A stretch of 47,785 nucleotides of DNA, from positions 1 to 47,785 of the forward strand of contig SUTY01000005.1 of NCBI GenBank assembly GCA_015152455.1. Reading direction: 5' to 3'. How positions within the stretch are numbered: the first letter of the stretch is position 1; each line of letters begins with the position of its first letter. Shown piece by piece: positions 1 to 47,785 of this stretch. The DNA comes from Cyanobacteria bacterium SIG32 (GTDB lineage Bacteria > Cyanobacteriota > Vampirovibrionia > Gastranaerophilales > Gastranaerophilaceae). Both the position numbers and the translations under genes were made by a program. The notes beneath the pieces are model-generated. The model saw only the letters and a program-made list of their open reading frames with translations, was not told where the DNA came from and searched no databases.

Positions 1-1
1 C

Positions 2-25
2 TTTAAGACCTTAGGGGGGGGGTAG
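2..25 (+). CDS. 3' end of micro-ORF upstream of prepilin A (partial)
   Basis: The window opens inside a short reading frame that ends Phe-Lys-Thr-Leu-Gly-Gly-Gly-stop, with the glycines encoded by nine consecutive G and TAG directly after them. The same ending occurs in the micro-ORFs upstream of prepilins B, C and D, and the last 24 bases match copy B. The start lies outside the window. Deleting one G would put this frame in phase with the prepilin ORF that follows, with no stop in between. Whether the peptide is made is unknown. Confidence 0.4.
   Translation, partial: FKTLGGG
14..22 (+). repeat. G9 homopolymer tract (copy A)
   Basis: Nine consecutive G lie between TTA and TAG. The same length and context occur at 22437-22445, 29261-29269 and (as C9) 36198-36206. 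Homopolymeric G tracts of this length are prone to slipped-strand mispairing. Here the run sits at the end of a micro-ORF, and the G8 frame runs straight into prepilin A. Confidence 0.85.
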
Positions 26-56
26 AAACGCTCTCCTAGCAAGGCTTTCAGACGTT

Positions 57-812
57 TTGGGATTATTCCCTCGCCCTATGGGAGAGGGTAAGGGTGAGGG
101 GGCAGCATTTACTTTAGCTGAAGTCCTAATCACCTTGGCAATTATCGGCGTCGTTGCTGCAATGACTATCCCAACATTGATAAGTGATTATCAAGAAAAA
201 GTTACAGTTACAAAAGTCAAAAAAGTATTTTACTTAATTTCTAATGCTTATAAAATGGCACAAGCTGAACACGGTTCTTTTGATAGTTGGGGAATAGATA
301 GTGGTGATTATTGGACAGAAAATGCGGCATTGATTGTTGCAAATAAAATAAAACCATATATAAGGGTTATAGACGATTGTGGAACTTCAAATTGTAACGG
401 TTATATTAATGGATCAATTACGTTTTTGAATGGCAGAACCGATTTAAACCCTACTGAAGCAGCTACAGATATGTCACAAAATAACATCTACAAAATGCGT
501 CTAGCTGACGGAGTAGGGTTGTACATAAGAGCTAGAGCAACTGAAGCTACGGTTTTGTTTGATATCAACGATAACAAAGAACCTAATGTATTAGGAAAAG
601 ATATTTTTTATTTTGCTATTTCGCCTAATAGTGTAAAAATTCCTGGAATAGGTAAAGATCCATCAAACACTTCATCATCAACACCTTGGTTTCTTTGTAA
701 TCCAGCACAACAAGGTTGGTATTGTACAGGCTGGGTTTTTTATAAAGGCAATATGGATTACTTAAAATGTCCAGATGAATTAACCTGGAATGGCAAGAAC
801 AGTTGTAAGTAA
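57..812 (+). CDS. Type IV prepilin-like protein (copy A), leader formed by repeat DNA
   Basis: Secreted or pilus-forming prepilin-like protein. The class III signal is clear: Ala followed by FTLAEVLITLAIIGVVAAMT, with Phe at +1, Glu at +5 and a long hydrophobic helix. It has Ala rather than the usual Gly at -1. The rest is a globular pilin head with five or more Cys and an aromatic C-terminus. The start is doubtful. TTG at 57 and the in-frame ATG at 78 both lack a Shine-Dalgarno sequence. The leader peptide (LFPRPMGEGKGEGA) is a translation of GC-rich repeat DNA at 68-102. With eight instead of nine G at 14-22, the upstream micro-ORF would read through into this frame without a stop, giving a longer leader. 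The gene may therefore be phase-variable or currently off. The prepilin class is certain; the start and expression are not. Confidence 0.8.
   Translation: MGLFPRPMGEGKGEGAAFTLAEVLITLAIIGVVAAMTIPTLISDYQEKVTVTKVKKVFYLISNAYKMAQAEHGSFDSWGIDSGDYWTENAALIVANKIKPYIRVIDDCGTSNCNGYINGSITFLNGRTDLNPTEAATDMSQNNIYKMRLADGVGLYIRARATEATVLFDINDNKEPNVLGKDIFYFAISPNSVKIPGIGKDPSNTSSSTPWFLCNPAQQGWYCTGWVFYKGNMDYLKCPDELTWNGKNSCK
68..102. repeat. GC-rich repeat inside the prepilin A leader
   Basis: A run of CCCTCGCCCTATGGGAGAGG type continues into G-rich DNA. It resembles the reverse complement of the repeat at 916-951, downstream of the same gene, and belongs to the loose family of CCCT/AGGG palindromes found upstream of the other prepilins. 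It is unlike the surrounding AT-rich DNA and is read as codons in prepilin A. Confidence 0.6.
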
Positions 813-833
813 CATGTTAAAGCTAGTAAGAGA

Positions 834-898
834 GTCAGGCTATGCCTGACAAAATATAAATCTTATCGGAGTCTAAAAATAGGCTCCGATTTTGTTTT
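834..898 (+). terminator. Tandem hairpins and terminator after prepilin A
   Basis: Two hairpins follow the stop codon. The first has arms GTCAGGC (834-840) and GCCTGAC (844-850). The second has ATCGGAG (865-871) and CTCCGAT (884-890) followed by TTTTGTTTTG, a standard intrinsic terminator. Confidence 0.8.
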
Positions 899-1117
899 GT
901 TATTTACATTTTTTACCCCTCTCCCTAACCCTCCCCCTCAAGGGGGGAGGGAACATATCATTAGACTCCAGTATTATTTGGGTGATTTTACTTCTTACCC
1001 TCAACTACCGCATACTGGTTCACTAAGGGGAGGAAAATATTTCTTGTTCGCTAAGACATTCACTTTATCTTTACTTTTAAAAAAATAATTACGACTTGTT
1101 ACATTTTTGGCATGTTC
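899..1117. repeat. Gene-free stretch with GC-rich palindrome
   Basis: I see no gene here. The DNA holds a palindrome CCCTCCCCC (929-937) / GGGGGAGGG (943-951) with a TCAA loop, preceded by CCCCTCTCCCTAACC. Together these resemble the inverted form of the repeat in the prepilin A leader. The open frame at 897-1088 is repeat translation with no ribosome-binding site and I do not accept it. Confidence 0.55.
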
Positions 1118-1146
1118 TTGCAAGCAATTCAAAACTGGTGTATCAT
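1118..1146 (+). promoter_or_regulatory. Promoter of nrdJ
   Basis: TTGCAA (1118-1123) and TATCAT (1141-1146) are separated by 17 bases. A small hairpin CATGCT-TTCG-AGCATG at 1158-1173 lies in the expected 5' untranslated region. I saw no cobalamin riboswitch between this promoter and the gene. Confidence 0.55.
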
Positions 1147-1219
1147 TGTGTAATAATCATGCTTTCGAGCATGCCAGGGGTAGTATAAATAGATTTAGAT
1201 AAAGACTATGGAGGCTAAA

Positions 1220-3202
1220 GTGACAGATTCTACGTGTATTGAAGATGTATGTTTATCGGAAAACGCGGTTAAGGTCTTAGAAAAAAGATACTTAAAACGT
1301 GACAAAAACGGAAATTGCACAGAAAAACCGGCTGATATGTTCAGACGTGTTGCTCGTGCTATTGCAGAAGGCGATTTAAAATTCGGCGCTTCTCAATCAG
1401 ATGTTGACAAATTAACAGAGAGATTTTACAGAGCTATTACAAGCCGTTATTTCATGCCAAATTCTCCAACTTTAATGAATGCTGGTCGTGAGTTGGGACA
1501 GTTGGCTGCTTGTTTTGTTTTGCCTGTTGAAGATTCTTTGGAAGGTATTTTTGAAACTGTTAAAAATACAGCTTTAATTCACAAATCAGGTGGTGGTACA
1601 GGTTTTTCATTCTCTAAATTAAGACCTAAAAATAGTGTAGTTAGATCTACAATGGGTGTTTCTTCAGGTCCTGTATCATTCATGGAAGTTTTCAATGCCG
1701 CAACTGAAGCGGTTAAACAAGGTGGTACAAGACGTGGTGCTAACATGGGGATTTTAAGAGTTGACCACCCTGATATTCTTGATTTTATCGAATGTAAATC
1801 TGATAACAATAAGTTGAATAATTTCAACATTTCTGTTGCTATTACAGACAAATTTATGGATGCATACATTGCTGGTACTGATTATGAATTAATTAATCCG
1901 CAAAATGGTGAAGTTGCTGGCAAAATGAGTGCGAAAAAAGTATTTGATATGATCGTTGATGGCGCTTGGAGAAACGGTGAGCCTGGTATTGTTTTCATTG
2001 ACAAAATGAATGCAGATAACCCAACTCCACTTGTTGGTCAAATCGAATCAACTAACCCTTGTGGTGAAGTTCCATTGCTTTCATACGAGGCTTGTAACTT
2101 GGGCTCTATTAACTTAGGTTTGATGTTGAAAGAAACATCTTCAGGCTTGGAAGTTGATTGGGATTTATTAGCTGAAACAACAAGAACTGCTATCAGATTC
2201 TTAGATAACGTAATCGCAGTTAATAACTATCCGCTTCCTCAAATCAATGAAATGGTTACAAACAACCGTAAAATTGGTTTAGGTGTTATGGGTTGGGCTG
2301 ATATGCTTATGAAATTAGGCATTTCTTACAACTCAGAAGCTGGTACAAGACTTGCTGGTCAGGTTATGGAATTTATTGATTACGTTTCTAAATGCGAATC
2401 AATTGAACTTTCAAAAGAACGTGGCAGATTTAACAACTTTGTTGGAAGTATCTATGACGGTAAAGATTTCTTATACAACAAATACCAAGGAAAATCTGCA
2501 GGTAAAATTTCAGATTCTCAATGGAAAGAATTGGATGCTCAAATTAAACAATTTGGTATCAGAAACGCTACAACAACTTGTATTGCACCTACAGGTACAA
2601 TTTCAATGATTGCAAGTGCTTCAGGTGGTGTAGAACCATTATTTGGTCTTGTATTCTCAAGATTGATTATGGACGGTACTGAAATGTTAGAAATCAATCC
2701 AATCTTCAAAGATTATATGGTTTCTCGTGGTTTGTATTCAGAAGAATTAATGCAACAAATTGCTAAAGAAGGTTCTGTGGCACACGTTGCAGGAGTTTCT
2801 GATGAAATTAAACACATTTTTGCAACTGCGCATGACGTTTCACCATACTGGCACGTAAAAATGCAGGCTGCTTTCCAACTTCACACAGATAACGCTGTTT
2901 CAAAAACAGTAAACTTTGAAGAACATGCTACTCGCAAAGATATTGAAGAGGCTTATGTATTAGCTTATGAAAATAACTTGAAAGGTATCACAGTTTATAG
3001 AAACAATTCAAGACAATTCCAACCTATGAATTTGGATGACAAAAAGAAAACAGAAGAAAAGGTTGAAGAAGTAGTTGAAGTAGTTTCAGAAGAACCAACA
3101 GGCGAAATCAAAACAGTTACTTGCCCTGAATGTGGTAATTCAATTGAAATGGCTGAAGGTTGCTTTATCTGCTTGAATTGCGGATATTCTGGATGTTCAT
3201 AA
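1220..3202 (+). CDS. nrdJ: Adenosylcobalamin-dependent (class II) ribonucleotide reductase
   Basis: Reduces ribonucleotides to deoxyribonucleotides using a B12-derived thiyl radical, so it works without oxygen. Counting from the upstream ATG at 1208, the catalytic residues are visible: Asn283-Pro-Cys285-Gly-Glu287 (radical Cys with its Asn and Glu partners), and Cys102 and Cys296 as the likely redox disulfide pair. The C-terminus after a Glu/Val-rich linker carries two CxxC-type pairs (CPEC and CLNC), a small zinc-ribbon-like tail common in this family. I prefer GTG at 1220 as the start: GGAGG at 1210-1214 stands five bases before it, whereas ATG at 1208 has no ribosome-binding site and would overlap that sequence. 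It is monocistronic, with its own promoter and terminator. Function is certain; the start is probable. Confidence 0.95.
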
Positions 3203-3229
3203 ACCTATTCGGTTAAATAAGATTAGAGA

Positions 3230-3257
3230 AAGGGTGCATTAGCGCCCTTTTTTTTAT
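3230..3257 (+). terminator. Terminator after nrdJ
   Basis: Stem AGGGTGC (3231-3237) / GCGCCCT (3242-3248) with one G-U pair, followed by nine or more T. Confidence 0.85.
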
Positions 3258-3347
3258 TAATATATGTAACAAAGATTCAAAAATACTGGCAAAAAAATTC
3301 ATGTTCGGTCTTAATGTAAATATAGCAAATAATTTGAAAGGAAAAAT

Positions 3348-3845
3348 ATGTCACCAATCGCATCAATTCCAGGATACAATATTTCAAAAGTCGGTAAAGA
3401 TAGATACGCAGTTTCTGTTAATAACGGAAATATGGGCGCTGTTTTGCTTAATAAAGATCAAGTAAAACAACTTGCAGATGCTTATGGCGTACCAACAAAA
3501 AAAGAAAAATCAATAACTAAAAAAGTTTTAACAGGTTTGGCTATTGCTGGTGGTATTGCTCTTGCAGTATTCGGACTTAAGAAAAAAGGGGTAACTCTAG
3601 AATCGTTAAATAGAGAAAATTTGACTAAAGTTTATAATGCCGTAAAAGATAAAGCCGTTGAAGTTTCTAAAGTAGTAAAAGAAAAAGGTGGCGAAGTTTA
3701 TAATAAAGTTGCTGAAAAAGCTGGCAAAGTTTGGGAAAAAGTAGCTCCTAAGAAACCAGAAGCTGTACAATTGGAAATCCCATTCCCTGACTTAGAAAAA
3801 ACAACTGTTAAATTTATGGACAGAATTAAAAATTTATTCAAATAA
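3348..3845 (+). CDS. Small membrane-anchored protein of unknown function
   Basis: 165 residues, function not recognised. A soluble N-terminal segment of about 50 residues precedes one predicted membrane span (about 60-77, VLTGLAIAGGIALAVFGL). After it comes a Lys/Val/Glu-rich amphipathic region (about 95-145) with repeating Lys-Val-x-Glu-Lys-x-Gly units that looks like a helical rod, reminiscent of YtxH-type or late-embryogenesis-like helices but not assignable. A good ribosome-binding site, GAAAGGAAAAAT, precedes ATG. The gene sits alone between two terminators. Confidence 0.75.
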   Translation: MSPIASIPGYNISKVGKDRYAVSVNNGNMGAVLLNKDQVKQLADAYGVPTKKEKSITKKVLTGLAIAGGIALAVFGLKKKGVTLESLNRENLTKVYNAVKDKAVEVSKVVKEKGGEVYNKVAEKAGKVWEKVAPKKPEAVQLEIPFPDLEKTTVKFMDRIKNLFK

Positions 3846-3860
3846 ATATTTATAAAATAA

Positions 3861-3888
3861 AAAGGCTTCCAATAAGGGAGCTTTTTTG
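3861..3888 (+). terminator. Terminator after the 3348 gene
   Basis: AAGGCTTCC pairs with GGGAGCTTTT (two wobble pairs) across AATAA, followed by a T run. Confidence 0.75.
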
Positions 3889-3906
3889 TTGCAAAAATTT
3901 TTATAG

Positions 3907-3912
3907 TATAAT
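3907..3912 (+). promoter_or_regulatory. -10 box placing the transcript start at the ATG
   Basis: Perfect TATAAT at 3907-3912, six bases before ATG at 3919. No ribosome-binding site fits between them, so the message is probably leaderless. No convincing -35 hexamer was found. Confidence 0.55.
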
Positions 3913-3918
3913 TTCAGT

Positions 3919-4488
3919 ATGCATGAAGTTTTAGTTCAAATGAATAATTTTTTTCAAAGTCTGGGAATTCAAGGGTTAGCACTTAATGCTTTTATTGAAA
4001 GTTTTTTTCTTGTGCCTCCTCCTGATGTTTTGTTAATTACAATGGATTTGGCTAGGCCAGAAAAAGCGTTGTATTATGCCCTTATATGTACAATTTTTTC
4101 AGCTTTAGGTGGTGTTGTTGGATATTTAATAGGGCTTTGGGGTGGACGCCCTGTATTTAATTTTTTGTTTAAAAATAAACAAGAACAGTTTAAAAATGTT
4201 GAAAATATGTATAACAAATATGGATCTTGGGCAGTCTTTTTTTCTGCTTTTACTCCTGTTCCTTATAAAATATTCACAATTGCAAGTGGAATTTTGAACA
4301 TGAATTTTGCAAAATTTTTTGTTGCAAGTTTTTTTGGAAGAGGTTTGAGATTTTTCATAGTAAGTATGGTTTTAATGTTATTTGGTGAAGCTATAAAACA
4401 ATATATTGAACTTGTGATTATAGCTGTAACTATTTTAATAATTTTATTTTTTGTATTTTTATACAAAAAAAGACATATTTTAAAATAA
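3919..4488 (+). CDS. YqaA/DedA-family membrane protein (VTT domain)
   Basis: 189-residue polytopic membrane protein of the DedA/SNARE-associated (VTT) superfamily, closest by eye to the YqaA branch. The family signature FTPVPYKIFTIASG lies near residues 110-126, after a Gly-rich re-entrant segment (GGVVGYLIGLWGG, about 64-76). Four or five hydrophobic segments can be traced, ending in a Lys-rich tail. DedA proteins are implicated in lipid carrier flipping and envelope homeostasis; the substrate here is unknown. ATG at 3919 probably starts a leaderless message, because TATAAT ends only six bases upstream. Confidence 0.85.
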   Translation: MHEVLVQMNNFFQSLGIQGLALNAFIESFFLVPPPDVLLITMDLARPEKALYYALICTIFSALGGVVGYLIGLWGGRPVFNFLFKNKQEQFKNVENMYNKYGSWAVFFSAFTPVPYKIFTIASGILNMNFAKFFVASFFGRGLRFFIVSMVLMLFGEAIKQYIELVIIAVTILIILFFVFLYKKRHILK

Positions 4489-4528
4489 ATTCATATATTT
4501 ATATTAGTAAATATTCAAAAAAATGTTA

Positions 4529-4534
4529 TATAAT
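4529..4534 (+). promoter_or_regulatory. -10 box of the TPR protein pair
   Basis: TATAAT at 4529-4534 lies in a very AT-rich gap about 50 bases before the ATG. The -35 is not clear. Confidence 0.4.
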
Positions 4535-4581
4535 TGATTTATAAATATAAATCATTAAATACAAGAAAAAGGATAAAATTG

Positions 4582-5634
4582 ATGAAAAAGACAGTGCTTT
4601 TATTATTATCATTGGTGTTAATTAATGGAGTAGCTATTTCTGCAGAAACTTCAGTTGGCGATAGAATTGCAGCAGGTCCATTTGGTTATGACTTATACAA
4701 AGACATACATAGAGAGCCTAAAAAGAAAGATACAGAAGCTGAAAATGCTGCTAAAAAATCTCCAGTAGAAACCGTAAAACAGGCAGTAAGCTCTGAAATA
4801 ACTTTTTATGGAGATGATACTGAGGCTGAATGGGAAAATGAAAGCATAGATTACTATCCAGATGCAACATTGAAAAGCGCTGTAGAAAAATATCAACAAG
4901 GAAATTTTTCAGGTTGTTTACAAGAAATGATTTCTTTGACTAAAGTTGATCCGACAAATCCGCTTGTGTACTATTACTTAGGTATGGCATATACTCAAGT
5001 TGGTAATAAAGATCAGGCTGTTAAAGCATATGAATATGTAATTAAATTAAATTCTGAAAAAACAATTACACAGTATGCTCTAAGAGGTAGAGATTGTTTG
5101 GTTGATGGACCAACTTGTGCTCCGGCATCTTCTGCAGCTGAAGCAGAAACAAGTGAAGAACTTGATGAGTTTGTAAATGCTCCATATGGTAATGGATTCT
5201 CTGATGAAATTAATGAAGAAATTCGCCAAAAAGAATTGGATAAAATTCAAGAAACTATAAACCAAAAACCTAATTTGGACAGAGAAGATATTGAAAGAAT
5301 TCAAAATTTTGATAATAAAACAGAAGCACCTGCAGAAAATAAGGTCGCAGAAGTAACTAATGAAGATGTTTTAGCAGCTATTGAAACTTTGAAAAAGGCT
5401 GGTGTAACTGTTTCTGTGAATCCTTATCAATCAATGCCAATGAATGATGAATATAGTCAGCTAAATATGTTATTGGGCAATAACAATAATAATAGTAATT
5501 CTATGATGAGTATGCTTCCCTATTTGATGGGGCAGGCAAATAACGGACAAAAAATTGATCCGCAAATCATCCAATCAATGATGATGAATTCTATGTTAAC
5601 TGATATTACATTCACAGATAACGATAAAAAATAA
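4582..5634 (+). CDS. Secreted TPR protein with Asn/Met-rich tail
   Basis: About 350 residues. The signal peptide is clear (MKKTVLLLLSLVLINGVAISA, cleavage before Glu-Thr). Then follow an acidic linker and a TPR unit (LVYYYLGMAYTQVGNKDQAVKAYEYVIKL with the helix before it), a long charged region rich in Glu, Asp and Gln, and an Asn- and Met-rich C-terminal part (GNNNNNSNS, MMSM, MMMNSM). I choose ATG at 4582 because AAAAAGGA at 4566-4573 precedes it; the frame also extends upstream from TTG 4534 without a ribosome-binding site. It is followed after four bases by a second TPR gene, so the two probably form an operon. It is probably a periplasmic or surface scaffold; the partner is unknown. Confidence 0.8.
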   Translation: MKKTVLLLLSLVLINGVAISAETSVGDRIAAGPFGYDLYKDIHREPKKKDTEAENAAKKSPVETVKQAVSSEITFYGDDTEAEWENESIDYYPDATLKSAVEKYQQGNFSGCLQEMISLTKVDPTNPLVYYYLGMAYTQVGNKDQAVKAYEYVIKLNSEKTITQYALRGRDCLVDGPTCAPASSAAEAETSEELDEFVNAPYGNGFSDEINEEIRQKELDKIQETINQKPNLDREDIERIQNFDNKTEAPAENKVAEVTNEDVLAAIETLKKAGVTVSVNPYQSMPMNDEYSQLNMLLGNNNNNSNSMMSMLPYLMGQANNGQKIDPQIIQSMMMNSMLTDITFTDNDKK

Positions 5635-5638
5635 TTTT

Positions 5639-6235
5639 ATGATATTAGATTATAAAAAAGCAAAAAAAAACTTCCTCGCAACCAAAATTCAAGGCTGTAG
5701 GAAGTTTTTTGAATTAAATAATCATAAGCTGGAACAAGCATATTGCGAAATTATCTTTGATAATTTATCAAAAGCAAAGCAGTTATTTTCTGAGTTGGCG
5801 GCTCAAGATGTTCGGGCTCATTGGGGGTTGGTGTTGTTGGAATGTATAAATGGAACAATTTCCCATTATCCGACTTATTTTGAGTTGAGAAATTTTTTGG
5901 AAATTGATTTGAACCTTTTGATTTCATATTGTAAGGGTGCTTATGTCGAAAAACTTGTTAGATACGCTGATTTTATGTTCACTATAAATCCAGAAACTCA
6001 TAAATTTATAGGGCGCGCATTTTTAAATAATGGAATGAAACCTCAGGCAATATTTTTTTTGAAAAGAGCAAAAGATCATTTTTATCATGATCCTGAATTG
6101 CATTTTATGTTGGCAGCTATTTATAAAGAAGATGGCGATATTGAATTAAGTAAAAAATCGGCAGAAACTTGTTTAGAAATCCTGCCGAATTATGCACCTG
6201 CAAAAGCATTATTGGAAGAAATTATTTTTCCGTAG
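5639..6235 (+). CDS. TPR-like cytoplasmic protein
   Basis: 198 residues without signal peptide or membrane span. Alpha-solenoid helices resembling TPRs are visible at the C-terminus (PETHKFIGRAFLNNGMKPQA, then PELHFMLAAIYKEDGDIELS and NYAPAKALLEEI). It starts four bases after the secreted TPR gene without a clear ribosome-binding site, so translation is probably coupled. Its last 14 bases overlap the end of the convergent gene at 6222. Function unknown. Confidence 0.8.
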   Translation: MILDYKKAKKNFLATKIQGCRKFFELNNHKLEQAYCEIIFDNLSKAKQLFSELAAQDVRAHWGLVLLECINGTISHYPTYFELRNFLEIDLNLLISYCKGAYVEKLVRYADFMFTINPETHKFIGRAFLNNGMKPQAIFFLKRAKDHFYHDPELHFMLAAIYKEDGDIELSKKSAETCLEILPNYAPAKALLEEIIFP

Positions 6236-6626
6236 CTTTTTTTACAAGGTTTGTGTTTTCTTCTTTTAGATAGAAGATTTCTTCTGCGTTGTGTTTTTCT
6301 AATACAGCTTTATCTTTTTTGACAAGTTGTTTTGCCGCAAGTGCGAATCCACCAAAACTAAATGCTAATCCGCCTAAGATACTGCCTATAAAGAATTTTT
6401 TAATAACTTTACCACCTAAAATGCCACCTAAACCAGCAGCTCCAAGCATTGCTAAAGTAGCCAATGCAGAACTTTTGCGATTTTGTTTTTTGTAATCGGC
6501 AGTAAATTCATCAATTTTGTCAGTAGGAACTGAAAAATGTCGAGTGTAGGTTTGTTTTTTTCTGCCTGTAGTAATTGCGATTTCCGTTCTGTTACCTTCT
6601 AGTTGTCTTACTGGTCTTACTTCCAT
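6222..6626 (-). CDS. Small glycine-rich membrane protein, unknown function
   Basis: 134 residues. A basic N-terminal part (GNRTEIAITTGRKKQTYTRHF) precedes one or two membrane helices of glycine-zipper type (LAMLGAAGLGGILGG, then GSILGGLAFSFGGFALAA) and a charged C-terminus. ATG at 6626 fits a strong Shine-Dalgarno (AAGGAGGG, seven bases away); the TTG two codons upstream is too close to it. It overlaps the convergent TPR gene by 14 bases. Not recognised. Confidence 0.75.
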   Translation of the reverse strand: MEVRPVRQLEGNRTEIAITTGRKKQTYTRHFSVPTDKIDEFTADYKKQNRKSSALATLAMLGAAGLGGILGGKVIKKFFIGSILGGLAFSFGGFALAAKQLVKKDKAVLEKHNAEEIFYLKEENTNLVKKATEK

Positions 6627-6718
6627 TACCAACCCTCCTTTTGTTTCCTGTTCATTATAAGTTTATACAAAAGGTTTTTTGCTAGTAAATAGCCCAAATT
6701 GGTACAAAACGTTACATG

Positions 6719-8323
6719 TTATGCTCGTTTATCTTCAATGTCACGACCACCGACGATTCTTAAGTGGCGTTGTTCTCCTTCGCCAATGGATTGGCTTTCA
6801 AGGTTGTGTTGTTCGACAAGCTCGTGTTGGAGTTTACGAATTTGTTGATTTTGAGGTTGAAGTTCAACTTTTTCAGCACCAGCAAGGATTTTGTTTATTG
6901 CAGCTTTTGCCTCATCAAGTGCTCTTTCTGCATCATCATAATAACCTCTTAAGGTTTCTGATGTTTCTTGAATATCAAGAGCTTCTTTTAATACTTTTTG
7001 TATTTGTGCCATTGAATTTGTTTTTACGTAGAATATCTGTAATCTGTAATCATTTGCTGTAGAAAGGACTTTGGCTCCTCCTTTTGCAAAGTTTTTGTGA
7101 GCGATTACAATATCAGCATCTTCAATGCTTCGAGTTATTTCTGCGTTAAGGTCTAACCGCTCAATAACTTTTTCAACGATACTTCTTGAAACTGCATATA
7201 GATAGATTTTTTTGAAGCCTTTTGCACTTTCAACATATTCTTTTCTTGAAAAACTGAATTTTAAACTGTCAGTATGTTCAGGTAGAATTTTTTGTTCAAG
7301 TTTATTAATTTCTGCAGAAATACTGCCTTCTTGAGGTTTTTCTACAACTTGGTCAACTTTTCTTATTTCTGGTCTGATTGGCCAACCTCTTAAAATGTAG
7401 TCAACCGCTTCTGATGTATCTTTATAAACGGCAAGAGTATTTCTGTCTAAAATCTCTATAACGATATCAAATGTCGGTTGTTTTTCACGTTCAAGAACTG
7501 TTTTTTGTGAAGCTCTGCGTTTTGCTTCATCATCACCTAATGTTACAGATTGAATTCCACCAACCAAATCTGATAAAGTTGGGTTTTTAATCAGGTTTTC
7601 TAATGTATTACCGTGAGCCGTTGCAATAAGCATTACACCACGCTCAGCAATTGTTCTTGCAGCTTGTGCTTCAGCTTCTGTACCAATTTCGTCAACTACA
7701 ATAACTTCAGGTGTATGGTTTTCAACTGCCTCAATCATGATATCTTTTTGGAATTCAGGTTGTCTGACTTGCATACGACGTGCGTGTCCAATTGCTGGGT
7801 GTGGTGTGTCACCGTCACCTGCAATTTCGTTTGATGTATCAACTACAACAACACGTTTGCCAAGCTCATCTGCAACTAATCTTGAAATTTCTCTTAGTTT
7901 TGTTGTTTTACCAACACCTGGTCTTCCTAAGAATAATATGCTTTTGTTTTGCATACAAAAATCTTTTATACATGCAATTGTCCCCGTAACAACCCTACCA
8001 ATTCTGCAAGTAAGACCAACAACTTTGCCTTGACGATTTCTTATTGCACTAATTCTGTGGAGTGTTCCGGGGATACCTGAACGATTATCTGATGTGAATT
8101 CCTGAACTCTTTGCGTTATGTACGAAATATCCTCATCTGTAACTTCGCTTGTGTTCAAATACTCAATCTTTCCTGAAGAATGTCGTATTTCCGGAATTCG
8201 CCCGATATCCAAAACGATCTCTATAACATCAACCATATTGTCATAGGTGATGTGCTTTCGGACCTTCTCGGGTAAGATCACGATTAACTTTTCTAAGTCG
8301 TTCTGAAATTGTAGATTTGTCAT
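6719..8323 (-). CDS. Ycf45-like AAA ATPase with C-terminal R3H domain
   Basis: 534 residues. The N-terminal half is a SpoIIIAA/Ycf45-type P-loop ATPase with Walker A GRPGVGKT (133-140) and Walker B VIVVDEIG (207-214). After a linker (about 330-490) the C-terminus carries an R3H nucleic-acid-binding motif (RKLQHELVEQHNLESQSIG). This architecture is typical of cyanobacteria and relatives (Ycf45 in plastids), which supports the proposed lineage. The role is thought to involve single-stranded nucleic acid; the precise job is unsettled. It is transcribed alone, divergently from uppS, from a promoter near 8395-8402, through a 5' hairpin at 8340-8357. Confidence 0.9.
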   Translation of the reverse strand: MTNLQFQNDLEKLIVILPEKVRKHITYDNMVDVIEIVLDIGRIPEIRHSSGKIEYLNTSEVTDEDISYITQRVQEFTSDNRSGIPGTLHRISAIRNRQGKVVGLTCRIGRVVTGTIACIKDFCMQNKSILFLGRPGVGKTTKLREISRLVADELGKRVVVVDTSNEIAGDGDTPHPAIGHARRMQVRQPEFQKDIMIEAVENHTPEVIVVDEIGTEAEAQAARTIAERGVMLIATAHGNTLENLIKNPTLSDLVGGIQSVTLGDDEAKRRASQKTVLEREKQPTFDIVIEILDRNTLAVYKDTSEAVDYILRGWPIRPEIRKVDQVVEKPQEGSISAEINKLEQKILPEHTDSLKFSFSRKEYVESAKGFKKIYLYAVSRSIVEKVIERLDLNAEITRSIEDADIVIAHKNFAKGGAKVLSTANDYRLQIFYVKTNSMAQIQKVLKEALDIQETSETLRGYYDDAERALDEAKAAINKILAGAEKVELQPQNQQIRKLQHELVEQHNLESQSIGEGEQRHLRIVGGRDIEDKRA

Positions 8324-8339
8324 ATATTCTTGCCTTTCT

Positions 8340-8357
8340 GCTCCGTCAACACAGAGC
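8340..8357 (-). promoter_or_regulatory. 5' UTR hairpin of the R3H ATPase gene
   Basis: On the minus strand GCTCTGT-GTTG-ACGGAGC forms a seven-pair stem with one G-U pair. It ends about a dozen bases before the start codon, close to the AAAGG ribosome-binding site, so it could affect translation. Confidence 0.4.
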
Positions 8358-8600
8358 TCGGCTTATTTATTTTGTTTTATTTATCTCCTCTACTATCATT
8401 ATAACACTTTTTTCAAACTTTTCATCAACCTTTAGTGCTACATGGGTAGTAATTTTTACAAAACTTAACTAAATTTGAGGCCTGAAATTCAGATATAGTG
8501 TACTTTTTACAAGAATTAATTTAATTTTTTTTTGTGTCAAAAATCCATCTATCGGTGGATTAGATTTGTTACAATTTAGTAAAATTATTTAATATTTAGA
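8358..8600. other. Divergent intergenic region
   Basis: No gene seen. On the minus strand TATAAT near 8395-8402 is the likely -10 box of the R3H ATPase gene. At about 8545-8561 ATCCATC and GGTGGAT form a hairpin. Read on the minus strand it is followed by TTTTTG, so it could end antisense transcripts coming from the uppS side. Confidence 0.4.
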
Positions 8601-8604
8601 TTTA

Positions 8605-8613
8605 TGTTATAAT
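8605..8613 (+). promoter_or_regulatory. Extended -10 promoter of uppS-rdgB
   Basis: TGTTATAAT gives an extended -10 (TG, one base, TATAAT 8608-8613) with no good -35. The ribosome-binding site AGAGGA (8621-8626) and ATG at 8630 follow. The same TTATGTTATAAT string recurs at 25850-25861. Confidence 0.65.
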
Positions 8614-8629
8614 CGTTTCGAGAGGAAAT

Positions 8630-9352
8630 ATGACAACACAAACTTTATCAATAAATAAAATAGTAGAAACAACTAATCTTGAACATATTGCAATAATAAT
8701 GGACGGTAACAGAAGATGGGCAAAAGATAAAAATTTACCGTCAGCTATGGGGCATAAAAAGGGTGTGGACTCTTTAAAAAATGTTTTAAAAGCGTGCCAT
8801 AAATTTGGAGTTAAATATTTAACCGTATATGCTTTTTCTACCGAAAATTGGAATCGTAAGCCTGAAGAAGTTGAATTTTTAATGGATTTATTAGCTCATA
8901 CTATAAAAAATGAGTTAGACGAATTGCATGAAAACGGTGTTGTGATTAATTTTATTGGTGATTTGACAAAATTAAATTCAAAATTACAGGAAATTTTGAA
9001 TAATGCGGTTGAACATACAAAAGATAACAAAGGTGTAAAACTTCAAATAGCATTTAATTACGGATCTCGTGATGAAATTGTAAATGCGGTAAAAAAAATT
9101 GTGAGTCAAGGAGTTCAGGCTGATGACATTACTGAAGATTTGATATCTAAACAACTTTATACACAAAATATTCCTGATCCGGATTTATTAATCAGAACTG
9201 GTGGAGAGATGAGAATTTCAAATTATCTTTTATGGCAAATTGCATATTCGGAAATTTTTGTGACAAAAGAATATTGGCCTGATTTTGACGAAAAATCATT
9301 GGCTGGCGCTATTGAAGAATTTGGTAACAGACAAAGACGGTATGGTAAATAA
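8630..9352 (+). CDS. uppS: Isoprenyl transferase (undecaprenyl diphosphate synthase)
   Basis: Cis-prenyltransferase that extends farnesyl diphosphate with isopentenyl units to make the C55 lipid carrier for peptidoglycan and surface glycans. The family motif IAIIMDGNRRWAK includes catalytic Asp25. Also present are the YAFSTENWNR block and the C-terminal RTGGEMRISNYLLWQ and EIFVTKEYWPDF blocks. The length of 240 residues is normal. The stop overlaps the rdgB start by one base (TAATG), so the two are translationally coupled. Confidence 0.96.
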   Translation: MTTQTLSINKIVETTNLEHIAIIMDGNRRWAKDKNLPSAMGHKKGVDSLKNVLKACHKFGVKYLTVYAFSTENWNRKPEEVEFLMDLLAHTIKNELDELHENGVVINFIGDLTKLNSKLQEILNNAVEHTKDNKGVKLQIAFNYGSRDEIVNAVKKIVSQGVQADDITEDLISKQLYTQNIPDPDLLIRTGGEMRISNYLLWQIAYSEIFVTKEYWPDFDEKSLAGAIEEFGNRQRRYGK

Positions 9353-9924
9353 TGAAAATAGTTTTTGCAACAGGTAATCCTCATAAATTACAAGAAATTA
9401 ATGAAATATCAAATGGTAGTGCGGTTGAATTTGTGTTACCAAATGAGGGATTTAATCCGGAAGAAAACGGTTCTACTTTTGAAGAAAATTCATTGATCAA
9501 AGCGCAAGAGGCTTTTAGGGTATCCACTGGCATGATGTGTCTGGCTGACGATTCAGGGCTTTGCGTAGAAGCATTAAATGGAGCTCCAGGGTTGCATTCA
9601 GCTCGTTATGCAGGAACTCAGCAGGAAAAAATTGATAAAATATTAAGTGAGCTTGCACCACATACAAATAGGAAAGCAAAATTCATTTGTGTTATGACTT
9701 TACTTGATACAGACGGTGAGGTTTTACACGTTTCAAAAGGTGAATGCCAAGGAGAAATTGCAAAATCGCAATCTGGTAAGAATGGGTTTGGATATGATCC
9801 TGTGTTCATTGTCGAGGGTACTAATCTTACAATGGCTGATATGTCAGAAGATGTAAAAAATAAAATTTCGCATAGGGCAAAAGCCTTGTCAGATATGCTT
9901 TCTTTTATTGAAACGTTAAAATAA
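9352..9924 (+). CDS. rdgB: XTP/dITP pyrophosphatase (Ham1/RdgB family)
   Basis: Removes non-canonical purine nucleoside triphosphates (ITP, dITP, XTP) from the pool as monophosphate plus pyrophosphate. All family blocks are present: FATGNPHKLQEI at the N-terminus, DDSGLCVEALNGAPGLHSAR in the middle, GFGYDPVF and SHRAKAL near the end. 190 residues is the usual size. Coupled to uppS through a one-base overlap. Confidence 0.95.
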   Translation: MKIVFATGNPHKLQEINEISNGSAVEFVLPNEGFNPEENGSTFEENSLIKAQEAFRVSTGMMCLADDSGLCVEALNGAPGLHSARYAGTQQEKIDKILSELAPHTNRKAKFICVMTLLDTDGEVLHVSKGECQGEIAKSQSGKNGFGYDPVFIVEGTNLTMADMSEDVKNKISHRAKALSDMLSFIETLK

Positions 9925-9942
9925 AATCCCAAAAATTTTTTC

Positions 9943-9971
9943 TTGCTATATGGTATCTTTTTTGCTAATAT
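9943..9971 (+). promoter_or_regulatory. Promoter of the RND efflux operon
   Basis: TTGCTA (9943-9948) and TAATAT (9966-9971) are separated by exactly 17 bases. Confidence 0.6.
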
Positions 9972-9991
9972 TATGTTGCTAAAACAACATA
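9972..9991 (+). promoter_or_regulatory. Candidate operator at the efflux promoter
   Basis: Perfect inverted repeat TATGTTG-N6-CAACATA starting at the end of the -10 box and covering the expected transcription start. Position and symmetry fit a dimeric repressor site. No regulator gene lies next to it. It could instead be a small 5' hairpin. Confidence 0.5.
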
Positions 9992-10002
9992 GGGGAGAGC
10001 AA

Positions 10003-11166
10003 ATGAAGAAAACTATAATTATTGTAATTTCAGTTATAATTGCTGCGATAGCGTTGCGTTATGTGTCAGGTTCAATAAATAAATTTATGCAGGACAGAGC
10101 AAATAAAAGAAAACCAGCACCAAGTGTTCAAGTAGAACCAGTTGGCGAAAAAAGTGTTATAAGAACTTTTGAAGCGCCAGGTCGTGTAACTTCAAAATAT
10201 CAAGTTAATGTATTGGCACGTATTGCTGGATATTTGCAAAAAAGTTATTTTAAAGAAGGTGATTACGTACAACAAGGTCAGGTTTTATTTCAAATAGAAC
10301 CAACAGAGTTTAAGAATACTTCAAATGTAGCGCAAGCTAATGTGAAAAATATAAAAGCACAACTTGAGTATGCTGAAAAACAACTTGCAAGAGCAACAGA
10401 ATTGGTTGCAAAAGACTATATTGCAAAATCAAAATATGATGAAATTTTGGCACAGAGAGATTCTTACAGAGCGCAATTAGCTTCTGCTCAAGCGGCTTAT
10501 GATGATAGTCAAAGAAATTTGGGTTACACAATGGTTAAATCCCCTGTAAATGGTAAGGTTGGTATTATTAGTGTAACGGTTGGGAACTATGTTTCTCCGT
10601 CATCTGGTCCTTTGACAACTATTAACAGTACAGATCCAATTTATGTTACATTCCCTTTGGATTCAAATGATTTTAATATTTTGTCAGAAGCTGATAAAGA
10701 AGATAATAAAAACAGAAAAGTCGAATTGTATTTTAATACAGGTGAAAAATATGAATACGAAGGTGTTCAAGATTTTCAGGATAACAAAATTGATCAATCT
10801 ACAGGTACAGTAACTTTACGTGCTACTTTTAGAAACCCAAATGATCAATTGTTGCATGGAGAATTTGTAACAATTAAATTGTTCTCAAATAATGAAGTTA
10901 GTGTTCCTGTTGTTCACCAATCAGCTGTGTTGGAAAATCAAGCAGGTAAATATGTTTACAAGTTGGATGAGAAAGATATTCCACAATTAACTTATATAAA
11001 GACAGGAGAACAAACAGGAGAATTCTGGACTGTAATAGAGGGTATTCAAGTTGGTGACAGAATAGTAACTGATGGCTTACAAAAAGTAATGCCTGGCCAT
11101 GCGGTAACTGTTGTTACACCTGAAGAAATGGCAAAAATTAAAAAGAACGAACAACAATCAAAATAG
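10003..11166 (+). CDS. RND efflux periplasmic adaptor (membrane fusion protein)
   Basis: About 387 residues, AcrA/MexA/HlyD family. One N-terminal membrane anchor (TIIIVISVIIAAIALRYV) is followed by a lipoyl half-domain (EAPGRVTSKYQVNVLARIAGY), a coiled-coil hairpin (about 85-155, NVAQANVKNIKAQLEYAEKQ), the second lipoyl half (MVKSPVNGKVGII) and beta-barrel domains. It bridges the inner-membrane pump and the outer-membrane channel. ATG 10003 fits GGGGAG at 9992-9997; the upstream frame from 9943 overlaps the promoter. First gene of a complete tripartite operon; the pump gene starts nine bases after its stop. Confidence 0.92.
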   Translation: MKKTIIIVISVIIAAIALRYVSGSINKFMQDRANKRKPAPSVQVEPVGEKSVIRTFEAPGRVTSKYQVNVLARIAGYLQKSYFKEGDYVQQGQVLFQIEPTEFKNTSNVAQANVKNIKAQLEYAEKQLARATELVAKDYIAKSKYDEILAQRDSYRAQLASAQAAYDDSQRNLGYTMVKSPVNGKVGIISVTVGNYVSPSSGPLTTINSTDPIYVTFPLDSNDFNILSEADKEDNKNRKVELYFNTGEKYEYEGVQDFQDNKIDQSTGTVTLRATFRNPNDQLLHGEFVTIKLFSNNEVSVPVVHQSAVLENQAGKYVYKLDEKDIPQLTYIKTGEQTGEFWTVIEGIQVGDRIVTDGLQKVMPGHAVTVVTPEEMAKIKKNEQQSK

Positions 11167-11175
11167 GGATATAAA

Positions 11176-14100
11176 ATGGCAGAAAAAACAGGAAATTTAT
11201 TTATAAAACGCCCAAAGTTGGCAATTGTAATTTCGCTTGCAATTATTTTGGCAGGTATGTTAATGATAAATACATTACCGTTGGAAGAATATCCGTCAAT
11301 TACACCACCTCAGGTTGTAGTAACAGCGACTTATGCCGGTGCAAGTTCTGACGTAATTGAATCTACAATTGCAGCTCCAGTTGAGGCTCAATTAAATGGT
11401 GTTGAAGATATGATTTATATGTCTTCAACTTCTCAAAATGGTTCTTACAAATTAACATTGTATTTTAATATCGGTTCAGATCCCGATATGGCCGTAGTAA
11501 ACGTTCAAAACCAATTGCAGTTGGTAACTCCTCGTCTGCCGGAAGAAGTTAAGCGATATGGTTTGATGGTTAAAAAGTCAACAGGTGGCCCAGGTATTTT
11601 GATGATATCGGTTAATTCTCCAAATGGTACATATGATAACCTGTATATTGCAAACTATGCTTCTATTTATATTAAAGATGAACTTGCTCGTATTAAAGGT
11701 GTCGGTCAAGTTCAGGTATTTGGTTCGACTGATTATTCAATGAGAATATGGCTTGATGCTAACAAAATGGCTAATTTAGGTGTTTCAACAAGTGAAGTTG
11801 CAGCAGCTGTTCAGGCTCAAAACATTCAGGCTCCTGCAGGGGATTTGGGTGTTGAGCCAATGAAAGAAAAACAGTTAATTAAACTTACTATGAGAACGCA
11901 AGGTCGTCTTCAAGATCCAAAACAATTTGAAGAAATTATTGTTCGCTCTAAACCTGATGGTTCGCAGATTAAATTAAAAGATATCGCTAGAGTAGAATTA
12001 GGTGCTGAAAGTTATTCATTCTTCTCAAGAATTGGCGGTAAAAACTCTGCAGTTATTTCTGTGAGTCAGTTGCCTGAAGCAAATGCTATTGACTTGTCTA
12101 ATAAAATTCAAAAGAAAATGAAAGAATTAAGCAAAGGTTTCCCACAAGGTATTGAGTACGAAATTCAACACGACGAAACAGAGTTTGTTCGAGAATCTAT
12201 TCACGAGGTTATAAACGCAATAGGTCTTGCAATTTTGCTTGTAGGTTTGGTTACTTATTTATTTTTAGGTAGTTTCAGAGCTGCTTTAATTCCTTTCTGT
12301 GCAATTCCGGTTTCATTGATTGGTGTATTTATTTTCATGAATTTGTTAGGGTTTTCAATAAACTTACTGATTTTGTTTGGGTTAGTCCTCGCAGTTGGTT
12401 TGGTTGTTGATGACGCTATTGTTGTACTTGAAAATACTCAACGACATATTCAGGAAGGCAAAGATAAAGTTGAAGCTACTGAAGTAACCATGCAAGAAGT
12501 TTTTGGCGCTGTTTTAGCAACATCATTAGTATTGATGGCGGTATTTGTGCCAGTATCTTTTATGGCTGGTATTACAGGTCAAATGTTTAGACAATTTGCA
12601 TTGTGTATTGCGACATCAATCGGCTTGTCAACTCTTGTTGCATTGACATTATCACCGGCATTGTGTTCTATGATTTTGAAATCTGGCGAAGAAAAAGCAG
12701 ACTTTGAATTTATCCATAAGTTCGACGTTTGGTTTAATGGTGTTAGGGACAAATATCTTGAAGGTGCTGCAGCATTTGTAAATTCAGCTAAATTAACCCT
12801 TTTAGTCTTAGCAGGTATAACATTATTTGTATTATTCATGTTCAAAATAACTCCAACAGGTTTCTTGCCAGCTGAAGACAGAGGTGCTATATTTACTCAA
12901 ATTCAGTTGCCTGACGGATCTTCAGCATCAAGAACTGATATGGTTGCAACGGAAATCGAAGAAAGAATTTTGCAAATTAAAGGTGTCGAAACAACTATTC
13001 TTTTAGTAGGATTCTCAGGTGAAAATACGGCGTTGATTGTTGCACAGTTAGAACCTTGGTCTAAACGTAAGAAAAAAGCTGAATCAGCTGACGGTATATT
13101 AAATATAATGAGAAAAGAATTTGGAAACTATCCGTCTGCCACAATTGCATCATTCTCGCCACCTGCAATTACAGGTTTGGGTATGTTTGGAGGCTTCGAA
13201 TATCAACTTTTGGATAAAGGCAACAGAACGGCTCAAGAACTTTATGATGAGGCTATAAAACTTTTGGCTGAGGCTAACAAACGTCCTGAATATTCACTTG
13301 TTTATACGTCATTTACGCCAAATATGCCACAGTTATTGTTAAATGTTGATGTGGCAAAAGCTATGGCACAGAGTGTTCCTGTTTCTGAAATATACAGTTC
13401 TTTGGCGGCTTATTTCGGTAAATCATATATTAACGACTTTAACAAATATGGTCGTGTTTATCGTGTTTATATGCAAGCTGATGGGGAATTCAGAGCGAAT
13501 CCAAGCGATATTGACAAGATTTTTGTTAAAAACTCTTATGGCAAAATGGTTCCGATATCATCTGTGTTAAAAATAGAAAATGTTGTAGGACCTTACAGTA
13601 GAACTCGTTTCAACATGTATCCAGCTATCACGATTAATGGTTCAGCTCGACAAGGTATTTCCTCTGGTGAAGCAATGAAAGTTATGGAAGATCTTTCTAA
13701 TGAAGTTTTACCAAAAGATATGGGTTATGCTTGGTCTGGAAGTTCATTGCAAGAACACGAATCTTCAGGACAAATCGGACCGATTTTGGCTATGTCTATC
13801 GTTTTCGTCTATCTATTCTTGGTAGGTTTATATGAAAGCTGGATGTTGCCGATTGCGGTATTGTTGGTTTCACCGATTGCTTTGTTTGGTGCGTTGTTCT
13901 TCCAATATGTTTCAGGTTATTCATTAGATTTATATTCTCAAATCGGTTTGGTAATGCTACTAGGTTTGAGTACAAAACAAGCAATTTTGATTATTGAGTT
14001 TGCAAAAGATGCACACGAAGCCGGCATGGCAATTCGAGATGCTGCAATGCAGGCTGCAAAATTAAGATTTAGAGCTGTAATGATGACAAACATTGCATTT

Positions 14101-14295
14101 ATTTTAGGTTTGTTGCCATTAGTATTTGCTCATGGTGCAGGTGCTGCCAGCCGTAATTCTGTTGGTATGACAGTATTTGGCGGTATGATAGCGGTTGCAT
14201 TTATTGGTACATTCTTAGTACCTGCATTTTATGTAATGATTGAAGAAATGAAAGTTAATCTTGGAAAAAGATTAAGAAGGAAAAATAATGCTTAA
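11176..14295 (+). CDS. RND multidrug efflux permease (AcrB/MexB family)
   Basis: 1039 residues, full length for a hydrophobe/amphiphile RND pump driven by protons. It shows the N-terminal FIKRPKLAIVISLAIILAG span, the adjacent Asp pair of the proton relay in GLVVDDAIVVLEN on the fourth membrane helix, two large periplasmic loops, and the second half from about residue 530 with the GLSTKQAILIIEFAKD block. Substrate range cannot be read from sequence. The end overlaps the TolC-like gene by eight bases, so adaptor, pump and channel are co-translated. Confidence 0.94.
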   Translation: MAEKTGNLFIKRPKLAIVISLAIILAGMLMINTLPLEEYPSITPPQVVVTATYAGASSDVIESTIAAPVEAQLNGVEDMIYMSSTSQNGSYKLTLYFNIGSDPDMAVVNVQNQLQLVTPRLPEEVKRYGLMVKKSTGGPGILMISVNSPNGTYDNLYIANYASIYIKDELARIKGVGQVQVFGSTDYSMRIWLDANKMANLGVSTSEVAAAVQAQNIQAPAGDLGVEPMKEKQLIKLTMRTQGRLQDPKQFEEIIVRSKPDGSQIKLKDIARVELGAESYSFFSRIGGKNSAVISVSQLPEANAIDLSNKIQKKMKELSKGFPQGIEYEIQHDETEFVRESIHEVINAIGLAILLVGLVTYLFLGSFRAALIPFCAIPVSLIGVFIFMNLLGFSINLLILFGLVLAVGLVVDDAIVVLENTQRHIQEGKDKVEATEVTMQEVFGAVLATSLVLMAVFVPVSFMAGITGQMFRQFALCIATSIGLSTLVALTLSPALCSMILKSGEEKADFEFIHKFDVWFNGVRDKYLEGAAAFVNSAKLTLLVLAGITLFVLFMFKITPTGFLPAEDRGAIFTQIQLPDGSSASRTDMVATEIEERILQIKGVETTILLVGFSGENTALIVAQLEPWSKRKKKAESADGILNIMRKEFGNYPSATIASFSPPAITGLGMFGGFEYQLLDKGNRTAQELYDEAIKLLAEANKRPEYSLVYTSFTPNMPQLLLNVDVAKAMAQSVPVSEIYSSLAAYFGKSYINDFNKYGRVYRVYMQADGEFRANPSDIDKIFVKNSYGKMVPISSVLKIENVVGPYSRTRFNMYPAITINGSARQGISSGEAMKVMEDLSNEVLPKDMGYAWSGSSLQEHESSGQIGPILAMSIVFVYLFLVGLYESWMLPIAVLLVSPIALFGALFFQYVSGYSLDLYSQIGLVMLLGLSTKQAILIIEFAKDAHEAGMAIRDAAMQAAKLRFRAVMMTNIAFILGLLPLVFAHGAGAASRNSVGMTVFGGMIAVAFIGTFLVPAFYVMIEEMKVNLGKRLRRKNNA

Positions 14296-15706
14296 AAAAT
14301 TATTGATTACAAATTTAATTTTATATATGACTTTATCTCCTGTTTTAGCTATTGATAAAATTGGAAATGAAGTTAACGAACAAGAATTCCCGCAATCTGA
14401 GGAAGTTTTGCCAAAAACTGAAGATAAAGGATCTGAATATATTATTTCGGGTTCGGTTGAAAAAAATATTGATTTAACCCTTGAAAATTGTATTGAGCTA
14501 GCGTTAGGGAATAACCCACAAATCAATGCAGCTTTTCAGGATATTTTAGCATCAGATGCCAGAATTAAACAGGTTTGGTCAAATTATTTCCCTCAATTAA
14601 GTTGGCAGACTGGCTATACAAGAATCAGACAATTGCAATTGTCTGACGCTTTGGGTCGAAACTTGATATTCAATTACTATGTTTTGGGTCAGGTAACTTT
14701 GCAACAAATGTTGTATGACTTTGGTGTAACTCAAAACCAAGCAACTATTAAACGCTTAGATTATGAAGGCTATAAAACTACCTTAACTGCGGTTATAAAT
14801 GATGTTATTTATAAAACAAAAGATGCGTATTATGCGCTTTTATATGCCTACGAAAATAAACGTGTGGCGCAAGATACCGTTGATAAATTCCAATTATTTT
14901 ACGATCAGGCAAAGGCTTTTTATGAAATTGGTATGAATCCAAAAGTTGATGTTACCATTGCTGAATCTAATTTAAGTAGTGCTAAATTAAAACTTATTCA
15001 GGCAGATAACGCTGTGAATTTGGCTATTGCAAAACTGAATAATGTAATGGGTGTTCCGTTTATTGATAAATATAATGTTATGGATAAATTACAGTATCAG
15101 CCTTTAAACTTAACGTTTAACGGCGCAGTTGATATCGCACGAGAAGCAAGACCTGAGTTGAAATTAGCAGAAATAAAAGTCGAAACTGCTAATCAAACGT
15201 TAAAGTTGGTTAAAAAATCTTTCTATCCGACATTATCAGTTGAAGGTCAATTGCAAATAGGTGGTAAATCTTGGGCTTCAAACCATGGTTATAATGTTGG
15301 TGGGTATTTGAACTTCCCAACGGTTAACGGCATGTTGATTAGAAATGAAATCAAAGAAGCAAGATATTTGTATGATAAAGAGCTTGCAAATGCTCAAAAT
15401 ACTCAGAACCAAATTTATTTAGAAATCCAAAATGCCTTTCTAAAATTAGAAGAAAAGAAAAATCAAATGCCTGTTGCTTTATTGCAGGTTAAACAAGCAA
15501 AAGAAAACTATGAGCTTTCTTATGGCAGATATAGAGTTGGTGAAGCAAGTCCGACAGAGTTGAAAGATTCCCAAATCATGTATGAAAATGCTCAATTGAC
15601 TTATTATGCTGCGTTGTATGAATATAATTCAGCAAAAGCAGGGCTGGAAAAGGCTGTTGGTAAGAATATTATTACTGATGACGAAATCATTGAGTTAGAA
15701 GATTAA
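14288..15706 (+). CDS. TolC-family outer membrane efflux channel
   Basis: 472 residues with a signal peptide (MLKKLLITNLILYMTLSPVLA), a short Glu/Pro-rich linker, and the duplicated outer membrane efflux protein domain beginning IDLTLENCIELALGNNPQI and repeating near TFNGAVDIAREARPELKLAE. Long alpha-helical segments rich in Ala, Gln and Asn follow each half, as in TolC. It shows the cell has an outer membrane. A ribosome-binding site AAGGA lies inside the end of the pump gene. Confidence 0.92.
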   Translation: MLKKLLITNLILYMTLSPVLAIDKIGNEVNEQEFPQSEEVLPKTEDKGSEYIISGSVEKNIDLTLENCIELALGNNPQINAAFQDILASDARIKQVWSNYFPQLSWQTGYTRIRQLQLSDALGRNLIFNYYVLGQVTLQQMLYDFGVTQNQATIKRLDYEGYKTTLTAVINDVIYKTKDAYYALLYAYENKRVAQDTVDKFQLFYDQAKAFYEIGMNPKVDVTIAESNLSSAKLKLIQADNAVNLAIAKLNNVMGVPFIDKYNVMDKLQYQPLNLTFNGAVDIAREARPELKLAEIKVETANQTLKLVKKSFYPTLSVEGQLQIGGKSWASNHGYNVGGYLNFPTVNGMLIRNEIKEARYLYDKELANAQNTQNQIYLEIQNAFLKLEEKKNQMPVALLQVKQAKENYELSYGRYRVGEASPTELKDSQIMYENAQLTYYAALYEYNSAKAGLEKAVGKNIITDDEIIELED

Positions 15707-15757
15707 TATTGTAAACAAATCTTAACAAAACTCTTTCGCAAAAGGCAATTTTTTTGA

Positions 15758-15778
15758 GTATATATACTTTATATATAC
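15758..15778 (+). promoter_or_regulatory. Symmetric AT palindrome before the 15809 gene
   Basis: GTATATA and TATATAC arms flank a seven-base centre, about 30 bases before the start. It may be an operator or part of a promoter; I could not fix the -35 and -10 boxes. Confidence 0.4.
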
Positions 15779-15808
15779 AAGAAGAGATTTTAAGAAAGAG
15801 AGCAAGAG

Positions 15809-16099
15809 ATGATTCAAACAGCAGCTAATTCACATAACGAGACTTCAGGCAACGGTCAATTCGGTGCGTTAACTCGTAAGAGAAAAGGTAATAAAAGAAG
15901 AAGTAATCAAGGATTTTCTATTGAAGATTATTGTTACTTAGAAAAATCTGACAGAAGAATGCGCTTTAACAATTCAAGAGATCCAATTTTTTACGTGTTT
16001 GACTGTATTGAAAATAGACCAATCAAGACATTGGCTAAAGAATTTGTAAAAGAGTCATTTATGGATATTGCAAACTTTGTATCAAAAGTAGTTGCGTAA
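15809..16099 (+). CDS. Small basic protein of unknown function
   Basis: 96 residues, not recognised. The N-terminal half is very basic (ALTRKRKGNKRRSNQG), which suggests nucleic-acid or membrane-surface binding. The C-terminal half is an amphipathic segment (RPIKTLAKEFVKESFMDIAN). The ribosome-binding site is GAAAGAGAG. It has its own upstream palindrome and ends at a strong terminator, so it is a stand-alone unit. Confidence 0.65.
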   Translation: MIQTAANSHNETSGNGQFGALTRKRKGNKRRSNQGFSIEDYCYLEKSDRRMRFNNSRDPIFYVFDCIENRPIKTLAKEFVKESFMDIANFVSKVVA

Positions 16100-16131
16100 A
16101 ATCAATAGGTTAAGGAATAATAGGAAAAAAT

Positions 16132-16158
16132 AAAAACGGCGTTCAAGCCGTTTTTTTA
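16132..16158. terminator. Bidirectional terminator
   Basis: AAAAACGGC / GCCGTTTTT with loop GTTCAA, with T-rich tails in both directions, between convergent genes. Confidence 0.9.
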
Positions 16159-16161
16159 TTG

Positions 16162-17163
16162 TTAGCTTCCAAAATAATTTTTTAAACCTACTGTCAATTG
16201 TTTGTTTTTGCAAAGTTTTTTGAGTTTTGCAATGGCACGATTTTCAATTTGTCTTATGCGTTCCCTTGATACACCGTATTGTGAACCGATTTCGTCAAGT
16301 GTTTTTTTAACGCCATTATTATCTAAGCCATATCTTAAAATTAAAACGTCACGTTCCTTTTGGCTTAATTGATTTAAAATTTTTCTGATATCTTCTAATA
16401 AGTTTTCTTGAGAAACTCTACTGTCAGGCGTAATGGTGCTTTCATCTACAATAAAATCAGACAACTTCATTGTATCGTCATCGGAATTATTTGTAGGAGT
16501 GTCCATACTGATTGTTGATTGTGCGGCTTTTACAATAGCTGATAATTTGCTGACAGGAACACCCATTCTGTATGCAATTTCTTGTTTTGTAGGAGCATGC
16601 CCCAGTTCTGTTGTCAAATCCAATGTCGCACGGCGAATTCTTCCCAAAGACTCAATCATATGGATAGGAAGGCGAATAATTCTTGCCTTATCAGCAATTG
16701 CACGAGTAATTGATTGCTGAATCCACCAAGTTGCATATGTTGAAAATTTATAGCCTTTTGTGTAATCAAAGCGACCAGCAGCTTTCATTAAGCCCATATT
16801 ACCTTCTTGGATTAAGTCAAGAAAAGACAGACCTCTGCCAATATATTTTTTTGCGATACTTACGACTAATCGTAAATTTGCATTTACAAGCACGTCTTTT
16901 GAAAAATCATCTTTTTCTTCTTTAATTTTCTTTGCTAGTTCAAGTTCTTGTTCAGAAGATAAAAGAGGAATTTTCCCAATTTGTTGCAAATATATTCTTA
17001 CGCTGTCATCAGAATTAACTGATGCCAAGCTCTCTTGTACCTTGGGGTCTTCTACAGATTCAAGGACATTTTCATCATCATCTTCTTGAATTTTATGAAA
17101 ATCGACGTTTTCATCAGAAATATCGTCGGTCATTATTCCGAATTTTTCAAACTCTTTCTTCAT
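16162..17163 (-). CDS. rpoD: Sigma-70 family RNA polymerase sigma factor (RpoD/SigA-like)
   Basis: 333 residues. After a short acidic N-terminus the regions run in order: 1.2 ([21 protein letters not shown]), 2 with the -10-reading helix ([21 protein letters not shown]), 3 ([16 protein letters not shown]), and 4 with the -35-reading helix-turn-helix ([26 protein letters not shown]). The extended region 1.1 of E. coli RpoD is absent, as in cyanobacterial group 1 and 2 factors. Whether it is the primary factor or a group 2 relative cannot be settled from this window. GGAG precedes ATG. Good TTGACA/TATAAT-type promoters elsewhere in the window match its predicted specificity. Confidence 0.9.
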
Positions 17164-17211
17164 TATTTATTGCTCCGTTAATTTTATATTACAACATTTC
17201 GGTAGAAAAAG

Positions 17212-17955
17212 TTATTTTTTAATATTAGTTAACTTTTGACGAACTGTTTCAAAAATTATTGCACTTAATGCGTTAGACACATTTAAAGAGTTAAAATCTT
17301 TGAGCATTGGGATTTTTACGATAAAATCCGATAATTTTAAAAGTGATTTTGACACTCCTGCGTGTTCTGCGCCCATAATTATTGCAGAATTCATATCGCA
17401 ATAATTGATGTTGTAATAATTATCTTTTGCTGAAGCATCAGTAGCAATTATCCACCAGTCGCTATTTTTTAATTTTTGCACTGCGTTAACAAGGCTATTG
17501 ACTTTTATAATTGGAATGTGATTAATAGCGCCTGCGCTTGTTTTTTCCACAATTGAATTTACCAAGACATTTCTTCTTGATGGAATAATTATTCCTGAAA
17601 CTCCTGCGCAAACACAAGTTCTAATAATAGCACCGAGGTTATGCGGATCTTCTACACCGTCAAGTATTACTAATGATGAGTTTTCGTGGTGTTGTTCAAT
17701 AAAATCTTCCAATTCCACGTATTCTATCGGAGAAACTTGTGCGATAACGCCTTGATGATTATATTCAGCATATGGTTGGAATTTTTCTTTAGCCACAAAC
17801 TGATAAACAACTCCGTTTTTTTGTGCGAGTTCTTTTATTTTGTTTAATTTTTGGTCGCTATGTATATTTCTTGAAATTAAAATTTTGTTAATTTCTCGAT
17901 CTCCAGCAATCAGTGCTTCTAATACAGAGTTTTTCCCAAAAATTACATTTTCCAT
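17212..17955 (-). CDS. rlmB: 23S rRNA (guanosine 2'-O) methyltransferase, TrmH/RlmB family
   Basis: SPOUT-fold methyltransferase using S-adenosylmethionine. The N-terminal substrate-binding domain (FGKNSVLEALIAG) is followed by the knot motifs ILDGVEDPHNLGAIIRT, the IIMGAEHAGVS loop and SLNVSNALSAIIFE. Length 247 is usual for RlmB. The exact target nucleotide is inferred. Its start overlaps the nadA stop by one base, so nadA and rlmB form an operon. Confidence 0.9.
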   Translation of the reverse strand: MENVIFGKNSVLEALIAGDREINKILISRNIHSDQKLNKIKELAQKNGVVYQFVAKEKFQPYAEYNHQGVIAQVSPIEYVELEDFIEQHHENSSLVILDGVEDPHNLGAIIRTCVCAGVSGIIIPSRRNVLVNSIVEKTSAGAINHIPIIKVNSLVNAVQKLKNSDWWIIATDASAKDNYYNINYCDMNSAIIMGAEHAGVSKSLLKLSDFIVKIPMLKDFNSLNVSNALSAIIFETVRQKLTNIKK

Positions 17956-18866
17956 TATTTTGATACCTCTAACATTCTGTTAATACAACCTAATGCTTTT
18001 TTTGCTAATTCTGGTTCTACGTTGATTTCAGGTGTTTCATTTTTTAATGCGTAGTATATATCTAATAAGCTATTAAGTTTCATGCTTTTGCATATAGTTG
18101 GTTTGTCGTTGATGTTGTAGAAAGATTTTTCAGGATAATCTCTTTTTAATCTGTCAACAACTCCCTTTTCTGTTGCAATGATAAATTCTTTAGCATCACT
18201 GTTTTTAACATAATTCATAATACCTGTTGTGCTTCCTACATAATCAGCTAAAGAGGAAAACTCCTCTCTGCACTCAGGATGTGCTAATACAAGAGCATTT
18301 GGATATTGAGTTTTTGTATCTTTTAAACTTTGAGGGATTAAGTCATTGTGTATAGGACAACATCCGTCATAAGTAATAACTTCGACATTTCCTAATTGCT
18401 TTTCTACCCATTTGCCTAAATTTTTGTCAGGTAAGAATAAAATTTTTGGTTCTTTTAGACTTTCAACAATTTTTATTGCATTTGAACTTGTGCAACATAT
18501 ATCACATTCGGATTTTACTTCAGCAGTTGAATTTATATAGCAAACTGTGGGAATATTGGGGAATTTATTTTTAAATTCTCTTAATTGTTGTAAATTTACC
18601 ATATCTGCCATATCGCAACCGGCTTTTAAATTAGGTAGAAGAACTTTTTTATTAGGGTTTAAGATTTTTGCAGTTTGTGCCATAAAATACACGCCTGCAA
18701 AAACTATTATATCTGCATCAGTTTCTTCTGCTTTTTGACTTAAATATAAAGAATCTCCTACAAAATCGGCAACTTCATCAATTTCGGCATTTTGGTAACA
18801 ATGTGCCAAAATAACTGCATTTTTCTCTCTTTTTAGTCTATTTATTTTTTCTATTAAATCTTCCAT
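17955..18866 (-). CDS. nadA: Quinolinate synthase A
   Basis: Condenses iminoaspartate and dihydroxyacetone phosphate to quinolinate for de novo NAD synthesis, using an oxygen-sensitive [4Fe-4S] cluster. Candidate cluster ligands are the Cys in NLKAGCDMADM, one in the CDICCTSSNA block and the one in HPECREE. Other family blocks are VILAHCYQNAEIDEVADFVGDS and YVGSTTGIMNYV. 303 residues, normal length. A GGAGG stands 12 bases before ATG, a little far. nadB and nadC are not in the window. Transcribed divergently from the pilus assembly pair. Confidence 0.94.
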   Translation of the reverse strand: MEDLIEKINRLKREKNAVILAHCYQNAEIDEVADFVGDSLYLSQKAEETDADIIVFAGVYFMAQTAKILNPNKKVLLPNLKAGCDMADMVNLQQLREFKNKFPNIPTVCYINSTAEVKSECDICCTSSNAIKIVESLKEPKILFLPDKNLGKWVEKQLGNVEVITYDGCCPIHNDLIPQSLKDTKTQYPNALVLAHPECREEFSSLADYVGSTTGIMNYVKNSDAKEFIIATEKGVVDRLKRDYPEKSFYNINDKPTICKSMKLNSLLDIYYALKNETPEINVEPELAKKALGCINRMLEVSK

Positions 18867-18931
18867 TAAAGGTAATATCCTCCGTTTAGTGTAAATTTAT
18901 GTTAAATTAAGGCAGTTTATAAAATATATTG

Positions 18932-18937
18932 TATAAT
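18932..18937 (+). promoter_or_regulatory. -10 box of the PilM-N/PilO-like operon
   Basis: TATAAT at 18932-18937, about 40 bases before the start. The -35 is not convincing. Confidence 0.45.
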
Positions 18938-18974
18938 AAAAATAGGATTTAGGTACCAAAATTGAACGGAAATT

Positions 18975-20711
18975 ATGAGTAGTATAGAAAATATTTTAAA
19001 TAGTGTGTTATCTCAACTGGGTGCAGGTAGTAAAGAAATAGTATATGTTTCTGTTACACCTGGAGTTGGACTGGAAATGATACAGATTGACCCTACTATT
19101 AAAGCGGTCAAGTTATATGGTCATAAACCACTTGAGTATAATGATTCAATGCGTGAAATTGTTAATTATGACGATTTTAAAGAAGCATTACAAGAATTAT
19201 TTACGGAATTGAATTTAAACCCAAAATGTAATGTTGTTTTAAACTTGCCAATGGTACATTTTGGAAAAGTTGATTTGCCATTATTATTAAACGACGAAGC
19301 CGTTACTGAGGCAATTATTTCAGAAGTTGAACAGGCTTATATCTTTAAAAGATGCGAACCTGTAGTAAGTTGGTTTGAGGCAAATTCGCCATCAGGTTCA
19401 TCTGCATCTGAAAATAGAACAATTTTCTATTCAGCAGTTCAAAAACCTGCCGTTGATAAAATCAAAGAAATTTTGACAGAATTAGGTGCAACTCTTAGTG
19501 GTTTGGAAATCTCGCTGATTTCTTCATTAAGAGCGTTATCTTATTCGGATTTGGCTGCTACTCAAATGGTGAATAATACAGCTTGGAATCTTATGGTTCT
19601 AAATTCAAGCGGTTATTCAATTGTAGCAATGTCAGGAAAGCACATAATTGATTATTATGAAGAACCTCTAGCGTTAAAAACGTATGAGATAGATGAAATT
19701 TATGATGTAATTAATGCTTCTGCGCAAATTGCATTGATGAATTTCCCAACCAATTACCTTTATATAGTTTCAGAAACGGACATGGTTAGTGCTGAGCATT
19801 TGGCATCTAAACTTCAAGTTGAGGGTAAAATTGATTATTTAGAAAATAATAGTTTTAGAAAAAATGAAATTGTACCTGTAAGTTTGAATATTTTACCTGA
19901 TGAGGTTACAAAAATTTCTCTTGAAGCTGTAGGTATTGCAGTTTCAAGGATGGAAAGTTTCCCAGCAAAATTAGAATTCTCAGGAAATAGATCGGAATTT
20001 TCTGGTGATGGAGAAGAATCTATTGCATTTGATTTTAAAGGTAGAGAAATCGTTCTTACTGAGTCTGTTTTGCAAAAAATTGTATTAGGTATTGCTGGTA
20101 TTTTAATTTTACCAATATGGATTGGAATGATGGCGTTGCCTAAAATGCAAGAAGCTGAAAAAACTAAATTAGAAATTGTTAAAAAAGATATCAAAGAAGT
20201 TGATACTCAGATTAATAGTTTAAAATCACAATCGTCAACAAAAGGAAATTTCCTTGTAGCAACTGAGGTTGAAAATGTTTTAAAAAGTAATAGAACTAAA
20301 TTGATGGCATATTCAGCAATTGGAGAATCTGTTCCAAAAAATCTTTGGATAACATATTTATCAATAGATAATTCAGCAAAAATTGATATTAAGGGTGTTT
20401 CTGAAAATGTTGAAAATGTTTATTTATTCTTTAGAAACATGAAAGATTCGCTAGTTAATGTTAATTTGAGATTGCACAAATTAGAAATGTTATCAACATC
20501 TATAGATGATGCGGTTTCTTTTGATGGACCTACAATGTATGAGTTCCAAATAACTAATAAATCTAATGTGGAATTAAATGCTAATACTGAATCTGTTGCG
20601 GCAGAACAGAGTGATAATAAAGCAAAAAATGGGCTAGGTTCGTTTGCTGATAAACTTAAACCAGGAAAGAAAGTGAATGCGTTAGAACCGGTTCCAGATC
20701 CGGAAGATTAA
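18975..20711 (+). CDS. PilM-PilN-type fusion (GspL-like) pilus or secretion assembly protein
   Basis: 578 residues. The N-terminal part (about 1-340) reads as an actin-like PilM/GspL cytoplasmic domain (EIVYVSVTPGVGLEMIQID and NVVLNLPMVHFGKVDLPLL). One membrane helix follows (about 367-388, KIVLGIAGILILPIWIGMMAL), then a coiled coil and a PilN-like periplasmic domain containing WITYLSIDNSAKIDIKGVSENVENVYLFFRNMKDSL, shortened here to its key parts WITYLSID and NVYLFFRNM. In typical type IV pili PilM and PilN are separate; in type II secretion they are one protein, GspL. With the PilO/GspM-like gene 12 bases downstream this makes an inner-membrane assembly platform, probably serving the prepilins in this window. 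The domain calls are by resemblance. Confidence 0.7.
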   Translation: MSSIENILNSVLSQLGAGSKEIVYVSVTPGVGLEMIQIDPTIKAVKLYGHKPLEYNDSMREIVNYDDFKEALQELFTELNLNPKCNVVLNLPMVHFGKVDLPLLLNDEAVTEAIISEVEQAYIFKRCEPVVSWFEANSPSGSSASENRTIFYSAVQKPAVDKIKEILTELGATLSGLEISLISSLRALSYSDLAATQMVNNTAWNLMVLNSSGYSIVAMSGKHIIDYYEEPLALKTYEIDEIYDVINASAQIALMNFPTNYLYIVSETDMVSAEHLASKLQVEGKIDYLENNSFRKNEIVPVSLNILPDEVTKISLEAVGIAVSRMESFPAKLEFSGNRSEFSGDGEESIAFDFKGREIVLTESVLQKIVLGIAGILILPIWIGMMALPKMQEAEKTKLEIVKKDIKEVDTQINSLKSQSSTKGNFLVATEVENVLKSNRTKLMAYSAIGESVPKNLWITYLSIDNSAKIDIKGVSENVENVYLFFRNMKDSLVNVNLRLHKLEMLSTSIDDAVSFDGPTMYEFQITNKSNVELNANTESVAAEQSDNKAKNGLGSFADKLKPGKKVNALEPVPDPED

Positions 20712-20723
20712 TCGAGGATAATT

Positions 20724-21323
20724 ATGCAAGATATAGAAATCTATTTAAGAAAATTTAAAAATGTTATACTTTTACTTGTTGTAGTTTTGGCTGTGTTTGG
20801 CTGGTTGTTGACAAAACTTGTTCCTACAATTACTGAGTATGTGAAAACTGCGTCAGAACATTCAACTTCAGTGAAAACTTTAGAAGAAAAGCAACGTACT
20901 TTAGAAGATATGAAAAAAAATATCGAGGCTTCTGATGCAAAAGCTAAAAAAGAAGAAAAGGCATTGCTTAAAAACTTTTATAAGCCGATAGAGCAAGGTT
21001 TGGACGCCGAAGCTGTAATTGCAAGTGAATTTTCTGAAATTTTGGAATTGCTTCGTGTAAATTCAGTAAAAATGAAATCCATTAAATATGATTATAATCC
21101 TGCAGATGATAATTTTGTAAGAAATGTTCCGTCTGAATATCAAGTTGCTCGTTTAAATTCTGAAATGATTGCGACTTACAAGAATTTTGAAACTTTCTTG
21201 AAAGAGTTATATAAGCACGAACACTTTTTAGATATTTCTAATATTGAAATTGTTCCTTATCAAAAAGACAAGAAAATTCTTATTATTAAATTCCAATTGA
21301 AATTATATGCTCAAAAAGGTTAA
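20724..21323 (+). CDS. PilO/GspM-like inner-membrane pilus assembly protein
   Basis: 199 residues: a short cytoplasmic N-terminus, one membrane helix (about 14-33, VILLLVVVLAVFGWLLTKLV), a coiled coil (about 45-75), then a small ferredoxin-like periplasmic domain with the NFETFLKELYKHEHFLDISN stretch typical of PilO. It forms an operon with the GspL-like gene. Its stop overlaps that of the convergent radical SAM gene in a shared TTAA, which gives a stop on each strand. Confidence 0.75.
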   Translation: MQDIEIYLRKFKNVILLLVVVLAVFGWLLTKLVPTITEYVKTASEHSTSVKTLEEKQRTLEDMKKNIEASDAKAKKEEKALLKNFYKPIEQGLDAEAVIASEFSEILELLRVNSVKMKSIKYDYNPADDNFVRNVPSEYQVARLNSEMIATYKNFETFLKELYKHEHFLDISNIEIVPYQKDKKILIIKFQLKLYAQKG

Positions 21324-22177
21324 GTTTTAAACAAGCTATAATCAATTGCGAACATTGATTTTGTGTTGCTGATACAGGTTGTACAATATTCTGTTTCTAG
21401 TACGTTTTTGTCTGCAAAATCTTTAAAACTGCTACCAGACCTGCCTCTGTGATCGTTTGCTAAAAATGGACAGGTGTATATTCCTTTAGTTGTTAACACT
21501 CTGCCATATTCACAGTCCAATGATTGCCATTTGTCACGAATTTCAACAGGTAGATTTTGGTTTTTGTCGTGCCATTTATTAATTTTAAAGTTTTGGACAT
21601 CAGCATCAAATCCGATTTTATTACAAAGATTTTTAAACTCATTGATAAGGATTTCTTCCCCTTCGTCATAAAAATCAGTAATTGCCAATATCGGGTTAAA
21701 TTGGTATTTTACTAAACTTTTAATTGCATGGAGTGTTTGACGGTATGTTCCTCTTCCTCTTATGTCATCATTTTTTATTTCGTTGTAGTGGTCGATGCTT
21801 AATTTGAATATTATTTCAAATTCGCTTTCGTCTTCTACACGTTTAAGGAAACGAGCTTTTTTCTCATTTATAAAAGAACCGTTAGTACAAATACATACAT
21901 TTGCACGCTTAAGACACAAGCGCAGAATGCTATTAAAATCTGGGTGTGTCATAGGTTCTGCACCTGTAAGGTAAACGCACTCAATGTTTTGCGAATTCGT
22001 ATCTGCTAATGCTTGTTTAATTAAATCAATGTTTATAAAATCTTTAATATTTTTTGATAGCGGAAAATCGATATAGCAATGCTTGCATCTTTGATTGCAA
22101 TTTTTGGCAGTTAATTCAATAAAAAGATTATTAAATGCTTTCATTTCGCAATTTGGGGCTGTGTAAATCGTGTTCAT
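21320..22177 (-). CDS. Radical SAM protein with C-terminal Cys-rich region
   Basis: 285 residues. The [4Fe-4S]-binding motif CNQRCKHC (Cx3Cx2C) lies at about 27-34. The SAM-binding GAEPMTHPDF follows, and a Cys-containing C-terminus (CEYGR, CPFLAND, CTTC) resembles a short SPASM/twitch auxiliary cluster domain. Such enzymes modify peptides or act in cofactor synthesis; the substrate is not evident and no precursor peptide stands beside it. A DHRGRSG block follows the third Cys. It overlaps the PilO-like gene by four bases at the ends. Confidence 0.85.
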   Translation of the reverse strand: MNTIYTAPNCEMKAFNNLFIELTAKNCNQRCKHCYIDFPLSKNIKDFINIDLIKQALADTNSQNIECVYLTGAEPMTHPDFNSILRLCLKRANVCICTNGSFINEKKARFLKRVEDESEFEIIFKLSIDHYNEIKNDDIRGRGTYRQTLHAIKSLVKYQFNPILAITDFYDEGEEILINEFKNLCNKIGFDADVQNFKINKWHDKNQNLPVEIRDKWQSLDCEYGRVLTTKGIYTCPFLANDHRGRSGSSFKDFADKNVLETEYCTTCISNTKSMFAIDYSLFKT

Positions 22178-22255
22178 TTTTTTACTCCTCTAATTTCAAA
22201 AGTATTTTAAAATTAAAGAGATAAAATAAAAATTATCCAGGTAATTAATCTTTTC

Positions 22256-22284
22256 TTGCCAAAAGTTGAAAAAAATGGTAAAAT
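22256..22284 (+). promoter_or_regulatory. Promoter of the prepilin B leader
   Basis: TTGCCA (22256-22261) and TAAAAT (22279-22284) with exactly 17 bases between. It would start transcription at about 22291, at the foot of the nested inverted repeats and upstream of the micro-ORF. Confidence 0.6.
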
Positions 22285-22288
22285 GAAG

Positions 22289-22374
22289 AAGTCTTTAAGA
22301 CGTTAAGGCGATAAGTCTATAAGTTCAATAATTAATTATGTAACGAACTTAACGTCCTATAGTCTTAAAGACTT
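22289..22374 (+). repeat. Nested inverted repeats in the prepilin B leader
   Basis: AAGTCTTTAAGAC (22289-22301) and GTCTTAAAGACTT (22362-22374) are a perfect 13-bp inverted pair. Inside it GACGTTAAG (22299-22307) pairs with CTTAACGTC (22348-22356). The spacer repeats AAG/CTT units in a stuttering way. It is absent in this form from copies C and D, which have their own AAG/CTT modules. Confidence 0.75.
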
Positions 22375-22400
22375 AACGACTTACCAAATAAGGAGAGAGT

Positions 22401-22448
22401 ATGAAAAAGCAAACCACATATAGCTTTAAGACCTTAGGGGGGGGGTAG
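22401..22448 (+). CDS. Micro-ORF of prepilin B leader (15 codons)
   Basis: ATG with a strong ribosome-binding site (AAGGAGAGAG, 22390-22399) encodes MKKQTTYSFKTLGGG and ends in the G9 tract plus TAG. The position after a promoter and before a conserved hairpin-terminator fits a leader peptide or a relict signal peptide. Translation is inferred from the ribosome-binding site and from the equivalent ORFs at copies C and D. Confidence 0.5.
   Translation: MKKQTTYSFKTLGGG
22437..22445 (+). repeat. G9 homopolymer tract (copy B)
   Basis: Nine G followed by TAGAAACGCTCTC, the shared mark of all four prepilin leaders. Confidence 0.85.
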
Positions 22449-22495
22449 AAACGCTCTCGTAGCCTGGGTTTTGACGGTTTGCACAAAATTATACC

Positions 22496-22521
22496 GTCAT
22501 CCTGAACTTGTTTCAGGATCT
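22496..22521. repeat. REP-like palindrome (copy B)
   Basis: ATCCTGAA-N5-TTCAGGAT (22499-22519) preceded by CGTC. Sequences of this CGTCATCCTGAA...TTCAGGATCT type occur as intergenic palindromes in many unrelated bacteria. Also present at 29323-29343 but not in copy D. Confidence 0.7.
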
Positions 22522-22555
22522 CTAAATAAATTGATAAATAATATAAAAATTGAAA

Positions 22556-22598
22556 GGTTGTTAACAAGAATTAGATCTTGTACAACCTTGTTTTGTTA
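22556..22598 (+). terminator. Conserved leader hairpin with T-rich tail (copy B)
   Basis: GGTTGT-TA-ACAAGA, loop ATTAGA, TCTTGT-ACAACC: twelve base pairs with a two-base bulge, then TTGTTTTGTTAT. It is identical in copies C and D. It lies between the micro-ORF and the prepilin start, where it could act as an attenuator or as a plain terminator that isolates the gene. Confidence 0.6.
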
Positions 22599-22625
22599 TG
22601 CAAAAAACAAATTTCAAGGAAAAAG

Positions 22626-22714
22626 TCCTCCCTTGCTAGGGAGGATTTAGGTGGGTGATTATTAACAATAATAAAAGCTCACCCACCCCCAACCCCTCCC
22701 TAGCGAGGGAGGGG
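22626..22714. repeat. GC-rich inverted element (copy B)
   Basis: The left arm holds the hairpin TCCTCCC-TTGCTA-GGGAGGA and GGTGGGTG; the right arm holds CACCCACC and the hairpin CCCCTCCCT-AGCG-AGGGAGGGG. The whole is an imperfect inverted repeat of about 90 bp in an AT-rich genome. Related elements lie at 29435-29522 and 35923-36049. It looks like a non-coding REP/MITE-type element. Confidence 0.75.
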
Positions 22715-22773
22715 AGTAGAGAACAGTAATTTAAAAAATAGTAGTACATATAAAAAATGAAAGGAAAAAAGTT

Positions 22774-23541
22774 ATGAAAAAAACTGTAAAGAACTTGATC
22801 ACTTGGTCACCTAGTCACTTGATCACTTCCCCAAAATCCGCTTTTACTCTTGCTGAGGTTTTAATCACCCTAGCAATTATCGGTGTCGTTGCATCAATGA
22901 CAATTCCAACACTAACTGCAAATTACAAGAAAAAAGTTGTTGAAACACGATTGGCAAGATTTTATTCTTCTATGAATCAAGCATTACAACTTTCATCTGC
23001 AACAAATGGTTATTATACAGAGTGGGATAGCTTGAACAGAGAGAGAGTAGAGCGTGAAGATGGAAGTGCGTATTATCATACAGACAACGGCTTGGAATGG
23101 TTTAACAAATATTTAGCACCATACATAAAAACGTTAAAAGTTACGGACGAAGAAAATACTGAAGATGGTAATGTTGCGGTTTATTTCCCTGATGGTAGTT
23201 TATTATTGTTTTCAGGTTCTAGTTTTGTTTTTTATCCATTTGCCAGTGATTATGAGAAAATAATCAAGGATGAAGAAGCTGGTGTTGCAGATAGAAATAG
23301 AGATTTTTGTGGAATCAAATATTTCACATTTGCTTTTTTCCCAAAATCTGATGTTAAATGGTTTAGAAATAAAGGATTAGTTCCATTTACAAACTCAGCT
23401 TGGGACGGCACAAGAGTAGATTTGTTGAGTGATCCAACTTTAGGATGTCAAGAAACCGTTACAAATGAACGAGCTTTCTGTACTAAATTAATTGAGATGA
23501 ACGGTTGGAAAATCCCTGAAGATTACCCATTCAAATTTTAA
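22774..23541 (+). CDS. Type IV prepilin-like protein (copy B)
   Basis: 255 residues. A 23-residue leader (MKKTVKNLITWSPSHLITS plus PKSA) precedes the cleavage site before FTLAEVLITLAIIGVVA with Glu at +5, then the amphipathic helix and a head domain. The C-terminus (FCTKLIEMNGWKIPEDYP) matches that of copy C (ACTALLFVDGFEFKEDYP), so these two are closer paralogues. The ribosome-binding site AAAGGAAAAAAG is good. The leader DNA is almost identical to copies C and D, while the mature part differs at many third positions. It is probably a minor pilin or pseudopilin processed by a prepilin peptidase encoded elsewhere. Confidence 0.9.
   Translation: MKKTVKNLITWSPSHLITSPKSAFTLAEVLITLAIIGVVASMTIPTLTANYKKKVVETRLARFYSSMNQALQLSSATNGYYTEWDSLNRERVEREDGSAYYHTDNGLEWFNKYLAPYIKTLKVTDEENTEDGNVAVYFPDGSLLLFSGSSFVFYPFASDYEKIIKDEEAGVADRNRDFCGIKYFTFAFFPKSDVKWFRNKGLVPFTNSAWDGTRVDLLSDPTLGCQETVTNERAFCTKLIEMNGWKIPEDYPFKF
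22794..22828 (+). repeat. Stuttered CTTGATCA repeat within the leader codons
   Basis: Units CTTGATCA, CTTGGTCAC, CTAGTCA, CTTGATCA, CTTC follow one another and encode LITWSPSHLITS. The same block is at 29604-29638 (copy C) and in copy D (about 35808-35842), and related units sit in non-coding DNA at 35971-36000. Confidence 0.75.
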
Positions 23542-23554
23542 TATGGTAATTGTT

Positions 23555-23585
23555 GTCGTGTTCAATTTTTTGAACACGACTTTCT
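23555..23585 (+). terminator. Terminator after prepilin B
   Basis: Perfect ten-pair stem GTCGTGTTCA / TGAACACGAC (23555-23564, 23571-23580) followed by TTTCT. Confidence 0.8.
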
Positions 23586-23600
23586 AGTTAAATTAATTAA

Positions 23601-23912
23601 TTATTTAAAATCGTGTGGTTTTTTGTCGGCAAGCCATTTGCTCATTAAGTAATTTTCGTAACTTAAGGCAAAGTTGTTTAAAGCGTTTACCAAAACTCTG
23701 CCACTTTCGGATTTGCCGACGATTAAAAAATCACCGTTGGAGTTCTCTGCCAGCATAATTTCTTTGTGTACGATTTTATCGACATTGTTTTTGGGGTTTT
23801 TATATACAACCATTTTAATCCATTCGCACAATAGTTTTGTACACGTTGTGCGAGATTGGATTAAATCTTCATTATGTTCTTGTAAATATTTTGAAAATGC
23901 GGTTAGTATCAT
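23601..23912 (-). CDS. Orphan protein, third gene of kinase-comF operon
   Basis: 103 residues, not recognised; soluble and mixed alpha/beta in appearance, with Cys in TTCTKLLCEW. The start lies three bases after the comF stop without a clear ribosome-binding site, so it is translated by coupling. Context (histidine kinase, comF, this) gives no firm clue to its role. Confidence 0.65.
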   Translation of the reverse strand: MILTAFSKYLQEHNEDLIQSRTTCTKLLCEWIKMVVYKNPKNNVDKIVHKEIMLAENSNGDFLIVGKSESGRVLVNALNNFALSYENYLMSKWLADKKPHDFK

Positions 23913-23915
23913 AAT

Positions 23916-24557
23916 TTAAAATGGTGTTGTTGTAGCAAAGCAAATTATATCACAAATTCCATTGCGTTTAAATTCGTTAATCATCTCTTCAAATGTTGAA
24001 CCTGTTGTGCAAATGTCGTCAATAATCAAGATTTTCTTGTTTAAATTTTTGCTTTTGTCAACTTTAAATGCTTGGTGCAAATTTTCGGCACGTTCTTTTT
24101 TGGTTAATTTATATTGAGGTTTTGTGTCTTTTATTCTTGTTATTAAATCAAAATTATATTCATATCCAGTTAAATAACAAAATTCTTTTGCAACGAGTTC
24201 CATGTGATTGTAATGACGTTTCTTTTTACGATTTGTGTGTAGAGGAACTGGCACAACCTGAAAATCTTCTGTATAATTCAATTTTTGCCAATATTCGTAC
24301 ATGAATTTAGCCTGATAGTGCGCCAAATCTCTTTGCTTATGGTATTTTAACCCTCTAATTAATTTTTGTAATTCTTTTGAATAGTTTCCTGCGCAATATA
24401 CATTAACGCCGCTGATAATTCTGTTTACGCAAATTGGTAACGCTATTAATTTGTCAAAACAATCAGAACACATTCTGACAGATTCTTTTGATCGTTTACA
24501 AAAGTAACATCTTTTCTTATAAATCCAGTCTAATAATCCTAAAAGTTTTTCAATCAT
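23916..24557 (-). CDS. comF: ComF-family phosphoribosyltransferase-like protein
   Basis: 213 residues. The N-terminal zinc-finger Cys pairs (CYFC and CSDC) are followed by the ComF signature VVPVPLHTNRKKKRHYNHMELVA, of which VPVPLH and RHYNH are most telling, and by the PRPP-binding loop ILIIDDICTTGST. ComF is needed for DNA uptake in competent bacteria, where it works with the type IV pilus machinery; that fits the pilus genes nearby, but the role here is inferred. It is four bases downstream of the histidine kinase gene. Confidence 0.88.
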   Translation of the reverse strand: MIEKLLGLLDWIYKKRCYFCKRSKESVRMCSDCFDKLIALPICVNRIISGVNVYCAGNYSKELQKLIRGLKYHKQRDLAHYQAKFMYEYWQKLNYTEDFQVVPVPLHTNRKKKRHYNHMELVAKEFCYLTGYEYNFDLITRIKDTKPQYKLTKKERAENLHQAFKVDKSKNLNKKILIIDDICTTGSTFEEMINEFKRNGICDIICFATTTPF

Positions 24558-24561
24558 AATT

Positions 24562-25833
24562 TTATATTGGTAGTTTTATGCAAAATTCTGTACGTACGTT
24601 TTCTTCACTTTCAACGGTAATTTCTCCACCATGTGAAACCGCAATCTGTTGAGATAAATATAATCCCAAACCTGTTCCGATTTTTCTGAATTTTTTTGCA
24701 GCTGAATAATATTTGTTGAATATCATTTTGATTTCTTCTTTAGAAATTCCCTGTCCATAGTCAATTACAGAAATAGTTATAAATCCTGGCAACTCTCCTG
24801 TCTTAATATCAATTGTTTTGCTTGTATTACTATGTGAAATAGCGTTTGATATAAGATTTTTAATTACACGAGTCAATTGCATAGAATCCGCCATTACAGA
24901 TAAATTTCTTTCGGCAGTAAAGTTTATTGTCATATTTGAATTGTTAGCGATAGGTTGTGTTTCTGTAATAATTTCTTCAATAAATGGAGTTAATGCAATA
25001 TTTTCTTTCAATAAACTTATTCCAGTTTCTTTAATTTTGTACGTTTCCAATAAAATTTGTACAAGATCAATAAGTTCTTTATTAGACGCTTTCATATTTA
25101 ATAATGCAACTTTTTGCTTTTCGGTAATTTCGCCAAATTTACCTTCCAACAAAAATTCTACAATATTAGCTTCTGCAACAATCGGAACCTTTAAGTCGTG
25201 AGTAAGCGTTGCAACGAAATCTTCTTTCAATGTTTCGATTTCACGTTCATTGGTTACATCTTTAATTAACAGTACATAGCGTTGTTTTTTATCGTCAAGT
25301 TTAAGTTTTTGTGTACTTATAATAAAATTATTTGTAGGTGTATGTTTGATAAAGACATCATCACAATATAATTTTTTGATATCTAAGTTGTCAGCAAGTT
25401 GAATAAATTCGTTAATGTTCTTGCCGACGATATTTTTACCTCTAACTCCAAACCAAGTCGAAACTTTTGGTGTTGCACGTAAAATATCGTGATTTTCGTT
25501 TACGATTAATATACCGTCAGACAATGCGTTGATGACAGATTCTAAAAGTTTGTTTTGTCGCATTAATTCAGCTTGATATTCGACAATCATTTTTTCTCTG
25601 TCATTCAAGGTTTCTACCATTCGGTTGATACTATCCGTAACATTTTGGTATGTTGGATGTTCGAGTTTTTCAATTTTTGTTGTTAAATTCCCATAACGGA
25701 TTGAGTTTACTGTATTTGTTACAGTACCCAAATAATCATTAATTTTTGACCAACGTTTATTTGTTTTTCTTGTGATAAAAAACAAAGAGATGAAAACTAC
25801 AATTAATCCACAGTTAATAATATATAAAATCAT
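24562..25833 (-). CDS. Membrane-bound sensor histidine kinase (HAMP-PAS)
   Basis: About 423 residues. One N-terminal membrane span (ILYIINCGLIVVFISLFF) is followed by a HAMP-like linker, a PAS domain (about 98-190, NALSDGILIVNENHDIL), the HisKA box with phosphorylated His in TLTHDLKVPI, and the ATPase with VIKNLISNAISHS, DYGQGIS and GTGLGLYLSQQIA boxes. There is no periplasmic sensor loop, so it probably senses in the membrane or cytoplasm. No response regulator is nearby. I favour ATG at 25833, nine bases after TTGAGG; the frame extends to TTG at 25848, which lies in that sequence. Confidence 0.9.
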   Translation of the reverse strand: MILYIINCGLIVVFISLFFITRKTNKRWSKINDYLGTVTNTVNSIRYGNLTTKIEKLEHPTYQNVTDSINRMVETLNDREKMIVEYQAELMRQNKLLESVINALSDGILIVNENHDILRATPKVSTWFGVRGKNIVGKNINEFIQLADNLDIKKLYCDDVFIKHTPTNNFIISTQKLKLDDKKQRYVLLIKDVTNEREIETLKEDFVATLTHDLKVPIVAEANIVEFLLEGKFGEITEKQKVALLNMKASNKELIDLVQILLETYKIKETGISLLKENIALTPFIEEIITETQPIANNSNMTINFTAERNLSVMADSMQLTRVIKNLISNAISHSNTSKTIDIKTGELPGFITISVIDYGQGISKEEIKMIFNKYYSAAKKFRKIGTGLGLYLSQQIAVSHGGEITVESEENVRTEFCIKLPI

Positions 25834-25849
25834 TTGTTTTAACCTCAAC

Positions 25850-25861
25850 TTATGTTATAAT
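25850..25861. promoter_or_regulatory. Overlapping divergent -10 boxes
   Basis: On the plus strand TATGTTATAAT gives an extended -10 (TATAAT 25856-25861) for the phosphatase operon. On the minus strand TATAAC (25859-25854) serves as -10 for the kinase operon. The two polymerases would compete for the same DNA. Confidence 0.5.
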
Positions 25862-25887
25862 TATACCAGATAAGTGGAGATTTGTCA

Positions 25888-26364
25888 TTGATTAAATTAC
25901 CAAAAAGTATTAAATGGATAATAACAGATTTTGATGGAATTTTGACCGATAATTGTGTTTATATAAATGATGATTTGTCAACATCAAAAAAAATAAATTA
26001 CAAAGATCTTATGGGGGTTGCGATATTAAGAAGAAATGATTACAATATTGCAATTATTTCTGGGGATAAAAGTGGCGCTATTGATGCAATTGCTCAAAGG
26101 TTTAAATTGCAAGAAGTTTATCAAGATATTAGAGTTAAGATAGATATTTTAAAAAGTATTGTTGAAAAATATGCTTTGTCAGAGGAAGAATTTGTTTATA
26201 TAGGTGATGATATAAATGATATTCAATGCTTGGAATATGCAAAATATAAGGTAACTGTCCCACATGCTGTTAAAAATGTTAAACAAGTTTTGGAAATTCA
26301 AATAACAGAAAATGATGGTGGTAATGGAGCTTTTAGAGAGGTCGCAGATTGTTTGGTTGGGTAG
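25888..26364 (+). CDS. HAD-family phosphatase, KdsC-like
   Basis: 158 residues, single-domain HAD subfamily IIIA without a cap, as in 3-deoxy-D-manno-octulosonate 8-phosphate phosphatase. Motif I is ITDFDGILTDN, motif II IISGDKS, motif III a Lys before DILKSIV, and motif IV YIGDDINDIQCL. KdsC-type enzymes act on sugar acid phosphates for surface glycans; the substrate here is inferred. I prefer TTG at 25888, eight bases after GGAG, to the TTG at 25882 that almost touches it. Its end overlaps the following TPR gene by 16 bases. Confidence 0.82.
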   Translation: MIKLPKSIKWIITDFDGILTDNCVYINDDLSTSKKINYKDLMGVAILRRNDYNIAIISGDKSGAIDAIAQRFKLQEVYQDIRVKIDILKSIVEKYALSEEEFVYIGDDINDIQCLEYAKYKVTVPHAVKNVKQVLEIQITENDGGNGAFREVADCLVG

Positions 26365-27836
26365 ATAAAATACAAAAAAAGATAAAAGAATTAAATCGAT
26401 CTGTAAATGTTTATAAAGAAGAAACAGGTAATCAGGCTTTGCCTACAACTGCTTACATTAATCGAGCTAAAAAATTTATTGATAAGTCACTTTGTTTGGA
26501 AGCTCGTGACGTTTTATTGGAAGCGTGTAAAATTTCTGAAAATGATGCTCTTGTGTATAAATATTTAGGAATTTGTGAAGAAAAGCTAGGGAATATGCCT
26601 CTAGCTATTGAAATGTTTAAAAAGTCTGCACATATTAATCCTCAAGACAAAAATATCTGGTATAAATTGGGCATGCTTCAAGTTAATATGAAATCGTTTG
26701 AGGATGCGGAAAGTTCCTTTGAAGAGGCTTGTAAAGTTACTCCTGTTAATACAGATGTTTATACAGGGTGGGGAATGGCATTGCTTAAACAAAAAAAATA
26801 TTCACCAGCCTTGGAAAAATTTAGTAAGGCTATACAAATAAACAGGTACAATTTTTCAGCATTGTTGCTGGCTTCAATAGCAGAAATAAGGCTTGGGAAC
26901 TTCAATGATGCCGAAGATAAATTAAGTTTTTTAATGACTGCAAACCCTACTGAGGGAGCGGCGTATGAGTATGCAAATCTTTGCCGACAAAAGGGAAACT
27001 TTAACGAGGCAATTAAATATGGAGAAATGTCTGTATCGCTTAATCCATATATGTTACCTGCTTATATGCTTCTTGGTGAAGTTAATGCTGCAAAATTTGA
27101 TTATGAATTATCAATGAAATGGTTTAATGAGGCGGAAGAACACAAATTAACAAATTCGATTTTATATGTTTCGTGGGGGAATGCGTTGGTTGATTTGTAC
27201 AGATTTGAAGAAGCTAAATTAAAGTATCAGTCAGCTTTGTTAAAAGATATTGAATCAATTGATGCGCAAGCTGGCATGGCATTGTGTTGTGCTGAAACAA
27301 AAGATTTTGACAGAATGCATGATTTCGTAAAATTTGTGGAAGAAAAAAACGGTACATTCTATGCAGTTGAGGAAGCTAAGGGTATAGCGCAGTTAGCTTA
27401 TGGTAACGTTGATAATGCTATCGAAATATTCAAAAGTGTTTTGACAAAAGATCCAAAACGTGTTTTTAATTATTATCGTTTGGCTAAGTGTTATGCAAAG
27501 ATTGGTAAGACTGATATGGTGAAGGATTCATACGATAAGTTGTTAAAAATTAATCCTTTATTTGCTGCAGGGTATCTTGATTATGCAAAATATCTGATTT
27601 CTTTGGAGGATTACAAGGATGCACAGAGAAAACTTCGCAAGGCAGAAAAATTATCTCCAAATAATCAAGAAATATTAAATTTATTGTTTTATACTTGTTA
27701 CATACTTGTCAAAGAAAACCTTTGTGAATATAATATAAAAGAGGCAATTTCAATTGCTGACAAGGTAGAAAATTTCGAATACCCCGAATTTAGGGAAGAT
27801 TTAGAAAGACTTTTGAGAGAAATTAAAGAAGATTAA
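26349..27836 (+). CDS. Large TPR-repeat protein
   Basis: 495 residues composed almost wholly of TPR units, starting near residue 30: for example DALVYKYLGICEEKLGN, KNIWYKLGMLQVNMKS, TDVYTGWGMALLKQKK and RVFNYYRLAKCYAKIGK. No signal peptide. It starts with TTG inside the end of the phosphatase gene, seven bases after AGAGG, and overlaps the lysC start at its stop (TAATG), so all three genes are coupled. It is probably a protein-interaction scaffold; the partner is unknown. Confidence 0.85.
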   Translation: MFGWVDKIQKKIKELNRSVNVYKEETGNQALPTTAYINRAKKFIDKSLCLEARDVLLEACKISENDALVYKYLGICEEKLGNMPLAIEMFKKSAHINPQDKNIWYKLGMLQVNMKSFEDAESSFEEACKVTPVNTDVYTGWGMALLKQKKYSPALEKFSKAIQINRYNFSALLLASIAEIRLGNFNDAEDKLSFLMTANPTEGAAYEYANLCRQKGNFNEAIKYGEMSVSLNPYMLPAYMLLGEVNAAKFDYELSMKWFNEAEEHKLTNSILYVSWGNALVDLYRFEEAKLKYQSALLKDIESIDAQAGMALCCAETKDFDRMHDFVKFVEEKNGTFYAVEEAKGIAQLAYGNVDNAIEIFKSVLTKDPKRVFNYYRLAKCYAKIGKTDMVKDSYDKLLKINPLFAAGYLDYAKYLISLEDYKDAQRKLRKAEKLSPNNQEILNLLFYTCYILVKENLCEYNIKEAISIADKVENFEYPEFREDLERLLREIKED

Positions 27837-29101
27837 TGAGAAAAATTATTGTTCAAAAATTTGGTGGAACTTCAGTAGCTGACACCGACAAAATCAAAAA
27901 TGTAGCTGACGTAGTATTAAGAGAAAAACAAAACGGTAATGACGTTGTAGTTGTTGTTTCTGCAATGGGGCATACAACAGATCATCTTGTGAAAATGGCT
28001 AAGGCTCTTTCTCCAAATCCTTCAAGTCGAGAAATGGACATGCTTTTATCTACAGGTGAAGGTGTTTCAATAGCGCTTTTGGCAATGGCTATTCAGGCTA
28101 AAGGCTATGATGCAGTTAGTTTTAATGCTATGCAAGTTGGTATTATGACTGAAAATATCCACTCTAAAGCAAGAATTATTAATATTAAAACAGAAAAATT
28201 AAGAAAAAACCTTGAAGAAGGTAAAGTTATAGTTGTTGCAGGTTTTCAAGGAGTTACAGAAGATGGTGAAATCACCACTTTAGGTCGTGGTGGATCTGAT
28301 ACTTCAGCAGTAGCTCTTGCGGCGGCATTAAATGCTGAAAGATGCGACATCTATACAGATGTTGAAGGTGTTTATACAACAGACCCTAGAATCGTTCCTA
28401 GAGCTTCTCGCTTGGATATCGTTTCTTATGAAGAAATGTTGGAATTGGCTCACGCAGGTGCTAACGTTCTACATCCTCGTAGTGTTGAAACTGCTAAACA
28501 ATTCAATGTTCCTCTTCGTGTGAGAAGTAGTTTTAAACTTGATGACATGGGTACATTAATAGTAGGAGTTGATAAAATGGAATTACATAGACCAGTTGCA
28601 GGTGTGGCTGCAGATTTAACGCAAGCAAGAATTGTTGTATGTGATGTCCCTGATACACCAGGGGTTGCAGCTAGAGTATTTACAAACCTTGCAAACGAAA
28701 ATATTTCAGTTGATATGATTATTCAATCTTATGCGAGAAAAGCATCAAATACAAATGACATTGCATTCACAATTGATAAAAACGATTTGCCAAAAACTTT
28801 GGCAGTTTTAGAAACTTTAAGGCAAGAAATTAACGCTGGCGATATTAAAGTTGATGATGATACTGCAAAAGTTTCTATTATTGGCGCTGGCATGATTGAC
28901 AGACCTGGTATTGCTTCAACTATGTTTGAAACACTTGCTAAACTAAACATAAACATCCGTATGATTTCTACAAGTGAAATTAAAATCAGCTGTCTTGTTG
29001 ATAAAATTGATGCTCAAAAAGCTCTAAAAGCATTACATACGGTCTTTGATTTGGAATGTGATGTTGTTGCTGATGTAAAAGGCGACTTGCCAGATGTGTA
29101 G
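27836..29101 (+). CDS. lysC: Aspartate kinase
   Basis: 421 residues. Phosphorylates aspartate, the first step toward lysine, threonine, methionine and diaminopimelate. The amino acid kinase domain starts IIVQKFGGTSV and contains TLGRGGSDTSAVALA and YTDVEGVYTTDPR. Two C-terminal ACT domains follow (from about 265, with PGVAARVFTNLANENISVDM and PGIASTMFETLAKLNINI), the usual site of allosteric feedback by lysine or threonine. Last gene of the phosphatase-TPR-lysC operon; its DNA runs on into the prepilin C leader without a clear terminator. Confidence 0.95.
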   Translation: MRKIIVQKFGGTSVADTDKIKNVADVVLREKQNGNDVVVVVSAMGHTTDHLVKMAKALSPNPSSREMDMLLSTGEGVSIALLAMAIQAKGYDAVSFNAMQVGIMTENIHSKARIINIKTEKLRKNLEEGKVIVVAGFQGVTEDGEITTLGRGGSDTSAVALAAALNAERCDIYTDVEGVYTTDPRIVPRASRLDIVSYEEMLELAHAGANVLHPRSVETAKQFNVPLRVRSSFKLDDMGTLIVGVDKMELHRPVAGVAADLTQARIVVCDVPDTPGVAARVFTNLANENISVDMIIQSYARKASNTNDIAFTIDKNDLPKTLAVLETLRQEINAGDIKVDDDTAKVSIIGAGMIDRPGIASTMFETLAKLNINIRMISTSEIKISCLVDKIDAQKALKALHTVFDLECDVVADVKGDLPDV

Positions 29102-29190
29102 AAGAAGGCGCTAAGATACTAAGGTAGTAAGGCACTAAGAATTTACAAATAAAAGAACTTCGTATCCTAGTAACTTATAAAAAAAATATG
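29102..29190 (+). repeat. Stuttered CTAAG module before prepilin C
   Basis: Units of the CTAAG, ACTAAGG, AGTAAGG, ACTAAG kind follow the lysC stop. A partial inverse, TATCCTAGTAACTT, lies at about 29163-29177. It resembles the AAG/CTT modules of copies B and D in style rather than in exact sequence. No promoter was identified. Confidence 0.5.
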
Positions 29191-29197
29191 GAGAGCA

Positions 29198-29272
29198 ATG
29201 CTTAAGACCCAAGTAAAAAACTTTATAACTTGCTTACATACTAACTCCCTAACTCTATTAGGGGGGGGGTAG
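29198..29272 (+). CDS. Micro-ORF of prepilin C leader (24 codons)
   Basis: Encodes MLKTQVKNFITCLHTNSLTL plus LGGG, ending in G9 and TAG, with GGAGAG ahead of the ATG. The peptide resembles the prepilin leader itself (compare VKNFITCLHTNSLTL with VKNLITWSPSHLITS), which suggests a duplicated and interrupted signal peptide. Copy D has the same length and a closely related sequence. Confidence 0.5.
   Translation: MLKTQVKNFITCLHTNSLTLLGGG
29261..29269 (+). repeat. G9 homopolymer tract (copy C)
   Basis: Nine G followed by TAGAAACGCTCTC as in the other copies. With eight G the frame would stay open for about 55 codons more, through the REP-like palindrome, but would stop before the prepilin. Confidence 0.85.
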
Positions 29273-29322
29273 AAACGCTCTCCTAGCAAGGTTTTCGGCG
29301 ATTTGTTCAAAATCGTACCGTC

Positions 29323-29343
29323 ATCCTGAACTCGTTTCAGGAT
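29323..29343. repeat. REP-like palindrome (copy C)
   Basis: ATCCTGAA-CTCGT-TTCAGGAT, same element as at 22499-22519. Confidence 0.7.
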
Positions 29344-29364
29344 CTGTTAATATAAAATTTGAAA

Positions 29365-29408
29365 GGTTGTTAACAAGAATTAGATCTTGTACAACCTTGT
29401 TTTGTTAT
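29365..29408 (+). terminator. Conserved leader hairpin with T-rich tail (copy C)
   Basis: GGTTGT-TA-ACAAGA / TCTTGT-ACAACC with loop ATTAGA and a TTGTTTTGTTAT tail, identical to copy B. Confidence 0.6.
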
Positions 29409-29434
29409 GTAAAAAACAAATTTCAAGGAAAAAG

Positions 29435-29522
29435 TCCTCCCTTGCTAGGGAGGATTTAGGTGGGTGCTTATTAACAATAATAAAAGCTCACCCACCCCCT
29501 GCCCTCCCTAGCGAGGGAGGGG
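29435..29522. repeat. GC-rich inverted element (copy C)
   Basis: Same architecture as 22626-22714: TCCTCCC/GGGAGGA hairpin, GGTGGGTG, an AT spacer, CACCCACC, then CCCTCCCT/AGGGAGGG. Confidence 0.75.
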
Positions 29523-29582
29523 AGTATAGCTCAGTAATTTAAAAAATAGTAGTACATATAAAAAAATGAAAGGAAAGAAGTT

Positions 29583-30353
29583 ATGAAAAAACCTGTAAAG
29601 AACTTGATCACTTGGTCACCTAGTCACTTGATCACTTCACAAAAATCTGCTTTTACTTTGGCAGAAGTTCTAATCACCCTAGCAATTATCGGTGTTGTTG
29701 CAGCAATGACAATCCCAACTTTACTAACTAATTTTCAGAAAAAAGCTACTGCAGTAAGGGTTAAAAAGGCATATGCTGAATACGCTCAAGCTATTAAACT
29801 TTCTGAAGTTGACAATGGCCCTATGCAGACTTGGAATATGACAAACTATGGAAATGTTGATCATTCTCGCCGAATTATTGAAAAATATTTAACACCTTAT
29901 TTTTCTGGTATTAATGAATGTGATCAGGTTAATGATAAATATTGCGGTCTTAAAGCTAGTCATAATGGTTTAACTTATAAATTAAAAAACGGTACGGTTA
30001 TTTCGTTTTATCCGACTTTGATAATGGGTAAATATGCTATAATGACGGTTATTACAACCAAGCCTACGGAAAAACCTGTTATGGGGCGTGATGCTTTTTA
30101 TTTTGAAGCCGTTGATGGCAAGGTTCAACCTGCATTTTATAAGGCAGGACTTACTAGAGATGAAATTATTTATGGTTACAGATTAGAGGGTTATAATTAT
30201 AATGAATTTCACGTGTCTTGTAAGGCTGAACCAATTGAAGATTTAGGCACTGATGAAACAACTGGTGCAACTATTATTGATGATAATAGAACAGCTTGTA
30301 CTGCATTGCTATTTGTAGATGGATTTGAATTCAAAGAAGATTATCCTTGGTAA
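29583..30353 (+). CDS. Type IV prepilin-like protein (copy C)
   Basis: 256 residues. The leader MKKPVKNLITWSPSHLITS plus QKSA precedes FTLAEVLITLAIIGVVA with Glu at +5. The head domain has Cys in NECDQ, KYCGLK, VSCKAE and TACTAL, which could form two disulfides. The C-terminal block ACTALLFVDGFEFKEDYPW parallels copy B. The ribosome-binding site GAAAGGAAAGAAG is good. Leader DNA matches copies B and D almost base for base up to the cleavage site. Confidence 0.9.
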   Translation: MKKPVKNLITWSPSHLITSQKSAFTLAEVLITLAIIGVVAAMTIPTLLTNFQKKATAVRVKKAYAEYAQAIKLSEVDNGPMQTWNMTNYGNVDHSRRIIEKYLTPYFSGINECDQVNDKYCGLKASHNGLTYKLKNGTVISFYPTLIMGKYAIMTVITTKPTEKPVMGRDAFYFEAVDGKVQPAFYKAGLTRDEIIYGYRLEGYNYNEFHVSCKAEPIEDLGTDETTGATIIDDNRTACTALLFVDGFEFKEDYPW

Positions 30354-30368
30354 GGTTTTGTATATAGT

Positions 30369-30440
30369 GTAAATGAGGAGGGAAAAGTTTTCTTCCTCAT
30401 TTTTATTGCTAAAAAAAAGGAGCCATTAGGCTCCGTTGGA
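30369..30440 (+). terminator. Terminator pair after prepilin C
   Basis: ATGAGGA.../...TCCTCAT (about 30372-30400) followed by TTTTTA, then a second hairpin GGAGCC-ATTA-GGCTCC at 30420-30435. Confidence 0.7.
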
Positions 30441-30692
30441 ATTAAGAATAGCTGGAAGTATGAAAAAGATTTAATTATATTAAATTAAAAGCATGCTTGT
30501 TTCTCAATTAATCAAGTGTTTACTTTTGTACCCCAATTGGGGGATTTTTGTTTTTTTATTTTTTTAAGGTTTGCTATATTTTTTATTTTGGAGAAGGCTA
30601 AAATGCAGGAATAAGTGTACTTTTTGCACTTTATGGCGAAACTAGCCAACTGTCTTGTTTTTAAACCTCTTAACAAAAGTTCACAATAGGGC
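30441..30692. other. Gene-free stretch with a palindromic terminator
   Basis: No gene accepted. CCCCAATTGGGG at 30531-30542 is a perfect palindrome followed by ATTTTTGTTTTTTT, a likely terminator on the plus strand without an identified upstream gene. The stretch could encode a small RNA ending here. CCCCAATTG recurs at about 31113 in the next terminator. Confidence 0.4.
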
Positions 30693-30721
30693 TTGACAAA
30701 AAAAACTATATGGTATATAGT
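30693..30721 (+). promoter_or_regulatory. Strong promoter with overlapping inverted repeat
   Basis: TTGACA (30693-30698) and TATAGT (30716-30721) with 17 bases between. The perfect inverted repeat ACTATAT-GGT-ATATAGT (30705-30721) covers the -10 box, so a repressor could control it. A small hairpin AAGTGTT/AACACTT follows at 30737-30755. Confidence 0.75.
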
Positions 30722-30784
30722 GAAATTGTTAGGAAGAAGTGTTAAAAAAACACTTAATAACAAAACCTCGAAAGGAGGAAGCAA

Positions 30785-31072
30785 ATGAAAATAACTCAAG
30801 TACAAACAAGAATAACTTCTCCAGTATCTTTCGGTGCTGGTAATATGAATAATATAACCCCAAACGTAGGTCTTTTATCTCTTCAAAATTCAGACAGACT
30901 AAGTTTTGAAAAAGATTTAAGACGTACTCAAAACGCAGATGCAGTGCAATCTAATCCATTAAAAGCAATGGGTTACAAGTTTGCCAAGGCTTATGATATA
31001 CTATTTTCACCAAAGTCTGCTGATATGGTAGAAACAGTGGACAACCATATGCCAATCTATTATATGGCATAA
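30785..31072 (+). CDS. Small orphan protein with N-terminal SFGAG motif
   Basis: 95 residues, not recognised. The start MKITQVQTRITSPVSFGAG resembles the N-terminal pattern (short polar stretch, then SFG or SFK) I associate with many small proteins of this lineage. There is no membrane span. A very strong Shine-Dalgarno (AAAGGAGG) and a near-consensus promoter suggest high expression. Single gene with its own terminator. Confidence 0.7.
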   Translation: MKITQVQTRITSPVSFGAGNMNNITPNVGLLSLQNSDRLSFEKDLRRTQNADAVQSNPLKAMGYKFAKAYDILFSPKSADMVETVDNHMPIYYMA

Positions 31073-31102
31073 TTTTAAATGAACAATTTACCCTAAGAAA
31101 TT

Positions 31103-31139
31103 TAGCAATTTACCCCAATTGCTATTTTTTTTGTTTTTT
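31103..31139 (+). terminator. Terminator after the 30785 gene
   Basis: TAGCAATT-TACCCC-AATTGCTA stem followed by a T-rich tail. Confidence 0.85.
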
Positions 31140-31849
31140 TAAATATTGGCTCCACCATCAAGCATTTTCTTTTGTACTTTTTTTGCCCCTTCTGTTCTTT
31201 GGGTTAATTCTAGGCAAAAAGCCGTAGCTTCTTGATCTCTATTTATAGCTTCTTGTAGGCTCAACATGTCGTTTAAAGAAAGCGTTGCCAAATCTTTATT
31301 ATTAATGTCTTTCAAGTATTTTTTAAAGTTCTGTTGCGCTCTGAAATCAAATCCTGGCAAATTCATTTTCATGGCATACCATTTATAAAAATGGTGAATT
31401 AAAAATAATGGATCGATTGTGCCGTTTCCATCTCTTACAATAAAAATAGGCTTGCTTTTGAAAGAGAATCCTGATTTAGTGTATAAATTTAAGTACAGTG
31501 CTTTAAATCCAAATAATTCTGATATAAATCCTTCTTCTTCGCCAATTGTTTGTAAAACTTTGTCAGCCAAGGTTAATTTAAGAACTTTTGTACCTGCAGC
31601 TTCGACATATTCTAATAATTTATAAGGATTATTTTCGCAATTTTTTAAAATATCTTCAACATTTTTCCTTACAAGCTCTTTGTTTTTTTCTGTTTCAGAA
31701 GTAAGAGTCATATGCTCTGAACCTGCAATGATAGTTTTTGATGTTTTGTTTTTATAAGAACCTTTCAAAGACTTATCAAGTCGCATTGTGAGAGCTTTTT
31801 CCTGTATTGATAAAATAAAATATACGACTTTTCTGATTAATTCATTCAT
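31139..31849 (-). CDS. Protein of unknown function
   Basis: 236 residues, not recognised. No signal peptide, though the N-terminus is mildly hydrophobic (LIRKVVYFILSIQEKAL). The middle contains IFIVRDGNGTIDPLFLIHHFYKWYAMKMN, whose DGNGTIDP part could be a turn or metal-binding loop. The C-terminus is rich in charged helices. It stands alone, convergent with the 30785 gene. Confidence 0.7.
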   Translation of the reverse strand: MNELIRKVVYFILSIQEKALTMRLDKSLKGSYKNKTSKTIIAGSEHMTLTSETEKNKELVRKNVEDILKNCENNPYKLLEYVEAAGTKVLKLTLADKVLQTIGEEEGFISELFGFKALYLNLYTKSGFSFKSKPIFIVRDGNGTIDPLFLIHHFYKWYAMKMNLPGFDFRAQQNFKKYLKDINNKDLATLSLNDMLSLQEAINRDQEATAFCLELTQRTEGAKKVQKKMLDGGANI

Positions 31850-31921
31850 AAAATAATTATAGCAGTTTTAGAAAATAAATCAATTTATATAAAGAAAAAA
31901 TAAAGATTGTAAGATTTACAC

Positions 31922-31950
31922 TTGCTTTTTAAATATTCTTGTCTTATAAT
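31922..31950 (+). promoter_or_regulatory. adhE promoter
   Basis: TTGCTT (31922-31927) and TATAAT (31945-31950) with exactly 17 bases between. Confidence 0.75.
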
Positions 31951-31954
31951 GTAA

Positions 31955-31972
31955 TTGTGAAATAAATCACGA
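31955..31972 (+). promoter_or_regulatory. Rex-like (or CRP/FNR-like) operator of adhE
   Basis: TTGTGA-AATAAA-TCACGA, symmetric except for one base, begins five bases after the -10 box. Rex, the NADH-sensing repressor of fermentation genes, binds TTGTGAANNNNTTCACAA; CRP binds TGTGA-N6-TCACA. The position over the transcription start favours repression, and adhE is a classic Rex target. Confidence 0.6.
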
Positions 31973-32063
31973 AAAGAAAGATCCAATAAAAATACAGGTT
32001 TTAACGGATTTACAATAAATTCCCAACAAAATAATATATTATTAGAAAAGGAGAATAAACAAA

Positions 32064-34727
32064 ATGACAACAAAAAGCGACAAAAATGTTGAAAAACTAG
32101 AAAAGGCTTTAAACAAGTCCACTCTTGTTGACAACGCTGAACAATTGGAATTGCTTATCGAAAGAGTTAAAAAAGCTCAAAAGATATATGCAACATTTAC
32201 CCAAGAGCAAGTAGATGCTATCTTCAAAGCTGCTGCAACTGCTGCAGATAAAGCTCGTATTCCTTTGGCAAGAATGGCTGCTGAAGAAACAGGTATGGGC
32301 GTAATGGAAGATAAAATTATTAAAAACCACTTCGCATCTGAGTACATTTACAACAAGCACAAAAATGCAAAAACTTGTGGTGTAATCAAAGAAGACAAAA
32401 CAAATGGTATCAAAGTAGTTGCAGAACCTTTAGGTGTAATTGCTGGTGTTATTCCAACAACTAACCCTACATCAACTGCAATTTTTAAATCATTAATTGC
32501 ATTAAAAACAAGAAACGCAATTATTTTCTCACCACACCCTAGAGCTAAAAAATCTACAATTGAAGCTGCAAGAATAGTTCTTGAAGCTGCGGTTAAAGCT
32601 GGTGCTCCAGAAGATATTATCGGATGGATTGATGTACCATCATTAGAATTAACAAATATGATTATGACTCACAAACATATCGATTGTATTTTAGCAACAG
32701 GTGGTCCTGGTATGGTTAAAGCAGCTTACTCATCAGGCAAGCCAGCATTAGGTGTAGGCCCTGGTAACGTACCTGCTGTAATTGATGAAACTGCTGATAT
32801 CAAAATGGCAATTTCTTCAATCCTTATGTCAAAAACATTTGATAATGGTATGATTTGTGCATCAGAACAATCAATTGTTTGTGTAAAAGATGTATATGAA
32901 ACAGTTAAAAAAGAACTTCAAATTCGTGGTGCATACTTGTTAAGCGATAAAGAAGCAAGCAAAATTGAAAAAGTTATCTTAACAGAAGCTGGTACAGTAA
33001 ACCCTGCAATCGTAGGTCAACCTGCATATAAAATTGCAGAACTTGCTGGTGTAGAAGTTCCTAAATCAGCAAAAGTTTTAGTTGGTGAACAACAAGAAGT
33101 TGCAATTGAACATCCATTTGCGCACGAAAAATTATCACCGCTATTAGCTTTATACTGTGCAGAAAATTATGAAGATGCTGTACAAAAAGCATATGATCTA
33201 GTTATCATTGGTGGTGCTGGTCACTCAGCAGCATTATACACAGATGCAAGAACTCAAGATAGAATCAACTATTTTGCACAAAAAATTCCAACTTGCAGAT
33301 TGTTAATTAACTCACCATCATCACAAGGTGGTATTGGTGATTTATACAACTTTAAATTAGAACCATCATTAACACTTGGTTGCGGTTCTTGGGGCGGTAA
33401 CGCTGTCAGCGGCAACGTAGGTGTTGAACACTTACTTAACTACAAGACAGTCGCTGAAAGGAGAGAAAACATGTTATGGTTTAAAGTTCCGCCAAAAGTT
33501 TACTTCAAAAGAGGTGCTATCGATTTAGCTCTTCGTGAATTAGAAGGTAAAAAACGTGCATTTATTGTAACTGACAGATTCTTATTCAATTCAGGAGCAG
33601 TAGATCAAATCGTTAATATATTGGATGAAATCGGTATTGATCATCAAATCTTCTTTGATGTTAAACCAGATCCAACTTTATCAACAATTAATCAAGCTAT
33701 GGACATCATTAGACCATACGAACCTGATGTTATCATTTCATTAGGTGGTGGTTCTCCAATGGACGCAGCTAAAATTATGTGGTTAATGTATGAACAACCT
33801 GATACTGTATTCGAAGATATCTCTATGAGATTTATGGATATCAGAAAAAGAATCGTTAGAATTCCTGAATTAGGTAAAAAAGCAACAATGGTTGCAATCC
33901 CTACAACATCAGGTACAGGTTCTGAAGTAACTCCATTTGCTATTATTACTGATGATGAAACTCACGTAAAATACGCAATTGCTGATTATGCATTAACTCC
34001 AAATATGGCAATTATCGACCCTAACTTTGTTGATGGTATGCCAAAAGGTTTGACAGCAGCATCAGGTATTGACGCTTTAGTTCACTCAATTGAAGCCTAT
34101 GTATCTGCTATGGCTACAAACTTCACAAACTCAAATGCTTTAGAAGCAACAAAATTAATCTTCAGATACTTAGAACGTTCTTGGAATGAAGGTGCTAACG
34201 ATCCAATCGCTAGAGAAAAAATGCACTACGCTGCAACAATTGCTGGTATGGCATTTGCTAACTCATTCTTAGGATTATGCCACTCAATGGCTCACAAATT
34301 GGGTGCTATGTTCAACGTACCTCACGGTGTTGCTAACGCATTGTTAATCAATCAAGTAATCAAATACAACGCAACTGATTGTCCTAAAAAACAATGTATT
34401 TTCCCTCAATACAAGTTCCCTAACGCAAAAGCTAAATATGGTCAAATTGCTGATGAACTTGGTTTGGGTGGTAAAAATGACGACGAAAAAGTTGAATTAT
34501 TGTTAGCTGAAATTACAAGATTGAAAAATGCTATCAACTTACCAAAATCAATCAAAGAATTTGGCGTTTCAGAAAAAGACTTCTACGCTAAATTAGATGA
34601 AATGGTAGAATTAGCATTCGACGATCAATGTACTGGTGCTAACCCAGCATATCCATTAATGGAAGATATCAGAAAAATCTACGTTGATGCTTATGAAGGT
34701 GTTGTAAGAGATTATATCAACGAATAA
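32064..34727 (+). CDS. adhE: Bifunctional acetaldehyde-CoA/alcohol dehydrogenase
   Basis: 887 residues, full length. Reduces acetyl-CoA to acetaldehyde and then to ethanol, regenerating NAD in fermentation; AdhE forms spirosomes. The N-terminal aldehyde dehydrogenase domain (about 1-440) carries catalytic Cys265 in NGMICASEQS. The C-terminal iron-dependent alcohol dehydrogenase domain (about 460-880) has GGGSPMDAAK, PTTSGTGSEVTPF and the metal-binding His residues in GLCHSMAHKLGAMFNVPHG. The ribosome-binding site AAAAGGAG precedes ATG. Single gene with its own promoter, operator and terminator; codon use looks like that of highly expressed genes. Confidence 0.97.
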   Translation: MTTKSDKNVEKLEKALNKSTLVDNAEQLELLIERVKKAQKIYATFTQEQVDAIFKAAATAADKARIPLARMAAEETGMGVMEDKIIKNHFASEYIYNKHKNAKTCGVIKEDKTNGIKVVAEPLGVIAGVIPTTNPTSTAIFKSLIALKTRNAIIFSPHPRAKKSTIEAARIVLEAAVKAGAPEDIIGWIDVPSLELTNMIMTHKHIDCILATGGPGMVKAAYSSGKPALGVGPGNVPAVIDETADIKMAISSILMSKTFDNGMICASEQSIVCVKDVYETVKKELQIRGAYLLSDKEASKIEKVILTEAGTVNPAIVGQPAYKIAELAGVEVPKSAKVLVGEQQEVAIEHPFAHEKLSPLLALYCAENYEDAVQKAYDLVIIGGAGHSAALYTDARTQDRINYFAQKIPTCRLLINSPSSQGGIGDLYNFKLEPSLTLGCGSWGGNAVSGNVGVEHLLNYKTVAERRENMLWFKVPPKVYFKRGAIDLALRELEGKKRAFIVTDRFLFNSGAVDQIVNILDEIGIDHQIFFDVKPDPTLSTINQAMDIIRPYEPDVIISLGGGSPMDAAKIMWLMYEQPDTVFEDISMRFMDIRKRIVRIPELGKKATMVAIPTTSGTGSEVTPFAIITDDETHVKYAIADYALTPNMAIIDPNFVDGMPKGLTAASGIDALVHSIEAYVSAMATNFTNSNALEATKLIFRYLERSWNEGANDPIAREKMHYAATIAGMAFANSFLGLCHSMAHKLGAMFNVPHGVANALLINQVIKYNATDCPKKQCIFPQYKFPNAKAKYGQIADELGLGGKNDDEKVELLLAEITRLKNAINLPKSIKEFGVSEKDFYAKLDEMVELAFDDQCTGANPAYPLMEDIRKIYVDAYEGVVRDYINE

Positions 34728-34747
34728 TAATTACTCACTAAGATACT

Positions 34748-34776
34748 AAAGACCACCGAAAGGTGGTCTTTTTTTG
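34748..34776 (+). terminator. adhE terminator
   Basis: AAAGACCACC-GAAA-GGTGGTCTTT with a GNRA-type loop and a T7 tail. Confidence 0.92.
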
Positions 34777-34827
34777 TTTGTTGGAAATTGTATTATACAT
34801 AATAAGTTAGATATTTTTGTTGAGATT

Positions 34828-35862
34828 TTAATTGCTTAAACAAAATGCATAATAATTACTATTAAGGTCTTTACGGTCGTCAAAATGGTGTGCGATTTCA
34901 ATGTCAAATACTTCGGCACTGATGGAACCATTTTCTTGAGAGGACCAGTATGCGCCAGAGGTTGGAATTCCTTCTTCACCCTTTCTTGAATAGAGGTCTT
35001 GTAGTTCTGTGATTGTTGGAAGATTCATTCCTAGTTCTGCACATGCTTTTTTAGCACCTGCCCAATAGTCAGTGCTAGAACCTGATGGCGAATTTCCACA
35101 GTATGCATTATAATCTGATTTGATATTAGCATCTGTTGAATTTTTTGCAGCTGTTGAACAATCTACTCCTATTGATATCATTCCTAGGTCTTTCATTGTT
35201 GCACCTGTTTTAATAGCAATATTAATCCCTCTTATGTCTTTCCCTGTATCCATTTGGTTTGGGGTCTTACCACCTGAAACATCATAAAGAATAGAAATAG
35301 CATCAGTAGATAATCCAACACTATCTTTGGAACCAGTTAATCTAACAACTTGGTTAGATAAAGGATCTTGAGTAGCTTTTGGATTATAAGCAATCAAAGC
35401 TGATACTCCGTCAGCAAATTGAACACCAATAGTTTCAGTACCATAGTTTTCTGTTGAATAAAGATTTTTAGATGCTTTTAAATCTTTAGTTTCAACAGGA
35501 TCACCAGTTGTTGTAATCGTACTTGTAAAACAATCAGTTAATTTGTCACTAGAACATGTTTTTGTAATTTTAATATGTTTGCCTAATTCTTCCACAAAAT
35601 CCGCAGTCGTTGAATACCCAGCTAAAGATGAAGTAGTATTCATCATAGCCAATGCTTCCCCAAGTCTTCTATTAAAAACAGTTGATGCAGTATCCCAAGA
35701 TTTTTGGTTGTATTCAGCAACAAGAGTTGGAATTGTCATTGCTGCAACTACGCCAATAATTGCTAAAGTAATCAATACTTCTGCTAGAGTGAAAGCGGAT
35801 TTTTGTGAAGTGATCAAGTGACTAGGTGACCAAGTGATCAAGTTCTTTACAGTTTTTTTCAT
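34828..35862 (-). CDS. Type IV prepilin-like protein with lectin-like C-terminal domain (copy D)
   Basis: 344 residues, about 90 more than copies B and C. The leader MKKTVKNLITWSPSHLITS plus QKSA and helix FTLAEVLITLAIIGVVA match the family. After a variable middle the C-terminus (about 265-344) reads YWAGAKKACAELGMNLPTITELQDLY ... GAYWSSQE ... ISAEVFDIE, where the pieces ACAELGMNLPT, ELQDLY and YWSSQE match the Lcl/DUF1566 C-type-lectin-like fold seen in adhesins. This suggests a tip adhesin-type minor pilin. It lies in opposite orientation to B and C, downstream of the SurA/PrsA-like gene. Confidence 0.88.
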   Translation of the reverse strand: MKKTVKNLITWSPSHLITSQKSAFTLAEVLITLAIIGVVAAMTIPTLVAEYNQKSWDTASTVFNRRLGEALAMMNTTSSLAGYSTTADFVEELGKHIKITKTCSSDKLTDCFTSTITTTGDPVETKDLKASKNLYSTENYGTETIGVQFADGVSALIAYNPKATQDPLSNQVVRLTGSKDSVGLSTDAISILYDVSGGKTPNQMDTGKDIRGINIAIKTGATMKDLGMISIGVDCSTAAKNSTDANIKSDYNAYCGNSPSGSSTDYWAGAKKACAELGMNLPTITELQDLYSRKGEEGIPTSGAYWSSQENGSISAEVFDIEIAHHFDDRKDLNSNYYAFCLSN

Positions 35863-35922
35863 AACTTTTTTCCTTTCATTTTTTTATATGTACTACGATT
35901 TTTTAAATTACTGTTCTCTACT

Positions 35923-36049
35923 CCCCTCCCTCGCTAGGGAGGGGCTGGGGGTGGGTGGTTATTTTGATGTGACCAAGATATCAGTGATCAAGTGATCAAG
36001 AAGTTAATCTATTGTCCACCCACCCTAACCCTCCCTGTCTAGGGAGGGA
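35923..36049. repeat. GC-rich inverted element (copy D) with CTTGATCA units in its loop
   Basis: Arms as in copies B and C (CCCCTCCCT/AGGGAGGGG and CCCTCCCT/AGGGAGGG, with CACCCACC and GGTGGGTG). The loop is longer and contains GTGATCAAGTGATCAAG plus a GACCAAG unit at 35971-36000. These are the reverse complement of the stuttered units that encode the prepilin leader peptide. Confidence 0.75.
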
Positions 36050-36094
36050 ATATTTAGAATTGGGAGGACTTAAATTCTTTGCATAACAAAACAA

Positions 36095-36126
36095 GGTTGT
36101 ACAAGATCTAATTCTTGTTAACAACC
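36095..36126 (-). terminator. Conserved leader hairpin (copy D)
   Basis: Minus-strand GGTTGT-TA-ACAAGA / TCTTGT-ACAACC followed by TTGTTTTGTTAT, the same as in copies B and C. Confidence 0.6.
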
Positions 36127-36194
36127 TTTCAACCTTTAAACTATTTAACCATTCAACGGCGGATATGCCTAAAACCCAGACTACGAGAGCGTTT

Positions 36195-36269
36195 CTACCC
36201 CCCCCCTAATACACTTAGGGAGTTAGTATTTAAGCAAGTTATAAAGTTTTTTATTGAGTTTTGATGCAT
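36195..36269 (-). CDS. Micro-ORF of prepilin D leader (24 codons)
   Basis: Encodes MHQNSIKNFITCLNTNSLSV plus LGGG and ends on the nine-G run (C9 on the plus strand, 36198-36206) and TAG. AAAGGAAC precedes the ATG. Closely related to the copy C micro-ORF. Confidence 0.5.
   Translation of the reverse strand: MHQNSIKNFITCLNTNSLSVLGGG
36198..36206 (-). repeat. G9 homopolymer tract (copy D, C9 on plus strand)
   Basis: Fourth copy of the tract with the same flank TAGAAACGCTCTC on the minus strand. Confidence 0.85.
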
Positions 36270-36288
36270 TTTGTTCCTTTTAAAGTGA

Positions 36289-36347
36289 GTTAGTAAGTTA
36301 GTAAGATTTATATGGTAAATACTTCTCTTACTAACTTACTTCCTAAC
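36289..36347. repeat. Inverted GTTAGTAAG module
   Basis: GTTAGTAAGTTAGTAAG (36289-36305) faces CTTACTAACTTAC-TTC-CTAAC (36327-36347): a long stem with one three-base bulge between the SurA/PrsA-like gene and the copy D micro-ORF. It may act as a terminator-like or mRNA-stabilising structure. Confidence 0.65.
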
Positions 36348-36354
36348 ATCTATA

Positions 36355-37485
36355 CTATTTTTTGTTTTCTGTTTTAGTTTTTGATTTGTCGTCTTGTGAT
36401 TGTTCTTTAACTTGGTTTTGAAGTTTATCTTGAATAGCTTTTGGGCTATATTCAGCTTTAACATATTCAATTTTTGCATTTTTCTTCAAAGACTCTGTTA
36501 AATTATCAAGAAGTTCAAGTTGTTTTTGGTTTGTCAAATAATTTTTGATATCAGCTTTAGCTTTTTCAAAAGGTTCTTGACCTGCTTCCATTCTGTCTGT
36601 AACTAAAATTACGTGATAGCCAAATTTTGATTTAACTACAGGTGAAACTGTGTTTGGTCTTTGAGCAAATGCAGCTTTAGAAAATTCAGGAACCATTTCT
36701 TCGTGAGCAAAGAAACCTAGATCGCCACCTTTTACGGCAGTTGCTGCGTCATCAGAATTTTCTTTAGCAAGTTTTGCGAAGTCATTGATATTAGCTTTTG
36801 CCTGATTTTGTAATTTTTCAGCTTTAGCTTTTCTGGCATTCATTTCTTCGTTTACTTTAGCTTTAATTTGAGCTTCGGTTAGGTCTTTATTTTTAGGTTC
36901 AGAAGTTACAATTTCTTTAACTTCTTCCGGATCTGCAGCAACTAAGATGTGAGAAGCTCTAACTTTTGCAGGATATTTGAATTTGTTAATATTTTCTTTG
37001 TAGAATTTTTGAGCTTCAGCATCTGTTACGTCACTTTTACCTAATTCTGCTGCTAGTTTTTTCATTTTAACTTCTTCTGTTAAATCTTTTCTAAATTGTG
37101 CTACAGAAATTCCGTTATGTTTCAAAATCATATTTAATTGTTCTTTAGAACCAATTTTATCAATGATTTCCTTAACTGCATTGTCAACATCTTCTTTTGT
37201 AACTTTGATGTTTCTTTTTACTAATTCTTCTTCTAATAATGTTTTAACAATAAGTTCATTGATAACACGTTCTTGGATCATCAAATACATAAATCCGTTT
37301 GGATTTTCTTTAATATTAACGCCCATTCTTGCAAATACAGAATTATCAGCTTGTTTGTCAAATAATTTGTCGTATTGTGCTTGTGTAATCACTTTGTCGT
37401 TGATCTTAATGATTGCATCTTGTTTTAAGCTGCAGCCTGAAAACAATACTGCTGATATTGCAAGTGTTGCTACTAATTTTTTCAT
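36355..37485 (-). CDS. SurA/PrsA-type peptidyl-prolyl isomerase lipoprotein
   Basis: 376 residues. The lipoprotein signal MKKLVATLAISAVLFSGC has Cys18 as the lipidation site. A SurA-N-like helical chaperone domain follows, then a parvulin domain (about 172-300) with ASHILVA, GGDLGFFAHEEMVPEFSKAAF and SKFGYHVILVTD blocks, and a charged Lys/Gln-rich tail. It folds exported proteins in the periplasm and may help the secreted pilins and outer membrane proteins. It is preceded on the same strand by mfd (17-base gap). Confidence 0.88.
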   Translation of the reverse strand: MKKLVATLAISAVLFSGCSLKQDAIIKINDKVITQAQYDKLFDKQADNSVFARMGVNIKENPNGFMYLMIQERVINELIVKTLLEEELVKRNIKVTKEDVDNAVKEIIDKIGSKEQLNMILKHNGISVAQFRKDLTEEVKMKKLAAELGKSDVTDAEAQKFYKENINKFKYPAKVRASHILVAADPEEVKEIVTSEPKNKDLTEAQIKAKVNEEMNARKAKAEKLQNQAKANINDFAKLAKENSDDAATAVKGGDLGFFAHEEMVPEFSKAAFAQRPNTVSPVVKSKFGYHVILVTDRMEAGQEPFEKAKADIKNYLTNQKQLELLDNLTESLKKNAKIEYVKAEYSPKAIQDKLQNQVKEQSQDDKSKTKTENKK

Positions 37486-37502
37486 ATAATGTCTCTCCTT
37501 AT

Positions 37503-40500
37503 TTAATATTCATGACTAACTTTATGTATATAATAAAACAAATCTGTTAAAATGTTAAATACTTCATCAAAGTTCATATATGAATTGTTTAACAAAATTA
37601 TTGAATTTCCTTCCGCACAAGATTTTGGTGCTATCGTGAATTTTATGCGTTTAAGAATGTTACCAGGTAAGGCTTTTTGTAAAATATTCCATTCCCCTTG
37701 TAAAAATGGTGTGTAAATTCGTATGTTTTCTGAAGTTTCTCGAATTAAAGAAATATTTACATCTGTTGCAGCAAGCCTTATTTTTATTAATTTGATAAGG
37801 TTTTCTACGCTCTCAGGTGGTTTGGCAAAACGGTCTTTCCATTCCTCAGTTATATAATCCAATTCTACCAGAGATTTTACATCAGCCAATCGTTTGTATT
37901 CTATCATTTTTTGTTCAGAAGAACCCACCCATTCATCAGGAATAAATGCAGTTGTGTTTATGTCAACAATGGTTGGGGTTGATTTTTGTACAAATTGTCC
38001 TTGAAGTTCTTGGACAGCTTCTTCTAAAAGTTGACAATATGTGTCAAAACCTACATTTATCATATGTCCGTGTTGTTTTGTGCCTAAGATATTTCCAACA
38101 CCTCTAATTTCAACATCACGAAGTGCAATTTGATAACCACTTCCTAGAGTCGTAAATTCTTTTATTGCTTTTAGACGTTGTATTGCATCTTTTGAAATTT
38201 CTTTGCTTTTTCTGTAGAAACAGTAACAATATGCTTGCCTTTGTGAACGTCCTACTCGACCTCTAAGTTGATAAAGTTGTGCTAAGCCAAATCTATCTGC
38301 ATCATGGATTATCATTGTATTTGCGTTTGGAATATCAATCCCATTTTCGATAATTGTTGTTGCAAGTAAAATATCATATTCATGATTTGAAAAATCCACT
38401 ATGACTTCTTCTAATTGTTTTTCATCCATTTGACCATGACCTACTGCAATTCTTGCGTTAGGTAAGAGTTTTTGAAGATGAAATTTGAATTCTTCAATCG
38501 TTTCTACCCTGTTATAAAGATAAAAAACTTGTCCTTCTCTGTCTAATTCATGGATTATGGCATTTTTAACCATGTTTTCATTCCATTCGCCAACAAATGT
38601 CTTGATTGGTAATCTGTTTTTAGGTGGAGTGTTAATCACAGACATATCTTTTATACCTGATAAAGACATATACAACGTCCTTGGAATAGGTGTTGCTGAC
38701 ATTGTTAAAATGTCAATATTTTCACGCAATTGTTTTAATTTTTCCTTATGCCGTACTCCGAACCTATGTTCCTCATCAATTACGAGAAGTCCTAAATCTT
38801 TGAAAATAATTCCGTCTTGAAGTAATCTATGAGTCCCAATTACAACGTCGCAGGCTCCTGTTGCAAGGTTTTTGATTGTTTGTTTTTGTTCTTTTTGGCT
38901 TCTAAACCTTGACATCAATTCAACTTGAACACCGAAAGGTTTGAAACGTTCAGCGATTGTTTGGAAGTGTTGTAGTGCAAGAATGGTTGTCGGAACGACA
39001 ACAGCGACTTGTTTGCCTGAAGTTACAGCTTTGAAAATTGCACGCATTGCAACTTCTGTTTTGCCAAAGCCAACGTCCCCACAGATAAGTCTATCCATTG
39101 GCTGATCGCTTTCCATATCAGCTTTAACTTCATTAATTGCTCGCATTTGATCAGGTGTTTCAACAAATTCAAATGCTTCTTCCATTTCGACTTGCCAAGT
39201 TGTGTCAGGTAAAAATTGGATTCCTTGTTGCATCTTACGGCGTGCATAAAGTCTTAATAAATCATATGCAACAGCTTCTACTTCTTTTTTAACACGAGAT
39301 TTTGTATTTTCCCAATCTTTGCCACCCATTCTGGAAAGTTTTGGTTTTATGGAGCCTGAACCTCGGTAGCGAACAAGTAGGTTAATTTGTTCAGCAGGAA
39401 TGTGAAGTCTGTCTTTTGCAGCGTATTCAATTGTGAGGTAATCTTTTAGTTGACCGTCAACTTCTTGTTGTGTTAAGCCTCTGTATATCCCAACACCGTG
39501 GATTGTATGAACAACATATTCACCTTCTTGAATATCGTTTATATTTTCTATAAATTCAGGTTTTTCTTTATAGTAAAAACGTCGTGAGGTCGTAATTTCT
39601 TTTGAACGTTTATTAAACAGCTCTCTGTCGGTCATTATGATAGTTTTGCAATCTTCTAATATTGTTCCGGCACTTGCTATACTATCAATAAATGTAATAT
39701 TAAATATCTCACGTTCTGATAATATTTCTTTGACTCGTTCAGGGTAATCTGTTGCGACTATAAATTTGTATCCCTCGTGTTCTTTTATAAATTCAGTTAT
39801 TAAGTCAAGATTTGCTTCAAAATTCTTTAATGGTTGAGCGTTAAACTCTATTATGTCATCTATTTCACCATCAATAAAGTTATTTAAACCGATTTTTGTA
39901 AAATATGATGTCTTTCTTAAAAATTCCCCAAAATCAAAATGGTTTTTGTTTTTTAATGGTTTTAAGAGTTCTAATTTGATGTTTTCTTCAAGTTGTTTTG
40001 ATAAGTTTTCGTCAACAAATTCGTATTTTGAATAGATTTCAGAAGTTTCATCAAAAAGTAAAACGTAATCTTTAAAATAATCTAAGATGCTTACAAAATT
40101 ATTATTAAAATAATTTTGATAAACTTCTATGCCTTCAAAATAGCCATCATCTTCTTCATTTAATTTGGGACTGTTTTCGTTCAAAACGAATTTGTATATT
40201 GGTAAAATTTCTGTTTCTTTTATTTTTTCGATAGATTTTTGAGATTCATTGTTAAAATATCTTATGTCAACAACTTCGTCACCCCAAAGTTCTATTCTGA
40301 CAGGGTTTTCGTTTAGTGAATAAATATCTGCGATATCACCTCGGATACTAAATTCTCCTACATCACTAACCATTGTAGAGCGTTTGTATCCCAAAGATAC
40401 AAGTTTTTGACTTAAATCTTTTAAATCTATCTCGTCACCAATTTTTATTTTTAGAGTATTTGATGTAAAAAAGTCCTCATTAGGGAATTTTTCCAGTAAA

Positions 40501-40841
40501 GTTTTTACAGGACAAATTACAATATCAGGTTGTTTTCTCAAAATTCTGATTTGTTCACTATACTCGTACAAATTAGGTGAAACGGTTTCATACATTGAAA
40601 TATTTTGGAACGGAATAAGTTCAGAATTTAGATTGAATGCTTTTTTAAGATCATTTTGAAATTTTAAGGCACTTTGTTCTGTAGATGTTATAACCAAAAC
40701 TTTGTTTTTAGAAATTCCGCTGGTGATTTTAATTAGTAATAACCTTAAAACAGAAGTTAATCCCGTTACTGCAAAAGAACGGGATTTTTTAACATAATCT
40801 CTATATTCTAAAAATTTTTCACTTGATAAATAATCAATCAT
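37503..40841 (-). CDS. mfd: Transcription-repair coupling factor
   Basis: 1112 residues. Removes RNA polymerase stalled at DNA lesions and recruits UvrA. Domain order: UvrB-like N-terminal module, RNA-polymerase-interacting CarD/RID domain (YVVHTIHGVGIYRG), superfamily 2 translocase with Walker A GDVGFGKTE, the DEEH box in VIDEEHRFG, TATTIIENGIDIPNAN and RFGLAQLYQLRGRVGR, and the C-terminal TRCF domain. Its start overlaps the stop of the 112-residue orphan by one base. Confidence 0.96.
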   Translation of the reverse strand: MIDYLSSEKFLEYRDYVKKSRSFAVTGLTSVLRLLLIKITSGISKNKVLVITSTEQSALKFQNDLKKAFNLNSELIPFQNISMYETVSPNLYEYSEQIRILRKQPDIVICPVKTLLEKFPNEDFFTSNTLKIKIGDEIDLKDLSQKLVSLGYKRSTMVSDVGEFSIRGDIADIYSLNENPVRIELWGDEVVDIRYFNNESQKSIEKIKETEILPIYKFVLNENSPKLNEEDDGYFEGIEVYQNYFNNNFVSILDYFKDYVLLFDETSEIYSKYEFVDENLSKQLEENIKLELLKPLKNKNHFDFGEFLRKTSYFTKIGLNNFIDGEIDDIIEFNAQPLKNFEANLDLITEFIKEHEGYKFIVATDYPERVKEILSEREIFNITFIDSIASAGTILEDCKTIIMTDRELFNKRSKEITTSRRFYYKEKPEFIENINDIQEGEYVVHTIHGVGIYRGLTQQEVDGQLKDYLTIEYAAKDRLHIPAEQINLLVRYRGSGSIKPKLSRMGGKDWENTKSRVKKEVEAVAYDLLRLYARRKMQQGIQFLPDTTWQVEMEEAFEFVETPDQMRAINEVKADMESDQPMDRLICGDVGFGKTEVAMRAIFKAVTSGKQVAVVVPTTILALQHFQTIAERFKPFGVQVELMSRFRSQKEQKQTIKNLATGACDVVIGTHRLLQDGIIFKDLGLLVIDEEHRFGVRHKEKLKQLRENIDILTMSATPIPRTLYMSLSGIKDMSVINTPPKNRLPIKTFVGEWNENMVKNAIIHELDREGQVFYLYNRVETIEEFKFHLQKLLPNARIAVGHGQMDEKQLEEVIVDFSNHEYDILLATTIIENGIDIPNANTMIIHDADRFGLAQLYQLRGRVGRSQRQAYCYCFYRKSKEISKDAIQRLKAIKEFTTLGSGYQIALRDVEIRGVGNILGTKQHGHMINVGFDTYCQLLEEAVQELQGQFVQKSTPTIVDINTTAFIPDEWVGSSEQKMIEYKRLADVKSLVELDYITEEWKDRFAKPPESVENLIKLIKIRLAATDVNISLIRETSENIRIYTPFLQGEWNILQKALPGNILKRIKFTIAPKSCAEGNSIILLNNSYMNFDEVFNILTDLFYYIHKVSHEY

Positions 40842-41179
40842 TATTTTTGAGCATTAGGGCTAACGTATTCAATGCCCATTTCTTTAAGTGTTTTGATAAA
40901 GTTTTCTGCGCAAATTTTTTGAGCTTCAGGTGGTACAATTCTTAAAATTTCAACTGTTCTTGAAATAACAGGATCTTTATCGTACCAACGATTATTTGCA
41001 TTTACAGGTTTTACCATTGCATAAAATTTATCAATTGTCTCTTTTGATACTTTTTCTTCAATTTTTTGCAAGAAAACTTCTGCTTGAGCTCTTAATTCTG
41101 TTTGATAATTTCTCAAAAGCTCAATTACTTCTAATAATAATGGGTCATGATCATACCAGCGCTTATAAGTAGGACTCAT
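40841..41179 (-). CDS. Small protein with duplicated RWYDxDP motif
   Basis: 112 residues made of two related halves: YKRWYDHDPLLLEVIELLRN near the start and NRWYDKDPVISRTVEILRI from about residue 62, each followed by a helix with Ala, Gln and Phe (AEVFLQKIEE, AENFIKTLKE). The function is not known to me. The gene overlaps murA by 17 bases and mfd by one base, so it is co-translated with both. This conserved-looking packing suggests a house-keeping rather than accessory role. Confidence 0.8.
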   Translation of the reverse strand: MSPTYKRWYDHDPLLLEVIELLRNYQTELRAQAEVFLQKIEEKVSKETIDKFYAMVKPVNANNRWYDKDPVISRTVEILRIVPPEAQKICAENFIKTLKEMGIEYVSPNAQK

Positions 41180-42485
41180 TTCTTATTTCCTCCGATAGCT
41201 CAATAGGAGAAATCACTTCTTCTTTTCTCTCTATTTTGCCTCCTAACAATCTTATCTTATTTTCAAAATTTTCGTATCCTCTATCTATATGATGTAGTTT
41301 TCCAATAACAGAATTTCCTTCCGCCATTAAAGCTGCAACAACTAATGAGGCACCAGCTCTTAAGTCACTTGCGGTTAAAGTTGCACCTGTAAGTTTTTTA
41401 ACGCCTTTAATAATAGCGTGGTTTCTGTCTTGGTGAATATCAGCACCCATTCTGCGAAGTTCAGGAACTTGCATAAATCTGTTTTCGTATAGACTTTCTG
41501 TAATGATACCAACACCATTTGCTGTTGTTAAAAGTGTCATTGCCATTGATTGTAAGTCTGTAGGAAAACCTGGGTACGGTTGGGTTACGAAATTGATTGA
41601 ACTCAATCTGTTTTTACAAGCTACTTCTATTGATGTTGGGTCAACAAGTTTAATATTTGCACCCATTTTCAATAGTTTATCAGTAAAGAATGTCAAATGT
41701 GCTGGATAAATGTTTCTGATAACTGCTTTACCTTTTGTACCGACAATTGCAGCCATAAATGTACCGGCTTCGATTCTATCAGGAATAGTTGTATATTCTA
41801 TTGGATGTAAATCTTCTTGTTTTACACCATTAATAACAACTTCAGATGTGCCAGCGCCAATAATATCAGCACCCATAGCGTTTAGAAAATTTGCCAAGTC
41901 AACGATTTCAGGTTCTTGGGCTGCGTTTTGAATTCTTGTTGAACCTTCGGCCAAAACGCCAGCTAACATTAAGTTTTCAGTTGCGCCAACTGATGGCAAG
42001 TCTAAGCATATTTCAGCACCAACGAGTTTGTGAGCTTTTGCGTGTACATAGCCGTTTTCGATTTTTAATTTAGCACCAAGAGTTTCTAACCCCTTGATAT
42101 GAAAATCAACACGGCGTTCTCCAATTGCGCAACCACCAGGCAGAGCAACAATTGCTTCTTTACAACGAGAAACCAAAGCACCTAAAACATTAAATGATGC
42201 TCTCATTTTGCTTACAAGTTCGTATTTTGCAGTAATTTCAGTAATTTCTGTTGCATCAATTGTTATGGATTTTTCTTCTTTGTTGTGAGAAGTTTTAACT
42301 CCCAAACTATTGATTACTTGAAGCATAATCTCAACGTCAGTCAACTCAGGTACGTTGTATATTTTAGTTTCACCTTTTGCCAAAAGTGCAGCTGCCATAA
42401 GTTTTAGGACTGAGTTTTTAGCCCCACCTATACATACTTCACCTTTTAAAGGTGTTCCACCTTTTATATAAAATTTATCAACCAA
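41163..42485 (-). CDS. murA: UDP-N-acetylglucosamine 1-carboxyvinyltransferase
   Basis: First committed step of peptidoglycan synthesis: transfers enolpyruvate from PEP to UDP-GlcNAc. The substrate-binding Lys-Asn is in GGAKNSVLKL (Lys23-Asn24). The catalytic Cys119 is in LPGGCAIGERRVD, so the enzyme has the Cys-type active site that fosfomycin attacks. Length 440 is slightly above the usual 420 because of a C-terminal extension (RKEEVISPIELSEEIRN). First gene of the murA-orphan-mfd-lipoprotein cluster. Confidence 0.96.
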   Translation of the reverse strand: MVDKFYIKGGTPLKGEVCIGGAKNSVLKLMAAALLAKGETKIYNVPELTDVEIMLQVINSLGVKTSHNKEEKSITIDATEITEITAKYELVSKMRASFNVLGALVSRCKEAIVALPGGCAIGERRVDFHIKGLETLGAKLKIENGYVHAKAHKLVGAEICLDLPSVGATENLMLAGVLAEGSTRIQNAAQEPEIVDLANFLNAMGADIIGAGTSEVVINGVKQEDLHPIEYTTIPDRIEAGTFMAAIVGTKGKAVIRNIYPAHLTFFTDKLLKMGANIKLVDPTSIEVACKNRLSSINFVTQPYPGFPTDLQSMAMTLLTTANGVGIITESLYENRFMQVPELRRMGADIHQDRNHAIIKGVKKLTGATLTASDLRAGASLVVAALMAEGNSVIGKLHHIDRGYENFENKIRLLGGKIERKEEVISPIELSEEIRNESYL

Positions 42486-42567
42486 TTATTTGTCCTCTAA
42501 AGTCTGATAATATCTACTTTTATAATAATACAATTATTATAAATTTGTGTAAAGATTTTAAAATATG

Positions 42568-43566
42568 TTAATACATGCCAATAAGGTTACGAACTTCAGT
42601 AAGAACTTTTTGAGCTTCTTTACGAGTTTTTTCAGAACCTTCTCTAATTATTTGATGAACTTCATCAATATGAGCTTCGTAATATTTTCTGCGTTCTCTG
42701 ATTTCTCTAAGACGTTCGTTTACGATAGCACCAAGTTGTCGTTTGCAGTCCGCGCAACCTCTTAAACCTTTTTCGCATTCGCATTTAACTGTTTCGATTT
42801 GGTCTTTTTCTCCAAATATTTCCCAATATTTGAACGCAACTTCGCATTGATCAGGATGTCCTAAATCATCACGACGTAATCTGCTTCTGTCAGTTATAGC
42901 ACTCATAATTCTTTTTGCGGTAACTTCTTCAGTGTCAGAAATTTTAATGTCATTGTCGTATGATTTGCTCATTTTGTTGCCGTCAAGACCGCAAATATAT
43001 GCGCATTCATTCAACAAAGGTTTTGGTTCTTTGAAGAAATCAGTTTTGTAAATGTTATTAAATCTTCTAACAATATCACGTGTAATTTCAATGTGTGCTA
43101 CCTGATCCATACCTACAGGAATTGCGTCTGAATTAAGCATCATAATATCAGCACTCATTAAAACAGGATATCCCATTAAACCATAGCTTATTTGTGAATT
43201 AGAAGCCTCTTTTGTGCGTAAAATTTTCGCCATATCTTTTAAGGTTGGGTCACGTTCAACCCAATTTTGTGGTGTTATCATGCTTAAATATATGTTTAAT
43301 TCGGCAATTTCAGGAATCATAGATTGTACATAGATGGTTGATTTTTTAGGGTCAATTCCTGCGGCAAGCCAATCGATAACAACATCAACAACATCTTGAC
43401 GAAGATCTTTTGTATTGTCATATTTGGTAGTTAAGGCGTGCCAGTCTGCAACAAAGAAAAAGCATTCATTATTTTCTTGAAGTTTAACCCAGTTTTGGAT
43501 TACTCCTAAATAATGACCCAAGTGTAATCTTCCTGTTGATCTCATTCCTGATACTATTCTTTGCAT
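42568..43566 (-). CDS. trpS: Tryptophan-tRNA ligase with Cys motif for a [4Fe-4S] cluster
   Basis: 332 residues, class I aminoacyl-tRNA synthetase. The HIGH-type motif is HLGHY (15-19) and the KMSKS motif is at 198-202. In the anticodon-binding part four Cys (241, 264, 271, 274) follow C-x22-C-x6-C-x2-C, the spacing reported for the [4Fe-4S] cluster of Thermotoga maritima TrpRS. That would fit an anaerobe. Transcribed alone from TATAAT at 43594-43589, divergently from speB. Confidence 0.95.
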   Translation of the reverse strand: MQRIVSGMRSTGRLHLGHYLGVIQNWVKLQENNECFFFVADWHALTTKYDNTKDLRQDVVDVVIDWLAAGIDPKKSTIYVQSMIPEIAELNIYLSMITPQNWVERDPTLKDMAKILRTKEASNSQISYGLMGYPVLMSADIMMLNSDAIPVGMDQVAHIEITRDIVRRFNNIYKTDFFKEPKPLLNECAYICGLDGNKMSKSYDNDIKISDTEEVTAKRIMSAITDRSRLRRDDLGHPDQCEVAFKYWEIFGEKDQIETVKCECEKGLRGCADCKRQLGAIVNERLREIRERRKYYEAHIDEVHQIIREGSEKTRKEAQKVLTEVRNLIGMY

Positions 43567-43588
43567 ATTTAACCACCTTTCAACGAGT

Positions 43589-43622
43589 ATTATATCATAA
43601 ATACTTTTTATTATGGTATAAT
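43589..43622. promoter_or_regulatory. Divergent trpS and speB promoters
   Basis: TATAAT on the minus strand at 43594-43589 (preceded by TGA) for trpS, and TGGTATAAT on the plus strand (TATAAT 43617-43622) for speB-ligA. Confidence 0.6.
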
Positions 43623-43641
43623 ACTAAAAAAGGAGAAAATT

Positions 43642-44478
43642 ATGCTTAGAGGACCGTTTTTGGATAGAACTTGGATGGGGCAAAACCCAGAATACGAAAC
43701 TTCAGACATTGTAATGTTAGGTTTGCCGTTTGATGGAACGGTATCTTATCGTTCAGGTTCTCGTTTTGCACCTGAGCAAATCAGACTTGCAAGCTGGGGT
43801 TTGGAAGAATATTCACCAAGATTTGATAAGGATTTGGCTGATGTGAATTTTCATGATGCAGGTGATTTGGAATTTCCTCTAGGTAATACGTATAAAACTT
43901 TAGAAGTTATTGAGCAAAATGTCGAAGATATTTATAAAGATGGCAAAAGAGTATTTGGTATCGGTGGTGAACACTTGGTAACTTTGCCAGAAATTAAGGC
44001 AGTTGCAAAATATCATAAAGATTTGGCAATAATTCATTTTGATGCGCATACAGATTTGAGAGAAGAGTATATGGGTGAAGAAATGTCACACTCTGCAGTT
44101 ATTCGTCATGCTTCAAAAATCGTAGGACCTGAAAATATTAAACAAATTGGTATTCGTTCAGGCATGAAAGAAGAATTTGATTTTATGAAGAAACATAATA
44201 CATTAATTCACAAATACGAAGAATTAGATGTATTAAAAGGTAAAAAGATATTTTTAACAGTTGATTTGGATGTTTTGGACCCTTCAGTTATGCCTGGTAC
44301 TGGTACACCTGAATCAGGTGGAATGCAATTTAATGAACTTATGGGTTGGTTTGAATATCTTAAAAACTTTGATATAGTTGGTGCTGATGTCGTGGAATTG
44401 GCTCCTGACTATGATACGTCAGGTGTTTCTACTGCAGTTGCGACTAAAGTTATCAGAGAACTTTTGATGGTAATGTAA
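43642..44478 (+). CDS. speB: Agmatinase (ureohydrolase family)
   Basis: 278 residues. Hydrolyses agmatine to putrescine and urea with two Mn ions. The metal ligands are visible: His111 in GGEHLV, Asp134, His136 and Asp138 in FDAHTDLR, Asp208 and Asp210 in VDLDVLDP. The family also includes arginase, guanidinobutyrase and formimidoylglutamase, so the exact substrate is inferred. AAGGAG precedes ATG. The stop abuts the ligA start with no gap. Confidence 0.9.
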   Translation: MLRGPFLDRTWMGQNPEYETSDIVMLGLPFDGTVSYRSGSRFAPEQIRLASWGLEEYSPRFDKDLADVNFHDAGDLEFPLGNTYKTLEVIEQNVEDIYKDGKRVFGIGGEHLVTLPEIKAVAKYHKDLAIIHFDAHTDLREEYMGEEMSHSAVIRHASKIVGPENIKQIGIRSGMKEEFDFMKKHNTLIHKYEELDVLKGKKIFLTVDLDVLDPSVMPGTGTPESGGMQFNELMGWFEYLKNFDIVGADVVELAPDYDTSGVSTAVATKVIRELLMVM

Positions 44479-46457
<1,979 letters not shown>

Positions 46458-46458
<1 letters not shown>

Positions 46459-46913
46459 TGAAAAGAAATGCAAAAATAATACAAATTTCGGGAATAAAAG
46501 GATTGATTACTGCTTTGTTTGTTGTAACTTGCTTGGCTGCAGGTTTTGTTGCTTTCCCAGGATTTGTAGCTATGAATATTTGGAATCATTTTGCAGGTTC
46601 TACAGTTCCTGAAATCAATTTGTATCAAGGAATTTTATTGTGGGCAATTGTAGCTTTGGTTTATTTCATTGCTAATAAACAAAGTTTTTCGGTTTCTTTT
46701 GAATCTCCAAAAGAATTAAATGAAGAAGAAATGAATGCCTTGATGGAGCGTATAAGAATGCAATCACAGGCAAAAATGCTTAATCAAATGATGATCAAAA
46801 ATCTTCAAGAAATTCAAAAAGAAGATGTTATTAAAACTACTGAAGCTGCAGAAGTTTCAGAAAACTCTGAAGTTGTACAGAAAGTTTCAGAAGAAGAACC
46901 AGTTATAAAATAA
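46458..46913 (+). CDS. Small two-span membrane protein
   Basis: 151 residues, function not recognised. Two membrane helices (about 14-40 and 57-74) precede a Gln/Met/Glu-rich C-terminus (about 85-151) that looks like a helical cytoplasmic tail. It starts inside the ligA stop (TAATG) and is followed after ten bases by the SIMPL gene, so it belongs to the speB-ligA operon. Confidence 0.75.
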
Positions 46914-46923
46914 GGAGAAATAT

Positions 46924-47646
46924 ATGAAAAAGATTTTAGCGATTACAGCGGTTTGCTGCTTAATGTTTTCGTCTGCAGTTTTTGCAGAAAATGAAAAAGG
47001 ATTTATAAACGCAAATGCGTCAATTAATAAAGAAATGACACCTGACACCGTTGAGGTTTCTATTGCAGTTGTTACGGATGATTTAAAATCTTTGCAGGAT
47101 GCTACGCAACAAAATAAAGAGCTTTCTGAAAGACTATATGGTGCAATGAAAGAGATGATTACAGAGGCCAATGGTGATTATGTAAAAACATCAGATTTTT
47201 CTGCTCAACCTGTTTATCATTACATAAACGGCAAAAAGAATTTTGAAAAGTATCAAGTTTCAAATCGTATAATTGTGCATACAAAATCAGTGGATAAAGT
47301 TGGAGAAATAATTGACAGAGCTATTGCACTAGGTGCTACAAACATTGATAATTTGAGTTTTACATTATCGTCTTATGAAGAATATTGTGATGAGTTGTTA
47401 ATTCAGGCAGCCCAAAAATCTCGAGTAAGAGCTGAAAACTTGGCAAAGGCTGCAGGTTCACAAATTAAAGGTGTCAAATCTCTTAATGGAAGTTGCAATA
47501 CATCAGGTGTAAATCAAAGAATTATGTATAACATGGTCGCAAAAAGCGAAATGATGGATAGTGCCTCAGCTATGGGATCAGTTCCAATATCATCAGGTTC
47601 AGTAAAAATTTATGCCAATGTAAATGCAAGTTATTTTGTTAAGTAA
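46924..47646 (+). CDS. SIMPL-domain (DUF541) periplasmic protein
   Basis: 240 residues. The signal peptide (MKKILAITAVCCLMFSSAVF, then A) is followed by a SIMPL/YggE/BP26 domain: AEISVxPD-like start (INANASINKEMTPDTVEVSI), the YQVSNRIIVHTKSVDKVGEI block, and ALGATNIDNLSFTLSS. Such proteins form periplasmic oligomers with a role in stress tolerance that is poorly defined. GGAGAA precedes ATG. Last gene before the insertion sequence. Confidence 0.88.
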   Translation: MKKILAITAVCCLMFSSAVFAENEKGFINANASINKEMTPDTVEVSIAVVTDDLKSLQDATQQNKELSERLYGAMKEMITEANGDYVKTSDFSAQPVYHYINGKKNFEKYQVSNRIIVHTKSVDKVGEIIDRAIALGATNIDNLSFTLSSYEEYCDELLIQAAQKSRVRAENLAKAAGSQIKGVKSLNGSCNTSGVNQRIMYNMVAKSEMMDSASAMGSVPISSGSVKIYANVNASYFVK

Positions 47647-47701
47647 AAAAAGAGGCTCAATGAACTGAACCCTAAAAACTAGACAAAGAAAAAAGGGTGG
47701 A

Positions 47702-47785
47702 TCAAGAGGCAAGTAATAAATGACTTCTGTATTGTACAGGAGTCATTTTATTTCTGCTCCATTGATACCTTTCATAGTTGTAATA
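47702..47785 (-). CDS. IS3-family transposase, C-terminal end (partial)
   Basis: The last 27 codons are in frame to the window edge and end TGA. They read YYNYERYQWSRNKMTPVQYR then SHLLLAS, which matches the usual end of the DDE integrase-type transposase of IS3 elements (YNxxRxxxxxxxMSPxxYR). Codons are intact here; whether the whole gene is intact cannot be seen. Confidence 0.82.
   Translation of the reverse strand, partial: YYNYERYQWSRNKMTPVQYRSHLLLAS
47718..47749 (+). terminator. Hairpin inside the transposase end
   Basis: AAATGACT-T-CTGT / ACAG-G-AGTCATTTT with loop ATTGT. On the plus strand it would stop readthrough from the SIMPL gene into the element, protecting it from outside transcription. 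Confidence 0.5.

Follow-up and report, generated by a model that had tools for sequence, protein, structure and literature searches.

The sequences described here are probably one species' version of a type IV prepilin repertoire with modular leaders, which would be phase-variable in many genes, exchanged by recombination and, in one leader class (M1), able to bypass the switch. The window, i.e., the whole stretch of DNA that was analysed, is contig C25 with 47,785 bases; genes of the rest of its genome (the own genome), related genomes and database proteins were compared with it. According to the proposed mechanism, a start codon would open a short ORF running into a poly-G tract, and the tract length would decide whether translation continues in the pilin frame, through roughly 10-190 leader residues, to the junction A/FTLAEVLITL (the slash marks the cleavage site). 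Slippage of the tract would switch the prepilin on or off, and the prepilin peptidase would cut the leader off the pilin. As the peptidase removes it, the leader could tolerate a hypermutable tract, palindromic repeats inserted in frame and the exchange of entire modules. Such modules would be swapped between paralogous pilin genes by recombination, thereby spreading, and such an exchange would account for an identity that stops near the cleavage site. Genes B, C and D and the 26 other M1 genes would use a ribosome site and start codon 3' of the repeats, independent of the tract.

Prepilin genes of the genome and the window

The own genome is a draft of 1.7 Mb in 98 contigs, 90% complete and 3.5% contaminated, and many of its contig ends lie inside pilin-leader repeats. 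Its AdhE reaches up to 88% similarity, and the named kin are mostly Candidatus Gastranaerophilales with one Scatousia (among the 80 loci listed). A profile search gave 73 matches to PF07963, the type IV prepilin motif with its (G or A)/F....E site, all above the cut-off. Leaders and sites were listed by a motif scan that parsed 67 of the 73 genes, and the remaining six were read separately; in these counts, one gene broken over two contig ends may appear twice. The 67 parsed genes comprise the leader classes M1 (29 genes), M2 (4), M3 (10), M4 (6), M5 (2), M7 (1), M0 (1) and other (14). One PF01478 protein (36.6 bits, above the cut-off) was found as prepilin peptidase. Since motif and peptidase are both present, the set is regarded as one of type IV prepilins (class III signal). 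The loci in the window are given in Table 1.

Table 1. Pilin loci in the window (positions are those of the window)
Feature	Position	Strand	Remarks
Gene A, G9 tract and class M3 leader	14..107 (G9 14-22)	+	pilin frame (...GGGRNALLARLSDVLGLFPRPMGEGKGEGAA), open from tract to cleavage
Gene A, 5' short ORF			truncated by contig start
Mature pilin A (FTLAEVLITL...)	108..812	+	
Gene B, short ORF MKKQTTYSFKTLGGG (then stop)	22401..22448	+	TAG stop directly 3' of G9 (22437-22445)
Gene B, frame entered by one-base tract change	22444..22650	+	ends at TAG in GGGAGGATTTAG
Gene B, class M1 leader MKKTVKNLITWSPSHLITSPKSA	22774..22842	+	own AAAGGA ribosome site and ATG
Mature pilin B	22843..23541	+	
Pilin C unit (short ORF, leader, pilin, terminator-like end)	29102..30405	+	directly 3' of lysC stop codon; right edge uncertain, as the DNA of seven relatives becomes alignable again somewhere from 30368 to 30446
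Gene C, short ORF MLKTQVKNFITCLHTNSLTLLGGG (then stop)	29198..29272	+	G9 at 29261-29269
Gene C, class M1 leader MKKPVKNLITWSPSHLITSQKSA	29583..29651	+	
Mature pilin C	29652..30353	+	
Gene D, short ORF MHQNSIKNFITCLNTNSLSVLGGG (then stop)	36195..36269	-	G9 at 36198-36206
Gene D, class M1 leader MKKTVKNLITWSPSHLITSQKSA	35794..35862	-	
Mature pilin D	34828..35793	-	

In 15/15 same-genus genomes, for 7 of which the DNA was aligned, lysC is followed by the next conserved gene with no pilin in between. One of these 15 has another pilin about 1.5 kb 3' of lysC, beyond the next conserved gene, and one has a G11 tract about 1.3 kb 3' of lysC. The presence of the pilin C unit here and its absence in all 15 relatives suggest that whole pilin units also arrive at new places.

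The intergenic DNA before genes B, C and D (about 22295-22385, 29103-29180 and 36290-36355) is hairpin-like and made of short repeated words, e.g., cttactaacttactaac, which differ per pilin. Judged by eye, the M1 and M2 leaders resemble single arms of such hairpins, translated as protein. A search of gene B for known structured RNA gave eight matches, all of them to microRNA families far under the gathering scores and on the long palindrome.

Poly-G tracts and the reading frame

The tract sits where homopolymer length sets the reading frame, and a slippery G run that switches the pilin on and off is what we probably see here. In the own genome, 46 of the 59 tracts of at least G9 have a PF07963 match on the same strand at most 700 nt downstream, with 0.9 expected. 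In the seven of the other 13 that were read further, the tract is near a contig end (C18, C62, C96, C42), the pilin start is at a contig end (C70), or the tract belongs to a remnant (C82) or a solo leader (C41). An ATG-started short ORF runs into the tract in 44/45 parsed tract genes; it stops directly after the tract in 36 and 14 nt further in 6, and in the other two (L051, L077_2981) it runs on into the pilin. An unbroken pilin frame connects tract and cleavage in 15/15 genes of the classes M0, M3, M4 and M5 and in 0/27 M1/M2 genes. Between M0 and M3/M5 leaders, a palindromic repeat is read in frame within the coding sequence. L081 has a G10 tract and an open leader ending in the M1 block. 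The original prediction had pointed out the G9 at genes B, C and D, where it is indeed present, and had missed the role of the tract in the reading frame.

The same arrangement is found in relatives. G9 tracts occur in 16/16 same-genus genomes (the own included), and the pilin motif follows the tract in 18/30 loci sampled within the genus, some of them overlapping. In the same-genus genome G011, where 60 pilin genes were parsed against 62 PF07963 matches, 32 of the 60 have a tract of at least G8. Their pilin frame is open to the FTLAE cleavage in 30/32 genes, over 29-578 nt, with 1.4 expected by base shuffling; the other frames are open from tract to cleavage in 2/64 cases. Read-through from the ATG is found in 4/7 genes with G10 and in 1/1 with G8 (G8 then AG), and in none with G9 (0/21), G11 (0/2) or G12 (0/1). 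Against a switch, every own M0/M3/M4/M5 gene that shows its short ORF is closed (14/14; in the 15th, the contig start truncates it), and three of the seven G10 genes of G011 are not read through.

Furthermore, open and closed versions of what seems to be one gene exist in different lineages, in four pairs with at least 98% mature identity, from a relative and not from the own species. The database proteins are gene-caller predictions lacking flanking DNA, so "the same gene" is here a matter of identity. The read-through database protein P0031 and the closed gene L275_5206 of G011, for instance, are 99.6% alike in the mature part and 144/144 in the leader; the further pairs of this kind are P0046/L275_1040, P0010/L278 and P0020/L285_1014. 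P0006 resembles the read-through gene L256 at 98%; its start lies within the leader, and it may represent a closed version. Other proteins share the mature part with a gene of G011 and differ in the leader: P0047 and L285_1014 (mature parts 97.8% alike) in the final leader module, P0013 and L290 (same mature part) in the leader as such, and P0009 and L298_1064 by an extra FTLAEGATHV segment. P0001 has both the short ORF and the leader of the own genome's M3 type, fused as G8 would give (protein only). It was considered as a gene of the own genome and rejected, with a best mature identity of 57%. By a simple pattern, 20/63 long-leader database proteins start 5' of the tract and 43/63 were not recognised as such. 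Gene callers thus seem to misplace the starts of these prepilins, and start annotations in this lineage need caution.

The fused prepilin could instead be made constantly, by programmed frameshifting of the ribosome or by slippage of transcription at G9, in which case the tract would be no switch. The stop directly after the tract in 36/44 own genes would fit such a device; the G10 and G8 genes of G011 are open without any shift, the database holds open versions of closed genes, and L092 is fused in frame without a long tract, which makes this reading unlikely.

Beyond the genus, G9 tracts were found in 34/40 family genomes examined (the own and one same-genus genome included), and similar tracts precede pilins in two other genera. 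PF07963 matches number 84 in G052, 54 in G021 and 9 in G020. Among the best-scoring of the 84 and 54 loci, respectively, the G tract lies within an open leader in 9/11 (G052) and 5/10 (G021); a further one of the ten in G021 has a C tract. G020 is a genome without G9, and of its nine loci, none of the six where the motif was located has a tract in the leader. Among the tracts listed for G052, 30/43 precede a pilin and share its strand, 5 are on the strand opposite to the pilin and 8 are near none (C5:70465 omitted). In a family sample of one tract per genome, a frame open to the pilin motif was seen for 5/29 tracts (28 loci), so that either G tracts outside the genus often lie away from pilins, or a single tract represents its genome poorly. 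In L377 (G021), a C11 tract, i.e., the homopolymer of the other strand, is located in the pilin leader frame.

The M1 genes seem to be organised differently. The start ATG is in the pilin frame in 27/27 M1/M2 tract genes. Masking of the ribosome site by the tract was tried as an explanation and rejected: with and without upstream translation, the mean unpaired fraction over the 27 genes is 0.82 vs 0.84 at the ribosome site and 0.62 vs 0.56 at the ATG. With its own ribosome site and start, equally accessible in both states, M1 probably escapes the switch and makes its pilin at any tract length.

A pure bypass does not account for the frame past the tract. At gene B, the frame reached by a one-base tract change is open for 205 nt beyond the tract, across palindromic repeats. 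The corresponding M1/M2 frame is open for 142-307 nt in 27/27 genes, and in 19/27, with 11 different lengths, it ends at the same ATTTAG. Room thus remains for an attenuation-like role in M1, in which translation of the poly-G short ORF would attenuate the downstream pilin as in pil1 of Streptococcus gallolyticus. The crossing of hairpins by this frame agrees with such a role, as does the share of distinct gap events that are multiples of three, 10/18 between the tract and the ATTTAG stop vs 21/77 from that stop to the pilin ATG. The remaining 8/18 are not multiples of three, the ribosome site is equally accessible, and between 22250 and 22900 at gene B no terminator-like site was found on the + strand (two are on the - strand). 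Attenuation is therefore considered possible but doubtful, and bypass remains the preferred reading for M1.

Leaders and mature pilins

The leaders of genes B, C and D are far more alike than the mature parts that follow them. Over the 69-nt leader, B/C differ at 4 bases, B/D at 2 and C/D at 2. Among codons for the same amino acid in the first 25 mature codons, 14/22 (B/C), 8/22 (B/D) and 11/23 (C/D) are identical. The predicted divergence at third positions after cleavage, with the same helix, was thus confirmed for these genes. The identity claimed to run from the G9 through the leader was borne out for B/C (90% over about 400 nt) and not for C/D (73%), where D has a different mid palindrome.

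In the 29 M1 genes, leader positions -48 to -16 are off the majority at 6/957 sites (1/319 third positions), and third positions of mature codons 1-20 at 146/548; a Fisher test of mature vs leader gives p of about 1e-31, with genes that are related and not independent and a leader stretch picked after the alignment was viewed. In three of five 12-nt blocks, the M1 leaders reach a similarity of 0.94-1.00, and the mature codons are at baseline: in M1 pairs, identity of same-amino-acid codons is 0.41-0.67 per five-codon block, and in different-class pairs 0.52. The best-fit change point of the 406 M1 pairs falls in -18 to -1 in 223, in codons 1-3 in 52, at codon 4 or later in 121 and before -18 in 10. 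This distribution places the M1 step usually in the last leader codons, i.e., near the cleavage site, and not exactly at the scissile bond as had been proposed. In the non-coding 54 nt at -129 to -76, the ungapped pairwise identity among M1 genes is only 0.65.

A drop in identity is also seen in M2 (4 genes) and in the G011 classes VPYCL (14), YRLN (3) and GATHV (2). No clear step was found in M3 (10 genes), M4 (6) or the G011 class THAKRAA (9); in M3 and M4, identity continues into the mature part. A sharp step in most copies, as originally expected, therefore describes M1 and VPYCL, together with the few genes of M2, YRLN and GATHV, and fails for M3, M4 and THAKRAA.

It could be proposed instead that entire genes were duplicated recently and that their mature parts then diverged fast, and the pilin C unit beside lysC, which is in none of the 15 relatives, would suit it. 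For M1, this explanation is largely refuted and in general most improbable: an identical helix is encoded with differing third positions (146/548 vs 1/319), the mature codon identity of M1 pairs is that given above against 0.52 for different-class pairs, and M1 is scattered across the mature tree. Duplication could hold for some M3/M4 copies that keep identity past cleavage.

The M1 block might also be kept alike by a constraint on DNA or RNA, as a hairpin arm, and not by copying. It is hairpin-like, and many pilin genes have its first part, inverted, on their 5' side. Such a constraint is very unlikely, as 13/23 M1 tract genes have a P2 or P3 5' region and not P1 with the inverted arm, and M2, M3 and other leaders substitute the whole block.

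The comparison of trees and pairs supports a history of the leaders apart from that of the mature domains. A "quick" tree of mature parts was built for 59/67 genes (8 under 200 aa omitted, first 25 residues removed, long branches flagged). On it, M1 needs 18 changes vs a shuffled mean of 19.8, a value as low being reached in 117/500 shuffles, and the well-supported (starred) branches alone force at least 8 changes. All classes together need 26 changes vs 28.5 (as low in 19/200 shuffles), so leader classes are at most weakly clustered, by shuffles that ignore kinship. M4 is somewhat clustered (3 changes vs 3.9, 30/500). Moreover, L048 with leader MTKRFG and L069 with an M1 leader have mature proteins 88% alike and DNA 86% identical over a stretch that begins 14 nt 5' of the cleavage codon and ends at the stop; the homology spans 887-2008, with the cleavage codon at 901 and the stop at 2007, and the flanks differ immediately outside. 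In 8/11 hand-picked pairs of similar mature regions with unrelated leaders, homology begins at most 15 nt from the cleavage codon; on the 3' side it ends anywhere between a point short of the stop and about 140 nt beyond it.

These pairs bear on the direction of exchange. Mature-pilin cassettes may have moved under resident leaders, in a pilE/pilS-like manner with many expression sites, rather than leaders onto old pilins. The shared stretch of L048/L069, bounded by the cleavage site and the stop with differing leaders and 3' flanks, is what cassettes would leave, and in C56 and C41:20024 (leaders) and C82 (G-tract part) the pilin body is lost. Several of the 11 pairs, in contrast, have homology 30-140 nt past the stop or ending before it, and the M1 leaders, alike in three of five blocks with mature codons at baseline, indicate a leader recently copied. 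Moving cassettes are a real, if lesser, possibility. The separate history of leaders agrees with the idea of a recent 5' copy onto older pilins; either leaders or mature cassettes may have been the part that moved.

The leader has a second joint at the G tract, as the 5' short ORF of M1 genes is one of three kinds, in 10, 7 and 6 genes, and each kind is found with M2 too. The short ORF 5' of the G9 of gene B, for instance, differs in type from those of C and D. The view that promoter, leader RNA and signal peptide spread as one unit had to be abandoned, since short ORF and leader travel apart.

The M1 module looks species-specific, with a match in 0/39 other genomes (17 candidates scored per genome). 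A wide spread of the exact module GGGGGGGTAGAAACGCTCTC was rejected after 0 matches in a database of genome contigs, from which the own genome is possibly excluded. Of the 33 matches to the leader 35-mer core, 29 are the M1 genes and one is the leader of the pilin L081; the last three are a pilin remnant, an inverted arm located 5' of an M1 gene and a leader without pilin.

Several unusual loci were encountered. L388 (G000 C41:19957-20060) has G9 and an M1 leader, then a terminator-like hairpin and no pilin; it is a solo leader or has lost its pilin. In the pilin remnants L131 (C56:8208-8309) and L126 (C82:2520-2763), a leader and a G-tract part, respectively, are joined to the last pilin codons, and the body is missing. 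At L392 (C95:19454), the 5' inverted arm (GTGATCAAG) is fused to about codon 5 of the pilin helix, as if deleted between short matches. L077 (C57:118-189) reads MTKRFG/FTLAE and L080 (C95:62311-62388) reads MTKRFG FTLAEGATHVGICDNARREA/FTLAE; the 60-nt in-frame insert of the latter repeats FTLAE, giving two possible cleavage sites, and a similar segment exists in G011 and in database proteins.

Comparison with known systems

For phase-variable pilins in Melainabacteria or Gastranaerophilales, no paper was found among the matches listed, which covered few subscription journals and preprints. Among the matches listed, "Melainabacteria" and "phase variation" occurred together in PMC7018530 alone, a paper on flagellins. 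That Gastranaerophilales at large are a combinatorial pilus generator, with dozens of pilins, independent poly-G switches and reshuffled switch, leader and mature parts bounded at the tract and near cleavage, has chances that we would call even. If true, a common, barely cultured gut lineage would hold an unusually large phase-variable set of surface fibres, and the signal peptide would act as a zone of recombination and insertion. Cell-to-cell diversity of pili would be predicted, and any host role that we infer stays conditional in the same way.

In Neisseria, simple-repeat switches are located in signal-peptide regions (pilC, opa), and pilE/pilS undergo gene conversion. The genes described here are similar in having simple repeats near the secretion signal and, probably, recombination among pilin genes. 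Unlike in pilE/pilS, there seems to be no single expression locus with silent copies, given the M1/M2 starts (27/27) and the short ORFs (44/45), and the exchanged part includes the leader.

The sortase pili of Bifidobacterium breve have a G-tract between a secretion-signal ORF and a pilin ORF, the length of which decides on their joining, according to the available part of the report (PMC9187656). Both cases concern a gut commensal in which G-tract length joins, or here would join, a secretion signal to a pilin. As far as that part describes them, the B. breve pili are of the sortase type, with one or two clusters per genome, whereas the present genes are type IV prepilins, number in the dozens and have exchangeable leaders made of repeat modules (PMC9187656).

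In pil1 of S. gallolyticus, GCAGA repeats in a leader ORF act via a transcription terminator, as stated in the accessible part of PMC3894217. Both systems have a repeat of changing length within a small leader ORF that precedes a pilus gene. In contrast to pil1 as outlined there, the repeat is here a homopolymer, several classes would fuse directly to the prepilin, and in gene B, the only one scanned, no terminator was found (PMC3894217).

Lastly, Rickettsia palindromic elements and other small repeats occur inside coding genes, as the part available of PMC2229807 describes. The leaders resemble them in that palindromic repeats of intergenic type are read in frame in proteins. Unlike the Rickettsia elements, to the extent that this part covers them (PMC2229807), the repeats gather here in a peptide that would be removed before assembly.
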